From assembly GCA_028283825.1 (NCBI GenBank), contig JAPWJW010000001.1, positions 496,001-560,000 of the forward strand: DNA of 64,000 nt, read 5' to 3'. This document shows positions 1 through 64,000 of this stretch, piece after piece (the stretch's first letter is position 1; each line of letters begins with the position of its first letter). Below the pieces are notes generated by a model, which had not been told where the DNA came from, made no database searches, and was given only the letters and a program-made list of their open reading frames with translations. The position numbers were made by a program, and so were the translations under genes. The stretch comes from Azospirillaceae bacterium (GTDB lineage Bacteria; Pseudomonadota; Alphaproteobacteria; Azospirillales; Azospirillaceae).

Positions 1-2154
1 GAAGCTGTAGATGTCGGTCGACAGGGCCACGCGTTCCGCCAGTGAACTGCCGTGGCCATGGCCGGCATTGGCGGTGGTGCGCAGCAGGATGGGCAGGCCG
101 GCGGGGTCGGCCGCCTGCAACCGCGCCACCATCTTGCGTGAATGCATGGGGTTCACCCGCCCGTCATTCTCCCCCGTCGCCAGCAGGATGGCGGGATAAC
201 GCGCACCATCCACCACGTGATGATAGGGGGAATAGGCGTAGAGCGCCTGGAACTGCGCCGCATCCTTCACCGTGCCGTATTCGGTGATGTTGAAGGCACC
301 GTTGGGGTCCAGTTCCGTGCGCACCATGTCATAGATGCCGACATTGCCGACCACGGCGCGGGCCAGATCCGGATGCTGGGTCAGGGTGGCACCCATCAGC
401 AGGCCGCCGTTGCTGCCGCCGATCAGGGCCAAATGGTCGGCATCGGTGTAGTGGCGCTGCACCAGTAGACGGGCCACGGCGGCGAAGTCATCGAACACGT
501 GCTGTTTCTGCGTCAGGCGTCCGGCATCGTGCCAGGCCTCGCCGAATTCCGCCCCACCGCGCAGGTTGGCGATGGCGTAGATGCCGCCGGCGTCCAGCCA
601 CAGCCGCTGTTCCGGCCCCAGCTGGTGCGGGCTGAGGTTGACACCGAAACCGCCGTAGCCGGTCAGCAGCACCGGCGCCTTGCCGTCGCGCTTCGCCCCC
701 TTGGGAATGACGATGGTGACCGGCACCTGGGTCCCGTCGGCGGATACGGCCGCGTCGCGCACCACCTCGGCATCGCTGAAGTCCAAGCCACCGGTGGCGG
801 ACAGCCGCGTCTCATCCATCGTCTGGCGGTGTTCGTCGAACACGGCGTAGGTGGGCGCCTTCAGATAGGTGCCGATGTCGTACAGCACCCGGCCGCCCTC
901 CAGCGGCACCAGTTCCTCATTGGTGGCGACCGGCAGCATCTGCAGGGGCCCCAAGGGCTGGCCGGTGGTGGGCGCCACCATGGCGACGGTGACAGGGCCC
1001 CCTTCGATGCGCCGCAGGTAGAGGCGTTCCGCCGTCACCGCCAGGGCGCGCGAGCCCCCGTCGGACACCAGCGCCGCCTTGCCTTCCGGCACCAGCACCT
1101 TGGCGTGGGCCAGATCCGTGTCGCCGGGCGCCAGGCGCAGCACGCGGCCGCCCGGCGCACCCAGGCGGGAGATCAGATAGACGGCACCATCCGGCCCGGC
1201 ACTGACCGCCACCACCTTGTCGGCCAGCTTGGTCAAGCGCTTAGGCGTTCCGGTGGGGCCGGCGGCAACGGGCAGCAGGAAATGCTCGAACTCCCCGCCA
1301 TCGCCGTTGGCAACGGAGATGACCAGGGGGGCGGTACCCTCGCGGTTATCCAGCTGCACCTCGGCGATGCGGGGGAAGTCGCGGCCCAGGACGTAGGTGT
1401 CGTTCTTCGGATCGCCGCCCAGCGGGTGCCAATAGACCTGCATGAAGAAGTGGCGGTCGGCATCCGCCCGTTCGGCACCGGGATAGCGGGTGTACCAGAA
1501 GCCCTTGCCGTCGGCCGCCCAGGCCAGGTCGCCGCCACCGGTGGGATACTGGACATTGGGAATGACGTCGCCCAATTCCGCCCCCGTGGCGGCATCGAAG
1601 ACGTGGACGCTGCCGTCCTCACTGCCGCCCACCGACAGGCTGGCCGCCAGGTAGCGCCCGTCGGGCGAGGGCACGAACCAATCCACCGCCGTCAGGCCGC
1701 GCGGATCCAGCTTGTTGGGGTCGATCACCACCTTGACCGGCAGGCCCGACACCGGTGCGGTGGTGGCGATATCGTCGATCATGACGATCTGCGGCTGTTG
1801 CAGGCGCGGGTCCGTGAAACGCGCGAACAGATGGCCACCGGCCGCGCGCACGCCGGAATAGCGGCTGGGCGTGGCGGTGATCAGGGTCTGGAGCCGCGCC
1901 TGGATGGCGGCGCGCTGCCGCACCCCGTCCAGGTAAACCCGGCTGTAAGCGTTCTCATCCGCCGACCAGCGCTTCACCTCAGGGCTGGACCAATCCTCCA
2001 GCCAGCGGTAGGGGTCGGCCACCGCCTGCCCAAAATAGGTGTCGGTCACCGGTTGCGCCGGCGTGGACGGCAAGCCCACCGCCCCCGCGCCGCCCCCACC
2101 ACCGATGCCGGCCACGGCCAAGGACAGGGCGATCAGACGGGAACGTAAGGCCAT
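1..2154 (-). CDS. Prolyl oligopeptidase family serine peptidase (C-terminus cut by window edge)
   Basis: Reading from ATG at 2154 toward the left edge gives about 718 residues with no stop. An N-terminal hydrophobic stretch ending in a Gly/Ala-rich segment suggests export. The start DTYFGQAVADPYRWLED is typical of S9A prolyl oligopeptidases. The catalytic Ser sits in GGSNGGLLMG (near 385-425), the Asp in GENDGRVNP (near 150-185), and the His in the GHGHGSS stretch (near 45-60). The last visible residues (STDIYSF) match the family C-terminus, so only about ten residues should be missing. It would cleave proline-containing peptides, probably in the periplasm. It follows the ABC importer genes on the same strand but is separated from them by a strong hairpin terminator and a dispersed repeat, so it is probably its own transcript. 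Family and triad are read directly; the substrate is unknown. Confidence 0.93.
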   Translation of the reverse strand, partial: MALRSRLIALSLAVAGIGGGGGAGAVGLPSTPAQPVTDTYFGQAVADPYRWLEDWSSPEVKRWSADENAYSRVYLDGVRQRAAIQARLQTLITATPSRYSGVRAAGGHLFARFTDPRLQQPQIVMIDDIATTAPVSGLPVKVVIDPNKLDPRGLTAVDWFVPSPDGRYLAASLSVGGSEDGSVHVFDAATGAELGDVIPNVQYPTGGGDLAWAADGKGFWYTRYPGAERADADRHFFMQVYWHPLGGDPKNDTYVLGRDFPRIAEVQLDNREGTAPLVISVANGDGGEFEHFLLPVAAGPTGTPKRLTKLADKVVAVSAGPDGAVYLISRLGAPGGRVLRLAPGDTDLAHAKVLVPEGKAALVSDGGSRALAVTAERLYLRRIEGGPVTVAMVAPTTGQPLGPLQMLPVATNEELVPLEGGRVLYDIGTYLKAPTYAVFDEHRQTMDETRLSATGGLDFSDAEVVRDAAVSADGTQVPVTIVIPKGAKRDGKAPVLLTGYGGFGVNLSPHQLGPEQRLWLDAGGIYAIANLRGGAEFGEAWHDAGRLTQKQHVFDDFAAVARLLVQRHYTDADHLALIGGSNGGLLMGATLTQHPDLARAVVGNVGIYDMVRTELDPNGAFNITEYGTVKDAAQFQALYAYSPYHHVVDGARYPAILLATGENDGRVNPMHSRKMVARLQAADPAGLPILLRTTANAGHGHGSSLAERVALSTDIYSF

Positions 2155-2241
2155 GACAGGGCGTCTTTCGGATAAGGGAACCAAGGTGGCGCAGTCCACC
2201 ACCGGCAACCCGTTCTGCCAAGCCCATTCATCAAATAAGTC

Positions 2242-2361
2242 AGCGGCCTGAAAATTCTTCAGGCCGCTATAGGCCGCGACTGCGGCCGCCGGAGTTTTGC
2301 GGGGAGCAGAGCGGACTGCAAAACGAGGATAGCCAAGGGGCGGATGCCCCGCCGGCGCCTG
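2242..2361 (-). repeat. Dispersed palindromic repeat, family 1, copy A
   Basis: On the minus strand this has the same order of modules as the other copies: a CTCAGGCGCCGG start, a GGCTATCCTCG segment, a CAGTCCGC...CTCCCC core, a GGCCGCAGTCGCGGCC palindrome, then a trailing hairpin. The trailing hairpin (2242-2268) has perfect 11-bp arms AGCGGCCTGAA / TTCAGGCCGCT around a 5-nt loop. It lies between the prolyl oligopeptidase and the terminator of the ABC genes. Confidence 0.8.
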
Positions 2362-2362
2362 A

Positions 2363-2412
2363 GGAAAACAAACAAACAAGCTGAGGAAGAGGCTTCAAGC
2401 CTCTTCCTCAGC
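2363..2412 (-). terminator. Rho-independent terminator overlapping the stop codon of the ABC ATPase gene
   Basis: Perfect 16-bp inverted arms at 2380-2395 and 2397-2412 are followed on the minus strand by a T-rich tract (TTGTTTGTTTGTTTT). The downstream-facing arm contains the last codons (Glu-Glu-Glu-Ala) and the TGA of the gene, so termination is built into the coding end. Confidence 0.85.
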
Positions 2413-3810
2413 ATCCAGATGGAACTGCGACGTATCGCCGTCGTAGGCGAACACCTCGGCGTACCGCGCCCAGCTGATCATGGCCTTCAGCGTCTCATCC
2501 GCCGCGACCTCGGACATGTGGTCCTCCAGCTCGGTCTCGAAACGGGGCCGGGGGGCGCGGTGGTTGGGGCGTTCCTGTAGGACACGGCGGATGTGGCCGG
2601 CCAGGGGAATGCGCTGAAGCAGATGGTCGGCGAACAGGCGCTTGCGTTCATCCAGTTCAGCCTGGGCGAACTGCCGGGCGGCCGGCGATAGGCGGATGTC
2701 GCCTTCCGACACTTCGGCAAAACCCAGCATCTGCAAGGTTTCCGCCACCTTCAGCAGGTCGTCGGTGGACATCTGCAAGGCGGACGAAATGACCGGCAGG
2801 TCAGCCACGCCGTTGTGCGGTTCGCCATCCACCAGTTCCATCAGGCCGGCCAGCACGTTGGTGGACACGTGGGGCAGTTGCAGGCTGAGACCCGCCGCCA
2901 GGGTTTCGGCCACACCCGGCACCGTCTTCCGCTTGCGCGTCATCAGGCCGTAGATGTTGTCCACCAGCTGGCGGAAGGCTGGATCCATGCGGTTACGCGG
3001 ATGTGGCAGCGTCACCTCGATCTCCGCCGCCACCCGGCCGGGGTTGGACGACATCACCAGGATGCGGTCGCACATCTGTACCGCTTCCTCGATGTTGTGG
3101 GTGACCAGCAGCACGGCGCCGATGGCCAGCCGCCCGTCGCCCCACAGATCCAGGAAGTCGGTGCGCACGGTTTCGGCCGTCAGCACATCCAGGGCGGAGA
3201 ACGGTTCGTCCAGCAGCAGGATGCCGGGATCCAGCACCAGGGCACGGGCGAAACCCACGCGCTGGCGCATGCCGCCCGACAGTTCGCGGGGGTAGGCGTT
3301 CTCAAACCCGTCCAGGCCAATCAGGTCGATGGCGGCCAGGGCACGGCGGCGCATTTCCGCCGCCGGCACGCCGCGCGCCTCCAGCCCCACCTGCACGTTT
3401 TCCAGCACGGTCAGCCAGGGGAACAGGGCGAAGGACTGGAACACCATGGCCACGTCGCTGGCCGGCCCGGACACGGGCTTGCCCGCCACCGTCACCTGGC
3501 CGGATGTCGCCGACAGCAGGCCGGCGATGATGCGCAGCAGGGTGGACTTGCCGGAGCCGGAGCGGCCCAGCAAGGCCACGATCTCGCGCCGTTCCACCGA
3601 CAGGTTGACGTGGTCCAGGACCAGCGGGCTGTCGGGGTCGGAATCATAGCGCTTGTTGACGTCGCGCACGGTCAGGATGGGCACGCCGCTGGAGGCTGGC
3701 CGGGGGCCGGGGGCGTGCCCCTGGGGACTCATGCCGGCGGTGGCCAGGTCGGCCGGGGCCTGGGGGGTGGCGCCCAGCAGGGCGCGGAGGGACTTCGGTG
3801 TCAGGTTCAT
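2395..3810 (-). CDS. NitT/TauT-type ABC transporter ATP-binding protein with C-terminal AAA-associated domain
   Basis: 471 residues. Walker A is GRSGSGKST (residues 82-90), the signature is LSGGMRQRV, and Walker B with D-loop is [12 protein letters not shown]. From about residue 300 there is an extra domain of some 170 residues of the AAA-associated type seen on ATPases paired with duplicated anion-transport permeases. It energises import of an unknown anion (nitrate, sulfonate or bicarbonate class) at the inner membrane. It follows the permease by 18 bp, and a GGAGG ribosome-binding site precedes the ATG, so the two are co-transcribed. No substrate-binding protein is adjacent. The acidic C-terminus lies inside the terminator stem. 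Class confident; substrate not determinable. Confidence 0.93.
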
Positions 3811-3828
3811 GATGGAAGCCTCCGATCC

Positions 3829-5580
3829 TCAGGATACGCGCAGGCGGCGTTCGGCGTACCCGTAGAGGGGACGCCAGACCAGGCGGTTGAACAGCACGAC
3901 GAAACAGACCATCACGACGTTGCCCAGCACCAGGCGGGGAAAGTCGGCCTCCGTCGTCATTTGGGCGATGTAGGCGCCCAGGCCACGGGCCTGGACGTGG
4001 GTGTCACCCCAGGACACCGCCTCGGCCACGATGCTGGCATTCCAGGCGCCGCCGCTGGCAGTGATGGCCCCCGTCACCAGGTGGGGGAAGATGCCGGGCA
4101 ACAATGCGTCCCGCCACTTCTTCCACCCCCGCAGGCGCAGGTTGGTGATGACGTCGCGCAGATCGACGGGGAAGGACTGCGCCCCCGCCACCACGTTGAA
4201 CAGGATGTACCACTGCGTGCCCAGGATCATCAGCGGCGACAGCCAGATGTCCGGGTTCAGGGTCCAGTGCACGATGGCGGCCACCGCCACGGGGAAGAAC
4301 AGGTTGGACGGGAAGGCCGCCAGGAACTGGGCCACCGGCTGGACGATGGCGGCCAGGCGCGGCCGCAGGCCCACCATGACACCGATCGGAACCCAGATCA
4401 CAGCGGCCAGCGCGATCAGAATGATGACCCGGACCATGGTGGCCAGGCCCAGCAGGACGACATGCCCGACATCGCCCCAGCTGACGCCGGTGGCCATGAA
4501 CCGGATGCCGTCGACCGCGACATACAGGGCCATGGCGGCCAGCAGGCCCAGCCACAGATAGTCGCCCACCTTGATGGCGCGAGGGCTGAGCCGCGGGGTC
4601 GGCAGCCGGGGCAGGGACGGCAGGCGCCAGCGCAGGGTGGCGCGGGCGGCCCCGCCGGCCGGCCGGCCCAGCGTGCGGAACAGGGTGGAGCGTTCCACCA
4701 TGGTCAGCACCCAGGAGGTCGGGCGCTGTTCCGCCTGCACCGTGTCGGCGCGGAAACGCTCCGCCCAGGCCACCAGCGGCCGGAACAGCAGCTGGTCGTA
4801 CAGCAGGATGACGCCCAGCATGGTCAGGATGACCCAGCCGATGGCCGCCAGGTTGCGCTGTTCGATGGCCAGCGCCAGGTAGGCGCCCACGCCCGGCAGG
4901 GTGATGGTGGTGGTGCCCACCGTCACCGCCTCGGCCGCGACCACGAAGAACCAACCGCCGGACATGCTCATCATCATGTTCCAGACCAGGCCGGGCACGG
5001 CGAAGGGCACCTCCAGCCGCCAGAAGCGCTGCCAGGTGGACAGGTGATACCCCTGGCAGACTTCTTCCAGGTCGGACGGCACCGTCCGCAGCGACTGGTA
5101 GAAACTGAAGGTCATGTTCCAGGCCTGGCTGGTGAAGATGGCGAAGATGGACGCCAGCTCCGCCCCCACCACCTGGCCGGGGAACAGGCCCAGGAAGAAC
5201 GTGACGGTGAAGGACAGGTACGTCAGCACCGGCACGGACTGGAGAATGTCCAGCGCCGGGATCAGGATTTGGCCTGCCCGCTGGCTTTTGACGGCCAGGG
5301 GGGCGTAGACCAGGGTGAACAGCAGGGACGCGCCCAGGGCCGCCATCATGCGCAGCGTCGTGCGCAGGGCGTAATAAGGCAGGGTCCAGGGATCCAGCGT
5401 GATGGGCGTGCGTTCCAGCTGCGACAGCGGCTGCGCCACCTCATGCCCGCCGAACACCAGCAGGGCCAGCAGGCCCAGGACCAGCGGCAGGGCCACCACG
5501 TCCCAGCGGGACGGCGCCAGGCGGGCCAACGGGCTGGACGAACCCAGCCCGTCACGCCCGTGCAGGACATGCATGGTCAT
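3829..5580 (-). CDS. ABC transporter permease with two fused membrane domains (NitT/TauT type)
   Basis: 583 residues containing two permease units in tandem, roughly residues 30-265 and 335-575, each with several hydrophobic helices and an EAA-type coupling segment (VVAAEAVTVG in the first, SIVAEAVSWGD in the second). This is the duplicated-permease arrangement (COG4986-like), in which one chain supplies both halves of the membrane channel. It is the first gene of a two-gene operon with the ATPase. ATG at 5580 is used; an in-frame ATG two codons later is equally possible. Substrate unknown. The missing binding protein must be encoded elsewhere, or the system works without one. Confidence 0.92.
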   Translation of the reverse strand: MTMHVLHGRDGLGSSSPLARLAPSRWDVVALPLVLGLLALLVFGGHEVAQPLSQLERTPITLDPWTLPYYALRTTLRMMAALGASLLFTLVYAPLAVKSQRAGQILIPALDILQSVPVLTYLSFTVTFFLGLFPGQVVGAELASIFAIFTSQAWNMTFSFYQSLRTVPSDLEEVCQGYHLSTWQRFWRLEVPFAVPGLVWNMMMSMSGGWFFVVAAEAVTVGTTTITLPGVGAYLALAIEQRNLAAIGWVILTMLGVILLYDQLLFRPLVAWAERFRADTVQAEQRPTSWVLTMVERSTLFRTLGRPAGGAARATLRWRLPSLPRLPTPRLSPRAIKVGDYLWLGLLAAMALYVAVDGIRFMATGVSWGDVGHVVLLGLATMVRVIILIALAAVIWVPIGVMVGLRPRLAAIVQPVAQFLAAFPSNLFFPVAVAAIVHWTLNPDIWLSPLMILGTQWYILFNVVAGAQSFPVDLRDVITNLRLRGWKKWRDALLPGIFPHLVTGAITASGGAWNASIVAEAVSWGDTHVQARGLGAYIAQMTTEADFPRLVLGNVVMVCFVVLFNRLVWRPLYGYAERRLRVS

Positions 5581-5658
5581 TGGCCGTCCCCCCCGATCAC
5601 ATCGTGGGCAGCAACCGACTCGTCCCGGGGGAACAGGGTCAGCGGTATCAGAAAGCGG

Positions 5659-5904
5659 TCAGAGTGCCCGCCGCGTTCGGCCCTCCGACGGGCAGTCGTT
5701 GGCGGCCAGGTCGTTGGCGGCCACCGGACGGCGCATCAGCATCCAGCCCATCACGGGCCGGCCGGCGGCATCCGGCCGCCATACCAGGGTGAGGCCATGG
5801 CCGGAAAGCGCGGCACGCTGCGCTTGCGCGGCGCGGGCCGCCGCCGCCATGACGGCGGACACGGGATCGGTCCCGGCGGAAAAACGGGTCTTGTTGAGGG
5901 CCAT
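5659..5904 (-). CDS. Small hypothetical protein upstream of the ABC permease
   Basis: 81 residues from ATG 5904, chosen because GGAGG lies six bases upstream; an in-frame ATG further upstream has no such site. The protein starts MALNKTRFSAGTDPV, has an alanine-rich helix with many Gln/Arg, and a GLTLVWRPD stretch. No family is recognised. It ends 78 bp before the permease start on the same strand, so it may be the leader gene of that operon. A longer ORF in another frame over the same bases is very Arg/Pro-rich and looks like a shadow. Confidence 0.5.
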   Translation of the reverse strand: MALNKTRFSAGTDPVSAVMAAAARAAQAQRAALSGHGLTLVWRPDAAGRPVMGWMLMRRPVAANDLAANDCPSEGRTRRAL

Positions 5905-6597
5905 TGCTGCCTCCGTCACGCGGCCGGTGCCCGGCGGGGACGAAGGCGGGGGCGGGGGCGCCGGAGCGCCCTGTGATCAGGCCGCCTGGCACTCCCACCC
6001 AAACCTTGGTCCCGGCTGGCGGTCTGGAAGGATCGTCCACGCCGGAAAAATCCGGCCAAACGGGTCCGTGCCGCTCTCACTAGGTCGAGGGTTCATTCTC
6101 AGGGTGGCTGTTCTCGTGGAATTGACGGTGTACCGCCCGTCGCTATGGAACCGGGGTTCCGAACGGCCAGCGGTAACCGACGGCCCGCCAATAAACCCGG
6201 CGGGGGACCGCCGTCAACCCCAAACCCGAGCGCGATTTGCCGCAATGCAAAATCGTCCGGCCGGGCGCACGTAAGGCGGCGGATTCGGGCGTGCCCGGCA
6301 TCCCGACTGACATGAAACCGTCATGTTCCCGCCGTATGCCTCCCGCACCCCCGCAGGGTCGATGAAGGCCACCGGTGGGAACAAAGCGGTCCCATCCGCC
6401 CAGGCCCCAAGCGGTGCTGACGCCTGCGGCATTTCAGGGTAAGAGAAGGCGCCCGCGTTGGCCAAAGGATGGACGCGGGCGGGCGGTTGCGGGGCCTTCG
6501 AACCGGGCCTGGCGTATAAGAAACGGGACAACAGGATCTCAAGCCGGACGGCGTATAAACCCCGGTCCTTAAGATCATCGGGAAGGTTGGGATTTCG
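5905..6597. other. 693-bp intergenic region upstream of the mdtABC-like operon
   Basis: No convincing gene is seen. Two short perfect inverted repeats stand out: GGAACC-GG-GGTTCC at 6147-6160 and ACATGA-N5-TCATGT at 6310-6326. Either could be an operator for one of the divergently oriented units. Two copies of GGCGTATAA occur near 6508 and 6549, shortly before the mdtA start. No clear sigma-70 promoter can be assigned by eye. Confidence 0.4.
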
Positions 6598-8028
6598 ATG
6601 CGACGCAGAGTGTGGGTGTCTGCCCTGGTTGTTGTGCTGCTGGCTGGTGGCGCGTGGTGGGTCATGCATCACAAGAAGGCACAAGGCGAGATGGGTGGCC
6701 CCATGGGTGGACCGGGCGGCGGTCCCGGTGGCCCGCCCCCGGGCGGCCCCGGCGGTCCAGGCGGTCCGGGCGGTGGTCGTCGCGGTTTCACCTCCATCCC
6801 CACGGTGGGCGTGACGCCCGTCACCTTGGCCGACATGCCCGTCTACCTGGATGGACTGGGCACGGTGGTGGCCTACAACACCGTCACGGTGAAGACCCGC
6901 ATCGGCGGCCAGTTGACCAAGATCGCCTTCACCGAAGGCCAGATGGTCAAGGCCGGCGACGTGCTGGCCGTGGTCGAGCCGCGCCTGTACCAGGCGGCCT
7001 ACGACCAGGCGGTCGCCAAGGTGGCCGAGGACCAGGCCCTGCTGGCCAACGCCCGGCTGGATCTGGAACGCTATCGCGCCCTGGCGGCCGACAAGTACGG
7101 CACGCAGCAGACCTATGACACCCAGAAGGCCACCGTCGCCCAGGATGAGGCGACGCTGAAATACGACCAGGCGGCGCTGGAAACCGCCCGCACCAATCTG
7201 GACTGGACCGTCACCACGGCCCCCATCAGCGGCCGCACCGGCCTGCGCCAGATCGACGTGGGCAACTACGCCAACACCAGCGACACCGACGGCCTGGTCA
7301 TCATCACCCAGATGCAGCCCATCTCGGGCACCTTCACCCTGCCGCAGCAGCAGCTGGAGGTGATCAACGAGCATCTGGCCAAGGGTGAGACGCTGAAGGT
7401 CCTGGCCGTCAATTCCGATGGCAAGCAGCTGGACGAAGGGTCGCTGGCCACCATCGACAACCAGGTGGACACCACCACCGGCACCATCAAGCTGAAGGCC
7501 ACCTTCCCCAACAAGGACAGCCGCCTGTGGCCGGGCGGCTTCGTCAACATGCGCCTGCTGCTGGAAGTGCGGCCCAAGCTGGCCGTGGTCCCGGCCTCAT
7601 CCATCCAGCACGGCCCCGACGGCACCTTCGTCTACGTGGTGAACGAGGACAACACCGTCACCCCGCGCCTGGTGACCGTGGCCCTGAATGAAGCCGACCG
7701 GACGGCCCTGTCCGACGGCCTGAAGGTGGGCGAGCGCGTGGTCGTCAACGGCCAGGACCGCCTGCAGGACGGCACCAAGATCGCCATCGCCGGCGCCGCA
7801 CCGTCGGCGGGCGGCCCCGCCGCCGCCAATGGCGGTCAGGGCGGCACTCACAAGGCTGAGGGTGCTGCCGGCGGCCAGGCCGGCCCCGAGGGTGAACACC
7901 ACCGCCGCCATAACCAGAACGGCCAGCCCAGCGGCGACAACGGCCAGCCTTCGCCGCAGCAGGGCAACCCGCCGCCGTCGGGTCAGTCCAGCCAGCAGCC
8001 CGCCCAGGGTGGCGGTACCCCGCGATGA
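6598..8028 (+). CDS. mdtA: RND efflux periplasmic adaptor (MdtA-like membrane fusion protein)
   Basis: 476 residues. An N-terminal membrane anchor (residues about 5-22) is followed by a Gly/Pro-rich linker (about 34-62), then the adaptor core: a lipoyl/barrel-sandwich part (VKTRIGGQLTKIAFTEGQMVKAGDVLAVVEP), a coiled-coil hairpin (about 135-205), and beta-barrel and membrane-proximal domains to about residue 395. The last 80 residues are a Gly/Pro/Gln/His-rich, probably disordered tail. It links the inner-membrane RND pump to an outer-membrane channel. The stop overlaps the next start by four bases (ATGA), so translation is coupled. The linker and tail are longer than in E. coli MdtA. The MdtA assignment follows from the pairing with two different RND subunits. 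Confidence 0.9.
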   Translation: MRRRVWVSALVVVLLAGGAWWVMHHKKAQGEMGGPMGGPGGGPGGPPPGGPGGPGGPGGGRRGFTSIPTVGVTPVTLADMPVYLDGLGTVVAYNTVTVKTRIGGQLTKIAFTEGQMVKAGDVLAVVEPRLYQAAYDQAVAKVAEDQALLANARLDLERYRALAADKYGTQQTYDTQKATVAQDEATLKYDQAALETARTNLDWTVTTAPISGRTGLRQIDVGNYANTSDTDGLVIITQMQPISGTFTLPQQQLEVINEHLAKGETLKVLAVNSDGKQLDEGSLATIDNQVDTTTGTIKLKATFPNKDSRLWPGGFVNMRLLLEVRPKLAVVPASSIQHGPDGTFVYVVNEDNTVTPRLVTVALNEADRTALSDGLKVGERVVVNGQDRLQDGTKIAIAGAAPSAGGPAAANGGQGGTHKAEGAAGGQAGPEGEHHRRHNQNGQPSGDNGQPSPQQGNPPPSGQSSQQPAQGGGTPR

Positions 8029-11000
8029 ATGTTTCCGCCCCCTTCATCGCCCGGCCGATCGCCACCACGCTGCTGGCGATCGGCATCGTGCTGGTGGGCG
8101 TCCTGGGCTATCAGGCCCTACCGGTGTCATCGTTGCCGGAAGTGGACTTCCCCGTCATCCAGGTGACGACCCAGTTGCCCGGCGCCAGCGCCGACACCAC
8201 GTCCACCCTGATCACGGCCTCGCTGGAACGCCAGCTGGGCCAGATCCCGGGCCTGGACATCATGACGTCCATCTCCAGCTACGGCGTGTCCAACATCACG
8301 CTGCAGTTCGGGCTGGGCCATAATATCGACGACGCGGCGCAGGACGTGCAGGCGGCCATCAACGCCGCCGGCAGCACCCTGCCCAAGACGCTGCCCTATC
8401 CGCCGACATACGCCAAGGTCAACCCGGCCGATCCGCCCATCCTGGCGCTGGCACTGACGTCGGAAACCCTGCCCATCGCCAGCCTGTCGGACACCGCCGA
8501 TGGCCTGCTGGCGCAGAAGCTGAGCCAGGTGACCGGCGTGGGCCGCGTCACGGTGCAGGGCAACCAGCGCCCCGCCATCCGCATCCAGATCCAGCCCGAC
8601 CGCCTGGCGGCCTACAGCCTGAGCCTGGAGGATGTGCGCACCGCCCTGACCAAGGCCAACGTCAACCAGGCCAAGGGCAGCTTCGACGGTGCCGCCCAGG
8701 CCTACACCATCACCGCCAACGACCAGATCGAAAAGGCGGAGGCGTATTCCGACGTCATCATCACCTACAAGAACAACGCACCGGTCCACCTGCGCGACAT
8801 CGGCGTGGTGACGCGCGGCCTGGAGAATTCCAAGGTCGGCGCCTGGTTCAACGGCAAGCAGGGCGTGCTGCTGGACGTGCAGCGCCAGCCCGGCGCCAAC
8901 ATCGTGGAAACCGCCGACCGCCTGAAGCTGAAGCTGAAGGAATTGCAGGCGGCCTTGCCCGCCGGCATCAAGCTGACCATCGTCGCCGACCGCACCGCCA
9001 CCATCCGCGCCAGCGTCACCGACGTGCAGCAGACGCTGGTGCTGACCACCGTGCTGGTGGTGCTGGTCATCCTGGCCTTCCTGCGCAGCCCGCGGGCCAC
9101 CATCATCCCGGCCGTGGCCCTGCCCCTGTCGCTGATCGTCACCTTCGGCGTCATGGCGCTGTGCGGCTTCAGCCTGGACAACCTGTCGCTCATGGCCCTG
9201 ACCATCGGCACCGGCTTCGTCGTCGATGACGCCATCGTCATGATCGAGAACGTCATCCGCTACATCGAGGCGGGGGAGGCACCGCTGCCCGCCGCCTACA
9301 AGGGCGCCAAGCAGATCGGCTTCACCGTCATCTCGCTGACCGTGTCCCTGATCGCGGTGTTCATCCCGCTGCTGTTCATGACCGGCATCATCGGCCGGCT
9401 GTTCCGCGAATTCTCGCTGACCCTGACCATCGCCGTGGTGGCCTCGGCCGTGGTGTCGCTGACCGTCACGCCCATGATGTGCGGCCGCCTGCTGAAGTCC
9501 CATGCCGAGGAGGAGGAGGCACACCGCCGCCACCGCCGCTGGGCCCGCTATTCGCCGTTGGAATGGACCGAGACGGCGTTCAACTGGATGCTGAAGGGCT
9601 ACGAACGCACCCTGGCCGTGGTCATGCGCTTCCAGTTCCTGACCCTGCTGGTGGCCATCGGCACCCTGGTGCTGACCATCGTGCTGTACCTGTGGATGCC
9701 CAAGGGCTTCCTGCCCAGCCAGGACACCGGCATCCTGGCGGTGACGGTGGACGGCGACCAGGACGCCTCGTTCGCGTCCATGTCCCGGTTGCAGCACCAG
9801 GTGTCGGACATCATCGCCGCCGACCCCGACGTGGTGTCGGTGACCAGCTTCGCCGGCGCCAGCACCGTCAACCCCACCCCCAACACCGCCCATCTGTCCG
9901 TGGGCCTGAAGCCGCGCGACGACCGCACGGCCTCGGCCGATGTCATCGCCGTGCGGCTGAGCCGCAAGCTGCAAGGCGTGCAGGGCGACGTCTACGTCCA
10001 GTCGGTGCAGGACATCCAGATCGGCGCCCGCGCCAGCCGGACCCAGTACCAGTACACGCTGGCGGACGCCGACGGTGTGGAACTGGCGGAATGGACGCCC
10101 AAGCTGGTGGCCAAGCTGCGCGCCTTGCCGCAGTTCCGCGACGTGGCCAGCGACCAGCAGACCAATGGCCGCGAGGTCACCCTGACCGTTGATCGCGACC
10201 TGGCGTCCCGCCTGGGCGTCAGCATCCAGAGCATCGACGACGTGCTGTACGACGCCTTCGGCCAACGCCAGGTGTCCACCATCTACGCCCAAGCCAACCA
10301 GTACCGCGTGGTGCTGGAGGTGCCGGACAAGATGCAGGCCTCGCCCGAGGCGTTGGGCCGGCTGTACGTGCCCAGCACCGGCGGCCCGGTGTCGGTGAAC
10401 GCGGTGGCGCAGAGCACCCAGGTCACCACCAACACCCAGGTGCCGCTGAGTTCGCTGGTCCACATCTCCACCACCAACACCGCCCTGACCGTCAACCACC
10501 AGGCCCAGTTCCCGGCGCTGACCGTGACCTTCAACCTGGCGGAAGGGGTGTCCCTGGGCGAGGCGGTGGAGGCCGTCACCCAGGCGGAGCAGGAGATCGG
10601 CATTCCCGACACGGTCACCGGCTCCTTCGCCGGCGACGCCGCGGAATTCCAGACCTCCATCGCCAGCGAGCCGTGGCTGATCGCCGCCGCGGTGGTGACC
10701 ATCTACATCGTGCTGGGCGTGCTGTACGAGAGCATCATCCATCCGGTGACCATCCTGTCGACCCTGCCGTCGGCCGGCATCGGCGCCCTGCTGGCCCTGT
10801 GGCTGACCGGCAACGACCTGTCGCTGGTGGCCCTGATCGGCATCGTGCTGCTGATGGGCATCGTCAAGAAGAACGCCATCATGATGATCGACTTCGCCAT
10901 CGAGGCGGAGCGGGTGGAAGGCAAGTCCCCCCACGACGCCATCGTGGAGGCGTGCCTGCTGCGGTTCCGGCCCATCATGATGACCACCATGGCGGCCCTG

Positions 11001-11240
11001 CTGGGCGCCCTGCCCCTGGCGCTGGAACACGGCACGGGGTCGGAACTGCGCCGGCCGCTGGGCATCACCATCGTCGGCGGCCTGATCCTGTCGCAGATGC
11101 TGACCCTGTACACCACGCCGGTCATCTACCTGTACATGGAACGCCTGCGCGCCTGGGTGGCCCGGCGCCTGGGCGGGCCGTCGCATGACGCCCCGCACGA
11201 TGGTGACCAGCCCCCGGCCCTGACCGGCCTGGCGGATTGA
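8025..11240 (+). CDS. mdtB: RND efflux pump subunit (MdtB/MuxB-like)
   Basis: 1071 residues, usual length for the HAE1 RND family. The N-terminus MNVSAPFIARPIATTLL is typical. Twelve membrane helices flank two large periplasmic loops. The TM4 proton-relay pair is present in GFVVDDAIVMIEN. It should assemble with the next gene product into a mixed trimer using proton motive force to export drugs, bile-salt-like compounds or flavonoids. Its start overlaps mdtA by four bases and mdtC follows by 13 bp. Residues after about 1045 form an Asp/Pro-rich tail. The B versus C assignment is by order and resemblance. Confidence 0.92.
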   Translation: MNVSAPFIARPIATTLLAIGIVLVGVLGYQALPVSSLPEVDFPVIQVTTQLPGASADTTSTLITASLERQLGQIPGLDIMTSISSYGVSNITLQFGLGHNIDDAAQDVQAAINAAGSTLPKTLPYPPTYAKVNPADPPILALALTSETLPIASLSDTADGLLAQKLSQVTGVGRVTVQGNQRPAIRIQIQPDRLAAYSLSLEDVRTALTKANVNQAKGSFDGAAQAYTITANDQIEKAEAYSDVIITYKNNAPVHLRDIGVVTRGLENSKVGAWFNGKQGVLLDVQRQPGANIVETADRLKLKLKELQAALPAGIKLTIVADRTATIRASVTDVQQTLVLTTVLVVLVILAFLRSPRATIIPAVALPLSLIVTFGVMALCGFSLDNLSLMALTIGTGFVVDDAIVMIENVIRYIEAGEAPLPAAYKGAKQIGFTVISLTVSLIAVFIPLLFMTGIIGRLFREFSLTLTIAVVASAVVSLTVTPMMCGRLLKSHAEEEEAHRRHRRWARYSPLEWTETAFNWMLKGYERTLAVVMRFQFLTLLVAIGTLVLTIVLYLWMPKGFLPSQDTGILAVTVDGDQDASFASMSRLQHQVSDIIAADPDVVSVTSFAGASTVNPTPNTAHLSVGLKPRDDRTASADVIAVRLSRKLQGVQGDVYVQSVQDIQIGARASRTQYQYTLADADGVELAEWTPKLVAKLRALPQFRDVASDQQTNGREVTLTVDRDLASRLGVSIQSIDDVLYDAFGQRQVSTIYAQANQYRVVLEVPDKMQASPEALGRLYVPSTGGPVSVNAVAQSTQVTTNTQVPLSSLVHISTTNTALTVNHQAQFPALTVTFNLAEGVSLGEAVEAVTQAEQEIGIPDTVTGSFAGDAAEFQTSIASEPWLIAAAVVTIYIVLGVLYESIIHPVTILSTLPSAGIGALLALWLTGNDLSLVALIGIVLLMGIVKKNAIMMIDFAIEAERVEGKSPHDAIVEACLLRFRPIMMTTMAALLGALPLALEHGTGSELRRPLGITIVGGLILSQMLTLYTTPVIYLYMERLRAWVARRLGGPSHDAPHDGDQPPALTGLAD

Positions 11241-11253
11241 GGGGTTCAGCCGC

Positions 11254-14200
11254 ATGAGCATTTCCGAACCCTTCATCCGCCGCCCCGTCGGCACGGCCTT
11301 GCTGGCCATCGGGCTGGCGCTGGTGGGGGCGGTGGCGTACGCCTTCCTGCCGGTGGCGTCGCTGCCCAACACCGACATGCCCATCATCTTCATCCAGGCC
11401 AAGGAATCGGGGGCCGACCCCGTGACCATGGCCGCGACGGTGACCGCCCCCCTGGAACGCCATCTGGGGGAGATCGCCGGCGTCAACGAGATGACGTCCA
11501 GCACCTCGCTGGGCAGCAGCACCATCATCCTGCAGTTCGACATCAACCGCCCGGTGACGGACGCCGCCCGCGACGTGCAGGCGGCCATCAACGCCGCGGC
11601 GTCGGACCTGCCCACCGGCCTGACCACCCAGCCCACCTTCCGCAAGGCCAACCCCAGCGGCCGGCCCATCATGACCCTGGCGTTGACGTCCAAGACGCTG
11701 ACCAACCAGGCCATCTTCGACGCCGCCGACGGCATCCTGGCCCAGCGCCTGTCGCAGATCGACGGCGTGGCGCAGGCGTCCGCCGCCGGTGGCGAGAAGT
11801 CCGCCATCCGCGTGCAGGTCGATACCGACGCCCTGGCCGCCCGCAAGATCAGCCTGGCCGACATCAGCACCGCCATCACCAGCGCCAACGTCAGCCAGGC
11901 GGTGGGCACCATGGACGGCGCCGACACGCTGATGACGGTCAACACCAACGACAGCATGCTGAAGGCCCAGGACTACCGCGACCTGGTGGTGCGCACCGCC
12001 ACCGGCACCGTCTTCCGCCTGGGCGACGTGGCGACCGTGCTGAACAGTTCGGAGAATATCCGCCAGGCCGGCTGGTTCGGCACCTCGCCGGCCGTGCTGG
12101 TCTCCGTCCTGAAGCAGCCGGGCGCCAACGTCATCAAGACGGTGGACCTGATCAAGGCGGAACTGCCGCAGATCCAGAAGTGGCTGCCGCCCGGCATCGA
12201 AATCCACGTGGTGAACGACCAGACCACCACCATCCGCGCCAGCGTGGACGACGTGCAGGTCACCATGCTGATCTCCATCGCCCTGGTGATCCTGGTGGTG
12301 GGCCTGTTCCTGCGCCGCCTGGCGCCCACCCTGGCCGCCGCCACCGCCGTGCCCCTGTCGTTGGCCGGCACCTTCGCCATCATGTGGCTGCTGGACTACA
12401 GCATGGACAACCTGTCGCTGATGGCCCTGACCATCAGCGTCGGTTTCGTGGTCGATGACGCCATCGTCATGCTGGAAAACGCCGTCCGCCACCGCGAGAT
12501 GGGCAAGCCGCCCCTGCAGGCCGCCTTGGACGGCGCGCGGGAGATCGGCTTCACCATCGTGTCCATGACCCTGTCGCTGGTGGCCGTGTTCGTGCCCATC
12601 ATCTTCATGGGCGGGCTGGCCGGCCGGCTGTTCCACGAATTCGCCATGACCCTGACCGGCGCCATCCTGGTGTCGGGCATCGTGTCCGTCACCCTGACGC
12701 CCATGATGTCCGCCCGGTTCATGGACCACAAGGAACGGCCGCCCAACTGGGCCGACCGCTGGGTGGGCGGCCCGCTGGACGCCGTCACCAACGTCTACAT
12801 GGATGGGCTGGGCTGGGTGCTGCGCCACCGCGTCTTCATGCTGTTCGTGGCGATCGGCACCATCTTCCTGACCATCTGGCTGTACACTGTGGTGCCCAAG
12901 GGCGGCTTCCCGCAGCAGGACACCGGCCTGCTGCGCGGCAGCGTCCGCGCCTCGGCCGACACCTCGTTCCAGACCATGCAGCGCCGCATGCAGGAGGTGG
13001 TGAAGATCATCGCCGCCGATCCGGCGGTGGATGTCATCGGCGGCACCACCGGCAGCGGCGGCGGCGGCCCGGGCAGCACGTCCGCCAACACGGGCAGCAT
13101 GACCATCTCGCTGAAGCCGCGGGACCAGCGCGACGTGACGGCCGACCAGGTCATCGCCCGCCTGCGGCCCAAGTTCGCCCGGATGGAGGCCTTGCAGGTC
13201 TTCCTGCAATCCGAACAGGATTTGCGTTTCGGCGGCCGCAGCAGCGATTCGCAATTCCAGGTGTCGCTGCTGTCAGACAACCTGGAGGACCTGTATGAGT
13301 GGACACCCAAGCTGGTGGCCAAGCTGAAGGAAGTGCCGGACTACTTCCAGGACGTCAGTTCCGACCAGGACAAGGCAGGATTGGACGCCAAGGTCGTCAT
13401 CGACCGCGACATGGCGTCCCGCCTGGATCTGACGCCGTCGGACGTGGACGCGGCCCTGGGCAACGCCTTCAGCCAGAAGCAGGTCAGCACCCTGTACGGC
13501 GTGCGCAACCAGTACCACGTGGTGCTGGAGGCCAAGCCCAGCCAGCAGGCGGGGCCCGAGGATCTGGTCCGCACCTATGTGAAATCGACCACCGCCGGCA
13601 TGATCCCGCTATCGACCTTCGCCAAGGTGAAGGTGCAGGACTCGCCCCTGTCGGTCACCCACGACGGCCAGTACCCCTCCGCCACCCTCAGCTTCAACCT
13701 GGCCGACGGCATCGCCCAGGTGGACGCGCTGGCCCGTGCCCAGCAGGCGGTGACGGAACTGGCCATGCCCGCCAGCATGCGGGTGGAAGTGGGCGGCATC
13801 GCCAAGATCTTCCAGCAGCAGAACCAGGGCCAGCCGCTGCTGATCGTGGCGGCGCTGGTCACGATCTACATCGTGCTGGGCATGCTGTATGAAAGCTGGG
13901 CCCAGCCCATCACCATCCTATCCACCCTGCCATCCGCCGGCATCGGCGCCCTGCTGGCCATGCTGGTCACCGACACGGAACTGTCGATGATCTCCTTCAT
14001 CGGCATCATCCTGCTGATGGGCATCGTCAAGAAGAACGCCATCATGCTGGTGGATTTCGCCCTGGCGGCGGAACGCATCCGCGGCCTGGCGCCGGTGGAG
14101 GCCATCACCGAGGCCTGCCGTGAGCGTTTCCGCCCCATCACCATGACCACGCTGACGGCCCTGCTGGGCGCCGTTCCGCTGGCCATCGGCGGCGGCACCG

Positions 14201-14370
14201 GCGGCGAATTGCGCCAGCCGCTGGGCATCGCCCTGGTGGGCGGCCTGCTGCTGTCGCAGTTCATCACCCTGTACACCACGCCGGTGATCTACCTGGCGCT
14301 GCGGCCCCGGCAGAAGAAGCCGAAGCTGTCACGCCTGCACGCCGCCATGGTGGGCGTGCCCCGGTCCTGA
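11254..14370 (+). CDS. mdtC: RND efflux pump subunit (MdtC/MuxC-like)
   Basis: 1038 residues starting MSISEPFIRRPVGTALL. The TM4 aspartates are present in GFVVDDAIVMLEN, and the periplasmic domain has a glycine-rich loop (TGSGGGGPGS). It is the second RND subunit of a heteromeric pump with the preceding gene, 13 bp upstream. It is followed at once by a strong terminator, so the operon contains no outer-membrane factor. The pump must borrow a channel; the OMF gene at 20209-21741 is a plausible partner, though this is inference. Confidence 0.92.
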   Translation: MSISEPFIRRPVGTALLAIGLALVGAVAYAFLPVASLPNTDMPIIFIQAKESGADPVTMAATVTAPLERHLGEIAGVNEMTSSTSLGSSTIILQFDINRPVTDAARDVQAAINAAASDLPTGLTTQPTFRKANPSGRPIMTLALTSKTLTNQAIFDAADGILAQRLSQIDGVAQASAAGGEKSAIRVQVDTDALAARKISLADISTAITSANVSQAVGTMDGADTLMTVNTNDSMLKAQDYRDLVVRTATGTVFRLGDVATVLNSSENIRQAGWFGTSPAVLVSVLKQPGANVIKTVDLIKAELPQIQKWLPPGIEIHVVNDQTTTIRASVDDVQVTMLISIALVILVVGLFLRRLAPTLAAATAVPLSLAGTFAIMWLLDYSMDNLSLMALTISVGFVVDDAIVMLENAVRHREMGKPPLQAALDGAREIGFTIVSMTLSLVAVFVPIIFMGGLAGRLFHEFAMTLTGAILVSGIVSVTLTPMMSARFMDHKERPPNWADRWVGGPLDAVTNVYMDGLGWVLRHRVFMLFVAIGTIFLTIWLYTVVPKGGFPQQDTGLLRGSVRASADTSFQTMQRRMQEVVKIIAADPAVDVIGGTTGSGGGGPGSTSANTGSMTISLKPRDQRDVTADQVIARLRPKFARMEALQVFLQSEQDLRFGGRSSDSQFQVSLLSDNLEDLYEWTPKLVAKLKEVPDYFQDVSSDQDKAGLDAKVVIDRDMASRLDLTPSDVDAALGNAFSQKQVSTLYGVRNQYHVVLEAKPSQQAGPEDLVRTYVKSTTAGMIPLSTFAKVKVQDSPLSVTHDGQYPSATLSFNLADGIAQVDALARAQQAVTELAMPASMRVEVGGIAKIFQQQNQGQPLLIVAALVTIYIVLGMLYESWAQPITILSTLPSAGIGALLAMLVTDTELSMISFIGIILLMGIVKKNAIMLVDFALAAERIRGLAPVEAITEACRERFRPITMTTLTALLGAVPLAIGGGTGGELRQPLGIALVGGLLLSQFITLYTTPVIYLALRPRQKKPKLSRLHAAMVGVPRS

Positions 14371-14375
14371 AGAAA

Positions 14376-14407
14376 ACCCCGCCGGATCGCTCCGGCGGGT
14401 TTTTTTA
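14376..14407 (+). terminator. Rho-independent terminator after the mdtABC-like operon
   Basis: GC-rich stem CCGCCGGA-TCGC-TCCGGCGG, extended by A/T pairs and followed by seven T residues, six bases after the mdtC stop codon. Confidence 0.93.
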
Positions 14408-14415
14408 ATTTGTTC

Positions 14416-14547
14416 CCTCAGGCGCCGGGCGCCGGCATCCGCCGGCTTGGCTCATCCTCGATTTCCAGTCCGCCCAGGCTCCCCGGAAATCTCCGGCGGC
14501 CGCAGTCGCGGCCTATAATGGCATGAGTCAAAACTCATGCCGCTGGC
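14416..14547 (+). repeat. Dispersed palindromic repeat, family 1, copy B
   Basis: Core from CCTCAGGCGCCGGGCGCC through GCGGCCTATAA, then a trailing hairpin GGCATGAGT-CAAA-ACTCATGCC (14520-14541). It fills the space between the mdtC terminator and the end of the convergent methyltransferase gene. Confidence 0.8.
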
Positions 14548-14548
14548 A

Positions 14549-15457
14549 CTACGAAGCCACCAGTGACCAGTCCGACGGTTCCCACAGCACGTCGCGGCTG
14601 GTCACCCCTTCCACCGCGAACAGCAGGGTGCCGGTGGCACCGCCGCACGGGTGATAACCGTGCAGCGCCAAAGTGGCCGGCAGGTCGAAGGCCCAGCGCG
14701 TGCTGCGCCGCCGCTCCACCACGATCAGCCGGGGGCGCAAGGCCGGGGGGGCGGCCTGCAGGAAGGGGATCAGCGCCATGTCGGCGCCGGCCTTGAAACC
14801 CAGGCGCAGCACGTCGACACGGGTAAGCCCCGCCTCTTCCACCAGCGTCAGCAGCGGCCGGGCGCGCGTCAGCGCCGGCGGCGGCGCGTCCCAGGCCGCC
14901 GGTGCCCGGGAGAATGTCTTGGAGGGCAGGATCACGTCGTCGCACGCCGGCCCCACCGCGCTGTCCAGCAAGCTCACGGTCGCGGCCAGCGGGTTCAGCG
15001 CCAGGTTGACGGCCAGGCGGTGGCGGGTGGCGGCGTTGGGTTCCACCGCCACCACCCGGCCCGGCGCGTCCAGATGGCGGGCGGCGGCCAGGGTGTGCAG
15101 CCCGGTGCCGGCACCGACATCCACGAACACGCCGTCGGACGGCAGGACGGCGGCGATACGGGCCCGAACCTGTGCGGCCGAGCGGGGCAACGCCAACTGG
15201 CGCCGGTCATCGGCATGGGCGCGGACATGCAGGCGCCGCCGCAGGCCATCCATCGTCACGTCGATGACGGAACCGTACAGCCATGGCACCGCGCGGCGCA
15301 CCACCGGGCCCAGCAGCCGCCCGCCCAGGCGCCCGGTCCCCAGGGCCAGCAGCAGGGACGGCAGGCCGCCCGGGCTGTGCCGTCCAAAGGCGTCGCCGCC
15401 CGTCAGCGTCCCCGTGGACGAATGGTGGTCCGTAGCGTTCGCGGCGATGGCGGTCAT
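14549..15457 (-). CDS. FkbM-family SAM-dependent methyltransferase
   Basis: 302 residues from ATG 15457, preferred over ATG 15466 because GAGGG then sits ten bases upstream instead of one. The SAM-binding motif I is VFVDVGAGTGLHTL and motif II is VVAVEPNAATRHRLAVNL, both FkbM-like. The later motif that is normally IDxEGxE reads VDVLRLGFKAGAD here, so the usual acidic residues are replaced. It probably O-methylates a sugar or other small substrate in the cytoplasm. It is divergent from the two-component system and separated from it by about 190 bp. Family assignment fairly safe; substrate unknown. Confidence 0.8.
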   Translation of the reverse strand: MTAIAANATDHHSSTGTLTGGDAFGRHSPGGLPSLLLALGTGRLGGRLLGPVVRRAVPWLYGSVIDVTMDGLRRRLHVRAHADDRRQLALPRSAAQVRARIAAVLPSDGVFVDVGAGTGLHTLAAARHLDAPGRVVAVEPNAATRHRLAVNLALNPLAATVSLLDSAVGPACDDVILPSKTFSRAPAAWDAPPPALTRARPLLTLVEEAGLTRVDVLRLGFKAGADMALIPFLQAAPPALRPRLIVVERRRSTRWAFDLPATLALHGYHPCGGATGTLLFAVEGVTSRDVLWEPSDWSLVAS

Positions 15458-15575
15458 GACGGGCATACCCTCGGTTGATCAGCGCGTGGCAACAATGGCA
15501 CAGTCAAGCTGACGTCTTGCTGACGCGCGGCGGGTGGACCGCAACCCCGCCTTCCGCGCAAAATCCGCCCGGTTT

Positions 15576-15606
15576 TCGACAGGCGGGACCGGTTGGCGCG
15601 TATACT
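15576..15606 (+). promoter_or_regulatory. Putative promoter of the two-component operon
   Basis: A TATACT hexamer at 15601-15606 is preceded by TCGACA at 15576-15581 with 19-bp spacing. This would give a leader of about 40 nt before the response-regulator ATG at 15651. The spacing is longer than ideal. Confidence 0.35.
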
Positions 15607-15650
15607 AACCTCTGCCGCCCGCAGTGGGCGTCCGTTCAGGGAAGGGGCCG

Positions 15651-16322
15651 ATGCGGCTTTTGTTGGTTGAGGATGAACGGGATCTGCGGACCCTGACCGC
15701 CGATCACCTGGCGCGAATCGGCTTCACCGTCGATGCCTGCGGCAGCCTGGAAGAAGCGGACGATTACATCTCCACGGCCGATTACGACGCCCTGATCCTG
15801 GACCGACGCCTGCCGGACGGCGACAGCGTCAGCCTGGTGCGCCGCCTGCGCAGCCACCGGCGCAAGGTTCCCATCCTGATGCTGACGGCCCGGTCCACCC
15901 TGGATGACCGGATCGAGGGCCTGGACGCCGGCGCCGACGATTACCTGGTGAAGCCCTTCGACCTGGGTGAACTGGCGGCGCGGCTGCGCGCCCTGCTGCG
16001 CCGGCCGGGCGGCGTCATCGGCACGGTGCTGGAATGCGGCAACCTTTCCTTTGACAGCGCTGCCCGCAATGCCAGCATTGCCAGCGCCCCGTTGGGCCTG
16101 ACCGCCCGCGAACTGGCGCTGCTGGAGGTGCTGTTGCGCAAGGTGGACCAGGTGGTGACCAAGGCGCAGATCGACAGCGCCCTCTATGGTTTCGGCAATG
16201 AGGCGACCGACAACGCGGTGGAGGCCCTGGTATCCCGCCTGCGCCGCAAGCTGAGCGCCGCCGAGGCCACGGCCGGCATCATCACCATGCGCGGCCTGGG
16301 TTATATGATGAGCGCCTCGTGA
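15651..16322 (+). CDS. OmpR/PhoP-family response regulator
   Basis: 223 residues from ATG 15651, chosen for the GGAAGGGG just upstream and because MRLLLVEDE is the normal family start; an upstream in-frame ATG at 15624 adds nine unusual residues. The receiver domain (1-115) has the acidic pair E7/D8, phosphoacceptor D51 (YDALILD) and K in LVKPF. The winged-helix DNA-binding domain (about 130-220) ends GLGYMM. It is translationally coupled to the sensor kinase (GTGA overlap). The target is unknown; the nearby mdtABC pump is a possible regulon member, but this is a guess from position. Confidence 0.95.
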   Translation: MRLLLVEDERDLRTLTADHLARIGFTVDACGSLEEADDYISTADYDALILDRRLPDGDSVSLVRRLRSHRRKVPILMLTARSTLDDRIEGLDAGADDYLVKPFDLGELAARLRALLRRPGGVIGTVLECGNLSFDSAARNASIASAPLGLTARELALLEVLLRKVDQVVTKAQIDSALYGFGNEATDNAVEALVSRLRRKLSAAEATAGIITMRGLGYMMSAS

Positions 16323-17683
16323 CCCCTGCGCTGATCAAGATATGGCGCCACCGGTCGTTGCAGGGGCGGCTGGCCTGGCGCCTGGGCCTGTTGTTCCTGG
16401 CTTCGGTCGCCCTGGGCATCCTGCCCCTGGTGGTGCGGCTGGAGGAGGCGGGCACCGTCGTCCAGCGCAAGGTCCTGCGTGGCCAGGCCAATGAGCTGAT
16501 GGTCGCCTTCAAGCGCAATGGCCTGAGCCTGGAGCGCCTGCCCCCGGACCTGGCCAACCGTTATGCCCTGGAGGAGGACGGCGTCATCTACGCCGTGTGG
16601 GACCAGCACGGCCGGCTGCTGACCCAGTCCCTGCCCCGGGCCGCCAACACCCTGCGCGACGCCCTGAACCAGGCGGAGGACGAATATTTCTTCCGCCCGC
16701 AGGGGGAACCGGAACGGTACGGCCTGGGCACGCCCTTCAAGCTGGGCGACGCCACCCTGACCCTGGCGGTGGGCCAGTCCCCCACCGCCGACCAGAAGAT
16801 CATCAACGGCCTGCTGGACGAATTCGTCCGCGACATCCTGCTGTTCGGCATTCCCGTGGCGCTGATCGCCGCCGCCATCGGCGTCTGGACCATCCGCAGC
16901 AGCCTGACGCCGGTGCAGGAGGTGTCGGCCGAGGCCGCCGCCATCGGCCTGGACCGGCTGGACCAACGGCTGGACGGCAAGAACCTGCCGGCCGAGGTGC
17001 TGCCCCTGGTGGACGCCTTCAACACCGCGCTGACCAGCCTGGAGGGCAGCTTCCGCCACCACCGCCGCTTCATCGCCGACGCCGCCCACCAGCTGCGCAC
17101 GCCCCTGGCCGTGGTCCAGGCCCGCCTGGAAAGCGGGGAGGCCGATATGGCCGCGGTGCGCGCCGACGTGCGCCGCCTGTCGCGCCTGGTGGCCCAGCTT
17201 CTGTCCCTGTCCCGCCTGTCCGGCACGCCCCTGCCCCGCCACGACCAGGTGATGGCGGGCGAATTGGCGGCCGAGGAGCTGGTGGGGCTGGCGCCCCTGA
17301 TCCGGTCGCTGGGCAAGTCCCTGGAGCTGGAGGTGGTGGAGGACTTCCACCTGGTGTGCAACACCGGCGCCGTGGCCGAGGCCCTGCGCAACCTGGTGGA
17401 AAACGCCGTCGCCTATGGCCCCGCCGGCGGCACGGTGGAGGTGCGGGTGGGCCCCGGCCCCATCCTGTCCGTCGCCGACCGCGGCCCGGGATTGCAGGGC
17501 GAGGACCCACTGACCCTGGCGGAGCCGTTCGTGCGCGGTGCCGCCGGCGCCGGCATCACCGGATCCGGCCTGGGCCTGGCCATCGCCATGGAGATCATGC
17601 GCCAGCACGGCGGCCACCTGGCCGCCCGCGACCGCCACGGCGGCGGCGCGCTGTTCAGCCTGTGCTTCGACGCCGCCGCCTGA
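16319..17683 (+). CDS. Sensor histidine kinase (QseC/TctE-like)
   Basis: 454 residues starting at a GTG that overlaps the response-regulator stop. Two membrane helices (about 19-40 and 178-197) enclose a periplasmic sensor of about 140 residues. A HAMP-like linker follows, then HisKA with the phospho-acceptor in HQLRTPLA (His about 258), and the ATPase domain with N-box LRNLVENAV, G1 DRGPG and G2 GSGLGLAI. It senses an unknown periplasmic or membrane signal and phosphorylates the partner regulator. Complete and apparently functional. Confidence 0.95.
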   Translation: MTPALIKIWRHRSLQGRLAWRLGLLFLASVALGILPLVVRLEEAGTVVQRKVLRGQANELMVAFKRNGLSLERLPPDLANRYALEEDGVIYAVWDQHGRLLTQSLPRAANTLRDALNQAEDEYFFRPQGEPERYGLGTPFKLGDATLTLAVGQSPTADQKIINGLLDEFVRDILLFGIPVALIAAAIGVWTIRSSLTPVQEVSAEAAAIGLDRLDQRLDGKNLPAEVLPLVDAFNTALTSLEGSFRHHRRFIADAAHQLRTPLAVVQARLESGEADMAAVRADVRRLSRLVAQLLSLSRLSGTPLPRHDQVMAGELAAEELVGLAPLIRSLGKSLELEVVEDFHLVCNTGAVAEALRNLVENAVAYGPAGGTVEVRVGPGPILSVADRGPGLQGEDPLTLAEPFVRGAAGAGITGSGLGLAIAMEIMRQHGGHLAARDRHGGGALFSLCFDAAA

Positions 17684-17739
17684 ACGTCCGCCTAGCGCGT
17701 TTCGGATATTGCGTTTACTGTTCGTCTGACTCATATCTA

Positions 17740-17788
17740 GAGCAGATCGCGAAAAGGTGGAATCACCTTTGAAGCGTGAATCTGCTCG
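17740..17788. repeat. Nested hairpin of palindromic repeat family 2
   Basis: GAGCAGAT ... ATCTGCTC arms enclose an inner AAAGGTG-GAAT-CACCTTT hairpin. It directly precedes the 144-bp palindromic element and shares its AGAGC boundary. Confidence 0.6.
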
Positions 17789-17802
17789 CGGACAGACTCA
17801 AG

Positions 17803-17946
17803 CTATAGCGGGTTGCGGTTCCGATTAGAGCAAGATGCGATCACGTGTGATCGCATCTTGCTCTTAAGCTGTTCATGATAGAGCGGATTTACACGATCAG
17901 GTGATTCCACCTGATCGCGTTCCGCTCTAAACGCAACCCGCTATAG
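17803..17946. repeat. MITE-like 144-bp element with 15-bp terminal inverted repeats (family 2)
   Basis: CTATAGCGGGTTGCG at 17803-17817 is the exact inverse of CGCAACCCGCTATAG at 17932-17946. Inside are a palindrome with 18-bp perfect arms (17827-17844 / 17847-17864, starting AGAGCAAGATGCGATCAC) and a second, AGAGCGGA...TCCGCTCT, with inner 10-bp arms CGATCAGGTG / CACCTGATCG (17880-17928). No target duplication is obvious. The size and structure resemble a non-autonomous mobile element, but no transposase is present. Confidence 0.65.
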
Positions 17947-17977
17947 GTCACCATGACGCGGGATATGAGAGGTCAAG

Positions 17978-18424
17978 ATGTCAGCGCTGTTGCAGCGGAA
18001 CGACACCATCGTCCCGTCTGACGAAGACACGAAGCTGGCGACGGAGTCGAGCCGCATCCTATCCAAGAACGCGGATCGGGAACTACAGGTCCAGTTGGAC
18101 GACGGGCAGGCCCTGCCCCTGCCCCGCGCCTTGCGGGAACTGATCACCCATCTGCTGGTGGAGATATCCCAGGGTAATGCCGTCACCCTGATCCCGGTTC
18201 ACGCCGAGATGACGACGCAGGAGGCGGCCGACTTCCTGAATGTCAGCCGCCCCCATGTGATCAAATTGTTGGAGACGGGCCAGTTGGCCCATCACAAGGT
18301 GGGCACCCATCGCCGGGTCCGCTTCACGGACCTGAAAGCCTTCAAACAGAGGCAGGCCCAGACCCGATCCAAGGCCATGGCGGAACTGGCGGCCCAGGCC
18401 CAGGAGCTTGGGATGGACTACTGA
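17978..18424 (+). CDS. Excisionase/HTH-type DNA-binding protein, probable orphan antitoxin
   Basis: 148 residues. The central MTTQEAADFLNVSRPHVIKLLETGQLAHHKVGTHRRVR region is a MerR/excisionase-type helix-turn-helix. The C-terminus (MAELAAQAQELGMDY) matches antitoxins that are normally followed by a PIN-domain toxin. No PIN gene follows; the next gene is a convergent, unrelated secreted protein. It lies immediately downstream of the MITE-like palindromic element. DNA binding is confident; antitoxin ancestry is inferred from resemblance and the lack of a toxin makes the current role unclear. Confidence 0.75.
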   Translation: MSALLQRNDTIVPSDEDTKLATESSRILSKNADRELQVQLDDGQALPLPRALRELITHLLVEISQGNAVTLIPVHAEMTTQEAADFLNVSRPHVIKLLETGQLAHHKVGTHRRVRFTDLKAFKQRQAQTRSKAMAELAAQAQELGMDY

Positions 18425-18461
18425 GTGGCCATGGCCACCCATGCAAAGGCGGCCAACACCC

Positions 18462-18893
18462 TCAGGGGATTTTCCACCGGCTGAACTGGGAATTCCCTAA
18501 GGTGAGGGTCCGATCCGTCCCGCCTGGTTCATCGTTGACCATCACCTCGCCGGAAAGCTCAAGACCACCGGTGGGGAGGTCGGACATTTCCACCACCAGG
18601 AAGTTCTTCATGTCTTCCGGTCCCAGCGCGGCGGCGCCCACCTGGATGCTGCCCTCGATCTGAGTTTGCCAGGACGCGTCGTTATCGACCGTGATGGACC
18701 AGCCCATAGGCAGGCGCGGCAGGCTGCGGATGCCGCCATTGGCGATGTGGATGTGAAAGGCGATGACCCGCTCCCCCGGTTTCACGTCCAGGGGACCGAC
18801 CGACACTGTGAGATGATCGCCCGCGCGGGCGGCCGTTCCGCAAAAAAGCGTCAACGACGCCACCAACCCCAATACTCCCCATCGCACCCGCAT
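18462..18893 (-). CDS. Secreted hypothetical protein
   Basis: 143 residues with a clear Sec signal peptide (hydrophobic LGLVASLTLFC, cleavage near ARA-GDH at about residue 25). The mature part is rich in beta-strand-like segments (DHLTVSVGPLDV, SITVDNDASWQT, LELSGEVMV) and has no cysteine. No family is recognised. It starts 4 bp after the stop of the NagX-like gene on the same strand, so the two are probably co-transcribed. Confidence 0.7.
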   Translation of the reverse strand: MRVRWGVLGLVASLTLFCGTAARAGDHLTVSVGPLDVKPGERVIAFHIHIANGGIRSLPRLPMGWSITVDNDASWQTQIEGSIQVGAAALGPEDMKNFLVVEMSDLPTGGLELSGEVMVNDEPGGTDRTLTLGNSQFSRWKIP

Positions 18894-18897
18894 GGCC

Positions 18898-20100
18898 TCA
18901 CACTTTCAGGAAAATCCGGCGGCGGTAGAGCACCTCCAGGATGGCCCACCACAGCGCCACGAACAGCAGCGCGAAGGCCAGCGATCCCAGCTTTTCCGGC
19001 AGGTAGGGATAGAACACCGCCTCGTAGATCACGTCCTGGATCGGCGCCATGCGATGGTCCCACGGCAGGGTGATCATGCCACCGATGACGATGGCCATCA
19101 GTTCCGAGCCCACATAGGCCAGGATGGGATTGACGCCGAACACCAGCGCCGGCCGCGTCCAGGCGCGCCAGCCGCGCACCTCCACCACCCACATCAGCGC
19201 GCCCAGGCACAGGCAGGCCATGCCGGCGGTCAGCACCACGAAGGAACTGGTCCACAGGTTCTTGTTGATGGGGAAGGCCAGATCCCAGACCTCGCCCAGC
19301 AGGACGCCGGCGACACCGGCAACCACCAGCCAACGGATGCGGGCCGTCAGGGGCAAGGGTTGGCCCAGCCAGCGGCCGGCCAGCAGGCCCAGCAGCGCCG
19401 TGGCGACGGCCGGCAAGGTGGACAGGGCACCCTCCGGATCCCAGGTTTTGCCCGCCGCCCACAGATGATTGCCCCAGGGCCCCCAATCGAACAGGGCGCG
19501 ATCCACCGCCGCCGCCATCGTGCCGCCGGGATGGGCCAGCGCCGCCAGGCCGGTGGCGCCGCTGCCGGGCACCGGCACGCAGGTCATGACCGCCCAGTAG
19601 CCCAGCAGCAGCAGGGCGACCAGCGCCCCCTGTCCGCGCGGCCCCACCCGCAAGGACACCAGGCCCGCCGCGACGTAACAGAGGGCGATGCGCTGAAGCA
19701 CCCCGGGGATGCGCCAGGACAGGACCTGCACCCACGCGCGGTGGGCCAGATCGCCGTGCGCGTCCGGGGAATATCCCGGGAACCAGGCGATGAGGAGGCC
19801 AAGGCCGAACAGGATGGCCCCGCGCCGCAGCAGCTGGCGCACCAGGGCGCGGTCCCCATCCCCGGCCAATCGCCGCCGGGCCAGCGACAGGTGGGTGGTG
19901 ATGCCCACCATGAACAGGAAGAAGGGGAACACCAGGTCGGTGGGCGTCCAGCCGTGCCAGCGGGCATGGCGCAGGGGCCAATAGATGTCGGACCAGGTGC
20001 CAGGGTCGTTGACCAGCAGCATCAGGGCGACGGTCAGCCCCCGGAAGACGTCCAGCGACAGCAGGCGTTCAGGCTTGGCGCCGGGAAGGGGGACAGGCAT
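18898..20100 (-). CDS. nagX: NagX-like transmembrane acyltransferase (HGSNAT/DUF5009 family)
   Basis: 400 residues with about ten hydrophobic helices. The N-terminus RLLSLDVFRGLTVALMLLVNDPGTW and WHGWTPTDLVFPFFLFMVGI are hallmarks of the bacterial homologues of heparan-alpha-glucosaminide N-acetyltransferase (COG4299). It probably moves an acyl group across the inner membrane onto an amino sugar. No chitin or GlcNAc catabolic genes are adjacent, so the NagX role in that pathway is only suggested by similarity. It precedes the small secreted protein by 4 bp. Confidence 0.8.
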   Translation of the reverse strand: MPVPLPGAKPERLLSLDVFRGLTVALMLLVNDPGTWSDIYWPLRHARWHGWTPTDLVFPFFLFMVGITTHLSLARRRLAGDGDRALVRQLLRRGAILFGLGLLIAWFPGYSPDAHGDLAHRAWVQVLSWRIPGVLQRIALCYVAAGLVSLRVGPRGQGALVALLLLGYWAVMTCVPVPGSGATGLAALAHPGGTMAAAVDRALFDWGPWGNHLWAAGKTWDPEGALSTLPAVATALLGLLAGRWLGQPLPLTARIRWLVVAGVAGVLLGEVWDLAFPINKNLWTSSFVVLTAGMACLCLGALMWVVEVRGWRAWTRPALVFGVNPILAYVGSELMAIVIGGMITLPWDHRMAPIQDVIYEAVFYPYLPEKLGSLAFALLFVALWWAILEVLYRRRIFLKV

Positions 20101-20208
20101 GGGCGGACAACGTGTCTTTCAGGCGCGGGATTTCACCGCCCCAACAGATCGGTTCCGGACCCCCGCGCAAAGGGTAAAGGACGGCGTTTCGCCGAAAAAA
20201 TAACGGGA

Positions 20209-21741
20209 TCAGCCGCCCGCCACCGGGCTGGGGGCCGGCTTGGTGGCCGGGCTGGGATCGGCCGCGGCTTCGGTCTGGTCCACCGACCAGCCGCCACCCA
20301 GCACACGGTACAGGGTGACGATGGAGGTCAGGTAGTTCAGGCGGCTTTGCACCAGCGTGTCCTGCGAACTGAACAGCGTGCGCTGGGTCGTCAGCACGCT
20401 GACCATGTCGGCGGTGCCGCGCTGGAACTGGCCGGTGGTGCCCTTCAGCGCCACGTCGGCGGCGGACGTCGCCTTTTCCTGGGCGGTGCGGATCTGGCGG
20501 GTGTAGCGCACGCCGGCCAGCGCGTCCTCAACATCGGAGAAGGCGGTGACCACGGCCTTCTGATAGTCGGCGGTCAGCTCTTCCACCTTGGCGCGCTGCA
20601 CGTCCGACTGGGCCTGCAGGTTGCCGGCATCGAACACCGTCTGGGTCAGGGATGAGCCGATGGACCACAGCTCGCTGGCCGGGTCGAACAGCTTGCCCAG
20701 GTCGGCGTTCTGATAGCCGTAGCTGCCGGTCAGGCTGATGTCGGGGTACTGCTGGGCGATGACGTTGCGCAGGGTGGCGGCGCCGGCGATCAGCGTGGCC
20801 TCGGCCGAGGCCACGTCGGGGCGGCGGCGCAGCAAGGTGGACGGCAGGTTGGGCGCCACCTCGGGTTCCACCAGGCCGGACAGGGTCGTGCCGTCGATCT
20901 TCAGCTGTTCCGGCAGCACACCCACCAGGATGGCCAGCGCGTCCATTTCCTGCGCCAGGCTCTGTTCGTACTGCGGGATGTTGGCGCGTTCCGCCTCCAC
21001 CACGTTTTCCTGGTTGGCGACATCCACGTCGGTGGCGGTGCCGGCGCGGGCGCGGGCGCGGATGCCCAGCAGCATGTCCTCCGCATCCTTCAGCGACTGC
21101 CGCGCCAGGGCCAGGCGGTCCTTGTAGGCCAGGCAGGTGAAGTAGTCGGTGGCGACATCGGCGATGGCCGTCATCAGCACCGTCTGCTTGTCATAACGGC
21201 TGTAGTCCAGGCTGGCCTTGGCCGATTCCAGGGCGCTGCGGTTCTTGCCCCAGAAATCCAGCTCATACGTCGCCGACAGCTTGGCGGAATAATTGCTGCT
21301 GATGTTGTTGCTGGTGATGTAGTTGCCGTTGCTGACCGTGGTGGTGCCGCCGCCGGTCTGGCTGCGGGTGCGGCCCACGTCAGCACTGACCGTGGGGAAC
21401 AGGGTGGAGCGCTGTTCCGTCACCACGCCCTCGGCCTGGCGGATGCGGGCCACGGCGGCGCGCACGTCGAAATTGTTGGCCGCCACGCGGGCGATCAGGC
21501 TGTCCAGTTCCGGCGAATTGAACTGCCGCCACCAATCGGCCGCGATCTCCGGCGACAGGGCGGCGTCCTTGGCGGCATCGCCCGTCACGGTCTCGCGGTA
21601 GGCCGCCGGCTGCGGCGTGTCGGGGCGTTCATAGTCCGGGCCCACGGTGCAGGCCGTCAGCGCGCCGCCGAGAAGGCAGGCCAGCAGGGCCGGACGGGCG
21701 ACGGACGAAAGCAGGGAACGGGACGACCGAAAACGCAGCAT
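20209..21741 (-). CDS. RND efflux outer-membrane lipoprotein (NodT/OprM family)
   Basis: 510 residues. A signal peptide ends in a lipobox (LLGGALTAC), then TVGPDYERPDTP, the standard start of NodT-type outer-membrane factors. Two repeated OEP (TolC-like) domains follow with long helical stretches. It forms the outer-membrane channel of a tripartite efflux pump. It stands alone, with no adaptor or pump beside it, and may serve the mdtABC-like pump 6 kb upstream, which lacks a channel. The C-terminus is Pro/Ala-rich. Confidence 0.92.
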   Translation of the reverse strand: MLRFRSSRSLLSSVARPALLACLLGGALTACTVGPDYERPDTPQPAAYRETVTGDAAKDAALSPEIAADWWRQFNSPELDSLIARVAANNFDVRAAVARIRQAEGVVTEQRSTLFPTVSADVGRTRSQTGGGTTTVSNGNYITSNNISSNYSAKLSATYELDFWGKNRSALESAKASLDYSRYDKQTVLMTAIADVATDYFTCLAYKDRLALARQSLKDAEDMLLGIRARARAGTATDVDVANQENVVEAERANIPQYEQSLAQEMDALAILVGVLPEQLKIDGTTLSGLVEPEVAPNLPSTLLRRRPDVASAEATLIAGAATLRNVIAQQYPDISLTGSYGYQNADLGKLFDPASELWSIGSSLTQTVFDAGNLQAQSDVQRAKVEELTADYQKAVVTAFSDVEDALAGVRYTRQIRTAQEKATSAADVALKGTTGQFQRGTADMVSVLTTQRTLFSSQDTLVQSRLNYLTSIVTLYRVLGGGWSVDQTEAAADPSPATKPAPSPVAGG

Positions 21742-22009
21742 CGCGGGGCTTGTTCCAGGATGGGAGGCCGAAGGGGGACGCGAAGAAACAGGATTTTCCG
21801 GCGCCCTTCATTTCACACCGGCAGTCCCCTGTCACGGACGAACTACCCCCGTGACCAAACTGGACCGGCCCCAGTCACCCCAAGTGGACGGGACGCATCG
21901 AACCGGCTGGGGTTGGTACGACGCAAATCGCCCAACCTGTCGGGAAAAGTATGGAGATGAGACGATGCGGGCACCGGCACCCACGGCACAAATCCGCGAT
22001 TTCTGCCGC
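21742..22009. other. Intergenic region upstream of the OMF gene
   Basis: No gene, hairpin or promoter could be assigned with confidence here. It should contain the promoter of the outer-membrane lipoprotein gene, which starts at 21741. The three tandem family-1 repeats begin just beyond it. Confidence 0.4.
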
Positions 22010-22106
22010 TAGGCCCCAACCGGGGCCGCCGGAAGTTTTCGGGGAGCGTAGCGGACTGAAAACTGAGGATAGCCAAAGGGCCGAATGGCCCTGCCGGCGC
22101 TTGAGG
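22010..22106 (-). repeat. Dispersed palindromic repeat, family 1, copy C
   Basis: Minus-strand copy with the GGCCCC...GGGGCC palindrome, the GTTTTCGGGGAGCG...CGGACTGAAAAC inverted pair and the CCGGCGCTTGAGG end. First of three tandem copies. Confidence 0.8.
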
Positions 22107-22110
22107 AACT

Positions 22111-22314
22111 TTAGGACGCGACCGCGTCCGCCGGACTTTTCCGGGGAGCCGAAGGCGGACTGGAAAAGGAGGATAGCCAAGGGCCCGGATGGGCCCGCCG
22201 GCGCCTGAGGAACTTTAGGACGCGACCGCGTCCGCCGGACTTTTCCGGGGAGCCAGAGGCGGACTGGAAAAGGAGGATAGCCAAGGGCCCGGATGGGCCC
22301 GCCGGCGCCTGAGG
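22111..22314 (-). repeat. Dispersed palindromic repeat, family 1, tandem copies D and E
   Basis: Copies at 22111-22210 and 22215-22314 repeat with a 104-bp period and differ at only a few positions (for example GCCGAAGGC versus GCCAGAGGC). This points to a recent tandem duplication. They end six bases before the tetR stop codon. Confidence 0.85.
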
Positions 22315-22319
22315 CGAAC

Positions 22320-22973
22320 TTAACGACGCGCCATGCCGGCGATGATGGTGTCCAGCATCACGTCCAGGTCGGCGTGCATGTCCAGGGTGCGGTCCAGCAG
22401 GGTCCAGCGCATCACCAGGCTGTGCTTCATGCCCGCCAGGATCCAGCCCACCCGTTCCACGTCGATGTCGGCCTTGATCTCCCCCGCCGCGATGCCTTCG
22501 CTGATCAGGGCGCAATAGATGCGGTGGGGGCGTTGCAGGCGTTCCACCAACAGCGCCCGCATGTCGGGGCTGTCGGCCAGCACCTCGCGCGAGAACATCA
22601 GCGACGACAGCGCCGGGATGTTTTCCGCCAGTTCCAGCCAGGTGTGCATGACGCGCCGCAGGCGGACCAGCGGCGTGCCGGGGCCGTTGACGGCATCGTG
22701 GATGGGGGGCGTCACGCGCTGGGCCAGGCTGTCCAGCACCGCCTCCCACATCGCGCGTTTGGTGGGGAAGTGGCGGAAGAGGGAGCCCTGGGCCATGCCG
22801 ATGCGGTGGGCGATGGCGGTCGTCGTCGTGCCGCCCGGCCCCACCTCATGCATCAGTTCCAGCGCGGCGGTGATGATCTCCGCCCGCCTGGTATCCCCGG
22901 TCTTGCGCTGGCGGGCCTTATGCCCGCCCGCACATCCCCCGTCGGGGGCATCCGCCGTTCCCTGGGTCGTCAT
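22320..22973 (-). CDS. TetR/AcrR-family transcriptional regulator
   Basis: 217 residues. The N-terminal helix-turn-helix is recognisable in ITTALELMHEVG-like and IAHRIGMAQGSLFRHFPTKRAMWEAV segments (about residues 33-80). The C-terminal helical domain would bind an inducer. It is the last gene of the emrA-emrB-OMF operon and overlaps the OMF stop by four bases, so it probably represses its own efflux operon in a ligand-responsive way. Its position at the 3' end, rather than divergent, is slightly unusual for a local repressor. Confidence 0.9.
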   Translation of the reverse strand: MTTQGTADAPDGGCAGGHKARQRKTGDTRRAEIITAALELMHEVGPGGTTTTAIAHRIGMAQGSLFRHFPTKRAMWEAVLDSLAQRVTPPIHDAVNGPGTPLVRLRRVMHTWLELAENIPALSSLMFSREVLADSPDMRALLVERLQRPHRIYCALISEGIAAGEIKADIDVERVGWILAGMKHSLVMRWTLLDRTLDMHADLDVMLDTIIAGMARR

Positions 22974-24484
22974 GCCGGCGGCGTCCCCGCCGGCTTGGCG
23001 CCCTCAGGTGCGGCATCGGCCTGCGTGGCACCCTCACCCGCCTGCCAGCCACCGCCCAGCGCCTTGTAGAGGGCGATGGTCTGCTGGACCAGCAGGTAGT
23101 CGCTCTGCGCCACCGCGTCCTTGGACGTGGCCAGGGTGCGGTCGGAATCCAGCACGGTCAGGAAGTCGGACAGGCCGGCGCGGAATTGCGACCGGGCGCG
23201 TTCCTGCGCCGTGCGGGCGGCGGTCAGCGCGCGATGCAGCGTGGCGTTGCGCTCACGCTCATTGGTATAGGCCACCAGCGCGTCCTCCACCTCCTGGAAG
23301 GCGGTCAGCACGGCCTTGCGGTAGTTCAGGCGCGCTTCCTGCGCCTGGGCCTCCGCCCCCTTCACCCCGGCTTCCAGCCGGCCGGCGTCGAAGATGGTGC
23401 CGCTGAAGGTGGGACCCGCACTCCAACCCAGGCTATTGCCTTCGAACAGCTTGCCGACGATGGGGTTGACGGACCCGCCGATCAGGCCCAGCGACAGCTT
23501 GGGATACCGCGCCGCCTCACGCACGCCGATCTCGGCGTTGGCGGCGGCCAGGCTGCGTTCCGATGCGCGAATATCAGGGCGCGCGCGCACCACCTCGGCC
23601 GGCAGGGTGACCGGCAGGGCGGGCGGCAGCGGTACTTCCGGCCCGGTGGTGGTCAGCAGGGCGTCCATCTCGGACGGGGCGCGGCCGGTCAGGGTGGCGA
23701 TGGCGTGCACCCGCTGGGCCGCCTGGGTCGACAGCGTCGGCAGGATGGCCTTCTGCTGTTCCAGCTGGCCGTCGGCCTCCGCCAACTGCAATTCGGTCGC
23801 CAGGCCGACCTTGTATTTGGCGGCGGTCAGGTCGCGGGTTTCCTGCGACAGGCGCACGTTCTCGTCGGCGATGGCCAGGCGGGCCTGGGCGGAGCGCAAG
23901 GCCGCATAATCGGTGCCCAGTTCGGCCAGCATGGACATCAGCATGGAGCGGCGGTTTTCCACGCCGGCCTGGATGTTGGCGTCCGCCTCCTCGATGCTGC
24001 GGCGGGTGCCGCCGAACAGGTCGATCTCCCACGAGGCGTCGAAGCCGCCCAGGAAGATGTCGCTGGTGCCGCCCAGATCCTGCCCCACCAGGCCCGGGGG
24101 CAAGCGGTTGCGCATGGCGGCCGTCTCACCCTTCACGCTGGGATACTGTGCCGCGGCCGCCGACTGGCGTTGGGCGCGGGCGGACAGGATGCGCTGTTCC
24201 GCCACCTTCAGGTCCAGGTTGTCGGCCACCAGGTCGGCCACCAGCCGGTCCAGCGTCGGGTCGTGGAATTCCGTCCACCAGTGCGCCAGCACGGCGGGAT
24301 CGGCGGACCCACCGGCCTGCACGGTCTGGATGCCGTTGGCGGCGGTGCCGCTCCAGCCCGCGGGCGCCGTGTCGGCCGGGGCCTTGTAGTCGGGACCCAG
24401 GGTGCAGGCGGCGGTGAGGGCCAGGGCGGCCGTCGCCGCCAACAAGCGGGCCCGGTGCCGGGTGATGTGAGGGAAAACAGGCAT
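22970..24484 (-). CDS. Efflux outer-membrane lipoprotein (NodT family)
   Basis: 504 residues from ATG 24484, chosen because a signal peptide with lipobox (ALALTAAC) and TLGPDYKAPAD follow directly; upstream in-frame sequence overlaps emrB and is not protein-like. Two OEP domains with long helices are present. It is the outer-membrane channel of the emrAB-type pump. It starts 6 bp after the emrB stop and its stop overlaps tetR. Confidence 0.92.
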   Translation of the reverse strand: MPVFPHITRHRARLLAATAALALTAACTLGPDYKAPADTAPAGWSGTAANGIQTVQAGGSADPAVLAHWWTEFHDPTLDRLVADLVADNLDLKVAEQRILSARAQRQSAAAAQYPSVKGETAAMRNRLPPGLVGQDLGGTSDIFLGGFDASWEIDLFGGTRRSIEEADANIQAGVENRRSMLMSMLAELGTDYAALRSAQARLAIADENVRLSQETRDLTAAKYKVGLATELQLAEADGQLEQQKAILPTLSTQAAQRVHAIATLTGRAPSEMDALLTTTGPEVPLPPALPVTLPAEVVRARPDIRASERSLAAANAEIGVREAARYPKLSLGLIGGSVNPIVGKLFEGNSLGWSAGPTFSGTIFDAGRLEAGVKGAEAQAQEARLNYRKAVLTAFQEVEDALVAYTNERERNATLHRALTAARTAQERARSQFRAGLSDFLTVLDSDRTLATSKDAVAQSDYLLVQQTIALYKALGGGWQAGEGATQADAAPEGAKPAGTPPA

Positions 24485-24489
24485 GGGTC

Positions 24490-26097
24490 TCACTCCGCGG
24501 CGGCGGGCTTGAGCGCCGCCTTGGTGGATTTCATGAAGAAGGCCAGCGGCACGACGCACAATGCTACGACGCCGGACATGCGGAACACGTCGATGTAGCC
24601 CAGGATGGCCGACTGCTTCAGCAGGGTGCGGTACATGCCGCCCAGGGCCGAGGATTCGATCTGGCCCGACGACAGCCCGTGGCCGTAAAGGCCGTCCATC
24701 CAGGCCTGCTTGGTCATCTGGAAGCCCAGATCCAGGTTCGACAGATGTTCCGCCAGATAGGCCTGGTGCACCTGGGTGCGCTGGGTCAGGTAGGCGGTGG
24801 TCAGCGCGATCCCGATACTGCCGCCCAGGTTACGGGCCATGGAATACAGTGCCGCGGCATCGCCGTTCATCTCACGCGGGACGGTGGCGAAGGCCACCGT
24901 GCTGATGGGGATCATCAGCAGGGCCGTACCGAAGGTCTGGGCCATGCGCATGCTGACCAGCCCCATGAAGTCGATCTGCGGGCTGAGGGTGGCGGTGTAG
25001 AACATGGCGGCGCCCAACAGCAGGAAGCCGGTGGCCACGATGAAGCGGGCCTGGAACTTCTTCAGCAGCACGCGGGTGATGATGGGGATCATGATCAGGA
25101 TCATGAAGCCGCCGGGCGACAGGATCATGCCCGCCCACGTCGCCGTGTAGGCCAGTTGCGATTGCGCCAATTGCGGGATCAGCACGGCGCTGCCGTACAG
25201 CGTGCCCGCCATGATGCTGATGAACACGGTGCCGATGGCGAAGTCCTTGTTCTTCCACACCCGCAGGTCGACGATGGGATCCGGCCGGTCCAGCAGCCAG
25301 ACGACGGCGCCCACCAGGCCCAGCACGGCGCCCACGGCGAAGAACTGGATGAACCCGCTGGAGAACCAGTCGTCCTGTTCACCCCGGTCCAGCACGATCT
25401 GCAGGCAGGCGAAACCGACGGCGATCAGCGACAGGCCCATCACGTCGATGGTCTTGCGCCCCTTGCCGGCGCCGGCCTTGGCCCAGGGCGGATCCTCCAC
25501 CACGGTGGAGATGGCGAAGGTGGCGATGATGCCGACCGGCACGTTGATCAGGAACACCCAGCGCCAGCTGAAATTGTCCGTGATCCAGCCGCCCAGCGTC
25601 GGCCCCATGATGGGGGCGGCGATGATGGCGACGGCGGTGACGCCGAAGGCGGTGGCGCGCTTGGCCGGCTCAAACGTGTCCAGCAGGATGGACTGCTGGT
25701 TGGGTTGCAGCCCGCCGCCGAAGAAACCCTGGAACAGGCGGAAGATGATCAGTTCCGGCAGGGAGGTCGACAGGCCGCACAGCAGCGACGACACCGTGAA
25801 CATGATGATGGACAGCAGGAAGTAGTTCTTGCGCCCCATCATGCGGCCCAGCCAGCCGGAAACGGGCAGCACGATGCCGTTGGCCACCAGGTAGGAGGTC
25901 AGCGTCCAGGTGCTTTCGTCCGTGCCCACCGACATGCTGCCGGCGATATGCGGCAGGGCCACGTTGATGATGGTGGTGTCCAGCACTTCCATGAAGGTGG
26001 CGACGGTCACCACGAAGGCGACCAGATAGGGGTTGTGCTTGGGCCGCCAGCTGGCCGACCCGGCTGGGGCTTCGGGTGGGGGAAGTCCTTCGCTCAC
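24490..26097 (-). CDS. emrB: DHA2-family MFS multidrug exporter (EmrB-like)
   Basis: 535 residues with about 14 membrane helices. Typical motifs are FMEVLDTTIINVALPHIAG in helix 1, WLGRMMGRKNYF in the 2-3 loop, and a GPTLGGWITDNFSWRWVFLINVPVG motif C region. It exports hydrophobic drugs with proton antiport and works with the EmrA-like adaptor and the OMF in the same operon. It begins 11 bp after emrA. Substrates are not predictable. Confidence 0.93.
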   Translation of the reverse strand: MSEGLPPPEAPAGSASWRPKHNPYLVAFVVTVATFMEVLDTTIINVALPHIAGSMSVGTDESTWTLTSYLVANGIVLPVSGWLGRMMGRKNYFLLSIIMFTVSSLLCGLSTSLPELIIFRLFQGFFGGGLQPNQQSILLDTFEPAKRATAFGVTAVAIIAAPIMGPTLGGWITDNFSWRWVFLINVPVGIIATFAISTVVEDPPWAKAGAGKGRKTIDVMGLSLIAVGFACLQIVLDRGEQDDWFSSGFIQFFAVGAVLGLVGAVVWLLDRPDPIVDLRVWKNKDFAIGTVFISIMAGTLYGSAVLIPQLAQSQLAYTATWAGMILSPGGFMILIMIPIITRVLLKKFQARFIVATGFLLLGAAMFYTATLSPQIDFMGLVSMRMAQTFGTALLMIPISTVAFATVPREMNGDAAALYSMARNLGGSIGIALTTAYLTQRTQVHQAYLAEHLSNLDLGFQMTKQAWMDGLYGHGLSSGQIESSALGGMYRTLLKQSAILGYIDVFRMSGVVALCVVPLAFFMKSTKAALKPAAAE

Positions 26098-26108
26098 CGC
26101 TCAGGCCC

Positions 26109-27173
26109 TCAGTTCAGCTTGACGGTGGGTTCGACCGACAGGCCCAGCGGCAGCGGGTGGTCGGCCGGCAGGCCGCCCGTCACCTTGATCTTGACCGGCA
26201 GGCGCTGGACGATCTTCACGAAGTTGCCGGTGGCGTTTTCCGTGGGGAAGGCGGTGAAGCGCGAGCCCGTGCCCATCTGGAAGCTGTCGACGGCACCGGT
26301 CAGCTTCAGGTCGGGGAAGGCGTCGACCTCAATGTCCACCGGCTGGCCGACGCGCATGTGCTCCAGCTGGTTTTCCTTGAAGTTGGCGACGACCCAGACC
26401 TCAGGCGTCACCACCGTCATGGCCGACTGCGAGATCTGCAGGTAGTTGCCCTTTTCAATGGCGCGCTTCGTCACCCAGCCGTCCTGCGGCGCCACCACGG
26501 TGGTGTAGGACAGGTTCAGTTCGGCCTGGTCCAGTTCCGCCTGGGCGGCGCCGACCTGGGCCTCCCACTGCTTCACTTGCGCTGCGGCCACATCGATGTT
26601 GCGCGGCGCCTGTTCCGCCGTGCGCAGCTTGGCGTCGGCGTCGGCCAGCTGGGCCTGGGCGGTGCGGAACTGCGCCTGGGCGGCGTCGATCTGCGACTTG
26701 GTGGTGGCGCGGACGTCAATTTCCTGCTGGCGGGCCAGGTCGGCCTTGGCGCGGACCAGGGTGGCCTCGGCCTGGGCGCGGGCGGCGCGGGCCTGGTCCA
26801 CCTGGGCGGGGTAGCTGACCTGGGCGATGTCCAGGGTGGTGCGCGCCTGGGTCAGCTGCGCCTGCGCCAGCGCCAACTGGGCGGCGTCGCGGTCGCGGAC
26901 GACCTTATAGTCGCGCGGGTCGATGCGGAACAGCAGGTCGCCGGCCTTGACGCGCTGGTTATCCTGTACCGCCAGTTCCACCACCAGGCCTGAGACCTTG
27001 GGCGCGATGGTGACCACGCGGCCTTCGGTGAAGGCGTCGTCGGTACTTTCCTTGCCCCGGCCCTCAAGCCAGAGCACGACCCCGCCGACCACGACGACGG
27101 CAAGAACGCCCAGGCCGATGATGCGCGGCAGGGGCGAGCGCTTGGGCGGAAGGGCGGAAGGAGCGTTGGTCAT
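26109..27173 (-). CDS. emrA: HlyD/EmrA-family periplasmic adaptor
   Basis: 354 residues with one N-terminal membrane helix (IIGLGVLAVVVVGGVVLWLEG). This is followed by a barrel-sandwich domain split by a long coiled coil (about 100-205, rich in Gln/Ala/Arg) and a beta-barrel (WVVANFKENQLEHMRVGQPVDIEVD, the EmrA signature). It is the first gene of the efflux operon and joins the MFS pump to the outer-membrane channel. The upstream 280 bp should hold the operon promoter. Confidence 0.93.
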   Translation of the reverse strand: MTNAPSALPPKRSPLPRIIGLGVLAVVVVGGVVLWLEGRGKESTDDAFTEGRVVTIAPKVSGLVVELAVQDNQRVKAGDLLFRIDPRDYKVVRDRDAAQLALAQAQLTQARTTLDIAQVSYPAQVDQARAARAQAEATLVRAKADLARQQEIDVRATTKSQIDAAQAQFRTAQAQLADADAKLRTAEQAPRNIDVAAAQVKQWEAQVGAAQAELDQAELNLSYTTVVAPQDGWVTKRAIEKGNYLQISQSAMTVVTPEVWVVANFKENQLEHMRVGQPVDIEVDAFPDLKLTGAVDSFQMGTGSRFTAFPTENATGNFVKIVQRLPVKIKVTGGLPADHPLPLGLSVEPTVKLN

Positions 27174-27235
27174 GATGGTCCTTTGGTCCCTGATCGTTGA
27201 AGGCCGGATCGGGCTTTGCCCCTAAGGGTCGACGC

Positions 27236-27261
27236 ATCGGGCCCGGACAAGCCGGGCCGAT
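27236..27261. promoter_or_regulatory. Imperfect inverted repeat upstream of emrA
   Basis: ATCGG(G)CCCGG-ACAAG-CCGGGCCGAT lies about 65 bp upstream of the emrA start. It is a candidate operator for the TetR-family regulator of the operon. One base is unpaired in the left arm. Confidence 0.3.
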
Positions 27262-27452
27262 CTATGCATCACGGGAAGGGGGATGGCGCCGCGCGCAAAA
27301 CGGCGGAATGGGTTTGCAAGCGAGTTATTGCTTATTACGGGTATCGGACGCCATTGAGGATGGCGCAGATCAGGAATGCGGCAAGCGGCAAAAAAGGGGA
27401 TGTATGCGTGCGGATACCGCGCATTTCCGCATCCCTGGGTCGGAATGCGCCG

Positions 27453-29555
27453 TCAAAACCCCAGTTCGCGGCTGAGCCGGGTGGCGCCGTAGACCTTGGT
27501 CAGCGCCTCGCGCACGGCCCCCACCGACACCCACACCGACCGGTTGACGGTGCCGTCGTAACCAAAGTCGCCGCCCAGCGACTGGATGTTGCCGTCGAAG
27601 ATGGTACCGACGATCTGGCCCTGGGTGTTGACCACCGGGGACCCGGAACTGCCGCGCACGATGTCGTTGGTGCTGACGATGTTCAGCTTGCGCGCCATGT
27701 CCAGGTCGCCGCGCGCCTGCGTCCAGGTGCGCGGCAGGGCCAGCGGCGCCACCCCGGTGGCATGCGCGAACGCCTCGCCCACCGTGGTGTAGAAACGCAC
27801 GTGCCGGCCGTTCTCGTCATAGCCCCGGACGGTGCCGTAGGACAGGCGGGGGCTGAAGGTGGCGTCGGGGTAGGCGTCGGTGCCCTTGGCGGCGAAGATG
27901 GCCTGGGCGATGGCACCGGCGTTGCGCCGCTCCACCGCCTCGACATTCACCTCCACATCCCGGCGCACGGCCTGCGCCTGCCTTTCCAGCGCCTGGGCGA
28001 AGCGGATCAGCGGGTCGCGCGACTCATTGATGGCGGTGAGGCCGCCCGTCAGCAGGCGGCGGCGCTCCGCCGGGTCGCCCAAGCGGGTGCCGTCCACCAG
28101 GTCGGCCGCCATGCGGTCGGCCGTGCGTGTGCCCAGCACGTCGCGCACCAGCGGATCGTCCGATCCCAGGGTGCGGCGCAACTGCACCAGCCAGGCGCGC
28201 AGCAGCATCTTTTCCAGGTCGGGAGAAACGGGTGCTTCGGCCAGCAGCCGCTGGCGGGTGAAGGGGAAACCGGCCTCGGTGAATTCCTGGAACCGCCGGA
28301 TGTCGGGCAACTGCCGCTGTTCCGCCGCGCGCACCAGCAGGCGGGCATAGGCGAACAGGTCGGACTGCGGCCCCCGCCCCTCCTCGATCACCTCCATGCG
28401 GTCGGCGATCGCGCGGTAGCGGGCCACCGCCTGGGCGATGGCGGCCCAGGGGTCGCCGAAACGCTGGTGGAACTGCGGGTCGGCCGCCACCCTGGCCCGC
28501 AGATCCTCCTCCGCCGCCCGCCGCGCGTTGATCAGGCCGGGTTCCGCCAGGGCGCGGAACTGGCCCAGGCGCGCCTTGTAGGCGTTCTCCACCGCGAACA
28601 GCTTGGAAAAGGCGACACGGGCGTGTTCCGTGCCCTCCGACGAGAACTGCAGCAGCAGGCCGCGCAGTTCCGCCAGATAGACCAGGCTGTCGGGCAGGAC
28701 GACGTCGCGCTGGTATTCCAGTTCCGCCACGGTATCCAGGCGCGAGGTGCTGCCCGGGTTGCCGGCGGTGAAGACCAGGTCGCCCTCCTCCGCGTCACGC
28801 GGGGCGTAGGGCAGATAGGTGGCCCGGCTGTCCAGCGGCTGGCCGGCGGCCTCATAGACCCGCAGGAAGGCCACATCCAGGTCGTAGCGGGGGAATTCGA
28901 AATTGTCCGGGTCGCCACCGAAGAAGGAGATGTCCTCCTCCGGCGTGAACACCAGGCGGACGTCCTGGTAGCGGCGGTACTTGTAAACGTCGTAGGCGCC
29001 ACCCCGGTACAGTTCCACCACGTCGCAGCGCAGGGTGTCGTCCCCGTCGGCGCAGTCGCGCTGCAACCGGGCCAGCACCTGGCGCAGCGCCACGCCGTAA
29101 TCCTCGCCCGTGCGGCCCGCCAGCGCGTCCTTCACCTGCGCCGTCGCGTCGGTGATGGCCAGCAGCTGGTTGGCCTCCACATCCGGGCACTTGATCTCTT
29201 CCTCCGCCCGGGTGGCGTAGAAGCCTTCCCGCACCAGGTCGCGGCGGGCGGTGGACAGCTGTTGCAGGCAATCGCGGACGCAATGATGGTTGGTCTGCAG
29301 CAGGCCGCCGCCGGAAACGAAGGCGGCGGAGCACCCCCGCGCCAGCCGCACCGACGCCAGGCGCACATGGTCCAGCCAGGCGGGCGACGGGTCGAAGCCG
29401 TAGGCCTCGTTCACCTTGGCGCTGGGGAAATGGTTGAAGGTCCACATGCCTTCGTCGGCGCGGGCGGCGGTCGCGTACCCCAGCAAGACGCACAGCGCCA
29501 GCACCCCACCGCCGTGACGCACGGCGGTCCGTCCCCAACAGAACCAGCGATCCAT
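27453..29555 (-). CDS. S46-family dipeptidyl-peptidase, DPP7-type
   Basis: 700 residues with a signal peptide (to about residue 34, ARA-DEGMWTF). Catalytic His91 is in TNHHC, the Asp is in the FEFPRYDLDVAF region and Ser637 is in GSSGSPVV. At Ser+18 there is Gly (FDGN). In the characterised family this position is Gly in DPP7 enzymes, which prefer hydrophobic P1 residues, and Arg in DPP11, which prefers Asp/Glu. The conserved GNIQSLGGDFGYDGTVNR segment follows. It releases dipeptides from peptide N-termini in the periplasm. A second S46 gene lies 3 kb upstream on the same strand. The first residues include Trp/Cys and the true start could be a little downstream. Confidence 0.94.
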   Translation of the reverse strand: MDRWFCWGRTAVRHGGGVLALCVLLGYATAARADEGMWTFNHFPSAKVNEAYGFDPSPAWLDHVRLASVRLARGCSAAFVSGGGLLQTNHHCVRDCLQQLSTARRDLVREGFYATRAEEEIKCPDVEANQLLAITDATAQVKDALAGRTGEDYGVALRQVLARLQRDCADGDDTLRCDVVELYRGGAYDVYKYRRYQDVRLVFTPEEDISFFGGDPDNFEFPRYDLDVAFLRVYEAAGQPLDSRATYLPYAPRDAEEGDLVFTAGNPGSTSRLDTVAELEYQRDVVLPDSLVYLAELRGLLLQFSSEGTEHARVAFSKLFAVENAYKARLGQFRALAEPGLINARRAAEEDLRARVAADPQFHQRFGDPWAAIAQAVARYRAIADRMEVIEEGRGPQSDLFAYARLLVRAAEQRQLPDIRRFQEFTEAGFPFTRQRLLAEAPVSPDLEKMLLRAWLVQLRRTLGSDDPLVRDVLGTRTADRMAADLVDGTRLGDPAERRRLLTGGLTAINESRDPLIRFAQALERQAQAVRRDVEVNVEAVERRNAGAIAQAIFAAKGTDAYPDATFSPRLSYGTVRGYDENGRHVRFYTTVGEAFAHATGVAPLALPRTWTQARGDLDMARKLNIVSTNDIVRGSSGSPVVNTQGQIVGTIFDGNIQSLGGDFGYDGTVNRSVWVSVGAVREALTKVYGATRLSRELGF

Positions 29556-29662
29556 CCCGTCCTCTTTATGCCCGGCCGCGCCGGCCTCCCTTCATTGGCG
29601 GCGCGGTGCCATCATAAACCCGGGCGATCCGCCCACGGGACGGGAAATTGTCGCGGAAATGC

Positions 29663-29692
29663 AAAAGCCGCCAGCCCTGCGGCCGGCGGCTT
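29663..29692 (-). terminator. Terminator after the surface-protein gene
   Basis: AGCCGCC (29666-29672) pairs with GGCGGCT (29685-29691); on the minus strand the stem is followed by TTTT. It lies about 30 bp downstream of the 29720 stop. Confidence 0.7.
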
Positions 29693-29719
29693 GCAATGAT
29701 GGCAATGCTGGCACAGGCC

Positions 29720-30214
29720 TCAGTTCATCACGCGCCAGGAACCGTCCGGCTGGCGGCAGGCGGTGCCGACCTGCTGGGTCGGATGGCCGGCCACCGTGAT
29801 GGTGGAGGTGTACTCCCGGCAGTAGGACTGATCGACGCCCGGCTTGGCGGCCGCCACCGCCTGCACCGGCTGAGGCGCCGGCTGGGTGAACGCTACGGGC
29901 GGCGGCGCCACCGCCACCGGCGGGGGGGCGTAGGCATAGGGCGCATAGCCGTACGGGCTGTAGCCATAATAGGCGTACGGTGCGGCGTACACCGCCGGAT
30001 ACGCGGCCCAGTACGGGTCGCGCCAACCCCAATAGGGCCGATGCCAATAAGGACCGTAGGCACCCGGCCAATAGGGGCCGACGCCGATGCCCACGCTGAC
30101 GAACGTGCGGGCCTGCGCCGGGACAGCGGCGCCGGCCACGGCCAGCAGGGCCACCACCAGGGACATCATCACCAGGAACGGAGCCCTGAACACGCTTGAA
30201 GACACGCGCGACAT
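29720..30214 (-). CDS. Secreted Tyr/Pro-rich protein with Cys-pair surface-antigen-like C-terminus
   Basis: 164 residues from the last of three consecutive ATGs (30214), which has GAGG at usual distance; the longer reading adds an unusual 26-residue head. A signal peptide (LVMMSLVVALLAVAGAAVPAQA) precedes a Tyr/Pro/Trp/Ala-rich low-complexity stretch (about 50-120). The C-terminal 35 residues read YCREYTSTITVAGHPTQQVGTACRQPDGSWRV, a two-cysteine module like that at the end of rickettsial 17-kDa/RT0821-type surface antigens. The same module ends the protein at 45411-46061. Likely envelope-associated; function unknown. Confidence 0.75.
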   Translation of the reverse strand: MSRVSSSVFRAPFLVMMSLVVALLAVAGAAVPAQARTFVSVGIGVGPYWPGAYGPYWHRPYWGWRDPYWAAYPAVYAAPYAYYGYSPYGYAPYAYAPPPVAVAPPPVAFTQPAPQPVQAVAAAKPGVDQSYCREYTSTITVAGHPTQQVGTACRQPDGSWRVMN

Positions 30215-30370
30215 CATCATCCTCATCAAAACAGGCGCCGGACAGCCGGGCGCCTCCGTTGATACGGGGGGAAGAACCGGACCCTTCTTCATATGATACG
30301 CGATTGTGGCGCCTTCCAGGCGGGGGCCGGGGGTGCGGCATTTGGCTTACCCTCAACGATGCCCCAGACG

Positions 30371-30406
30371 AAAACGGCCCGCGACCCTTCCCGGGGCGCG
30401 GGCCGT
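30371..30406 (-). terminator. Terminator after the second S46 peptidase gene
   Basis: Perfect 10-bp arms ACGGCCCGCG (30374-30383) and CGCGGGCCGT (30397-30406), with TTTT following on the minus strand, about 25 bp after the stop. Confidence 0.85.
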
Positions 30407-30431
30407 TCCGTCGACGCGTACGGGCTTGGGC

Positions 30432-32528
30432 TTACTTGGCGCCCAGTTCCTTGGCCAGGCGGTTGGCGTGATAGACCTTGGTCAACGCCTCCTTCAAGGC
30501 GCCGACCGAGACCCAGACGGCGCGGTTGACGGTGCCGTCGTAGCCGAAGTCACCCCCCAGCGACTGGATGTTGCCGTCGAAGATCAGGCCCACGACCTCG
30601 GCATCCTTGTTGATCACGGGCGAGCCGGAGTTGCCGCCAATGATGTCGTTGGTGCTGACGGCGTCATATTTCTGGCTGGGGTTGATGGCATCCTTGGCCT
30701 TCAGCCAGCTTTCCGGCAGGGCGAAGGGGAAGGCGCCGGTGGCGCGGTCGAAGGTGCCGCCCATGGTGGTGAAGGGCGCCACATGCTGGCCGTTCTGCTC
30801 ATACCCCTTCACCGTGCCGTAGGACAGGCGGGGGCTGAAGGTGGCGTCCGGATAGATCGACGTGCCGTGGATCTTGAACATCGCCTGGGCGATGTAGCCG
30901 GCGTTCTTCTGCTGCACGGCCGACACGTTGGCCTCCACATCCCGGCGGGCGGCCAGGCTGTCGGCATCGACCAGCTTGGCGAACTTCACCATCGGATCAT
31001 TGGAGGCGGCAATGGCGGCCTCACCCCCGTCCAGCAGGCGCTTGCGTTCCGCCGGGTCGCCCAGGGTGGAGTTGCGCACCAGGTCATCGGCGATCTGGTC
31101 GGCGGAGCGGTTGCCGAACACCTTCTTCACCAGGGGATCATCCGGGCCCAGCTGGCGCTGCATGTAGACCAACCCCGCCCGCATCATCGCGCGTTCCAGT
31201 TCCGGATAGACCGGGCTGTTGGACAGCAGGCGCTGGCGCACGAAGGGGAAGTTGGCGTCGGTGTACTCACGCAGGCGCTTGCCGTCCGGCAGGGTGCGCT
31301 CGCTTGCGGCCCGCACCAGGCTGCGCGCGAAGGAGAACAGGTCGGACTGGAAACCGCGCCCACCCTCCAGCACCTCGTACCGGGTGGCGACAATGGCGTA
31401 GTGGTTCACAGACTTGGCGATGGCGGCCCACGGGTCGCCATATTGCTGCTTCAGCGCGGCATCGCCATCGATGGCGGCCTTCAGCTCGGCCTCATCCTTG
31501 CGCTTGGCGTTGATCAGCGCCGGATCGACCAGGGTCTGGAACTGGCCGTACAGCGCCTTGTAGCTGTTCTCGATACCGAACAGCTTGGTGCGCGCGGTGC
31601 GGGCGTTCTCCTCACCCTGCGCCGTGAACTGCAACAGGATGCCGCGCAGTTCCGTCAGGTACAGCAGGCGGTCGGGCAGGCCGTGGTCGCGGTCGTATTC
31701 CAGCTCCGCCACCGTGTCCAAACGCTCCGTCCGGCCGGGATTGCCGGAGGTGAAGACCAGGTCGCCCTCGCCCGCGTCCTTCGCCGCATAGGGCAGGTAG
31801 TTGGCCTTGGTGTTCAGCGGCTTGCCGTCCTTGTCGTAGACACGGACGTAGGAGACGTCGAGGTCGTAGCGCGGGAATTCGAAATTGTCCGGATCGCCGC
31901 CGAAGAAGGCGATGTCTTCCTCCGGCGCGAACACCAGGCGGACATCCTGGTAGCGATGGTACTTATAAAGATTGTAGACGCCGCCGTGGTACAGCTCGAC
32001 CACGTCGCAACGGATGTCATCGGCGCCGCCGGTGCATTCCTTCTGGATGGTGGACTGCACCTCCTTCAGGGCGGCGGAGAAGTCATCGCCTTCCTTGCCG
32101 GCCACGGCGGTCTGCACCCGCTGGGTGACGTCGGTGATCTGGACCAGCTGGTTGGCCTCGATATCCGGGCACTTGGGCTCGTCCTTCAGCTCCGTCGCGT
32201 AGAAGCCGTCCTTGATGTGGTTCTGCTCGGCCGTCGACAGCTGCGCGATGCAGCTGCGGGCGCAGTGGTGGTTGGTCTGGATCAGCCCGTTGGGCGAGAC
32301 GAAGGCGGCAGAACAGCCGCGCGCCAGTCGGACGGAGCCCAGCTGCACATGCTCCAGCCACTTGGGATCGGGGCTGAAGCCATAGGCCTGCTTCACCTTG
32401 GCGCTGGGGAAGTTGTTGAAGGTCCACATGCCTTCATCGGCACCGGCCTGCAGGGGCGCCAGCAGCAGCCCAGCGAATGCAGCCGCCACCAGGACGCTCA
32501 GCGGAGCACCCTTCAGCAAATCACGCAT
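30432..32528 (-). CDS. S46-family dipeptidyl-peptidase, DPP7-type
   Basis: 698 residues from ATG 32528, chosen because a good signal peptide (VLVAAAFAGLLLAPLQAGA) follows and GAGG lies upstream; the 31 residues before it are not signal-like. The catalytic His is in TNHHC, the Asp in the FEFPRYDLDVSY region, and the Ser in GGNSGSPVIN. Gly follows 18 residues after that Ser (FDGN), again the DPP7 type. It is a close paralogue of the gene at 27453-29555, on the same strand, with its own terminator. Together they would supply dipeptides from periplasmic or external oligopeptides. Confidence 0.95.
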   Translation of the reverse strand: MRDLLKGAPLSVLVAAAFAGLLLAPLQAGADEGMWTFNNFPSAKVKQAYGFSPDPKWLEHVQLGSVRLARGCSAAFVSPNGLIQTNHHCARSCIAQLSTAEQNHIKDGFYATELKDEPKCPDIEANQLVQITDVTQRVQTAVAGKEGDDFSAALKEVQSTIQKECTGGADDIRCDVVELYHGGVYNLYKYHRYQDVRLVFAPEEDIAFFGGDPDNFEFPRYDLDVSYVRVYDKDGKPLNTKANYLPYAAKDAGEGDLVFTSGNPGRTERLDTVAELEYDRDHGLPDRLLYLTELRGILLQFTAQGEENARTARTKLFGIENSYKALYGQFQTLVDPALINAKRKDEAELKAAIDGDAALKQQYGDPWAAIAKSVNHYAIVATRYEVLEGGRGFQSDLFSFARSLVRAASERTLPDGKRLREYTDANFPFVRQRLLSNSPVYPELERAMMRAGLVYMQRQLGPDDPLVKKVFGNRSADQIADDLVRNSTLGDPAERKRLLDGGEAAIAASNDPMVKFAKLVDADSLAARRDVEANVSAVQQKNAGYIAQAMFKIHGTSIYPDATFSPRLSYGTVKGYEQNGQHVAPFTTMGGTFDRATGAFPFALPESWLKAKDAINPSQKYDAVSTNDIIGGNSGSPVINKDAEVVGLIFDGNIQSLGGDFGYDGTVNRAVWVSVGALKEALTKVYHANRLAKELGAK

Positions 32529-32666
32529 TGTCGTTTTCCTCACGGCAGTCGAAGTCCGGTGCCCCGCAGCCCGGTTGCGGGATTTGCACCATATTCCGCC
32601 GTGGGTTGGCAAGAGGATCACCGCCGGCCTATCCGCCTGCGGCGTGCCCTTCGCGGCTGGCGCGTC

Positions 32667-33662
32667 TTACGCCGCCATGCCGCCCATCATCATTTCCGGC
32701 AGCCCATCCGGGAATTCCGGCGCCTGGTCGAAGGGCGCCATGGCCGACAGGCTGTCGGTGCGGAAGAAATAAACCATGTGGCTTTTCAGGGGCGTGCGGC
32801 CCGGGGGCGGCGGGGCGTTGCGGTCGCGGCCCCAGCGGCGCGGATCCACCACCGTCACCCCGTATTCCGGCAAGGCCTGGCGCTTCTTGGCCAGCGCCAC
32901 CAGGCGGGCCTTGAACACCTTCAGGTCGCTTTCGGCACCGACGCGCAGGCGCAGCTTCTCGATATTCATCTTGAAGGCGCCCTGGTTGCCGCAATGGGCG
33001 CGCGCGATCTCGTACAGCCGCTTTTCCGTGGGCGACAGTTTGAAATAGTCGGGGTGGTAGGTCAGGATCTTCCGGTCCTTCACCACCGCGCGGTACAGCC
33101 AGTCGCACAGCTGCACGGTCAGCGACTTCATGGTCTTGCCGCCGTCCTTATCGCGCCGGTAGTTGATGCGGTAGTCCAGCACCCAGGAGAAGGCGCCCGT
33201 TTCCCCCTCGCCGCCGGTTTCCAGGTTGGTCAGCACCTGGGTGGATTGCAGGCGCTTCAGCGCGTCCTCCAGCCGCTGATAGGCGGTGTTGGTGGCATGG
33301 ATGCCCACCACGCGGAAGAAGTCGTGGCCGGTGAAGGTCAGCCGCGGGCTGACCTGTTCGCCCCGGTTCAGTTTGTCCTGGATCAGGGACACGAGGTAGA
33401 TCAGCACCTCCTTGTCCCAGATGTTGGCCACACCGTGCTTGGTGCCGGTGACCTCGATACGGACGGTGCCGTCGTCGTAGACGGGCAGTTCGGTCACCGT
33501 CTCCTTGCTGAGGGCGAAGAAGTTGAAGACCATGACCAGGCGGTCGTTCTTCACCTTGCCGATCAAGGGGCTGTCCAGCGCCAGCGCCAATTGGGCGCCC
33601 GCCATCGGGGCTTCCACCAGGCCAAGGCCGCTGTCCGCCGGCACCGTCATCGTCCCCGCCAT
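32667..33662 (-). CDS. repA: Replication initiator protein (RPA family)
   Basis: 331 residues from ATG 33662, which has AAGGG at suitable distance; the GTG nine bases upstream sits on that site. VRIEVTGTKHGVANIWDKEVLIYLVSLIQDKLNRG and the following YQRLEDALKRLQSTQV are typical of the RPA replication-initiator family of alphaproteobacterial plasmids and chromids. Expected to bind iterons and open the origin. It is divergent from parA across a region holding the iterons, and an inverted iteron about 110 bp upstream of its start could mediate self-repression. The C-terminus is Pro/Met/Gly-rich. Confidence 0.9.
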   Translation of the reverse strand: MAGTMTVPADSGLGLVEAPMAGAQLALALDSPLIGKVKNDRLVMVFNFFALSKETVTELPVYDDGTVRIEVTGTKHGVANIWDKEVLIYLVSLIQDKLNRGEQVSPRLTFTGHDFFRVVGIHATNTAYQRLEDALKRLQSTQVLTNLETGGEGETGAFSWVLDYRINYRRDKDGGKTMKSLTVQLCDWLYRAVVKDRKILTYHPDYFKLSPTEKRLYEIARAHCGNQGAFKMNIEKLRLRVGAESDLKVFKARLVALAKKRQALPEYGVTVVDPRRWGRDRNAPPPPGRTPLKSHMVYFFRTDSLSAMAPFDQAPEFPDGLPEMMMGGMAA

Positions 33663-33770
33663 TGTCGCCACCCTTCACACATAAACCAGGCCCCATCCCC
33701 CATGGATCGGGCATTCGGACTGCGGATGATGAACGCGGCCAATCGCCGCCGCCAACGGCAAAAACGGGGT

Positions 33771-33788
33771 TGGTTGCCGATCCCTTGA
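33771..33788 (-). repeat. Iteron, inverted copy upstream of rep
   Basis: TGGTTGCCGATCCCTTGA is the exact reverse complement of the iteron at 34006-34023. Confidence 0.75.
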
Positions 33789-33844
33789 GATTCTGGCGGG
33801 CAGACCCCCAAAATGTGGTGTCCAACCCCGAGTCGATCCGCTCG

Positions 33845-33884
33845 CGGTTTCCGAACCCGTGACCTTGGGTTACCGATCCCTTGA
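33845..33884 (-). repeat. Two inverted iteron copies
   Basis: CGGTTTCCGAACCCGTGA (33845-33862) and GGGTTACCGATCCCTTGA (33867-33884) match the inverse of the TCAAGGGATCGGNAACC consensus and are 22 bp apart. Confidence 0.65.
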
Positions 33885-34005
33885 GTCGACTCGGGAATGG
33901 ACTCGGGCGACTCAGTCCCGGGGCGGATTTGGCGCCGGACTCGGGGGCAGGATGAGTCCAACCACGGTATCTGAGTCCGGAATCGGGGCTTGGCCGCCCC
34001 TTTCC

Positions 34006-34065
34006 TCAAGGGATCGGCAACCAACTTTGAGGGAACGGCAACCAAGATCAAGGGTATGGCAACCG
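34006..34065 (+). repeat. Iteron array, three direct copies at 21-bp spacing
   Basis: TCAAGGGATCGGCAACCA (34006), TTGAGGGAACGGCAACCA (34027) and TCAAGGGTATGGCAACCG (34048) start exactly 21 bp apart, two helical turns. This is the classical geometry for cooperative initiator binding. Confidence 0.85.
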
Positions 34066-34092
34066 ACTCCGGCCGACTCGCGGGTTTTCCGC

Positions 34093-34139
34093 TCAAGGTT
34101 TCGGATACCGGTTTTTCCCGCTCCAGGGTTCGGTAACCT
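34093..34139 (+). repeat. Two further direct iteron copies
   Basis: TCAAGGTTTCGGATACCG (34093-34110) and TCCAGGGTTCGGTAACCT (34122-34139) fit the consensus with a few changes. Confidence 0.65.
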
Positions 34140-34210
34140 TCCCCCAAGGTTTCAACGACCCCAGGCCCGAGGGTTTGGAGTCCTGAACCCCAGGCTTCAG
34201 ATACCGGGAG

Positions 34211-34228
34211 TCACGGGTACCGTTACCA
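34211..34228 (+). repeat. Divergent iteron copy
   Basis: TCACGGGTACCGTTACCA, next to the AT-rich stretch. Confidence 0.5.
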
Positions 34229-34500
34229 AACTACCATTTAAGCGATTGAAAAATTTGCGTTTTTCGAAGCCGTAACAGTTAAACCCTATATCCGTTTAAC
34301 CCTGAATCCTTTTAAGGAAACAATCCACAGCCCCCTCCTTTCCGCGCAAGTACAACAGCACCGTGGCAGAGCCAGCAGGTTTCAGAGCGGGCTTTTCCTC
34401 AAGCGCCCATCCTAAGATCGCCAGACGCTCGTCACGCGTATTTTCACCAAAACCCCAGCAAATCCGCCAAATCGCTGCCCGTTCACTCCGTTTTGGAAAT

Positions 34501-34594
34501 TGGTATCCGTTCCCTTGAAGATCGGGGTCCGCGAAGTAGAAGATCGGCCCGTTCACCAGTCCCGATCGCCCCACTTTCAAGGTTACGGTTACCA
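34501..34594. repeat. Iteron pair in opposite orientations near parA
   Basis: TGGTATCCGTTCCCTTGA (34501-34518, inverted) and TCAAGGTTACGGTTACCA (34577-34594, direct) face each other about 170-260 bp before the parA start. Confidence 0.65.
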
Positions 34595-34624
34595 AACCAG
34601 CCGAATCGGGCAGTCATTGAAATC

Positions 34625-34669
34625 CCATCAGCGAACTTTTCCGCATAAGCGTCAAAAAAACGCTGATGG
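34625..34669. promoter_or_regulatory. 9-bp inverted repeat upstream of parA
   Basis: CCATCAGCG at 34625-34633 and CGCTGATGG at 34661-34669 are perfect inverses separated by 27 bp. It is a candidate operator for ParA autoregulation or a partition site, about 100 bp before the parA start. Confidence 0.4.
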
Positions 34670-34765
34670 AATAGTTATCCGCATCTTTGTCCGAAGATCG
34701 CGGTTGGCGTCTGGGGCGCGGTTGGGCATTATCCGCCCATCTTTGGCAGCCCCTCGGATACATCC

Positions 34766-36022
34766 ATGACCACCGATGTCAGCGCGCCCGCCGATCCCGC
34801 TTCCCCGGCCGGCGACGATCCCCTGCAAATCTTCCTCGACCACTCGGAAGGCTGCGATGCCATCCAGCGCAAGATCATCGAGGTGCAGTCCTATCCCGGA
34901 CACGCCAAGACGCTGCGCCTGTTCACCACGTCGGAAGCGGCGCGCCTGATCCGCATTTCCGAAAGCCACCTGCGGGCGCTGCTGAAGAATGAGCAATTTC
35001 CCCAGGGGACGGTCATCGGCGGCAATAACCGCCGCGGCTTCACCCTGGGTGAGGTCAACCAAATCCGCCGGCAACTGTTCCAGCAGACGGGCGACGTGCG
35101 TTACCGCGTGGGCCGTGATCGTGAGGCGGGCGAGAAGCTGTCGGTCATCACCGTCGCCAACTTCAAGGGCGGGGCGGCCAAGACCACCCATTCCGTTCAC
35201 CTGGCCCAGTACCTGGCCTTGCAGGGCTATCGCGTGCTGATGATCGACCTGGACAGCCAGGCCAGTGCCACCTCGCTGTTCGGCTTCGTCCCCGATGAAC
35301 AGTTCGACCGGCTGGACACGCTGTACCGCCTGTTCACCCTGGACGACGCACAGCGCATCAGCGATCTGCGGCCGCTGATCCAGAAGACCTACTGGGATGG
35401 GCTGGACGTCATTCCCGCCAACCTTGGCCTGTATTCCACGGAGTTCGAGGTACCGGTGCGCCAGATGCGCCAGCGGGAATTGCGCTTCTGGCGCATCCTG
35501 GCCGATTCGCTTCAGACCGTGGACCAGGATTACGACATCGTCGTCTGCGATTGCCCGCCGTCGCTGAGTTATCTGTCGATCAACGCGGTGATGGCCGCCA
35601 ACTTCCTGCTGGTTCCCATTCCCCCCAGCATGCTGGACTTCAGTTCCGCCGGGCGCTTCTTCCGCATGGTCTATGAGACGCTGTCCACCCTGGCGCAGGC
35701 CGAGGGCGGGCGGGTGAAGACCTTCGACGCCGTGCGTCTGCTGGTGTCGAAGTACCAGACCGCCGACGGCAACCAGAGCCAACTGGTGAAGTGGATGGGC
35801 AGCATCTTCGCCGACACGCTGCTGGAAAACCGCATGGCCCTGACCACCGGCCTGGATAGCGCCGGCAACCTGAAGCAAAGCTATTACGAGCTTGAGGCCA
35901 GCGACGTGAACCGCCGCACCTATGAGCGCGGCCTGGAATATCTGAACAACGTGAATGCCGAGATCGAACGCGTGGTCTGGGACATCTGGAAGCGCGCGCC
36001 GGCGCGGGAGGGGACGCGATGA
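34766..36022 (+). CDS. parA: Partition ATPase ParA (RepA type) with N-terminal HTH
   Basis: 418 residues. Residues about 48-110 form a MerR-like DNA-binding region (TTSEAARLIRISESHLRALLKN). The deviant Walker A is KGGAAKTTH (135-142), Walker A' is MIDLDSQAS and Walker B is IVVCDCPPSLS. It uses ATP to position the replicon before division and, with its HTH, probably represses its own operon. The stop overlaps parB by four bases. Length and domain order match plasmid/chromid type Ia ParA, not chromosomal Soj. Confidence 0.95.
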   Translation: MTTDVSAPADPASPAGDDPLQIFLDHSEGCDAIQRKIIEVQSYPGHAKTLRLFTTSEAARLIRISESHLRALLKNEQFPQGTVIGGNNRRGFTLGEVNQIRRQLFQQTGDVRYRVGRDREAGEKLSVITVANFKGGAAKTTHSVHLAQYLALQGYRVLMIDLDSQASATSLFGFVPDEQFDRLDTLYRLFTLDDAQRISDLRPLIQKTYWDGLDVIPANLGLYSTEFEVPVRQMRQRELRFWRILADSLQTVDQDYDIVVCDCPPSLSYLSINAVMAANFLLVPIPPSMLDFSSAGRFFRMVYETLSTLAQAEGGRVKTFDAVRLLVSKYQTADGNQSQLVKWMGSIFADTLLENRMALTTGLDSAGNLKQSYYELEASDVNRRTYERGLEYLNNVNAEIERVVWDIWKRAPAREGTR

Positions 36023-37023
36023 GCCGCAAGGACAGAATGGCCGAACTGGACAACGCCATCGGCGATTTGACGGCGACAAGGGGTGCGCGGCCGGCGATGT
36101 CACGCTCCGCCATTCCCATCGTCAACCAGATCGAAAGCGTGTTCCAGGACAGCGCCAAGGAACTGGAGACGCTGCGCGACAGCGGCCGCGTCCTGCTGGA
36201 ACTGGACCCGTCGGACATCCATGGCACCCAGTACCAGGACCGGCACACCGCCGCCTTCGCCGATGCCGCCTTCGCCACCCTGGTGCAGGACATCCTGCGC
36301 CATGGCCAGTTGGCCCCGGTGCTGGTGCGGCCGGCCCCTGACGGCAACGGCTATGAGCTGATCGCCGGTCATCGCCGCACGGCCGCCTGCCGGCAGCTGG
36401 GCCGCAAGGTGGTGGCGCGGGTGATGGCGGCCGATGACCGCGACCTGCTGATCAAGATGGTGCAGGAGAATGAGGCCCGCGCCGACATCTCCGCCTATGA
36501 GCGCGCGGTGCAGCTGAAGACCGTTTTGGATACCGGCCTGATGAGCCGGGCCGAATTGATGGAGCGGCTGGACTTCAGCAAGGGCCATCTGTCCAACCTG
36601 CTGAAGTTCGCGGAACTGCCGGCCCATGTGGTCGCGGCATTGGAAGACCCGCGGCCGCTGAAGATCAGTGACGGCGCCAAGCTGGCCCGCCTGATCGCCG
36701 ACAGTGCAGAGGCGGCGGCGCGGGTGGATGAGGCGGCGGCGCAGCTGACGGCCCTGGCCGGCGATGACGGTCTGGGCTTTGCCGCCCGACTGCGGGCCCT
36801 GATGGCGGCGGCCCAGGGCGAGGTGCCCGTGGAAGCGGAGGTGGGGGGCGAGCGGGTGATCCGCTCCCGCACCGGCCAGGTTCTGGTCCGCCTGTCGCTG
36901 CATGAGGGACGCCCCATCCTGCGCCTGGCGGCGGGGCTGCCGTCGCAGACGCTGGATGCCCTGTTCGCGGAATTGCCTGATGCGTTGCGGCGCTGCGGCC
37001 TGGATGTGCCCGACACCTTATAA
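36019..37023 (+). CDS. parB: Partition protein ParB (RepB type)
   Basis: 334 residues. The N-terminal nuclease-like ParB domain includes the YELIAGHRRTAACRQLG box and MVQENEARADISAYERA. The central HTH is SRAELMERLDFSKGHLSNLLKFAELP. The C-terminal region would dimerise. It binds the replicon centromere and stimulates ParA. A terminator and two identical palindromes that are candidate binding sites lie directly behind the gene. Confidence 0.95.
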   Translation: MSRKDRMAELDNAIGDLTATRGARPAMSRSAIPIVNQIESVFQDSAKELETLRDSGRVLLELDPSDIHGTQYQDRHTAAFADAAFATLVQDILRHGQLAPVLVRPAPDGNGYELIAGHRRTAACRQLGRKVVARVMAADDRDLLIKMVQENEARADISAYERAVQLKTVLDTGLMSRAELMERLDFSKGHLSNLLKFAELPAHVVAALEDPRPLKISDGAKLARLIADSAEAAARVDEAAAQLTALAGDDGLGFAARLRALMAAAQGEVPVEAEVGGERVIRSRTGQVLVRLSLHEGRPILRLAAGLPSQTLDALFAELPDALRRCGLDVPDTL

Positions 37024-37047
37024 GTATGGGATGTGTCGCCCGCGCGA

Positions 37048-37063
37048 GTTTTTCTGAAAAAAC
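37048..37063. promoter_or_regulatory. Candidate parS palindrome, copy 1
   Basis: GTTTTT-CTGA-AAAAAC, 25 bp after the parB stop. An identical 16-mer lies 102 bp downstream. Confidence 0.45.
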
Positions 37064-37069
37064 CGGATC

Positions 37070-37103
37070 AAGCCCTGTCCTCTGCGGCGGGGCTTTTTCT
37101 TTG
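37070..37103 (+). terminator. Terminator after parAB
   Basis: AAGCCC (37070-37075) pairs with GGGCTT (37090-37095), followed by TTTTCTTTG. The stem is short but ends in a T-rich run. Confidence 0.6.
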
Positions 37104-37129
37104 TTCGGGAGGGCCGGGCGGCTGCGGCT

Positions 37130-37147
37130 TCAAGGGAACGGTTACCG
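37130..37147 (+). repeat. Isolated iteron copy behind parB
   Basis: TCAAGGGAACGGTTACCG matches the origin iteron consensus 2.5 kb from the next copy and ends 2 bp before the second candidate parS. Confidence 0.6.
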
Positions 37148-37149
37148 GG

Positions 37150-37165
37150 GTTTTTCTGAAAAAAC
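37150..37165. promoter_or_regulatory. Candidate parS palindrome, copy 2
   Basis: Identical to the 16-mer at 37048-37063, adjacent to an iteron copy. Confidence 0.45.
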
Positions 37166-37195
37166 TGCGGCCGGAACCGGTGGGCTCATGCCAGT

Positions 37196-37346
37196 GGCCT
37201 TTGATCGTGACCGGTCAAAGGCCCCCTCAAGCGCCGGGCGCCGACATCCGTCGGCTTGGGCTTCCTCACTGCGCCCTCCGGTGCTCGTTCCGGCGGCCCC
37301 GGTCGGGGCCTACAGCGGCACGAGTCAAAAGCTCGCGCCGCCGGTA
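37196..37346 (+). repeat. Dispersed palindromic repeat, family 1, copy F
   Basis: Leading hairpin GGCCTTTGA...TCAAAGGCC (37196-37223), core CTCAAGCGCCGGGCGCCGACATCC onward, GGCCCCGGTCGGGGCC palindrome, and a trailing hairpin around AGTCAAAAGCT. Ends at the stop of the next gene. Confidence 0.8.
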
Positions 37347-38525
37347 TCATTCCACCATGTAGGCGCGGTAGGCATCGCGGCCGGAAATCTCCAGCACCAG
37401 CCGCTCCTGCCGCAGGCCATCCAGCAGGCTACGGGCGGCGGTGCCGCTCATGTCCAGCGCCTGGGCCAGGCGGCCGGATGTCACCACCGGTTGGGCCAGA
37501 AGGTAGGCGGCCACCTGCGGACCGCGTGAGGTGGAGCGGCGGGGGCGCAGGGCCTCCGCCAATTGCACCTCCGCCAGACGCAGGCGGCGCAGCACCGTCT
37601 CACCACGCGCCGCCGACCGTGCCACGGCATTTAGGAAAGCCAGCAACCAGCCGTCCTGCCGGTCGGGGCGATAGTCCATGGCGTAACCCAGGAAACCGAT
37701 AGAGGGCATCAGCACCGGGCCGCCGGTGAAAGCGGGGTGGGTGGGGCCGGTATCCGAACCCTCGAGGTTGGCCTCTTCGACACCGCCGCGCCTGGCCTGA
37801 ACCAGACCCTGCCGGGCGGGCCACCATGCCGCCAGCAGGCGGCCCAACGCGGCACCGGCGGTGCGGTCGGCACGGGTTCCGTGCCAATGGGCCAGGAAGG
37901 CGGCGGCACCGACCAGGGCGGGCAGGGCGCGGAACCCGGCCAGGGTGTCGGGTGCCAAGGCGGACTGAAGCACGGCCCAGCGCTCCGCACCGTCCACCTC
38001 TTCATCCGCGCCATTCCACAAGGTGAAGCCGGTGGCCCGCGCCTGCCGCACCCGGTCCAATGCCGCCAGCCGCCGGGGGGTGTAGAGATGACGGGGGTGA
38101 CGGGCGGCCAGGCGGCGGACCAGGTCATACAGTGGCAAGGCTTGCGCCAGGTCGGGGTCGGGCGCGCGGTCCAGGCTGTCCCAGGCCAGCAGGCGCAAAT
38201 CGGCGGTGTCCACCAGCACGCCGTTCAGCCGGGATGAGGCTGCTGCCTCTTCAATGGCCATGCGGTTGACCCAGCCGGCGGCCACGGCCGGGGAGGCCGC
38301 CGCCACGCCGCAATCCAGCCGCACCAGGGCGGCGGACGCGGCCTCCAGCGCCAGCAGTTCCGGCACGCCATAGGACTCATAAGGTCTAATGGACGCGGCA
38401 TCCGCCGGGATGGGCGCCGGGGGGGAAGGGGATGCCGCGTCGGTAACCGGGATGATGGGAACCGTCGGGCGGGGGGCCGGGGCATAAGGGTTCCCCGGTG
38501 TCTCCCACCAGTCTTCCGTCATCAT
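37347..38525 (-). CDS. HTH-containing protein resembling DUF1612/HTH_13 plasmid proteins
   Basis: 392 residues. The middle part contains EEAAASSRLNGVLVDTADLRLL, like the Fic-N/DUF1612 N-terminal segment. The C-terminal 60 residues (VAAYLLAQPVVTSGRLAQALDMSGTAARSLLDGLRQERLVLEIS) form a winged helix-turn-helix. The N-terminus is Pro-rich. Such proteins are common on rhizobial and related secondary replicons and probably regulate transcription. No Fic catalytic HPFxxGNGR motif is visible. Family assignment is from resemblance only. Confidence 0.6.
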   Translation of the reverse strand: MMTEDWWETPGNPYAPAPRPTVPIIPVTDAASPSPPAPIPADAASIRPYESYGVPELLALEAASAALVRLDCGVAAASPAVAAGWVNRMAIEEAAASSRLNGVLVDTADLRLLAWDSLDRAPDPDLAQALPLYDLVRRLAARHPRHLYTPRRLAALDRVRQARATGFTLWNGADEEVDGAERWAVLQSALAPDTLAGFRALPALVGAAAFLAHWHGTRADRTAGAALGRLLAAWWPARQGLVQARRGGVEEANLEGSDTGPTHPAFTGGPVLMPSIGFLGYAMDYRPDRQDGWLLAFLNAVARSAARGETVLRRLRLAEVQLAEALRPRRSTSRGPQVAAYLLAQPVVTSGRLAQALDMSGTAARSLLDGLRQERLVLEISGRDAYRAYMVE

Positions 38526-38635
38526 TATCCCCCTTGTCCCAGCTCAAGGGAACAATGGGCATCTCTAGGCCAGAAAGCAAGTTATGTGGGAATTAGCTTT
38601 CCCGTGCCGAAACAGGCCCGGCAGACAGGCGTGGC

Positions 38636-38902
38636 CTACAGGTACTTGGTGATTTCCGCCATTTCCGACAGCCGTTCCCGCGTTTGCGCGGGCAGGGGGC
38701 CGGTCGCCTCCTCCAGGTGATGCTCGATGTGGTGCAGCACCAGCGCGACCTTGGCCTTGTCCACCGCCTTGACCACGGCCTGAAGCTGCTGGGCGATGGT
38801 CAGGGCGTCGCGCCCCTCCTCCACCATCTGCACGATCTTGGTGAAGTGGCCTTGAGCCCGCTTCAGGCGGTTCAGGATGTCGGGGGTGGTGGCGTGGGTC
38901 AT
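38636..38902 (-). CDS. CsoR/RcnR-family repressor lacking all cysteines
   Basis: 88 residues, all-helical, with the family start ILNRLKRAQGHFTKIVQMVEEGRDALTIAQQLQAV and the HHIEHHLEEA helix. CsoR and FrmR sense Cu(I) or formaldehyde through a conserved Cys near residue 36, and CsoR uses a second Cys near 65; this protein has no cysteine at all, though several His remain in the second site. Its signal is therefore unclear. It is divergent from a 58-codon gene across a G/C-tract palindrome that fits the operators of this family, so it probably represses both. Confidence 0.88.
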   Translation of the reverse strand: MTHATTPDILNRLKRAQGHFTKIVQMVEEGRDALTIAQQLQAVVKAVDKAKVALVLHHIEHHLEEATGPLPAQTRERLSEMAEITKYL

Positions 38903-38905
38903 GCC

Positions 38906-38938
38906 TTGACTCGTATCCCCCCAGGGGGGTTAAGTCAA
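38906..38938. promoter_or_regulatory. Operator of the CsoR/RcnR-family repressor
   Basis: A perfect C6-A-G6 tract (38917-38929) lies inside wider inverted arms TTGACT (38906-38911) and AGTCAA (38933-38938). RcnR/CsoR-family operators are characterised by such G/C tracts. It sits between the divergent starts at 38902 and 38965. Confidence 0.75.
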
Positions 38939-38964
38939 ACCACCATTTGAGGAGTTAAGGACCG

Positions 38965-39141
38965 ATGTGCTGCCGCACCGCCGTTGAAAAGGCCTATCAC
39001 CAGATGCGGGCGTCCGGCGCCCCGGCGCAGCACGCCTATGAGGCGGCCCTGGTGCTGTATCGCTACAACCATCCGGAAGACGCGGTGCCGGTGGCTGAAG
39101 CGGCGGTGGCGCTGTGGACCGGGCACAGCCGGATGCATTGA
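38965..39141 (+). CDS. 58-residue hypothetical protein divergent from the CsoR-family gene
   Basis: ATG at 38965 with GGAG and AAGG upstream. The protein starts MCCRTAVEKAYHQM, is helical and Ala-rich, and ends GHSRMH; it has a Cys-Cys pair at residues 2-3 and five His. The reading frame has normal high-GC codon use. Control by the C6-A-G6 operator suggests a role in metal or aldehyde stress, for example binding the metal, but no family is recognised. Confidence 0.65.
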   Translation: MCCRTAVEKAYHQMRASGAPAQHAYEAALVLYRYNHPEDAVPVAEAAVALWTGHSRMH

Positions 39142-39148
39142 TGCCTAG

Positions 39149-39305
39149 CCTTTGATCGGTATCGATCAAAGGCCCCTCAGGTGCCGGGCGCCGACATCCG
39201 TCGGCTTTGGCTTGGGGCCTCCCTTCCCAGTTCGCCTGCGGCTTCCCGGGAAGGTCCGGCGGGCGCCGTCGCGTCCTACACCGGCATGGGCCCCCCATAC
39301 CGGTA
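39149..39305 (+). repeat. Dispersed palindromic repeat, family 1, copy G
   Basis: Leading hairpin CCTTTGATCG...CGATCAAAGG, core GGTGCCGGGCGCCGACATCC, and a trailing hairpin ACCGGCATGGG...CCATACCGGT. It separates the 58-residue gene from ada. Confidence 0.8.
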
Positions 39306-39416
39306 GTCTACCCACGGGAGTCACCTCCGCGAATTTGACCGCAAGACCCGGGATGGCGGCCTCTGCCGGCGCGGTTACACCAAGGCAAGACCATCACCAT
39401 ATCAAGGATGAGGATC

Positions 39417-40496
39417 ATGCCCGACGCCGCGACCATGCCCCGACCCACCATCCCCACCGAAGCCGATCCGCGCTGGCAGGCGCTGCTGACCCGCGACGCG
39501 TCGCAGGATGGCGCCTTCGTCTATTCGGTGAAGACCACCGGAATCTATTGCCGGCCCTCCTGCCCCTCGCGTTTGGCCAAGCCGCAGAACGTCGCCTTCC
39601 ACGCCAGCTGCGAAGCGGCGGAGCGCGCGGGCTTTCGTGCCTGCAAGCGTTGCCAGCCTTGCCAGCAAAGTCAGCGCCAACGTCAGGCGCGGATGGTGGC
39701 CGATATCTGCCGGGTTATCGAGACGGCGGAGGAGGTGCCGGGCCTGGATGCGTTGGCGGCCCAGGCCGGCCTCAGCCCCTATCACTTCCACCGTGTGTTC
39801 AAGGCGGTCACCGGGCTGACGCCCAAGGTGTACGCCTCCGCCCATCGGGGGCGGCGCGTACGGGAGGAACTGGTACGCCCCGGCGCCACCGTCACCACCG
39901 CCCTTTATGATGCCGGCTTCAACGCCAGCAGCCGCTTTTATGAATTGGCGGACAATCTCCTGGGTATGGCGCCCGGCGACTACCGGGCCGGTGGCACCAA
40001 TGCTGACATCTGTTTCGCCGTGGCGCAATGCAGCCTGGGAGCCATCCTGGTGGCGCGCAGTGGACGTGGGGTCTGCGCCATCCTGATCGGCGACGATCCC
40101 GACACCCTGGTGCGCGACCTCCAGGATCGTTTCCCCAAGGCGATTCTGACCGGTGACGACCCGGATTTCGATCGGGTGGTGGCCCAGGTGGTGGGGTCGG
40201 TCGAGGCGCCGAACCTGGGCCTGGACCTGCCGCTGGATGTGCGTGGCACGGCGTTCCAGCAACGGGTCTGGCAAGCGTTGCGTGACATCCCGGCGGGCGA
40301 GACCGCCAGTTACGCGGAGGTGGCGCGGCGCATCGGCGCGCCCAAGGCGGTGCGGGCCGTGGCCCAGGCCTGTGCCGCCAACAACCTGGCGATCGCCATT
40401 CCCTGCCATCGCGTGGTGCGCACCGATGGCGCCCTGTCCGGCTATCGTTGGGGGGTGGAGCGCAAGCGGATCTTGCTGGCGCGGGAAAAGGCCTGA
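39417..40496 (+). CDS. ada: Ada: bifunctional transcriptional activator / O6-alkylguanine-DNA alkyltransferase
   Basis: 359 residues from ATG 39417, which has GAGG just upstream; an ATG nine bases earlier is possible. The N-terminal Ada zinc domain has the Cys cluster GIYCRPSCPS and CKRCQPC, including the phosphotriester acceptor. The AraC-type HTH follows (LDALAAQAGLSPYHFHRVFKAVTGLTPKVYA), then the alkyltransferase domain with the acceptor Cys in IAIPCHRVVR. When alkylated it activates repair genes. The downstream oxygenase gene overlaps its stop by one base. Confidence 0.96.
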   Translation: MPDAATMPRPTIPTEADPRWQALLTRDASQDGAFVYSVKTTGIYCRPSCPSRLAKPQNVAFHASCEAAERAGFRACKRCQPCQQSQRQRQARMVADICRVIETAEEVPGLDALAAQAGLSPYHFHRVFKAVTGLTPKVYASAHRGRRVREELVRPGATVTTALYDAGFNASSRFYELADNLLGMAPGDYRAGGTNADICFAVAQCSLGAILVARSGRGVCAILIGDDPDTLVRDLQDRFPKAILTGDDPDFDRVVAQVVGSVEAPNLGLDLPLDVRGTAFQQRVWQALRDIPAGETASYAEVARRIGAPKAVRAVAQACAANNLAIAIPCHRVVRTDGALSGYRWGVERKRILLAREKA

Positions 40497-41188
40497 TGCC
40501 GGGGCGCTTCGACTGGACGGCCATCGAGGCTGAACTGGATGCCCATGGCTGCGCTGTCCTGCCCGGCTTGCTGGATGCCGACACCTGTGGTGCGCTGGCT
40601 GGCCTGTACGACGGCGCGTACGGGTTCCGCAGCCGGGTGGTGATGGCGCGTCACGGCTTCGGTTCGGGTGAATACAAATATTGGGCCTATCCCCTGCCGC
40701 CGGTGGTGCAGGGCTTACGCCAGGATCTGTATCCCCGCCTGGCGGCCATCGCCAACCGGTGGAACCTGCGGCTGGGCATCAATGGGCGCTATCCCGAAAC
40801 CCACGCCGATTTCCTGGCCGCCTGCCACCAGGCTGGCCAGGTGCGGCCCACGCCCTTGCTGCTGCGCTATGGGCCCGGCGACTACAACTGCCTGCACCAG
40901 GATTTGTATGGTGAGCGGGTGTTCCCCTTGCAGGTCGCCGTGCTGTTGTCGGAACCGGGCCGGGACTTCACCGGCGGGGAGTTCGTGCTGACCGAACAGC
41001 GGCCGCGCCTGCAGTCGCGGGTGGAGGTGGTGCCCCTGACCCAGGGCGATGGTGTGATCTTCGCGGTGAATCATCGGCCGGTGTCCGGCACACGGGGCAC
41101 TTACCGCGTCGCCCTGCGCCATGGCGTCAGCCGGATCCGCACCGGCCAGCGCCACACGCTGGGCATCATTTTTCATGATGGTTTGTAG
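40496..41188 (+). CDS. 2OG-Fe(II) oxygenase co-transcribed with ada
   Basis: 230 residues from ATG 40496, whose first base is the last base of the ada stop codon. Iron ligands are visible: His and Asp in LHQDLYGE and the distal His in the NHRPVSGTRGTYRVALRHG region, with a following Arg for 2-oxoglutarate. It is not a classical AlkB sequence, but its position behind ada suggests a role in alkylation damage repair. Alternatives are a prolyl-hydroxylase-like enzyme. Confidence 0.85.
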   Translation: MPGRFDWTAIEAELDAHGCAVLPGLLDADTCGALAGLYDGAYGFRSRVVMARHGFGSGEYKYWAYPLPPVVQGLRQDLYPRLAAIANRWNLRLGINGRYPETHADFLAACHQAGQVRPTPLLLRYGPGDYNCLHQDLYGERVFPLQVAVLLSEPGRDFTGGEFVLTEQRPRLQSRVEVVPLTQGDGVIFAVNHRPVSGTRGTYRVALRHGVSRIRTGQRHTLGIIFHDGL

Positions 41189-41192
41189 TTTT

Positions 41193-41319
41193 CCTCAGGT
41201 GCCGGCAGGGCCATCCGGCCCTTTGGCTATCCTCCCTTTCCAGTCCACTTTGTTCCCCGGAAAGGTCCGGCGGCCCCGGTCGCGTCCTACAGACGTGCGC
41301 GCCGCTCAGCGTGCACGTC
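41193..41319 (+). repeat. Dispersed palindromic repeat, family 1, copy H
   Basis: Core from CCTCAGGTGCCGG to GTCGCGTCCTAC, then a trailing hairpin GACGTGC...GCACGTC. A 12-bp perfect tandem duplication (GCTTCCATATAT, 41324-41347) follows directly. Confidence 0.75.
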
Positions 41320-41400
41320 CGACGCTTCCATATATGCTTCCATATATAGAGTGTGAGGGTACGGTGGCCGCTCCGTCCTTGAGGATTATTAGATGCGCCC

Positions 41401-41501
41401 CAGGCCTGCGACCGCAGGCCCCGCAGTTTTCCGGGGAGCCGCAGGCGGACTGGAAAACGAGGATAGGCAAGCGGGCGGATGCCCGCGCCCGCCGCCTGAG
41501 G
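41401..41501 (-). repeat. Dispersed palindromic repeat, family 1, copy I
   Basis: Minus-strand copy with GGCCTGCGACCGCAGGCC palindrome, GTTTTCCGGGGAGCC...GGACTGGAAAAC pair and CCGCCTGAGG end, six bases before the BMP gene stop. Confidence 0.8.
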
Positions 41502-41506
41502 GCGAA

Positions 41507-42490
41507 CTAACTGGGACTCTCCACCTTGACCTGACCGCTGACGATGGCCTGGCGGGCGCGGGCCACGGCTTGCACGATGGCGGGTGTCCAGACCGCCCGG
41601 TTGTCGGCGTCCACCACCACGTCCACCCCGCCCTCCTTCAGGCCCAGGCGGGTGATGCCGGCCTTGAAGGTCTGGCTGCGCCCGGCCTCGAAGGCGCGGG
41701 CGATGGCCACGTCCAGCCGCTTGACCATGGAGGTCAGCATGGCGCCGGGGTAGAGGTAGTTCTGGTTGCTGTCCACGCCCACGCCCAAGGCGCCCTTGGC
41801 GTGGCCGATGTCGAGCGCACCCAGGCCGGAGACACCGGCGGCGGGGAACAGCACGTCGGCGTCGTGGCGCAGCATGTCGCGGGCGATCTCCGACGCGGCG
41901 AAGGGGTCGGAGAAACCCTTGGGATCGGCCGCCACCAGGCCGGTCAGCACGGTGGCGTCGGGCCGGGTGTCCTTCACGCCCTGGGCATAGCCCTTCTCGA
42001 ACCGCTCGATCACCGCCGCCGGCATGCCGCCGATGAAACCCACCGTGCCGCTCTTGCTGGCCAGGGCCGCCGCCACGCCCACCAGGTAGGAACCCTCGTT
42101 CTCCGCGAACATCACGGAGGAAACGTTGGTGCCCGGCACCACGCCGTCGAACAGGGTGAAGCGGACGGACGCGTGCCGGGGCGCGAAGGTGGCGAGTGCG
42201 GCCTGGAAACGGAAGCCGATCAGCGCCACGTCGGTGCAGCCGGCGGTGACGGCAGATTGTAAGGCGGCGGCATACTCGCTTTCGCCCGCCGGCTCGAACT
42301 CCGCGACGGCCACACCGGACGATTGGGCGAAAGTCTGGCTGCCGTTGTAGGCCATTTCATTGAAGCTTTTGTCGAACTTTCCGGCCTCGGTATAGACGAC
42401 GCAGGGCTTGAAAGTGTCAGCGGCGCTGGCGTTGCCAGCAATGCATGTGGTCAGCAGGGCGGCCGCGATCAGGGGAAGGGGGCGTTTCAT
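41507..42490 (-). CDS. BMP/PnrA-family periplasmic substrate-binding protein
   Basis: 327 residues from ATG 42490 (GAGGAGA upstream), with a signal peptide ending NASA-ADTF. The PnrA/Med family features are KSFNEMAYNG near the N-terminus and VGFIGGM, FEKGYAQGVKD and GVGVDSNQNYLYPGAMLTSMVKR later. Members bind nucleosides or purines for ABC import. No ABC transporter genes are nearby; instead it starts 11 bp after the stop of a chemoreceptor gene, suggesting it delivers ligand to that receptor. Confidence 0.9.
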   Translation of the reverse strand: MKRPLPLIAAALLTTCIAGNASAADTFKPCVVYTEAGKFDKSFNEMAYNGSQTFAQSSGVAVAEFEPAGESEYAAALQSAVTAGCTDVALIGFRFQAALATFAPRHASVRFTLFDGVVPGTNVSSVMFAENEGSYLVGVAAALASKSGTVGFIGGMPAAVIERFEKGYAQGVKDTRPDATVLTGLVAADPKGFSDPFAASEIARDMLRHDADVLFPAAGVSGLGALDIGHAKGALGVGVDSNQNYLYPGAMLTSMVKRLDVAIARAFEAGRSQTFKAGITRLGLKEGGVDVVVDADNRAVWTPAIVQAVARARQAIVSGQVKVESPS

Positions 42491-42501
42491 GATGTTTCTC
42501 C

Positions 42502-44577
42502 TCACGCGGCGGCTTCGGTGGCGCGGACCTGGCCCAGGAATTGGCGCACCGCCTCCTCCAGCCGGGCGGCCTGGGCGGACAGCCCTTCGGCGCTGTGGCG
42601 CACCTGGCCGGCCGACAGGCCGGTGGACAGGGCGGCGGAATGGACCTGGCCGATGGTGTTGTTCACCGCCTCCACCCCTTGCGCCGCTTCGCTGATGGAC
42701 CGGCTGATCTCCGCCGTGGCGGCGTTCTGTTCCTCCACCGCGGCGGCGATGGTGCTGGACACGCTGCCCAGCTGGATGATGGTGCCGCCGATCTGGCGGA
42801 TGGCGTCCACCACCGCACCCACCGCCTGGCGCACGGCGCCGATCTCGCCCGCGATGTCGCCGGTGGCCTTGGAGGTCTGGCCGGCCAGGATTTTCACTTC
42901 CGAGGCCACCACGGCGAACCCCTTGCCGGCCTCCTGCGCCCGGGCGGCCTCGATGGTGGCGTTCAGGGCCAGCAGGTTGGTCTGGCCGGCGATGTCGTCG
43001 ATCAGCCGGGTGACGCTGCCGATGCGTTCGGCGGCACCGCTCAGGCGCTCCACCATGTCGGCCGCCCCGTCCGCCTCGTCATTGGCGCGGCGGGAGATGG
43101 TGATGGCCTGCTGCAACTGGCTGCTGATCTCCCGCACCGACAGGGACAATTGCTCTGTCGCACCGGCCACCGTCTGGGTATTGCGCGAAGCCGCCTCGCT
43201 GCTGAGGGCCACGCTGTTGGCCTGGTCGGCGGTGGCGTCGGCCGACAGGCCCATGGCCTGCGACAGGGCGGTCATCTGCGCCGCCGCCTCCACCAGGGCC
43301 GCGATGATGCCGCCGACGGAGGATTCGAAGCCGTCGGCCATGGCCGACAAGGCGGCTTGGCGGTGGGCCGCCGCCTCGCGCCGCTCGGCCGCCAGCTGGG
43401 CCTCCTGCTCACGCATCTGCGTGGCGTTGGCGCGGAAGATGGTGACGGTGCGCGCCATCTCCGCGATCTCATCGCTGCCGCGGGTGTCGATCGCCACCTG
43501 CAGGTCGCCGTTGGCCAGGGCCAGCATGCCGCGGGACAGGTGGGCGACGCGCCCGGCGACGCTGCGGCCGACATAAAAGATGGCCACCAGCACGGCGACG
43601 GCCACGCCGGCGATGCCGGACACGATCAGCAGGATGCGGGCGAAGGCCACCACGGCCGCCAATTCCTTGGCCTGGACCTGCACCTCGGCCTGGGTCTGGG
43701 CGCCGATCTCGGCCCCCAGCTTCTGCACCCGGGCGGCGATGGCGGCACTCTGGTGCAGCAGGCCGGCGCTCTGGTCCTGCGCGTCGGCCAGGCGGCTTTT
43801 CAGCACGACCAGGCCGCCGGCGGTGATGTCGCCGAAACCGGGGGCGGCCGGGACCGGTTCGCCTTGCGCGATGCGGGTAAGGATGTCGACGGTGTCGGCC
43901 GGCAGGGCGCCCGTGAGGCCGCGCAGACGTTGCAGGGCGGCCGCGACCTCGGCCCGCAGCGGCGCCGGGTCCGCGCCCGCCGTCACCGGCTGCGCCAGCA
44001 GCGCGCCGAAGGCCTGGACCTGCGCCAGGGCGGACAGCAGGGCCGGGCTGGGCGTCCGGACCAGCGCCGCCATCAGGGCGGCTTGCGCCCGGGTGTTCGC
44101 CTCGGCTGCCGCCTTCTCCTGCGCCGATACCGCCTGGCGGAGGCGCCAGCGGGCGTCCTCCGCCCCGTTCAGCACCTGTAGAAGTGCCGAAAAGCGGCCG
44201 CCCAGCACGCGCAGCTCATCCAGCTGCGGCGTCTGGCCCAGCTTGACGTTGGCCTGGCGCAGGGCGTCGTTGAACGCCTTCTCCGCCCCAGCCAGGGCCT
44301 TGCGCGTGGCCTGCGCCTCCTCCGGCGTGGCGGCGACGGCGGCGTCCATCGAGGTGCCGGCGAGGCCCTCCGCGGCGCGGGTCAGGGCGTCCAGCGCATC
44401 CAGGCGCGGCAAGGTCTGGCCGACGATGCCGGCCAGCGTGTTGTCCACCCGGGCATAGGTCAGCCAGCTTTGGCCGGTGATGACCAGCATGGCCAGGATG
44501 ACGGCGCCGAACGCCAGCCCCAGGCGCCCCGCCAAACCCAGGCGTCCTCTCCCCATCACTATCGTCAAAGCGGCCAT
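42502..44577 (-). CDS. Methyl-accepting chemotaxis protein
   Basis: 691 residues with GGAAGGAG before the ATG. TM1 is at about 14-36 and a long helical periplasmic domain lies at about 40-310 (Ala/Gln/Leu-rich, four-helix-bundle-like). TM2 is at about 315-337, followed by HAMP and the cytoplasmic signalling domain with the hairpin tip [37 protein letters not shown]. It controls the flagellar motor through CheA/CheW. Co-transcription with the BMP-type binding protein suggests indirect sensing of a nucleoside-like ligand. Confidence 0.95.
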
Positions 44578-44932
44578 GGCTCCTTCCCTTCGCTGTTCGT
44601 GCGGTTGGTCAGGCCTGGGCGCGTCATTCCCCCGTCATCGGCGGGCGGGATTGTCCCCGTCCCGATCCCATGGCCGTCCCCTCCGTCCCTGTCCCCCCAG
44701 GGTTCGGTGGCGGTGCCAGTCATAGGATTTCTTGATGATGACTGTGTGACAACCTGGAGGTGCCGCAAAGAAAAAGCTGACCATCTGGTCAGACTTGGCC
44801 GCGGGCGATTCACCGCCGCACACCGGCGGGGCAATCAGCGGAATCTTTAGGCAGAAATGGGGGCCGGCATACGCAATCTCACCGGGTATCCGGGTGGCGC
44901 GGCGTCCGGCACGCGCGACTCGGGGGCGGCGC
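44578..44932. other. Intergenic region upstream of the chemoreceptor
   Basis: 355 bp between the MCP start and the stop of the small gene at 44933. No hairpin, operator or convincing ORF was recognised. It should hold the MCP promoter. Confidence 0.35.
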
Positions 44933-45106
44933 TTAGTGGAAGCGGGCCAGCCGGGCGTTGTGCAGCACCATGTCCAACCCGGCGCGCAGCACCACCACCT
45001 GGTCGAAGGACAGGCCGCACAGCGACAGCAGGGCCGGCACCAGGGCGCGGTTCAGGCGGGCGCGTTCCAGCATCGAACCGGCGCGGGAAAAGCAGATCGT
45101 GGTCAT
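44933..45106 (-). CDS. 57-residue hypothetical protein
   Basis: Three consecutive ATGs follow AGGAAAGGAG; the third (45106) has the best spacing. The protein MTTICFSRAGSMLERARLNR... is helical, with two Cys and a hydrophobic middle (ALVPALLSLCGL), and ends NARLARFH. No family recognised. The strong ribosome-binding site is the main reason to call it. An 18-bp palindrome lies about 120 bp upstream. Confidence 0.5.
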   Translation of the reverse strand: MTTICFSRAGSMLERARLNRALVPALLSLCGLSFDQVVVLRAGLDMVLHNARLARFH

Positions 45107-45410
45107 CATCATCTCCTTTCCTGGCGACGGGTCCGGTTGGGGGCACGGGGCAGGTTTGGCGGGTTGCGATGCCCACTTTATAATTCTGGAACGAAATCGG
45201 CTGTAGATGGCTTGTTCGGCACTCCGCGTTCCATCGATGGAACGATGGCCTGCGCCGCGACGGTTTGTCCCACCCCCCGCCCCGGCTTGATCCAGGACGG
45301 GTGCGGCCATAAATCGGACGCAATGCCAGGCTGTTATCGGGTCCATCGTCCTGGTGCCCCAACCCGCTTCCGCTTTGGGCCCTTCGCTTCTGACACGCAG
45401 GATTTCCGGT
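45107..45410. other. Divergent intergenic region with an 18-bp palindrome
   Basis: About 300 bp between the small ORF and the surface-protein gene, read in opposite directions. Apart from the palindrome at 45227-45244 nothing else is evident. Confidence 0.35.
45227..45244. promoter_or_regulatory. 18-bp perfect palindrome, candidate operator
   Basis: CGTTCCATCGATGGAACG reads identically on both strands. It lies between the divergent small ORF (45106) and surface-protein gene (45411), as expected for an operator shared by both. Confidence 0.5.
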
Positions 45411-46061
45411 ATGCGACGCCTTTCCCTCCGCACCCTTTGCTCCGTCTCCCTGGCGGCCGCGGTGACCTTCACCGCCGCCGCCCTTCCCGGCCTGGCCCAG
45501 GCGCAGGACCATTGGGACGACCACCGGGGTGACGATCACCGTGGCGGCGACCGTCGCGGCGATGACCACCATGGCGGTTCCTGGGGCCCCGGCGGTCCCG
45601 GCCCCGCCCGGTTCCGCGACCATGACGTCATGATCTATGGCCATGGGCCGGTGGTGGTGCCGGAATTCCGCCGCCGCACCTTCCGCGACGTGGTGGTGCT
45701 GCGCCCCTACGGCGGCTTCTATGCCGGCTACGGCCGGTATTACGATGATGGTGAGGCCTACCGCTGGCTGGGCCTGACGGCCATCACCCTGACCCTGCTG
45801 AACAGCATGTCGGAACAGCAGGAGCGTGCGCTGGAAGACGCGCAGATCCAGGCCACATCCGCCCCCGTGGGCGCCCCCATCGTCTGGAATACCGGCAATG
45901 CCGGCGGCAGCGTCACCACCCTGCGCGACGGCCACACCACCGACGGCCAATACTGCCGCGAGTTCCAGCAGACGGTCACCATCGGCGGCGAGACCCAACA
46001 GGCCTACGGCACCGCCTGCCAGCAGCCGGACGGCGCCTGGCATGTGGTGGCCGACAACTGA
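45411..46061 (+). CDS. Secreted Asp/His-rich protein with the same two-Cys C-terminal module as 29720-30214
   Basis: 216 residues from ATG 45411, where a signal peptide (SLAAAVTFTAAALPGLAQA) begins; the 19 residues upstream are not signal-like. The mature N-terminus is an Asp/His/Arg/Gly-rich stretch (HWDDHRGDDHRGGD...) that could bind metal. A middle region has RRRTFRDVVVLRPYGGFYAGYGRYY. The last 40 residues (YCREFQQTVTIGGETQQAYGTACQQPDGAWHV) match the module at the end of the protein encoded at 29720-30214. Likely envelope protein. Confidence 0.75.
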   Translation: MRRLSLRTLCSVSLAAAVTFTAAALPGLAQAQDHWDDHRGDDHRGGDRRGDDHHGGSWGPGGPGPARFRDHDVMIYGHGPVVVPEFRRRTFRDVVVLRPYGGFYAGYGRYYDDGEAYRWLGLTAITLTLLNSMSEQQERALEDAQIQATSAPVGAPIVWNTGNAGGSVTTLRDGHTTDGQYCREFQQTVTIGGETQQAYGTACQQPDGAWHVVADN

Positions 46062-46067
46062 TCGGCC

Positions 46068-46101
46068 GGCGCCGGTTCCACGCGGGACCGGCGCCGTTGT
46101 T
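46068..46101 (+). terminator. Hairpin after the surface-protein gene
   Basis: Perfect 9-bp arms GGCGCCGGT (46068-46076) and ACCGGCGCC (46087-46095), followed by GTTGTT; a weak T-run, so termination is likely but not certain. Confidence 0.6.
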
Positions 46102-46335
46102 CCTTCCCAGGGGGGCGCGACAGGTTCGCGTTCATGCCCCGTATAACAGGACGGTTGCCGTTTCCTTTGGGTAATGGCCGCGTCCTTGCCAATTTCCGCT
46201 TACATGCCGCCAGTATTTATGGTGGTCTGAAGGATAAGCGGCGCGGCCCGGATCCGCGTCCTCTGGATAAATCCTTCCTGCCGGGCTTTTGGACTCTGGT
46301 GACTTGACGTAACCCATCTCGGGAAGTGCGTTTGC

Positions 46336-47475
46336 ATGTCGTCGATTGCTTTGTCTGAGACATCATCCCGCAGCGCCTCACGGCGTCTGGCGGGCTACCT
46401 GGCCGGCAACGGGCAGGCGGGCAATGGCGTGACCAGCATCGCCCATGTCATCATCCCCCACGGTTTCGGCGGGGCGGAGCGGCATGTGGCCGAATTGGCG
46501 GCTTTCCAGGCGGACGACCATCAGGTGATGGTCATCCTGGGCCCCGGTGAAGATGGCGGCGCCGGTGCCCGCCATCTGGCGGCGGCCCTGGATCCCCGGG
46601 TTTCCGTCGTCTGGCTGCCGACACGCCTGCGTACCACCGCACTGTTCTGGAAGCTGCTGGCGCTGTGCCCCGATATCGTGCACGCCCATCTCAACACCGC
46701 CGCGCGCCGGGTGCTGCGCTGCCGGACCGGCTGTCCCCGGGTGGTGACCCTGCACAACGGCTTTCGCGCCGGCCTGCATGACCGCTTCGACGGCATCATC
46801 CGCATCGCCGATTGGCAGACCGGTGTCATGCCCGCCGGCACGGCCGATCGCGCCGTGACCGTGCACAACTGGGTGATGCCCCTGTCCGGCGCCCTGTCCC
46901 GGGATGAGGCCCGCGCCGCCCTGAACTTGGCCGGGGATGCGCCGGTCATCGGCGGCATGGGTCGGCTGGAACATGGCAAGGGTTTCGATGTCCTGGTTGC
47001 CGCCTACGCCCGCCTGCGGGCCCGGTCGCCCCAGGCCCGCCTGGTGCTATTCGGCCAGGGCTCGGAAGAGGCGGCGCTGCGCGATCAGGTCCAGCGCCTT
47101 GGCGTGGCCGACGGCGTGCTGTTCGCCGGTTTCCGCCCCGATGTCCGGCGTTTCCTGCCGGCCTTGGACGTGGGCGTCGTCGCGTCCCGGCATGAGCCGT
47201 TCGGCCTTACCCTGCTGGAATACGCCGATGCCGGCGTGCCGGTGGTGGCCACCCGCACCGACGGGCCGGCGGAAATCCTGGGTGCGGACTATCCCCTGAT
47301 GTGCCTGGCAGAGGATGCCGTAGGTATGGCCGATGCGCTGGCCGCCGCCCTGGATGTCCGCCTGCCGGGGCCGGCGGTGGATCTGTCCCGTTTCCGGCCC
47401 GCCACGCAGATGGCCAAGGTCGGGGCGCTGTATAACCGCCTGGTCGGCGCTCCGGTGCCGGTGAGCGCCCTCTGA
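46336..47475 (+). CDS. Glycosyltransferase family 4
   Basis: 379 residues. IIPHGFGGAERHVAELAA is the N-terminal donor-domain glycine loop. The C-terminal GT-B part has GMGRLEHGKGFDVLVAAYARL, LVLFGQGSEEAALR and the E-x7-E motif EPFGLTLLEYADAGVPVVATRTDGPAE. It transfers a sugar from a nucleotide donor in the cytoplasm, probably in glycan or LPS assembly. No signal peptide. It stands alone just before the glycosylation region. Confidence 0.92.
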   Translation: MSSIALSETSSRSASRRLAGYLAGNGQAGNGVTSIAHVIIPHGFGGAERHVAELAAFQADDHQVMVILGPGEDGGAGARHLAAALDPRVSVVWLPTRLRTTALFWKLLALCPDIVHAHLNTAARRVLRCRTGCPRVVTLHNGFRAGLHDRFDGIIRIADWQTGVMPAGTADRAVTVHNWVMPLSGALSRDEARAALNLAGDAPVIGGMGRLEHGKGFDVLVAAYARLRARSPQARLVLFGQGSEEAALRDQVQRLGVADGVLFAGFRPDVRRFLPALDVGVVASRHEPFGLTLLEYADAGVPVVATRTDGPAEILGADYPLMCLAEDAVGMADALAAALDVRLPGPAVDLSRFRPATQMAKVGALYNRLVGAPVPVSAL

Positions 47476-47482
47476 TGCGTGC

Positions 47483-47638
47483 GGCCCTTGATCGGTCACG
47501 ATCAAGGGCCCCCTCAAGCGCCGGGCGCCGACATTCGTCGGCTAGGCTTCCTCAGTTTTCAGTCCGCCTTCGGCTCCCCGAAAACTTCCGGCGGCCCCAG
47601 TCGGGGCCTACAGCTGCCCGAGGTAAAACCTCGAGCAG
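47483..47638 (+). repeat. Dispersed palindromic repeat, family 1, copy J
   Basis: Leading hairpin with perfect 10-bp arms GGCCCTTGAT / ATCAAGGGCC (47483-47510), core CTCAAGCGCCGGGCGCCGACATTCG onward, GGCCCCAGTCGGGGCC palindrome, and a trailing hairpin CGAGGT-AAA-ACCTCG. It may also terminate the GT4 transcript. Confidence 0.8.
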
Positions 47639-47644
47639 ATGGTG

Positions 47645-47710
47645 TAAATCCGCTCTATCATGAACAGCTTTAGAGCAAGATGCGATCAGGCATGATCGCG
47701 TTCCGCTCTA
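47645..47710. repeat. Palindromic repeat family 2, rearranged copy
   Basis: 47645-47670 is the inverse of 17866-17891 (AAGCTGTTCATGATAGAGCGGATTT region) and 47670-47688 matches 17825-17843 (TTAGAGCAAGATGCGATCA) directly. The right end CCGCTCTA supplies the stop codon (TAG) of the dioxygenase gene. Confidence 0.75.
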
Positions 47711-48821
47711 AATCGGCCCGGCCATCCCCGCCTGCCAGGCGGCATGGAAGGCGCGGATGCGGCCTTCGTTCAGGCCCAGCAGGGCGGGCCGGTCGGCCTG
47801 CACGGTGCCGGCCCAGGCGGCCTCCGCCACGGCCTGGTCCTCCGCCAGCAGGCGGCGGTTGAAGTCGGCCAGGTGGGCCTGCACGCCCACCCGGGCGGCA
47901 TTGCTGGCCCCCTCCGCCCCCTTGGCCAAAGACAGGCGATAACGCAGGTGGCAGCGGCCCGGCTGCACCGTGCCGTCCGGGGCGTACACCGGCTCGTACG
48001 TCTGTACGCTGGCCATCAGGCCGGCGGTCAGGCCGATGGCCAGGTTGGGGAAGATCAGGGCGTGGTCGTAATGGGTCAGCGTCCGCAGCGGCGTCAGCTT
48101 CAGGCGCTTGGCCACGCCATCCCACCAGCGCCGGGTTTCCGCCGTCAGCCCGATGGTGCCGGTGCTGTGCGGGCCGTGGTCGGCGCATTCCCACACGCCC
48201 GCCGTCACCGTGCGGAAGGTTTCCGGATGCACCGTGTCCACATGATAGACCTCCAGCACGTTCTCGATGCCCACCTTCCAGTCGGCGCGCCAGTCCAGCG
48301 GCGCTTGGTCGAAAGGCGGTGGCGAAATTCTCGGACACGGCGTCCAGCCAGGCGCCCAGCGGCCCCAGCCAGTCGTCCAGCGTCGGTCCGCCGCCGGTCA
48401 GGCGCACGAACAGGAAGCGGCCACGGGCCGCCACCTCATACCGGGCCAGGGCCAGGGCGGCCTTGTCGGCCCGGTCCAGGCCGAAGCATTCCTCATTGCC
48501 GGGTATGCCCAGGGGCACGCCGTCGCGGTTGTACGTCCAGCCATGATAGCGGCAACGCAGGGGGCCGTGGCCGCATTCGGCGCTGCGCAGCCGGGCATGG
48601 CGGTGGGAACACACATCGCGGAAGGCGCGGATATCGTCGTCGAAACGCTGCACCACCACCGGCACGCCGGCGATGGTGCGGACCAGATAGCCGTCGGGCG
48701 CGGCCAGTTCGTCGCTGAAACCCACGAAGTGCCACATGCGGGCGAACAGCGCCCGCGTTTCGCGGTCCGCCATCGCGGCACCATAGGCCTCCGGCCCCAG
48801 GGCCGCCCGCAATATCGCCAC
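47708..48821 (-). pseudogene. Rieske aromatic-ring-hydroxylating dioxygenase alpha subunit, frameshifted
   Basis: The N-terminal half, from GTG 48821 or ATG 48773, has the Rieske cluster motif CSHRHA...CRYHGW. The C-terminal half in another frame has the mononuclear-iron motif ENVLEVYHVDTVHPETF. Removing one A from AAA at 48312-48314 joins the frames as ATAFDQAPLDWRADWKVGIENVLEV, giving about 371 residues, a normal family length. So a single base was gained in a 3-bp run, either a real mutation or a sequencing error. As read, no active oxygenase can be made. The family oxidises aromatic or trimethylammonium substrates; no reductase is nearby. Confidence 0.85.
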
Positions 48822-48905
48822 AGCTTGTCCGTCATAACCCCCGCTGCCCCCAAACCTGAACGCCCGGTCTTGTTCCCGGAACGCGGAAACCCCATTCTGC
48901 CCGGC

Positions 48906-50363
48906 ATGGCCACCGTGACCGAAGCCCTTTCTGCCGCCTATGACCATCACACCGCCGGCCGTCCGGATGCGGCGGTGGTGATCTATGACCGCGTCCTGGC
49001 GGTGGAGCCCGAGAACCACGCCGCCCTGCACCTGCTGGGCCTGGCCCTGGTCCAGCTGGGCGACTTGGATGGCGCCACCCAGGCCATGGCGCGGGCGGTG
49101 GCCCTTTGCCCCGGCAACGCCAGCTACCACAGCAACCTGGGTGCGGCGCTGAAGGCGCAAGGCCGCCTGGACAGGGCAGAAGAAACCTATCGCCAGGCGC
49201 TTGCCATTGATCCGGATCATGCCGACGCGCAGGCCAACCTGGGCGGCGTGCTGCACGCCCGGGGCCGCATGGCCGCCGCCGTCGCCAGTCTGGAGCGGGC
49301 GTTGGCGCTGGCGCCGGACCATGCCGTCGCCCTGATCAATCTGGGCGTGGCCCTGACCGACCGGGGCCAGTTGCCCCGCGCCATCGACCTGCTGCGCCGT
49401 GCCGTGGCCGTGACGGAAGGTGGGGAGGAACGTGGGGGCGAGGCGCGCTGGAACCTGGCGGTGGCGCTGCTGATGGCCGGCGACTACGCCGCCGGCTGGC
49501 CGCAGTTCGAGGCCCGGCGCCATCGTGCCGGCCTGGCCCTGTCCCGGCCGCCGGGCACGGAATGGGACGGTAATGATCCCGCTGGCCTTACCTTGCTGGT
49601 CCATACCGAACAGGGCCGGGGCGACAGCCTGCAATTCGCCCGTTTCATCGCCCCCCTGGCGGCGCGTGGCGCCCGCGTGGTGTTGGCCTGCCAGCCGGAA
49701 CTGGTGCGCCTGATGGCGACGGCGCCCGGCGTGGCGGCGGCGGTTTCCACGGCGGATCCCCTGCCGCCCTATGACGCCTACTGCCCGCTGCTCAGCCTGC
49801 CGGCGCGGCTGGGCCTGGCGACGGCGGCCGATCTGGCCCCCACCGGGCCCTATATCTCGGCGGATCCGGCGGCGGTGGCGGCATTCCGCAAGCGGCTGGA
49901 CGCGGTGGCGGGCAGCCGGCGCCAGGTGGGCCTGTGCTGGGCCGGATCCGCCGCCAACCCGGTGGACGCGCGCCGCAGCCTCAACTCCGCCCTGCTGGCG
50001 CCCCTGGTGGCGCGCTTCGGCGACGCGGCCTGTTTCGTCAGCCTGCAAAAGGGCGGGACGGCCGTTCCGCCCGGCCTTGTCGACTGGACGGCGGACCTGG
50101 GCGACTACGCCGACACCGCCGCCCTGGTGGCCGCGCTGGACCTGGTCATCACCGTCGATACCTCCATCGCCCATCTGGCCGGCGCCCTGGGGCGGCCGGT
50201 GTGGCTGCTGAACCGGTCCGATGGTTGCTGGCGCTGGCTGAAGGGCCGGGCCGACAGCCCCTGGTATCCCGGCCTGGTGCAGTTCCGGCAGGAGGACATG
50301 GGCGATTGGCGGCCGGCGCTGTCGCGCGTGGCCACGCGGCTGGGCGGCTGGCTGGCATCATGA
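48906..50363 (+). CDS. TPR protein with glycosyltransferase-9-like C-terminal domain
   Basis: 485 residues from ATG 48906. About five TPR units occupy residues 5-190 (for example HAALHLLGLALVQLGDLDGATQAMARAVAL). The C-terminal part (about 220-480) has VHTEQGRGDSLQFARFIAPLAARGARVVLACQPELV and DLVITVDTSIAHLAGALGRPVWLLN, the signature of the GT9-like proteins found with TPRs in flagellin glycosylation loci. It overlaps the next gene by four bases. Confidence 0.88.
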   Translation: MATVTEALSAAYDHHTAGRPDAAVVIYDRVLAVEPENHAALHLLGLALVQLGDLDGATQAMARAVALCPGNASYHSNLGAALKAQGRLDRAEETYRQALAIDPDHADAQANLGGVLHARGRMAAAVASLERALALAPDHAVALINLGVALTDRGQLPRAIDLLRRAVAVTEGGEERGGEARWNLAVALLMAGDYAAGWPQFEARRHRAGLALSRPPGTEWDGNDPAGLTLLVHTEQGRGDSLQFARFIAPLAARGARVVLACQPELVRLMATAPGVAAAVSTADPLPPYDAYCPLLSLPARLGLATAADLAPTGPYISADPAAVAAFRKRLDAVAGSRRQVGLCWAGSAANPVDARRSLNSALLAPLVARFGDAACFVSLQKGGTAVPPGLVDWTADLGDYADTAALVAALDLVITVDTSIAHLAGALGRPVWLLNRSDGCWRWLKGRADSPWYPGLVQFRQEDMGDWRPALSRVATRLGGWLAS

Positions 50364-52465
50364 CCGACGCCGGCTTGAATGACCTGCTGGTCCAGGCCCT
50401 GGCCCGTCACCAGGCCGGCGCGCTGGATGAGGCGGCGGCGCTGTACGACCAGGTGCTGGCGGCGGCCCCCCATCAGCCCGACGCCCTGAACCTGTCGGGC
50501 GTTCTACGGGCGCAGCGGGGCGATCCGGCGGGGGGTGAGGGGCTGGTGGCCCGCGCCGCCGCCCTGCGCCCGCGTGATCCGGACATCCTGGCCAATCTGG
50601 GCCGGCTGCGCGCCGCCTTGGGCCGCGTGGCGGCGGCGGACGCCGCGTTCCGCGCCGCGCTGGCGCTGGACCCCACCCATGCCGGCACCGCCTTCAGCCT
50701 GGGCACCCTGCTGCTGAACGCCGGCCGCCCGGCGGATGCCGTGGCGGTGCTGGAACAGGCGGCGGCGCTGGACCCGGCGCATGCCGATGCCCGCGCCAAC
50801 CTGGGCGTGGCCCTGCACCGGCTGGGCCGGCTGGACACGGCGGCGGCCAGCTTCCGCGCCGTCCAGGCGCTGGATCCGGCGCATGTCGGGGCGGCGTTCA
50901 ACCTGGCCTCCGTGCTTGAGGACCAGGGACACCTGGATGCGGCGGAGGCGGCCTATCGCGCGCTGGTGGACCGGCGGCCCGATGTCGCCGACGCCTGGCT
51001 GAACCTGGGGACCCTGCTGGCCCGCCGGCGCCGCGATGCCGAGGCGGCGGCCTGCCTGCGCGCCGCCGTGGACCGGGGCACCAGCCGGCGGGCCGGCGCC
51101 CTGGCCCATCTGGTGCACCAGCATGCCCGCCTGTGCCAGTGGGACCAGGCGGCGGCGTTGACGCCCGACTTGCTGGCCCTGATCGGCGCCGGCGACGACA
51201 GCGCCCCCCCTTTCGCCATCCTGTGCCTGGACGTGCCGGAGGAATGGCACCAGCGGGCCGCCCGCCTGCACGCCGCCACCGTGGCGCACGCCGCCGGCCC
51301 CATCCTGCCGCCGGCCACCCTGGGGGCGCCGGGGGCGCCCTTGCGCATCGGCTATCTGTCCGCCGATTGGCACCAGCACGCCACCGCCTACCTGATGGCC
51401 GGCGTGCTTGAAGGGCACGACCGGCACAAGGTTACGGTTACCGCCTTCTCGCTGGGGCCCGCCGACGGCAGCCCCATGCGGGCCCGGCTGGTGGCCGGCG
51501 CCGACCGCTTCATCGACTTGGCGACGCATGACGACCGGGCGGCGGCCCAGGCCGTCCGTGCCGCCGGCATCGATATCCTGGTGGACCTCAAGGGGTATAC
51601 CGAGGGCGCGCGGCCCGGCATCGCGGCGCTGCGGCCGGCGGCGGTGCAGGTGCAGTATCTGGGATATCCCGGCACGATGGGGACGGGGCGGGGCGGTATC
51701 GATTACGTCCTGGCCGACGCCGTGGTGCTGCCGCCCGACCGGGAAGACTATTGGGACGAGGCGGTGGTGCGCCTGGCCGGCTGTTACCAGGCCAACGATG
51801 CCCATCGACCCATCGGCCCCGCGACCGGCCGCGCGGACTGGGGCTTGCCGGTGGACGGTTTCGTCTTCGCCTGCTTCAACGCCGCCTACAAGCTGACGCC
51901 GGATGTCGTCGCCTGCTGGGCGCGGCTGCTGGCGGTGGTGCCCGGATCGGTGCTGTGGCTGCTGGATCCGGGCGCCGCCCTGCCGGCATTGCAGGCGATG
52001 CTGGCGGAAAACGGTGTCGACCCCACCCGCTTGGTGGTGGCGCCGGCCCTGCCCAAGGGGCGCATGGCCGACCATCTGGCCCGCCACGCCTGCGCCGACC
52101 TGTTCCTGGACACCCACCCGGTCAACGCCCACACCACGGCGGCCGACGCGCTGTACGCCGGCCTGCCGGTGCTGACGCGTACGGGTGGCCCTTTCATCGC
52201 CCGCGTGGCCGCCAGCCTGCTGACGGCATTGGGCCTGGCCGACCTGGTGACGGCCGACCTGCCAGCCTATGAGGCCCTGGCCCTGGCCCTGGCGCGGGAT
52301 CCGGCCAGGATGGCGGGGGTGCGTGGCCGCCTTGCCGCCGCCCGCACCCTGCCCGGCGGGCCCTTCGACACGGCCGCCTTCTGCCGCCGGCTTGAGGCGG
52401 CGTACGTCCGCATGGCCGACCGGGCGCGTACGCATCTGCCGCCGGCGTCGTTCGACGTGGCGTGA
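50360..52465 (+). CDS. TPR / O-GlcNAc-transferase-like (GT41, SPINDLY type) glycosyltransferase
   Basis: 701 residues. TPRs cover about 1-260, followed by the OGT-like catalytic region: RIGYLSADWHQHATAYLM, DILVDLKGYTEGARPGIAALRPAAVQVQYLGYPGTMG, FACFNAAYKLTPDVVACWARLL and DLFLDTHPVNAHTTAADALYAGLPVLTRTG. This architecture glycosylates Ser/Thr of proteins, and in bacteria often flagellin. It is translationally coupled to the preceding TPR/GT9-like gene. The donor may be the nonulosonic acid made by the downstream genes, by inference from location. Confidence 0.93.
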   Translation: MTDAGLNDLLVQALARHQAGALDEAAALYDQVLAAAPHQPDALNLSGVLRAQRGDPAGGEGLVARAAALRPRDPDILANLGRLRAALGRVAAADAAFRAALALDPTHAGTAFSLGTLLLNAGRPADAVAVLEQAAALDPAHADARANLGVALHRLGRLDTAAASFRAVQALDPAHVGAAFNLASVLEDQGHLDAAEAAYRALVDRRPDVADAWLNLGTLLARRRRDAEAAACLRAAVDRGTSRRAGALAHLVHQHARLCQWDQAAALTPDLLALIGAGDDSAPPFAILCLDVPEEWHQRAARLHAATVAHAAGPILPPATLGAPGAPLRIGYLSADWHQHATAYLMAGVLEGHDRHKVTVTAFSLGPADGSPMRARLVAGADRFIDLATHDDRAAAQAVRAAGIDILVDLKGYTEGARPGIAALRPAAVQVQYLGYPGTMGTGRGGIDYVLADAVVLPPDREDYWDEAVVRLAGCYQANDAHRPIGPATGRADWGLPVDGFVFACFNAAYKLTPDVVACWARLLAVVPGSVLWLLDPGAALPALQAMLAENGVDPTRLVVAPALPKGRMADHLARHACADLFLDTHPVNAHTTAADALYAGLPVLTRTGGPFIARVAASLLTALGLADLVTADLPAYEALALALARDPARMAGVRGRLAAARTLPGGPFDTAAFCRRLEAAYVRMADRARTHLPPASFDVA

Positions 52466-52502
52466 TACCAGCGGCATGAGTCAAAACCTCGCGCTGCTGG
52501 TA
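52466..52502. repeat. Solitary trailing-type hairpin of family 1
   Basis: TACCAGC (52466-52472) pairs with GCTGGTA (52496-52502) around GGCATGAGTCAAAACCTCGC, matching the trailing hairpins of copies B and F without their core. It may act as terminator. Confidence 0.6.
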
Positions 52503-52681
52503 TTGGCGTTCGGGCCGCTGATTTGGGATTCCGCCGCGCGTATAAAAGGCCGGCGTCCCGCACAAATCTGCCGCTGTGATCTGTCGCGTGGCGGCGCCCG
52601 TTCCTTTGCGCTAAACCACCGCCTAAATTTCCGGCACCGCCGTACCCCCGGCGACTTCTACACAGGATATGGACCGTCCCC

Positions 52682-53677
52682 ATGACCATCGACCGCGCCG
52701 CCGTCCTCGCCGCCGCATCCGACCTGCTGCGCATTGAGGCCAACGCCGTCCTGCACCAGGTGGAGGCGCTGGACGGTGACTTCCTGGCGGTGGTGGAACA
52801 CATCTGCGGCGAACACGGCAACACGCTGGTGGCCGGCATCGGCAAGTCCGGCCTGGTGGCGCGGCAGTTCGCCAGCAAGCTGGCCAGCATCGGCGCCCGC
52901 GCCTTCTATTACAGCGCCATCGACAGCCTGCATGGTGAGCTGGGTTTGCTGCGTGAGGGCGATTTGCTGATCGTCCTGTCCAACAGTGGCCAGACGCAGG
53001 AACTGGTGGACGTGGCCAAGGCCGCACAGCCGCGCGGCGTGAAAGTGGCGGCCATGGTGGGCCGCGTGCCCTCCACCCTGTCGCGCATGGCCGACTGGAC
53101 CTTGAAGGTGCACGTGGAGTCTGAGGCCACCGATACCAAGCTGCCGACCGCCAGCACCACCGCCATGCTGGCCTTCGCCGACGCGCTGACCGTGGCGGTG
53201 GGCGTGGAAAAGGGCTTCACCGCCAAGGATTTCGGCCGCAACCATCCGGGCGGCACCCTGGGCGTGGTGCTGGGCGCCTATGTCGATGATTTGATGGCCC
53301 GGGCGCCGGACCATGTCGCCCTGGTGGGCCCCGACCGCCCCATCCTGGAAACCCTGCTGGAAATGACCCGCTATCCCGCCGGCGCCGCGCTGGTGGTGGA
53401 TGCCTACGACCGGCTGCTGGGGGTGATCACCGATGGCGACATCCGCCGCGGCCTGGCCCGCACCGGCAAGGACCTGCTGGATCGCGACACCCGCGCCCTG
53501 ATGACGCCCAAGCCCCGCACCTGCCGCACCGGCACCACCGCCATGGCGGCGCTGGCGCAGATGGAAAGCCCGTCGCAGGTCTACGTCCTGCCGGTGGTGG
53601 ACGCCGACAACAAGGTGCTGGGCCTGCTGCGCATGCACGACCTGGCCGGCCTGGACGTGGCCCGCACGGCGGGGTGA
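52682..53677 (+). CDS. kdsD: KpsF/GutQ-family arabinose-5-phosphate isomerase
   Basis: 331 residues. SIS domain (about 35-185) with VAGIGKSGLVARQFASKLASIGARAFYY and VLSNSGQTQELVDV, then FGRNHPGGTLG and two CBS domains (about 205-325). It interconverts ribulose-5-phosphate and arabinose-5-phosphate, the first step to Kdo. The usual HPGGALGK reads HPGGTLGV here. It sits within the glycan region although no other kds gene is adjacent, so it may be a second copy serving surface polysaccharide. Confidence 0.93.
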   Translation: MTIDRAAVLAAASDLLRIEANAVLHQVEALDGDFLAVVEHICGEHGNTLVAGIGKSGLVARQFASKLASIGARAFYYSAIDSLHGELGLLREGDLLIVLSNSGQTQELVDVAKAAQPRGVKVAAMVGRVPSTLSRMADWTLKVHVESEATDTKLPTASTTAMLAFADALTVAVGVEKGFTAKDFGRNHPGGTLGVVLGAYVDDLMARAPDHVALVGPDRPILETLLEMTRYPAGAALVVDAYDRLLGVITDGDIRRGLARTGKDLLDRDTRALMTPKPRTCRTGTTAMAALAQMESPSQVYVLPVVDADNKVLGLLRMHDLAGLDVARTAG

Positions 53678-53703
53678 GGGGACGGTCCGATACGCTGTGC
53701 GGA

Positions 53704-53973
53704 TTAGCGTTGGGCCGCCAGCTGGCGGCGGGCTTCCGCCTTCAGGTCGGTCACGGTGGGGAAGACACTGGGGCCTCTATCCAGACCCTCCTGGACCAGT
53801 TGCCGCAGTTCATTGACGGTGAAACCCGCCAGGTCGCGCCGTTCCTTTCATTCGCTGACGGCGTCACGGATGGCTTCGCTGACGGAAACGTATTCACCGG
53901 CATCGACTGAACGACGGACGAAATCCGCCATTTCAGGGCTCAGGAAAACGGTGATTTTCCGGGCGGCGGCCAT
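53704..53973 (-). pseudogene. parD: ParD-type antitoxin remnant with in-frame stop
   Basis: From ATG 53973 the frame reads MAAARKITVFLSPEMADFV...AIRDAVSE, a ribbon-helix-helix ParD start, then TGA at 53848-53850. The same frame continues KERRDLAGFTVNELRQLVQEGLDRGPSVFPTVTDLKAEARRQLAAQR to TAA. ParD proteins commonly have Trp at the stop position, so TGG to TGA is the simplest explanation. No parE toxin follows. Truncated 41-residue DNA-binding half might still be made. Confidence 0.75.
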
Positions 53974-54057
53974 GGGGATGATCCTTTGTAGTCAGACGCA
54001 GGGTAACGGCGGGCATTATGCGAGCCCAGATCAACTTCGCGCGGGCGGCGTAACGGT

Positions 54058-54885
54058 TCAGCCCGACGAGGCTGTTTCCAAACGTGCTTGCAGCAGGACA
54101 ACCAGGGCGTTGCCCGCCACGCCCGCCCCCGCTTCCAAGCCCAGGTAGATGAGGGCGGCTGCGCCGAACAGGTGGGCCATCAGGCGCTCATGGGTCAGCG
54201 CCGTGATCAGGGGACGCAGAACCCGCGCGTCCCGCCGCCGGGCCAGCCCGTGCATCGCCTCCGCCCGGGTGAACACGTCTTCATCGCCCATCCGGCGCAG
54301 CAGGGCATCCCGGATGGCGGGGCCGTCCAGGGTGGGGTGTCGCCCGATGCCGGCGGTGGCCTGGTTTCGGGCTTGGTCGTAGGTGTCGCCCATAAGGTCC
54401 AGCAGGGCCTCCACCGCGACGGGCGATGTGCTCCCGCTGAGCGCGAAGGCAATGGCGTAGCGGACGTGGGCATCCTCGTGGCGGCGGCGGGTGGCCAGGT
54501 CGGGATCGCATCGGTGATTGCCCAGATGGCCCAGGGCGAAGATGGCATCGGCGACGACGGCCGGGTCTCCGTCGTCCAGCAAGCCCAACAGGGCATCGCA
54601 CGCCGGTTCGGGAAAGGCCCGTTCGTCGCGGCTCTGGCCAGGGGCGTGCATCCGCCCCAGTACGGTGGCGGCCAATTGGCGGCGGGCCGGTTCCGGCGAC
54701 CGGCAAAGCATGGCCATGCGGGTGAGGGTATCCGCTGTGCCCATGCCTTGCAGGGCGGTCAGGGCCGGCGTCCGGTCCTCATCCCAGCGCATCTCCCCTA
54801 CCGCCGCCTCGATCAAACTGTCTAGGGAAGGGCTGTCGGGCGTGGGGGCGCCGCGCTTGTCGGCTTGTGGTGGCGTTGATGGCAT
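54058..54885 (-). CDS. HEAT-repeat protein
   Basis: 275 residues, soluble, built of about five helical repeats (for example DPAVVADAIFALGHLGNHRCDPDLA, DAHVRYAIAFALSGSTSPVAVEALLDLMGD, DVFTRAEAMHGLARRRDARVLRPLITAL). HEAT proteins act as scaffolds; no catalytic motif is seen and no partner is obvious from neighbours. It lies between the parD remnant and pseI on the opposite strand to pseI. Confidence 0.8.
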   Translation of the reverse strand: MPSTPPQADKRGAPTPDSPSLDSLIEAAVGEMRWDEDRTPALTALQGMGTADTLTRMAMLCRSPEPARRQLAATVLGRMHAPGQSRDERAFPEPACDALLGLLDDGDPAVVADAIFALGHLGNHRCDPDLATRRRHEDAHVRYAIAFALSGSTSPVAVEALLDLMGDTYDQARNQATAGIGRHPTLDGPAIRDALLRRMGDEDVFTRAEAMHGLARRRDARVLRPLITALTHERLMAHLFGAAALIYLGLEAGAGVAGNALVVLLQARLETASSG

Positions 54886-55083
54886 GGGCTGGCCTCCCGC
54901 GATCCCACAGGGGGATCATGGCATCATTCCATCCCGTCGCGGGACCGCGATCAAGCAAGCAGACGGACAAGTCTGCGGCTGGATGCGTTGAAGCGCCATT
55001 CCAGCCGGCCCCCTCAAGGTGCTATCAAGGGAAAAGCCTTACAAGACTGTAAGCATTGCCGCCTGCCGCCAAGGGTTCACCCG

Positions 55084-56139
55084 ATGACTGATCCCGCCCC
55101 CCTGAGTTTCCATGCCGGACAGGTGCCCTACCTGATCGCCGAGATGTCCGGCAACCATAAGGGGGAGGTCGGGCGGGCGATCCGGCTGATCGATGCCGCG
55201 AAAGAGGCCGGGGCCGACGCGGTCAAGCTGCAGACCTACACCGCTGACACCATCACCCTGAAATCCGACCGGCCGGAATTCCAGATCCACGGTGGCCCCT
55301 GGGACGGCCGCAGCCTGCATGAACTGTATGAAGAGGCCCACACCCCCTGGGCCTGGCATCCCCAGCTGTTCGCGCACGCGGCCAAGGTGGGCATCGACAT
55401 CTTCAGCTCGCCCTTCGATCCCACGGCGGTGGATTTGCTGCACCGGCTGGGCGCGCCGGCGTTCAAGATCGCCTCATACGAGATCGTGGATCTGCCGCTG
55501 ATCCGCTACGCCGCCGCCACGGGCAAGCCCATGATCATCTCCACCGGCATGGCCACATTGGGTGAGATCGACGACGCGGTGGCGGCCGCCCGCGCGGCGG
55601 CGCCGGCGGGGGCGCCGGATCCCGTTCTGCTCCACTGCACCAGCGGCTACCCCACCCCGCATGAGGAATGCGACCTGCGCACCATCCCGCACCTGGCGCA
55701 GGCCTTCGGCGTGCCCACCGGCCTGTCCGACCACACCCATGGCATCGCCGTGCCGGTGGCGGCGGTGGCGCTGGGGGCGGTGGTGATCGAAAAGCACCTG
55801 ACCCTGTCGCGGGCGGAAGGCGGGGTCGATGCCTCCTTCTCGCTGGAACCGGCGGAATTCAAGGTCATGGTGGATGCCTGCCGCGTCGCCCATGCCGCGC
55901 TGGGCCAGGTGGGCTATGCCGTGAAACCGTCGGAGGCCGGCGGCCGGGCCTTCCGCCGCTCCCTCTACATCACGGCACCGGTGAAGGCGGGGGAGGCGTT
56001 CACCGCCGCCAACGTCCGCTCCGTCCGTCCCGGGCTGGGCTTGGCGCCCAAGCATCTGGACCAGGTGCTGGGCGCCCACGCCACGCGCGACCTGGCGTTC
56101 GGGGAGCCCCTGGACTGGGGCATGGTCCAGCTGTCATGA
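55084..56139 (+). CDS. pseI: Pseudaminic acid synthase
   Basis: 351 residues from ATG 55084, where the family start begins. The NeuB-type barrel has YLIAEMSGNHKGEVGRAIRLIDAAKEAGADAVKLQTYTADTITL, IFSSPFDPTAVDLL, FKIASYEI and LSDHTHGIAVPVAAVALGAVVIEKHL. The C-terminal SAF domain ends TRDLAFGEPLDWGMVQ. It resembles PseI more than NeuB (WDGRSLHELYEEA segment). It condenses a 6-deoxy-AltdiNAc-type sugar with phosphoenolpyruvate. Other pse genes must lie elsewhere. It overlaps the next gene by four bases. Confidence 0.92.
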   Translation: MTDPAPLSFHAGQVPYLIAEMSGNHKGEVGRAIRLIDAAKEAGADAVKLQTYTADTITLKSDRPEFQIHGGPWDGRSLHELYEEAHTPWAWHPQLFAHAAKVGIDIFSSPFDPTAVDLLHRLGAPAFKIASYEIVDLPLIRYAAATGKPMIISTGMATLGEIDDAVAAARAAAPAGAPDPVLLHCTSGYPTPHEECDLRTIPHLAQAFGVPTGLSDHTHGIAVPVAAVALGAVVIEKHLTLSRAEGGVDASFSLEPAEFKVMVDACRVAHAALGQVGYAVKPSEAGGRAFRRSLYITAPVKAGEAFTAANVRSVRPGLGLAPKHLDQVLGAHATRDLAFGEPLDWGMVQLS

Positions 56140-56903
56140 CCGAAAGGGCCAGGAAGCCGCGCGTCGTCTGCATCACCCAGGCCCGCATGGGGTCCACCCG
56201 GCTGCCGGGCAAGGTCCTGCTGACCGTCGCCGGCCGGCCGCTGCTGGCGCATCAGGTGGCGCGCCTGCGCCGTGCGGCGTTGGTGGATGAGGTGGTGGTC
56301 GCCACCAGCGACGGCCCGGCGGACGATGCCATCGCCAGCCTGTGCCGCCGCCTGGGGGTGGCCTGCTTCCGGGGCAGCGAGCATGACGTGCTGGACCGTT
56401 TCTACCGCGCGGCCGTGGCCTACAACGCCGACGTGGCGGTGCGGGTGACGGGCGACTGCCCCCTGATCGACCCCGGGCTGATCGACCAGCTGCTGACCCT
56501 GTTCCTGGCGTCGGATCCGCCGCTGGACCATGCCGCCGTCGATATCGTGCATTATCCGCGCGGCCTGGACGCCGAGGCGATTTCCATGCCGGCCTTGCAA
56601 ACCGCATGGCGGGAGGCGACGGCCGCGTTTGAGCGCGAACACGTAACCCCTTACATCTACCGTCGTCCCAGCCGCTTTCGCCTGGGCGCCCTGCCGCCGC
56701 CGGCCGGCCCGGCGCCGGTGGAGATGGGACCGCAGCGCTGGTGCGTGGACACGGTGGAAGATTTCCAACTGGTCCGGCGCTTGCTTGAGGCGTTATTGCC
56801 GGTCACGCCGGATTTCACCTGGACGGACTGCCTGGCCCTGCTGCGCCAGCATCCCGACTGGGCGCTGCTGAACCGCGACGTGGCCCAGAAGACTTTACCC
56901 TGA
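56136..56903 (+). CDS. SpsF-like nucleotidyltransferase (cytidylyltransferase family)
   Basis: 255 residues. VCITQARMGSTRLPGKVLLTVAGRPLLAHQVARLRRA is the nucleotide-binding start of the COG1861/SpsF family. VRVTGDCPLIDPGLIDQLL and HVTPYIYRRPSRFRLG follow. Such enzymes activate sugars with CTP, often in the same loci as pseI/neuB-like genes, so the CMP-sugar role is likely. Coupled to pseI by an ATGA overlap. The precise substrate is unknown. Confidence 0.85.
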   Translation: MTERARKPRVVCITQARMGSTRLPGKVLLTVAGRPLLAHQVARLRRAALVDEVVVATSDGPADDAIASLCRRLGVACFRGSEHDVLDRFYRAAVAYNADVAVRVTGDCPLIDPGLIDQLLTLFLASDPPLDHAAVDIVHYPRGLDAEAISMPALQTAWREATAAFEREHVTPYIYRRPSRFRLGALPPPAGPAPVEMGPQRWCVDTVEDFQLVRRLLEALLPVTPDFTWTDCLALLRQHPDWALLNRDVAQKTLP

Positions 56904-56921
56904 GAGATTGAGAGGATACCC

Positions 56922-57152
56922 ATGAACCGCACCGAATTCCTGGCCGCCCTGGACGAAATGCTGGAACTGGACCCCGGCACCCTGAAGGGTCCCGAGGCGC
57001 TGGACAGCATCGACAGCTGGGACAGCCTGGCGGTCATCAGCTACATCGCCCTGGTGGATGAGAAGTTCAACATCGTGGTGGCGGGCGAGGATCTGGCCAA
57101 GGCCGAGACGGTGGACGACCTGCTGGCGCTGGTGTCCGAGCACGTGGCCTGA
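56922..57152 (+). CDS. Acyl carrier protein
   Basis: 76 residues, acidic and helical. The phosphopantetheine Ser is in DSWDSLAVISYIALVDEKFN (about residue 35). GAGAGGAT precedes the ATG, 18 bp after the spsF-like gene. It would carry an acyl or aminoacyl group for transfer to a sugar. It is distinct from the housekeeping fatty-acid ACP (which has DSLDTVE). Confidence 0.88.
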   Translation: MNRTEFLAALDEMLELDPGTLKGPEALDSIDSWDSLAVISYIALVDEKFNIVVAGEDLAKAETVDDLLALVSEHVA

Positions 57153-57172
57153 CCGACTTTCGTTTGTGATCC

Positions 57173-57985
57173 ATGCCTGAAACGTCCAACCGCATCCTGC
57201 CGGGCCGCCGCCTGATACGGTTTCCCGGCGGCCCCGGCGCCGTGCTGGACCGCGGCTCGCCCGGGGGCATGCCGCCCCTGGTGTTGCTGCACGGCTTCGG
57301 CGGTGACGCCCTGTCCTGGCAGTACAACATCCAGGCCCTGGTGAAAGGCGGCCGGCGGGTGCTGGCGGTGGATTTGCCGGGGCACGGCGCCTCCACACTG
57401 GACATCCCGTCCGGCCTGGGGGGCGGCGCCGACTGGGTTGATCGGTTGCTGGAGGCGCTGGACCTGCCGGTCGTGGACGTCATCGGCCATTCCATGGGCG
57501 GCAGGATCAGCCTGCTGCTGGCTGAACGCCATCCGCAACGGGTGCGGCGCATGAGCCTGATCGCCAGCGCCGGCCTGGGCAACCGGGTGGATGCGGGTTT
57601 CCTGCGCGCGCTGTGCGACATGGAAACGATGGACCAGGCGCGGGCGCTGATCGACCGGCTGTTCGCCGGGGCCCCGCCCAACCGCGACACCCTGGCGCGC
57701 GCCTTCCTGGCCCGCCTGGCCAATGCGGCGGCGCGGGCACCGCTGATCCGGCTGCTGGACCGGCTGGTGGCCGACATCGACGCGGCACCACCGCGGTTCG
57801 ACTGGACCCAAGCCCTGCCGCCCCTGCAATTGATCTGGGGGCTGGCCGACGATATCGTGCCGCCGCCGGATCCCGGCTCCATACCGGAACGAATACCCCT
57901 GCATCGCCTGGCCGGGGTGGGCCACATGCCCCAGGCCCAGGCGGCCACCCAGGTCAATGCCCTGCTGACGGAGTTCCACACATGA
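57173..57985 (+). CDS. Alpha/beta-hydrolase between two acyl carrier proteins
   Basis: 270 residues. LLHGFGGDALSWQYNIQAL carries the oxyanion-hole HG, VIGHSMGGRISL the nucleophile Ser, and a late GVGHMPQAQA the His; an Asp lies in the LIWGLADDIV segment. Fold and triad are clear. Its position between two ACP genes suggests a thioesterase or acyltransferase acting on ACP-bound groups. No signal peptide, so cytoplasmic. It overlaps the second ACP by four bases. Confidence 0.88.
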   Translation: MPETSNRILPGRRLIRFPGGPGAVLDRGSPGGMPPLVLLHGFGGDALSWQYNIQALVKGGRRVLAVDLPGHGASTLDIPSGLGGGADWVDRLLEALDLPVVDVIGHSMGGRISLLLAERHPQRVRRMSLIASAGLGNRVDAGFLRALCDMETMDQARALIDRLFAGAPPNRDTLARAFLARLANAAARAPLIRLLDRLVADIDAAPPRFDWTQALPPLQLIWGLADDIVPPPDPGSIPERIPLHRLAGVGHMPQAQAATQVNALLTEFHT

Positions 57986-58248
57986 CCACCATCGGATTGA
58001 ATGCCGGCGCCATGCTGGCCGTGATTCACAACCAGGTCCTGACGATCCTGGGGGACAAGGGGGCGGCTTGGGCCGGCCATTTTGGGCCGGAAACGAAATT
58101 CCTGGGTGGCGACCTGCCATTCGACAGCCTGGATCTGGCCACCCTGCTGGTGGCGATGGAACAGAAGACCGGCAAGGATCCCTTCCGCGCCGGCTTCCGC
58201 CAGTTCACCACCGCTGGCGAACTGGCTGGTTTCTATCTGGAAGGTTGA
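57982..58248 (+). CDS. Second acyl carrier protein-like protein
   Basis: 88 residues from an ATG overlapping the hydrolase stop (ATGA). The motif LPFDSLDLATLLVAMEQKTGKDPF carries the phosphopantetheine Ser, and there is a typical four-helix pattern. It differs from the first ACP in length and surroundings of the Ser, so the two probably serve different partner enzymes. It is the last gene of the pseI operon; no strong terminator is seen in the next 190 bp. Confidence 0.82.
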   Translation: MTTIGLNAGAMLAVIHNQVLTILGDKGAAWAGHFGPETKFLGGDLPFDSLDLATLLVAMEQKTGKDPFRAGFRQFTTAGELAGFYLEG

Positions 58249-58437
58249 AGTCTTGGATATCGCATCCCGTTTGTAACGGATCTGTATCCGCGCATGGCCA
58301 CGCGCCCCATCCTCTGTTAGCGTTCCCCACAAGGTTAAGGCGGGCCGCATTTTTTGATGCGCGCAGGCCTAAGCCATTGGGGTAACAGGGGCGGTGCCTT
58401 TCCCGGGCACCCGGCATAACGGGAAGACGATACTTCC

Positions 58438-59955
58438 ATGAAACGACACCATCGCGCGGTCTTGGCGGTGGCGGCACTGGCGCTGCTCGGCGCCTGCGCC
58501 ACCAACGCGCACTCCGACACGGCTGAGAAGTCCGACAGGGCCAAGCCGGTCTATGCCGGGCTGGAACCGGCCGACGACACCAACCCCTTCCCCAGCACCT
58601 ACCATCCGCTGCCGTCGGTGACGACGGCGCTGGTGGGCGCCACGGTCTTCACCGGCACGGGTGCCCGCATCGACGGCGGCACCGTGGTGCTGGTCGACGG
58701 CAAGGTCGCGGCGGTGGGCAAGGATATTCCCCTGCCGTCCGGCGCCCGGGTGATCGACGCGCGCGGCAAGTACATCACACCAGGCATCATCGATTCGCAC
58801 AGCCATCTGGGTGTCTATGCCACCCCGGCCGTCTGGGCCAATTCCGACGGCAATGAGATGACCGACCCCAACACCGCGCAGGTGTGGGCCGAGCACTCCG
58901 TCTGGCCGCAGGACCCCGGTTTCATCCGGGCGCTGGAGGGCGGCATCACCACGCTGGAGATCCTGCCGGGCTCCGCCAACCTGTTCGGCGGCCGATCGGT
59001 CATCCTGAAGAACGTTCCCGGCCGCACGGTGCAGGACAAGAAGTTCCCCGGCGCGCCCTATGGGCTGAAGATGGCGTGCGGCGAGAATCCCAAGCGCGTC
59101 TACGGCAGCAAGGGGCGCACCCCCGCCACGCGCATGGGTAATGTCTTCGGCTACCGCAAGGCGTGGATCGAGGCGCAGGAATATCGCCGTAAATGGGACG
59201 ATTATCGCCGTAAATTAGCCGATTATAAGAACGGAAAGGGCGACAAGGCGCCCGACGCGCCCAAGCGCGACCTGCAGCTGGACACCCTGGCCGGCGTGCT
59301 GGACGGCAGCATCCTGGTGCAGAACCATTGCTACCGCGCCGATGAGATGGCGCAGATGATCGACATCTCGCACGAGTTCGGCTTCCACGTCGCCATGTTC
59401 CACCATGGGTCGGAGGCCTACAAGATCGCCGACCTCCTGAAGAAGGAGGACATCTGTGTCGCGACCTGGGGCGAATGGTGGGGCTTCAAGATGGAAGCCT
59501 ATGACGGCATTGAGGAAAACGCAGCATTGCTGCAAAAGGCCGGCGTCTGCACCGTCATCCATTCCGATGATGAGACCCTGACCCAGCACCTGGTGCAGGA
59601 GGCCACCATCGCGCTGGCCGCCGGCCGTCGTATGGGTATCCAGATCGATGAGGCCGAGGCCATCAAGTGGGTCACGGCCAATCCGGCCAAGGCCATCGGC
59701 GTGCTGGACAAGACCGGCACGCTGGAGCCCGGCAAGATGGGCGACGTCGTGCTGTGGAGCGCTGATCCCTTCAGCGTCTACGCCACCGCCGACCAGGTGT
59801 TCATCGACGGCGCGCTGATCTATGACCGCCACGATCCGGCCGTTCAGCCCAAGTCGGATTTCGAGCTGGGCCAGACCGGCCCCGCCCATCCGGGCCCCGT
59901 CGGCCCCGGCCCCGGGCGTCCCGTCTTGACCTCCAGCACGGAGCAGCCGCAATGA
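58438..59955 (+). CDS. Secreted lipoprotein amidohydrolase
   Basis: 505 residues. Signal peptide with lipobox LLGAC (Cys20). The amidohydrolase start VTTALVGATVFTGTGARIDGGTVVLVDGKVAAVG and GKYITPGIIDSHSHLG give the metal ligands His121 and His123. Further His residues are in QNHCYRADEM, MFHHG and IHSDDE. The C-terminal beta-sandwich has GTLEPGKMGDVVLWSADPF. A periplasmic metal-dependent hydrolase of the imidazolonepropionase/dipeptidase-like branch; substrate unknown. It overlaps the second amidohydrolase by four bases. Confidence 0.92.
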   Translation: MKRHHRAVLAVAALALLGACATNAHSDTAEKSDRAKPVYAGLEPADDTNPFPSTYHPLPSVTTALVGATVFTGTGARIDGGTVVLVDGKVAAVGKDIPLPSGARVIDARGKYITPGIIDSHSHLGVYATPAVWANSDGNEMTDPNTAQVWAEHSVWPQDPGFIRALEGGITTLEILPGSANLFGGRSVILKNVPGRTVQDKKFPGAPYGLKMACGENPKRVYGSKGRTPATRMGNVFGYRKAWIEAQEYRRKWDDYRRKLADYKNGKGDKAPDAPKRDLQLDTLAGVLDGSILVQNHCYRADEMAQMIDISHEFGFHVAMFHHGSEAYKIADLLKKEDICVATWGEWWGFKMEAYDGIEENAALLQKAGVCTVIHSDDETLTQHLVQEATIALAAGRRMGIQIDEAEAIKWVTANPAKAIGVLDKTGTLEPGKMGDVVLWSADPFSVYATADQVFIDGALIYDRHDPAVQPKSDFELGQTGPAHPGPVGPGPGRPVLTSSTEQPQ

Positions 59956-61253
59956 GCCGCCTCACCCTTCTGGCCGCAGCATCCACCCTCGTGCTGCTGG
60001 CGGCGGGCGCCCATGCCGAGACGGTGGCCATCACCAACGCCCGCATCGAGACCATGGGGCCGGCGGGCGAGATCGCGTCCGGCACCATCCTCATCCGCGA
60101 CGGTCGCATCCAGGCGGCGGGCGCCAGCGTCGCCATCCCGGCCGACGCCCGCCGGGTGGACGCCAAGGGCCACATCGTCACCCCCGGCCTGGTGGCCAGC
60201 GACACCAGCCTGGCCGCCGGCGAGGTGGAGGGCGAGGCGTCCAGCGATGATTTCGCTGGCGCCACCAGCGACCTCTCGGCCTCTTTCGACGTGTCCTTGG
60301 GCATCAACCCCGCCTCCATGCTGATCCCGGTGGCCCGCGTCGGCGGCGTCACCCGCGCCCTGGTCACGCCGGAGCTGTCCGGCCATGGCGACAAGAAGGG
60401 CGAGAAACTGTTCGCCGGCCAGGCGGCGGTTGTCGACATGTCGGGCGGCACCGACAGCATCACCCGGCGCCAGGTGGCGATGGTGGTGGACATGGGGTCG
60501 GACGCCATGTCCCACCTGGGCGGCAGCCACGCCAGCGTCCTGCAACTGCTGCAATCCAACCTGGAGGAGGCGGCCAGCTACGCCGCCAACAAGAACGGTT
60601 TCGAACGCGGCGCCCATCGCCCCTATCGCCAGAGCAAGGAAGATCTTGAGGCGCTGTACCCGGTGGTCCAGGGCCGGATGCCCCTGCTGGTGGGCGTGCA
60701 CCGCGTGGCCGATATCCGCCGCGTCCTGGAATTGGGAAAGCGCCTGAAGCTGAAACTCATCCTCGACGGGGTGGAGGAAGGCTGGATGATGGCGGGTGAG
60801 ATCGCGGCGTCCGGCGTGCCGGTGGTGGTCGATCCCCTGGCCAACCTGCCGCAAAGCTTTGAGACGCTGAACGCCCGCCTGGAAAACGCCGCCATCCTGC
60901 AGGCCGCCGGTGCCACCGTGGTGATCAAGGGCCCCTACGTCGGCCACTATGCCCGCCAGGTGCGCTACAACGCCGGCAACGCGGTGGCCCACGGCATGCC
61001 GTGGGGGGCGGCGCTGGCCGCCATCACCGCCACCCCGGCCAAGGTGTTCGGCGTCGGCGACCGCACCGGCACCATTGAGGCCGGCCGCGACGCCGACCTG
61101 GTGGTGTGGTCCGGCGACCCGCTGGAAATCCTGTCCGTCGCCGAGCACGTCTTCGTGCGCGGTGTGGAGGCACCGGTGACCAGCCGCGCCCAGGACCTGG
61201 CCCGGCGCTACAGCACGTTGGACCCCAACCAGCCGCCGGCCTACCGCGACTGA
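59952..61253 (+). CDS. Amidohydrolase-family protein lacking the HxH metal motif
   Basis: 433 residues with a signal peptide (LLAAASTLVLLAAGAHA). The fold markers are kept (IRDGRIQAAG, AKGHIVTPGL, GTIEAGRDADLVVWSGDPLEI), but the HxH site reads VASDTSLA (residues 81-88), with Asp and Ser in place of the two His. One downstream His (GVHRVAD) remains. It therefore may be inactive or use another metal site and perhaps forms a complex with the preceding enzyme, to which it is translationally coupled. Confidence 0.88.
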   Translation: MSRLTLLAAASTLVLLAAGAHAETVAITNARIETMGPAGEIASGTILIRDGRIQAAGASVAIPADARRVDAKGHIVTPGLVASDTSLAAGEVEGEASSDDFAGATSDLSASFDVSLGINPASMLIPVARVGGVTRALVTPELSGHGDKKGEKLFAGQAAVVDMSGGTDSITRRQVAMVVDMGSDAMSHLGGSHASVLQLLQSNLEEAASYAANKNGFERGAHRPYRQSKEDLEALYPVVQGRMPLLVGVHRVADIRRVLELGKRLKLKLILDGVEEGWMMAGEIAASGVPVVVDPLANLPQSFETLNARLENAAILQAAGATVVIKGPYVGHYARQVRYNAGNAVAHGMPWGAALAAITATPAKVFGVGDRTGTIEAGRDADLVVWSGDPLEILSVAEHVFVRGVEAPVTSRAQDLARRYSTLDPNQPPAYRD

Positions 61254-61272
61254 TCCGTTTGCCGTAAAGAGG

Positions 61273-61310
61273 GGGCGGGGCGTTCCAACCGGGGCGCCCC
61301 GCCCTTTTTT
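61273..61310 (+). terminator. Terminator after the amidohydrolase pair
   Basis: Perfect 10-bp arms GGGCGGGGCG / CGCCCCGCCC followed by six T residues. Confidence 0.94.
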
Positions 61311-61327
61311 CGGCCGGATCCCGCCTG

Positions 61328-61561
61328 ATGCCCGATTGGTACTACGACCTCACCGACGCGCTGTCCGGCTGGTACCACGGCCTGTCGGCTTGGACCGTGA
61401 TCGGCCTGATGGTGGCGGCCTACCTGCTGCTGACGGCGCGCAGCGCGCACAAGCAGGGCGAATTCGGTCAATTCATCCGCAGCCTGGGCCTGGCCGTGGC
61501 GCTGATCGCCGTGCTGCTGGGGTTCGTCAGCGCCTGGATCTGGGTGGACCGGCACTGGTAG
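61328..61561 (+). CDS. Small inner-membrane protein
   Basis: 77 residues with two hydrophobic helices (AWTVIGLMVAAYLLLTA and LGLAVALIAVLLGFVSAWIW) separated by a polar loop (RSAHKQGEFGQFIRS). Trp/Tyr-rich ends suggest interface anchoring. No family recognised. It follows the terminator of the amidohydrolases by 17 bp and is convergent with the toxin gene. Confidence 0.6.
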   Translation: MPDWYYDLTDALSGWYHGLSAWTVIGLMVAAYLLLTARSAHKQGEFGQFIRSLGLAVALIAVLLGFVSAWIWVDRHW

Positions 61562-61568
61562 GGACTGA

Positions 61569-61844
61569 TCAGCCCCTGTCCTGCGCACCATGCCAGATGC
61601 GCAAGATGACGACGGTGTCCTTCACCGTTTCATAGACGATCACATAGGGAGGGTGAATAACCAACTCCCGTGTCCCCGCTTCGCTACCGGGGCGCCCGCG
61701 GTTAGGGAACGTGATCAAGCTATTCGCTGCGGCCAATAGAGCCCGAAGTATACGGTCAGCCGCCGGCGGGTTGAAATCAGCAATGTAGGCGACGTGTTGT
61801 TCAACGTCGCGCACAGCATCGGCAGACCAACGAATCCGCTTCAA
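61569..61844 (-). CDS. ParE/RelE-family toxin
   Basis: 91 residues starting at a TTG (61844) whose bases overlap the antitoxin stop (TTGA), which explains the unusual start. It reads MKRIRWSADAVRDVEQHVAYIADFNPPAAD and ends VIHPPYVIVYETVKDTVVILRIWHGAQDRG, typical of ParE/RelE plasmid-stabilisation toxins (gyrase or ribosome-dependent RNA target). It is encoded directly after its antitoxin. The pair would stabilise this replicon. Confidence 0.92.
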   Translation of the reverse strand: MKRIRWSADAVRDVEQHVAYIADFNPPAADRILRALLAAANSLITFPNRGRPGSEAGTRELVIHPPYVIVYETVKDTVVILRIWHGAQDRG

Positions 61845-62023
61845 GACCGCCGTGGTGGCACTGGGGACGGTACCTTCTTCCCAGCCAGCAACTGCTCCAA
61901 CCATTCAACAACGACGTCATGGTCCACGACGTCACCGGCCGCAACAGATGCACGCGCTTCCTCAATGGCGCGACGCTTGGCGTCCTCGTCCACGATATCG
62001 AAGATGGATGCGGGCTTGCTCAT
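61841..62023 (-). CDS. Antitoxin of the ParE/RelE-type toxin
   Basis: 60 residues from ATG 62023: MSKPASIFDIVDEDAKRRAIEEARASVAAGDVVDHDVVVEWLEQLLAGKK, the acidic helical antitoxin usually found before ParE-type toxins, with the conserved AGxVVxHxxVxxWL pattern. The C-terminal tail (VPSPVPPRRS) is Pro-rich. It neutralises the toxin encoded next, to which it is coupled. Confidence 0.9.
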   Translation of the reverse strand: MSKPASIFDIVDEDAKRRAIEEARASVAAGDVVDHDVVVEWLEQLLAGKKVPSPVPPRRS

Positions 62024-62070
62024 GCGGGCAAGCTTATCATGGATGACGGTGCGGCGCCATTCACGGCCGC

Positions 62071-64000
62071 TCACACCCCGCCCTGGATCAGGTTCAGCAG
62101 GTCGGCGTCGGACAGGCGGCCGGCGGTGTCCGCATCCTCCAGCAGGGCGTCGGCCAGGTCGCGCTTGCGGCCGTGCAGGGCCAGGATGCCTTCCTCGATG
62201 GTGCCTTTGACGATCAGGCGATAGATGGTCACCGGCCGGCGCTGGCCGATGCGGTGGGCGCGGTCGGACGCCTGGTCCTCCACCGCCGGGTTCCACCACG
62301 GGTCCAGGTGGATGACATAGTCGGCCGCCGTCAGGTTCAGGCCCGTGCCGCCGGCTTTCAGGCTGATCAGGAACAGGTCGCCCTCCCCCGCCTGGAAGGC
62401 GGCCACCCGGCGTTGCCGCTCCACCGCCGGTGTGCCGCCGTCCAGGGTCTGGTAATGCACGCCGGCGGCGTCCAGGGCGGCGCGCACGCGGGACAGGTGG
62501 CCGACGAACTGGCTGAACACCAGGGCGCGGTGGCCGCCGTCGCGCAACTCATCCACCAGTTCCAGGAAGGCGTCCAGCTTGGCCGAGGGCAGGCCCAGAT
62601 CGGGTGACACCAGGTCGGGGTGGCAGCAGGCCTGCCGCAGGCGCGTGATCTCCGCCAGGATGTGCAGGCGCGACCGCTCGCCGGACATTCCCTCCAGCTT
62701 TTCCAGCGCCCGGCGGCGCAGGGCCTCGTAAAAGGCGCCTTCCTCCGCCCCCCGGTCGATCAGCAGGGTCTGTTCCGTGCGGGGCGGCAGCTCCGCCAGA
62801 ACGGCGGTCTTGGTCCGGCGCAGCAGGAAGGGCCGTACCAGCGCGCGCAGGGCCGCCCGTGCATGGGGGTTCTTGGCCACCTGTATGGGCGTGGCGAAGC
62901 GTTTGGTGAAGGCATCGCGGCTGCCCAGCAGGCCGGGGTTGATGAACTGGAACAGGCTCCACAGTTCATCCAGGTCGTTTTCCACCGGCGTGCCGGTCAT
63001 GGCCAGGCGGAAGGCCGCATTCAGCGACCGGGCGGCCTGGGCCCGGCGCGTATCGGCATTCTTGATGGCCTGCGCCTCGTCCAGCACGGCCATGGCCCAG
63101 GGCACGGCGGCCAGCGGTGCCTCCTCCCGCACCAGCAGGCCATAGCTGGTGACCAGCACATGGCCGGGGCCCAGGGCCTTCAGCGCGTCGGCGCGGCTGT
63201 CGGTTTCGGCCAAGGGAACGACTGTCAGGCCCGGCGCGAAGCGGGCCAATTCCAGTTGCCAGTTGCCACAGACCGACGTGGGCGCCACCACCAGGATGGG
63301 ACCGTCCACCGCCATGGCCGCCATGACGGATATCGCCTGCACCGTCTTGCCCAGCCCCATATCGTCGGCCAGCAGGGCGCCGGCCCCCCAGCGGGCCAGG
63401 CGGGACATCCAGGCGTAGCCTTGGACCTGATAGTCGCGCAACTCCGCCGTCAGGCCGTTGGGCAGGCGCGGTTCCCAGGCCTCCGCCTCATCCAGCTGGC
63501 GGACGAATTTCCGCCAGGACGCGTCCAGCGCGGCGCTGCCGGCGTCTTCCACCAGGTCGCGCAGGGCGGCACCAGCCGCGCGCGGCACCTTCGTGCCGCC
63601 CAGGCGATGCAAACGTTCCAGTTGCTGGCGGAAACGCTGGTCCAGGGCGATGAAACCGCCGTCGTCCAGGGCCAGGAAACGACCGTGCATGCCTTCCAGC
63701 CGCGCCAGCACGTCCTTCAGGTCCAAGACCAGTCCTTCATCCACGGTGACACTGCCGGACAGGGCGAACCAGCTCTCGCCGCTCTTGATCGACATCTTGA
63801 AGGCACCGGCGCTCACCTCACCCCGCAGCGCCAGCGATTCCCCCTCCGGCCATTCCAGGGTGGGCGGTTGGGGCAGGGTCCGCAATTCGGTCAGGAGTTC
63901 CAGGCAGGCGCCCAGGCTGTCCAACTCCCATTCGACCCAGTCCAGGCTGCTGTCGTCGTTGTCGCCGCCGTCGCCTCCCAGGCTGGGACAGGCATCGACC
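62071..64000 (-). CDS. SNF2/SWI-family helicase (N-terminus beyond window edge)
   Basis: At least 642 residues are visible and the frame is still open at 64000; a TTG at 63924 is not a real start. Helicase motifs: I LLADDMGLGKTVQAISV, II VLDEAQAIKN, III MTGTPVENDLDELWSLFQFINPGLLG, V FLISLKAGGTGLNLTAADYVIHLDPWWNPAVEDQASDRAHRIGQ. A DNA-translocating ATPase of the bacterial RapA-like/SNF2 group, with an N-terminal segment before the motor. It is on the minus strand, upstream of the toxin/antitoxin pair. Confidence 0.95.
   Translation of the reverse strand, partial: VDACPSLGGDGGDNDDSSLDWVEWELDSLGACLELLTELRTLPQPPTLEWPEGESLALRGEVSAGAFKMSIKSGESWFALSGSVTVDEGLVLDLKDVLARLEGMHGRFLALDDGGFIALDQRFRQQLERLHRLGGTKVPRAAGAALRDLVEDAGSAALDASWRKFVRQLDEAEAWEPRLPNGLTAELRDYQVQGYAWMSRLARWGAGALLADDMGLGKTVQAISVMAAMAVDGPILVVAPTSVCGNWQLELARFAPGLTVVPLAETDSRADALKALGPGHVLVTSYGLLVREEAPLAAVPWAMAVLDEAQAIKNADTRRAQAARSLNAAFRLAMTGTPVENDLDELWSLFQFINPGLLGSRDAFTKRFATPIQVAKNPHARAALRALVRPFLLRRTKTAVLAELPPRTEQTLLIDRGAEEGAFYEALRRRALEKLEGMSGERSRLHILAEITRLRQACCHPDLVSPDLGLPSAKLDAFLELVDELRDGGHRALVFSQFVGHLSRVRAALDAAGVHYQTLDGGTPAVERQRRVAAFQAGEGDLFLISLKAGGTGLNLTAADYVIHLDPWWNPAVEDQASDRAHRIGQRRPVTIYRLIVKGTIEEGILALHGRKRDLADALLEDADTAGRLSDADLLNLIQGGV

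Follow-up and report, generated by a model that had tools for sequence, protein, structure and literature searches.

The window, the whole 64-kb stretch of DNA analysed, corresponds to C1:496001-560000, where C1 is a replicon of 2,209,595 bp that was read entire; the genome comprises 7.16 Mb in five contigs. The window carries genes for a replication initiator (rep), ParA, and ParB, with an intergenic gap between rep and parA (Table 1). The initiator belongs to the RPA family, is the sole RPA match in the genome, and also matches the WH1 model Rep3_N above its cut-off (E 8.3e-7). A search against solved structures returned two weak, irrelevant matches for this protein. Iterons in the gap were located with a weight matrix trained on seven genomes of the genus. 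The matrix has 21 matches in the gap, or 15 after removal of six opposite-strand overlaps, compared to 0.3 expected from mononucleotide shuffles. Within the forward array the iterons start 21-23 bp apart in runs, and the segment 33769-33789 has a perfect inverted copy of 21 bp at 34005-34025. By eye, the AT-rich element, which is probably the unwinding element, shows repeats of TTTAACCCT type. Two S46-peptidase-like genes also lie near the origin, one at 30432-32621 (Pfam-checked) and one at 27453-29555 (assigned by translation similarity).

Table 1. Features of the rep-parA region, in window positions.
Feature	Position	Strand	Remarks
rep, RPA-family replication initiator, 334 aa	32667..33671	-	PF10134, E 2.6e-54, 184.7 bits over cut-off 27
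Three iterons, reversed (33772, 33846, 33868)	33772..33884	-	weight-matrix scan
15 GANTC sites (33789, 33830, 33883, 33888, 33900, 33909, 33938, 33954, 33973, 33980, 34065, 34075, 34178, 34208, 34304)	33789..34308	.	direct count
Densest GANTC block, 8 sites in 102 bp	33883..33984	.	between the reverse and forward iteron arrays
Degenerate iteron containing GANTC 33973	33962..33978	+	matrix scan; all seven genomes have the site
Forward iteron array (34006, 34027, 34048, 34093, 34122, 34144, 34167, 34189, 34211)	34006..34227	+	consensus TCAAGGGTTCGGNAACC
Iteron containing GANTC 34178	34167..34183	+	matrix scan
AT-rich element with GANTC 34304	34220..34320	.	38% GC in 34220-34309
DnaA-box-like position	34321..34329	+	CAATCCACA in the window, with two mismatches; five of the seven genomes have CTATCCACA, with one mismatch
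Distal iteron	34502..34518	-	matrix scan
Distal iteron	34577..34593	+	matrix scan
DnaA-box-like TTATCCGCA, one mismatch	34675..34683	+	in 7 of 7 genomes
ParA, repABC RepA-type	34766..36022	+	PF13614; TIGR03453, 359.1 bits vs cut-off 348.45
ParB	36019..37023	+	PF02195; TIGR00180 over cut-off, TIGR03454 (RepB) under its cut-off

The rep-parA gap serves as the replication origin of a chromid under iteron control. This assignment follows from the anatomy of the rep and parAB region, the lack of RepC, the GC skew, the replicon that carries the orthologous locus in a relative, and the presence of tRNA genes. The RepC family (PF03428) has no match in the whole genome, which rejects membership of the replicon in the repABC group. 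Along C1 the cumulative GC skew reaches its lowest point at 515,669, a distance of 14 kb from the gap, and peaks half a circle away at 1,615,569. In N. viridazoti CBAmc the orthologous locus is found on chromosome 2 (2,007,914 bp), and ten tRNA genes occur in the first 60 of the 111 stretches of C1. DnaA has its best match on C3 and a weaker one (1e-5) on C4. The original prediction had placed a cluster of GANTC sites in a replication origin, and the RPA initiator, the ParA and ParB proteins, the iterons, the AT-rich element, and the GC skew support this placement.

That prediction had listed 15 GANTC sites and estimated that base composition would yield about two. All 15 positions proved exact on recount, and 2000 dinucleotide-preserving shuffles of the 520 bp contain 2.5 sites on average and nine at most, none reaching 15. 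A 16th site in the gap, at 34603, lies beyond the range then considered. The window as a whole has 57 GANTC against a shuffle mean of 182.8, and the motif is thus otherwise avoided. Density was scanned over all of C1 and, for C2-C4, in eight 20-kb stretches. C1 contains 1,854 GANTC (0.84/kb), and its richest 520-bp stretch is the origin cluster, followed by a runner-up with eight sites; the possibility that such a density is nothing unusual thus fails on this replicon. The rep-parA gap as a whole (16 sites in 1,115 bp, or 14.3/kb) ranks second in GANTC density among the 341 gaps of at least 300 bp on C1, where a crude home-made gene call gives 0.61 sites/kb for coding and 1.94 for intergenic DNA. 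The densest of these gaps, at 17684-17989 of the window, has five GANTC in 306 bp (six within 520 bp from 17728) and is flanked by a sensor histidine kinase-like ORF and a small ORF of DNA-binding type, both named by eye. The second densest cluster of C1 (eight sites, C1:1845217) is situated inside a long ORF whose neighbour is transposase-like.

The sites are conserved within the genus. In six other genomes of the genus Nitrospirillum the corresponding gap, 75-77% identical, contains 14-17 GANTC, and 11 of the 15 sites occur in all seven genomes, with spacings among them that differ by 2 bp or less. The remaining four are found in six genomes (33883), four (33789), two (33900), and the window only (33980), and one site present in the other six genomes, at 33718, has been lost from the window. 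Of the sites outside iterons, 8 of 11 are fully conserved, compared to 8.8% of 181 comparable non-iteron windows (nominal P 5e-7) or 17.7% of 688 windows over the whole gap (nominal P 1e-4); the genomes compared are related, so these P values overstate the significance. The middle base, a feature missed by the original prediction, is also constrained. Of the 15 origin sites, 12 have C or G there, compared to 29% of the 1,839 other sites on C1 (nominal P 6e-5), and the 12 GACTC or GAGTC within 520 bp at the origin compare to a maximum of three elsewhere on C1. Across the seven genomes, 10 of the 11 non-iteron sites keep one and the same middle base; the constraint thus exceeds a bare GANTC, and the expectation of a free middle base, which would have proved selection by CcrM alone, is not borne out. 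The middle base does vary at two sites that remain GANTC, 34178 (G, C, or A, depending on the genome) and 33883 (G or A). The bias toward C or G allows a second reading of the sites, by GcrA or another protein.

Methylation of these sites by CcrM had been assumed from the motif, and a gene for a CcrM-type methyltransferase is indeed found in the genome. It is the sole PF01555 methyltransferase, is located on C3, and has the CcrM layout of PF01555 plus RAMA; the NCBIfam CcrM model matches it with E 1.4e-185 and 616 bits, under the cut-off of 830. C3 also encodes GcrA. Around the 5' end of ccrM (L049, 9679-9791) there are six GANTC in 113 bp, three of them in the context YGAKTCG, a possible feedback arrangement, and three GANTC lie upstream of gcrA. 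On the smaller replicons C2 and C4, the Rep3-family rep genes adjoin origins (L044, 8093-8384, and L045, 8964-9437) with six GANTC each within 520 bp in the gap on the rep side.

Beyond the genus, enrichment of GANTC at RPA origins is patchy. Relatives of the initiator occur in 26 of the 59 genomes searched, and GANTC exceeds the locus's own shuffles at the 5% level in 7 of 23 other loci of the family and, among 14 named alphaproteobacterial plasmids, in two. Summed over 600 bp each, the counts are 42 against 18.9 in shuffles for six named Azospirillaceae, 29 against 18.4 for eight other alphaproteobacteria, and 9 against 12.4 for six gammaproteobacteria. Of 387 genomes drawn from across the class, 33 had an RPA match, and most of the 28 RPA loci from this draw contain 0-5 GANTC in about 900 bp. 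A general GANTC excess across RPA origins is thus rejected. Two Azospirillum RPA origins (L019 and L173) have 18-19 GANTC upstream of rep, as dense as in the window, several of them about 11 bp apart.

In plasmids of Leisingera, Dinoroseobacter, and Phaeobacter, three successive 22-bp units start with GANTCYGAAC/ACCCC, the middle base being C or T, and in Komagataeibacter GAATC is found in four successive units and a fifth set apart. The window iteron reads GGTTNCCGAACCC when reversed; the roseobacter GANTC aligns to its second to sixth base, and both window iterons that contain a GANTC have GACTC in exactly this register. Sixty alphaproteobacterial RPA origins outside the genus, reduced to 51 non-redundant clusters, were compared for such phasing; besides the seven genus genomes, this set omits L026, L027, L170, and L216 (duplicates of L201, L192, L013, and L018), the fragments L031 and L217, and matches for which no locus was extracted. 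GANTC pairs exactly 22 bp apart occur in 15 of the 51 clusters, compared to a mean of 1.6 and a maximum of 6 in 1000 trials of random placement, and pairs at 44 bp in 10. At least three sites are in phase in seven clusters, and just two in eight. Among 16 such palindromes, GANTC alone stands out this far over control spacings (at 22 bp, CGNCG has 10 against 9.5 at controls and GTNAC 5 against 0.75). The six gammaproteobacterial RPA origins have no 22-bp GANTC pair. GANTC within RPA iterons is thus real in several lineages but not general. Seed-based iteron discovery at the other loci gave uneven results, with nothing sensible in the Dinoroseobacter locus. Another iteron type, with 22-bp units of TGACGA type, is found in the RPA plasmids L182 (2175-2315), L178, and L025, where 13 of 20 units read from the sequences bear GANTC (5/7, 4/6, and 4/7, respectively); the core patterns used in a test of the GANTC slot within the units were written after the repeats had been seen. 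The copies without GANTC on these plasmids are of a second type with different spacing.

These observations lead us to propose, with a probability of about 0.5, that CcrM methylation gates the iteron origin of the Nitrospirillum chromid much as Dam acts with RctB, CcrM taking the place of Dam. A link between replication and methylation state is plausible and would fit both the conservation of the sites and the in-phase GANTC in the iterons of relatives. Judging from its family, the RPA initiator would bind the roughly 15 iterons around the block of CcrM sites and open the adjacent AT-rich element. Methylation of GANTC would alter the formation of the initiator complex: a fully methylated origin could fire, and the hemimethylated origin left after firing would be blocked until the next round of CcrM activity, late in the cycle. 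Some sites may act directly because they are located in or against iterons, with 33973 and 34178 inside an iteron, 33883 and 34208 overlapping an iteron end, and 33789 and 34065 abutting one. The remaining sites would make up the spaced block that separates the two iteron arrays. Several findings speak against such gating. Only 2 of the 15 window iterons contain GANTC, so a site in every iteron is rejected, and the conserved middle base, the patchy enrichment beyond the genus, the eight in-phase origins with no more than two such sites, and the many RPA origins without the pattern also count against it.

The main rival reading is transcriptional and does not exclude methylation gating. GcrA together with sigma-70 might read GANTC methylation in the rep-parA gap and time the expression of rep (and parAB), so that methylation would set the level of the initiator rather than its binding. 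A gcrA gene is present, and YGAKTCG, which we take to be the extended GcrA context, surrounds 5 of the 15 origin sites but 10.3% of 1,839 C1 sites (P 0.015). Five such motifs per 520 bp are the maximum on C1, where the next value is three, and four of their positions recur across most of the genus. The sites around the start of ccrM and those upstream of gcrA fit the same reading. In Agrobacterium, CcrM promotes repABC expression with involvement of GcrA (PMC11514494). The literature gives the extended motif as YGAKTCK or TGATTCG, and Brevundimonas does not favour it, according to the same source (PMC7987155). Moreover, one or two promoters would hardly need as many as 15 sites, and the gap has a lone sigma-70-like match (33785-33814, plus strand; 0.6 expected), with no site resembling a rep promoter found on its minus strand. 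Regulation through GcrA would also leave the GANTC in iteron register elsewhere unexplained, and we consider it less likely than direct gating to account for the array.

Alternatively, the conserved unit could be a GASTC-centred motif bound by the initiator or another origin factor, its overlap with CcrM sites being incidental. Such a motif would explain the fixed middle base at 10 of 11 non-iteron sites and the excess of GASTC (12 per 520 bp, three or fewer elsewhere on C1), and the roseobacter repeat itself includes GANTC. However, GANTC is otherwise avoided, as the window count against shuffles indicates, and GA and TC are retained despite a changing middle base, both at 34178 and 33883 and in the iterons of other lineages. 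In addition, in-phase sites are found in none of the six gammaproteobacterial RPA origins, and this possibility appears quite improbable. Chance and base composition, by which the cluster would simply reflect the richness of AT-richer intergenic DNA in GANTC (three times the coding density), are contradicted by the counts and rejected, given the gap's 14.3/kb against 1.94/kb for intergenic DNA, the shuffles, the replicon-wide scan, and the conserved positions and spacing.

The proposed gating of the origin by CcrM has precedents that differ from the one first put forward. The interpretation of the cluster as an origin with sites beyond chance stands, but Dam/SeqA at E. coli oriC is not its nearest parallel; Vibrio oriII and the Agrobacterium repABC origin are nearer. 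E. coli oriC shares dense methylation sites in an origin and is near in this general idea alone, as it is a DnaA origin on the main chromosome with SeqA as the reader. In oriII of Vibrio cholerae, Dam sites lie within the RctB iterons, and RctB prefers fully methylated 12-mers (PMC2865523). Both oriII and the Nitrospirillum origin belong to secondary chromosomes, depend on iterons and an initiator, and concentrate the sites of a solitary adenine methyltransferase, some of them in iterons. They differ in the enzyme and motif (Dam and GATC in Vibrio, CcrM and GANTC here), in the initiators RctB and RPA, whose families are unrelated by name, and in the share of iterons with a site, which is all of them in oriII. 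In Agrobacterium, ori2 fires late under CcrM depletion and over-initiates under CcrM excess (PMC11514494). The repABC origins of Agrobacterium Ch2, pTiR10, and pAMI4 resemble the window origin in that they belong to secondary replicons of alphaproteobacterial CcrM hosts and combine a GANTC excess near the replication genes with a RepA-type ParA. In place of RepC, the window has an RPA initiator and iterons in an intergenic origin, and the reported 3+3+3 GANTC in three regions of Agrobacterium Ch2 contrast with 15 in 520 bp (PMC11514494). The RPA ("RepA") plasmids of Rhodobacterales, Acetobacteraceae, and Sphingomonadales share the PF10134 initiator, iterons about 22 bp apart, and the GANTC register seen in two window iterons, and the roseobacter RPA plasmids examined also share divergent parAB. 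On those plasmids GANTC recurs in successive iterons, whereas here most sites form a block between the arrays.

The richness of repABC origins in GANTC is already known (PMC6090056; PMC9040568). No description that ties GANTC to iteron- or RPA-type origins was found in the open-licence literature of PubMed Central, as represented by titles, abstracts, and some passages. For Sulfitobacter genomes, GANTC methylation has been reported, and the accessible parts of that report do not mention iterons (PMC9025767). A broader possibility, which we put forward tentatively, is a CcrM-licensed class of alphaproteobacterial iteron replicons that evolved independently of Vibrio. Their RPA initiators would need fully methylated GANTC in or between the iterons and would fire only after the late pulse of CcrM, and Nitrospirillum chromosome 2 would represent an elaborated form with a spaced array of 15 sites.

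The dense and conserved GANTC array suggests that copying of the second chromosome of Nitrospirillum may be timed by DNA methylation. Described work on how alphaproteobacteria keep their extra chromosomes in step concerns repABC. The conserved array of CcrM sites, together with GANTC in the iterons of related plasmids, would offer a small and defined test system, open to mutation, in which methylation-gated initiation could be studied apart from both Dam/SeqA and repABC.
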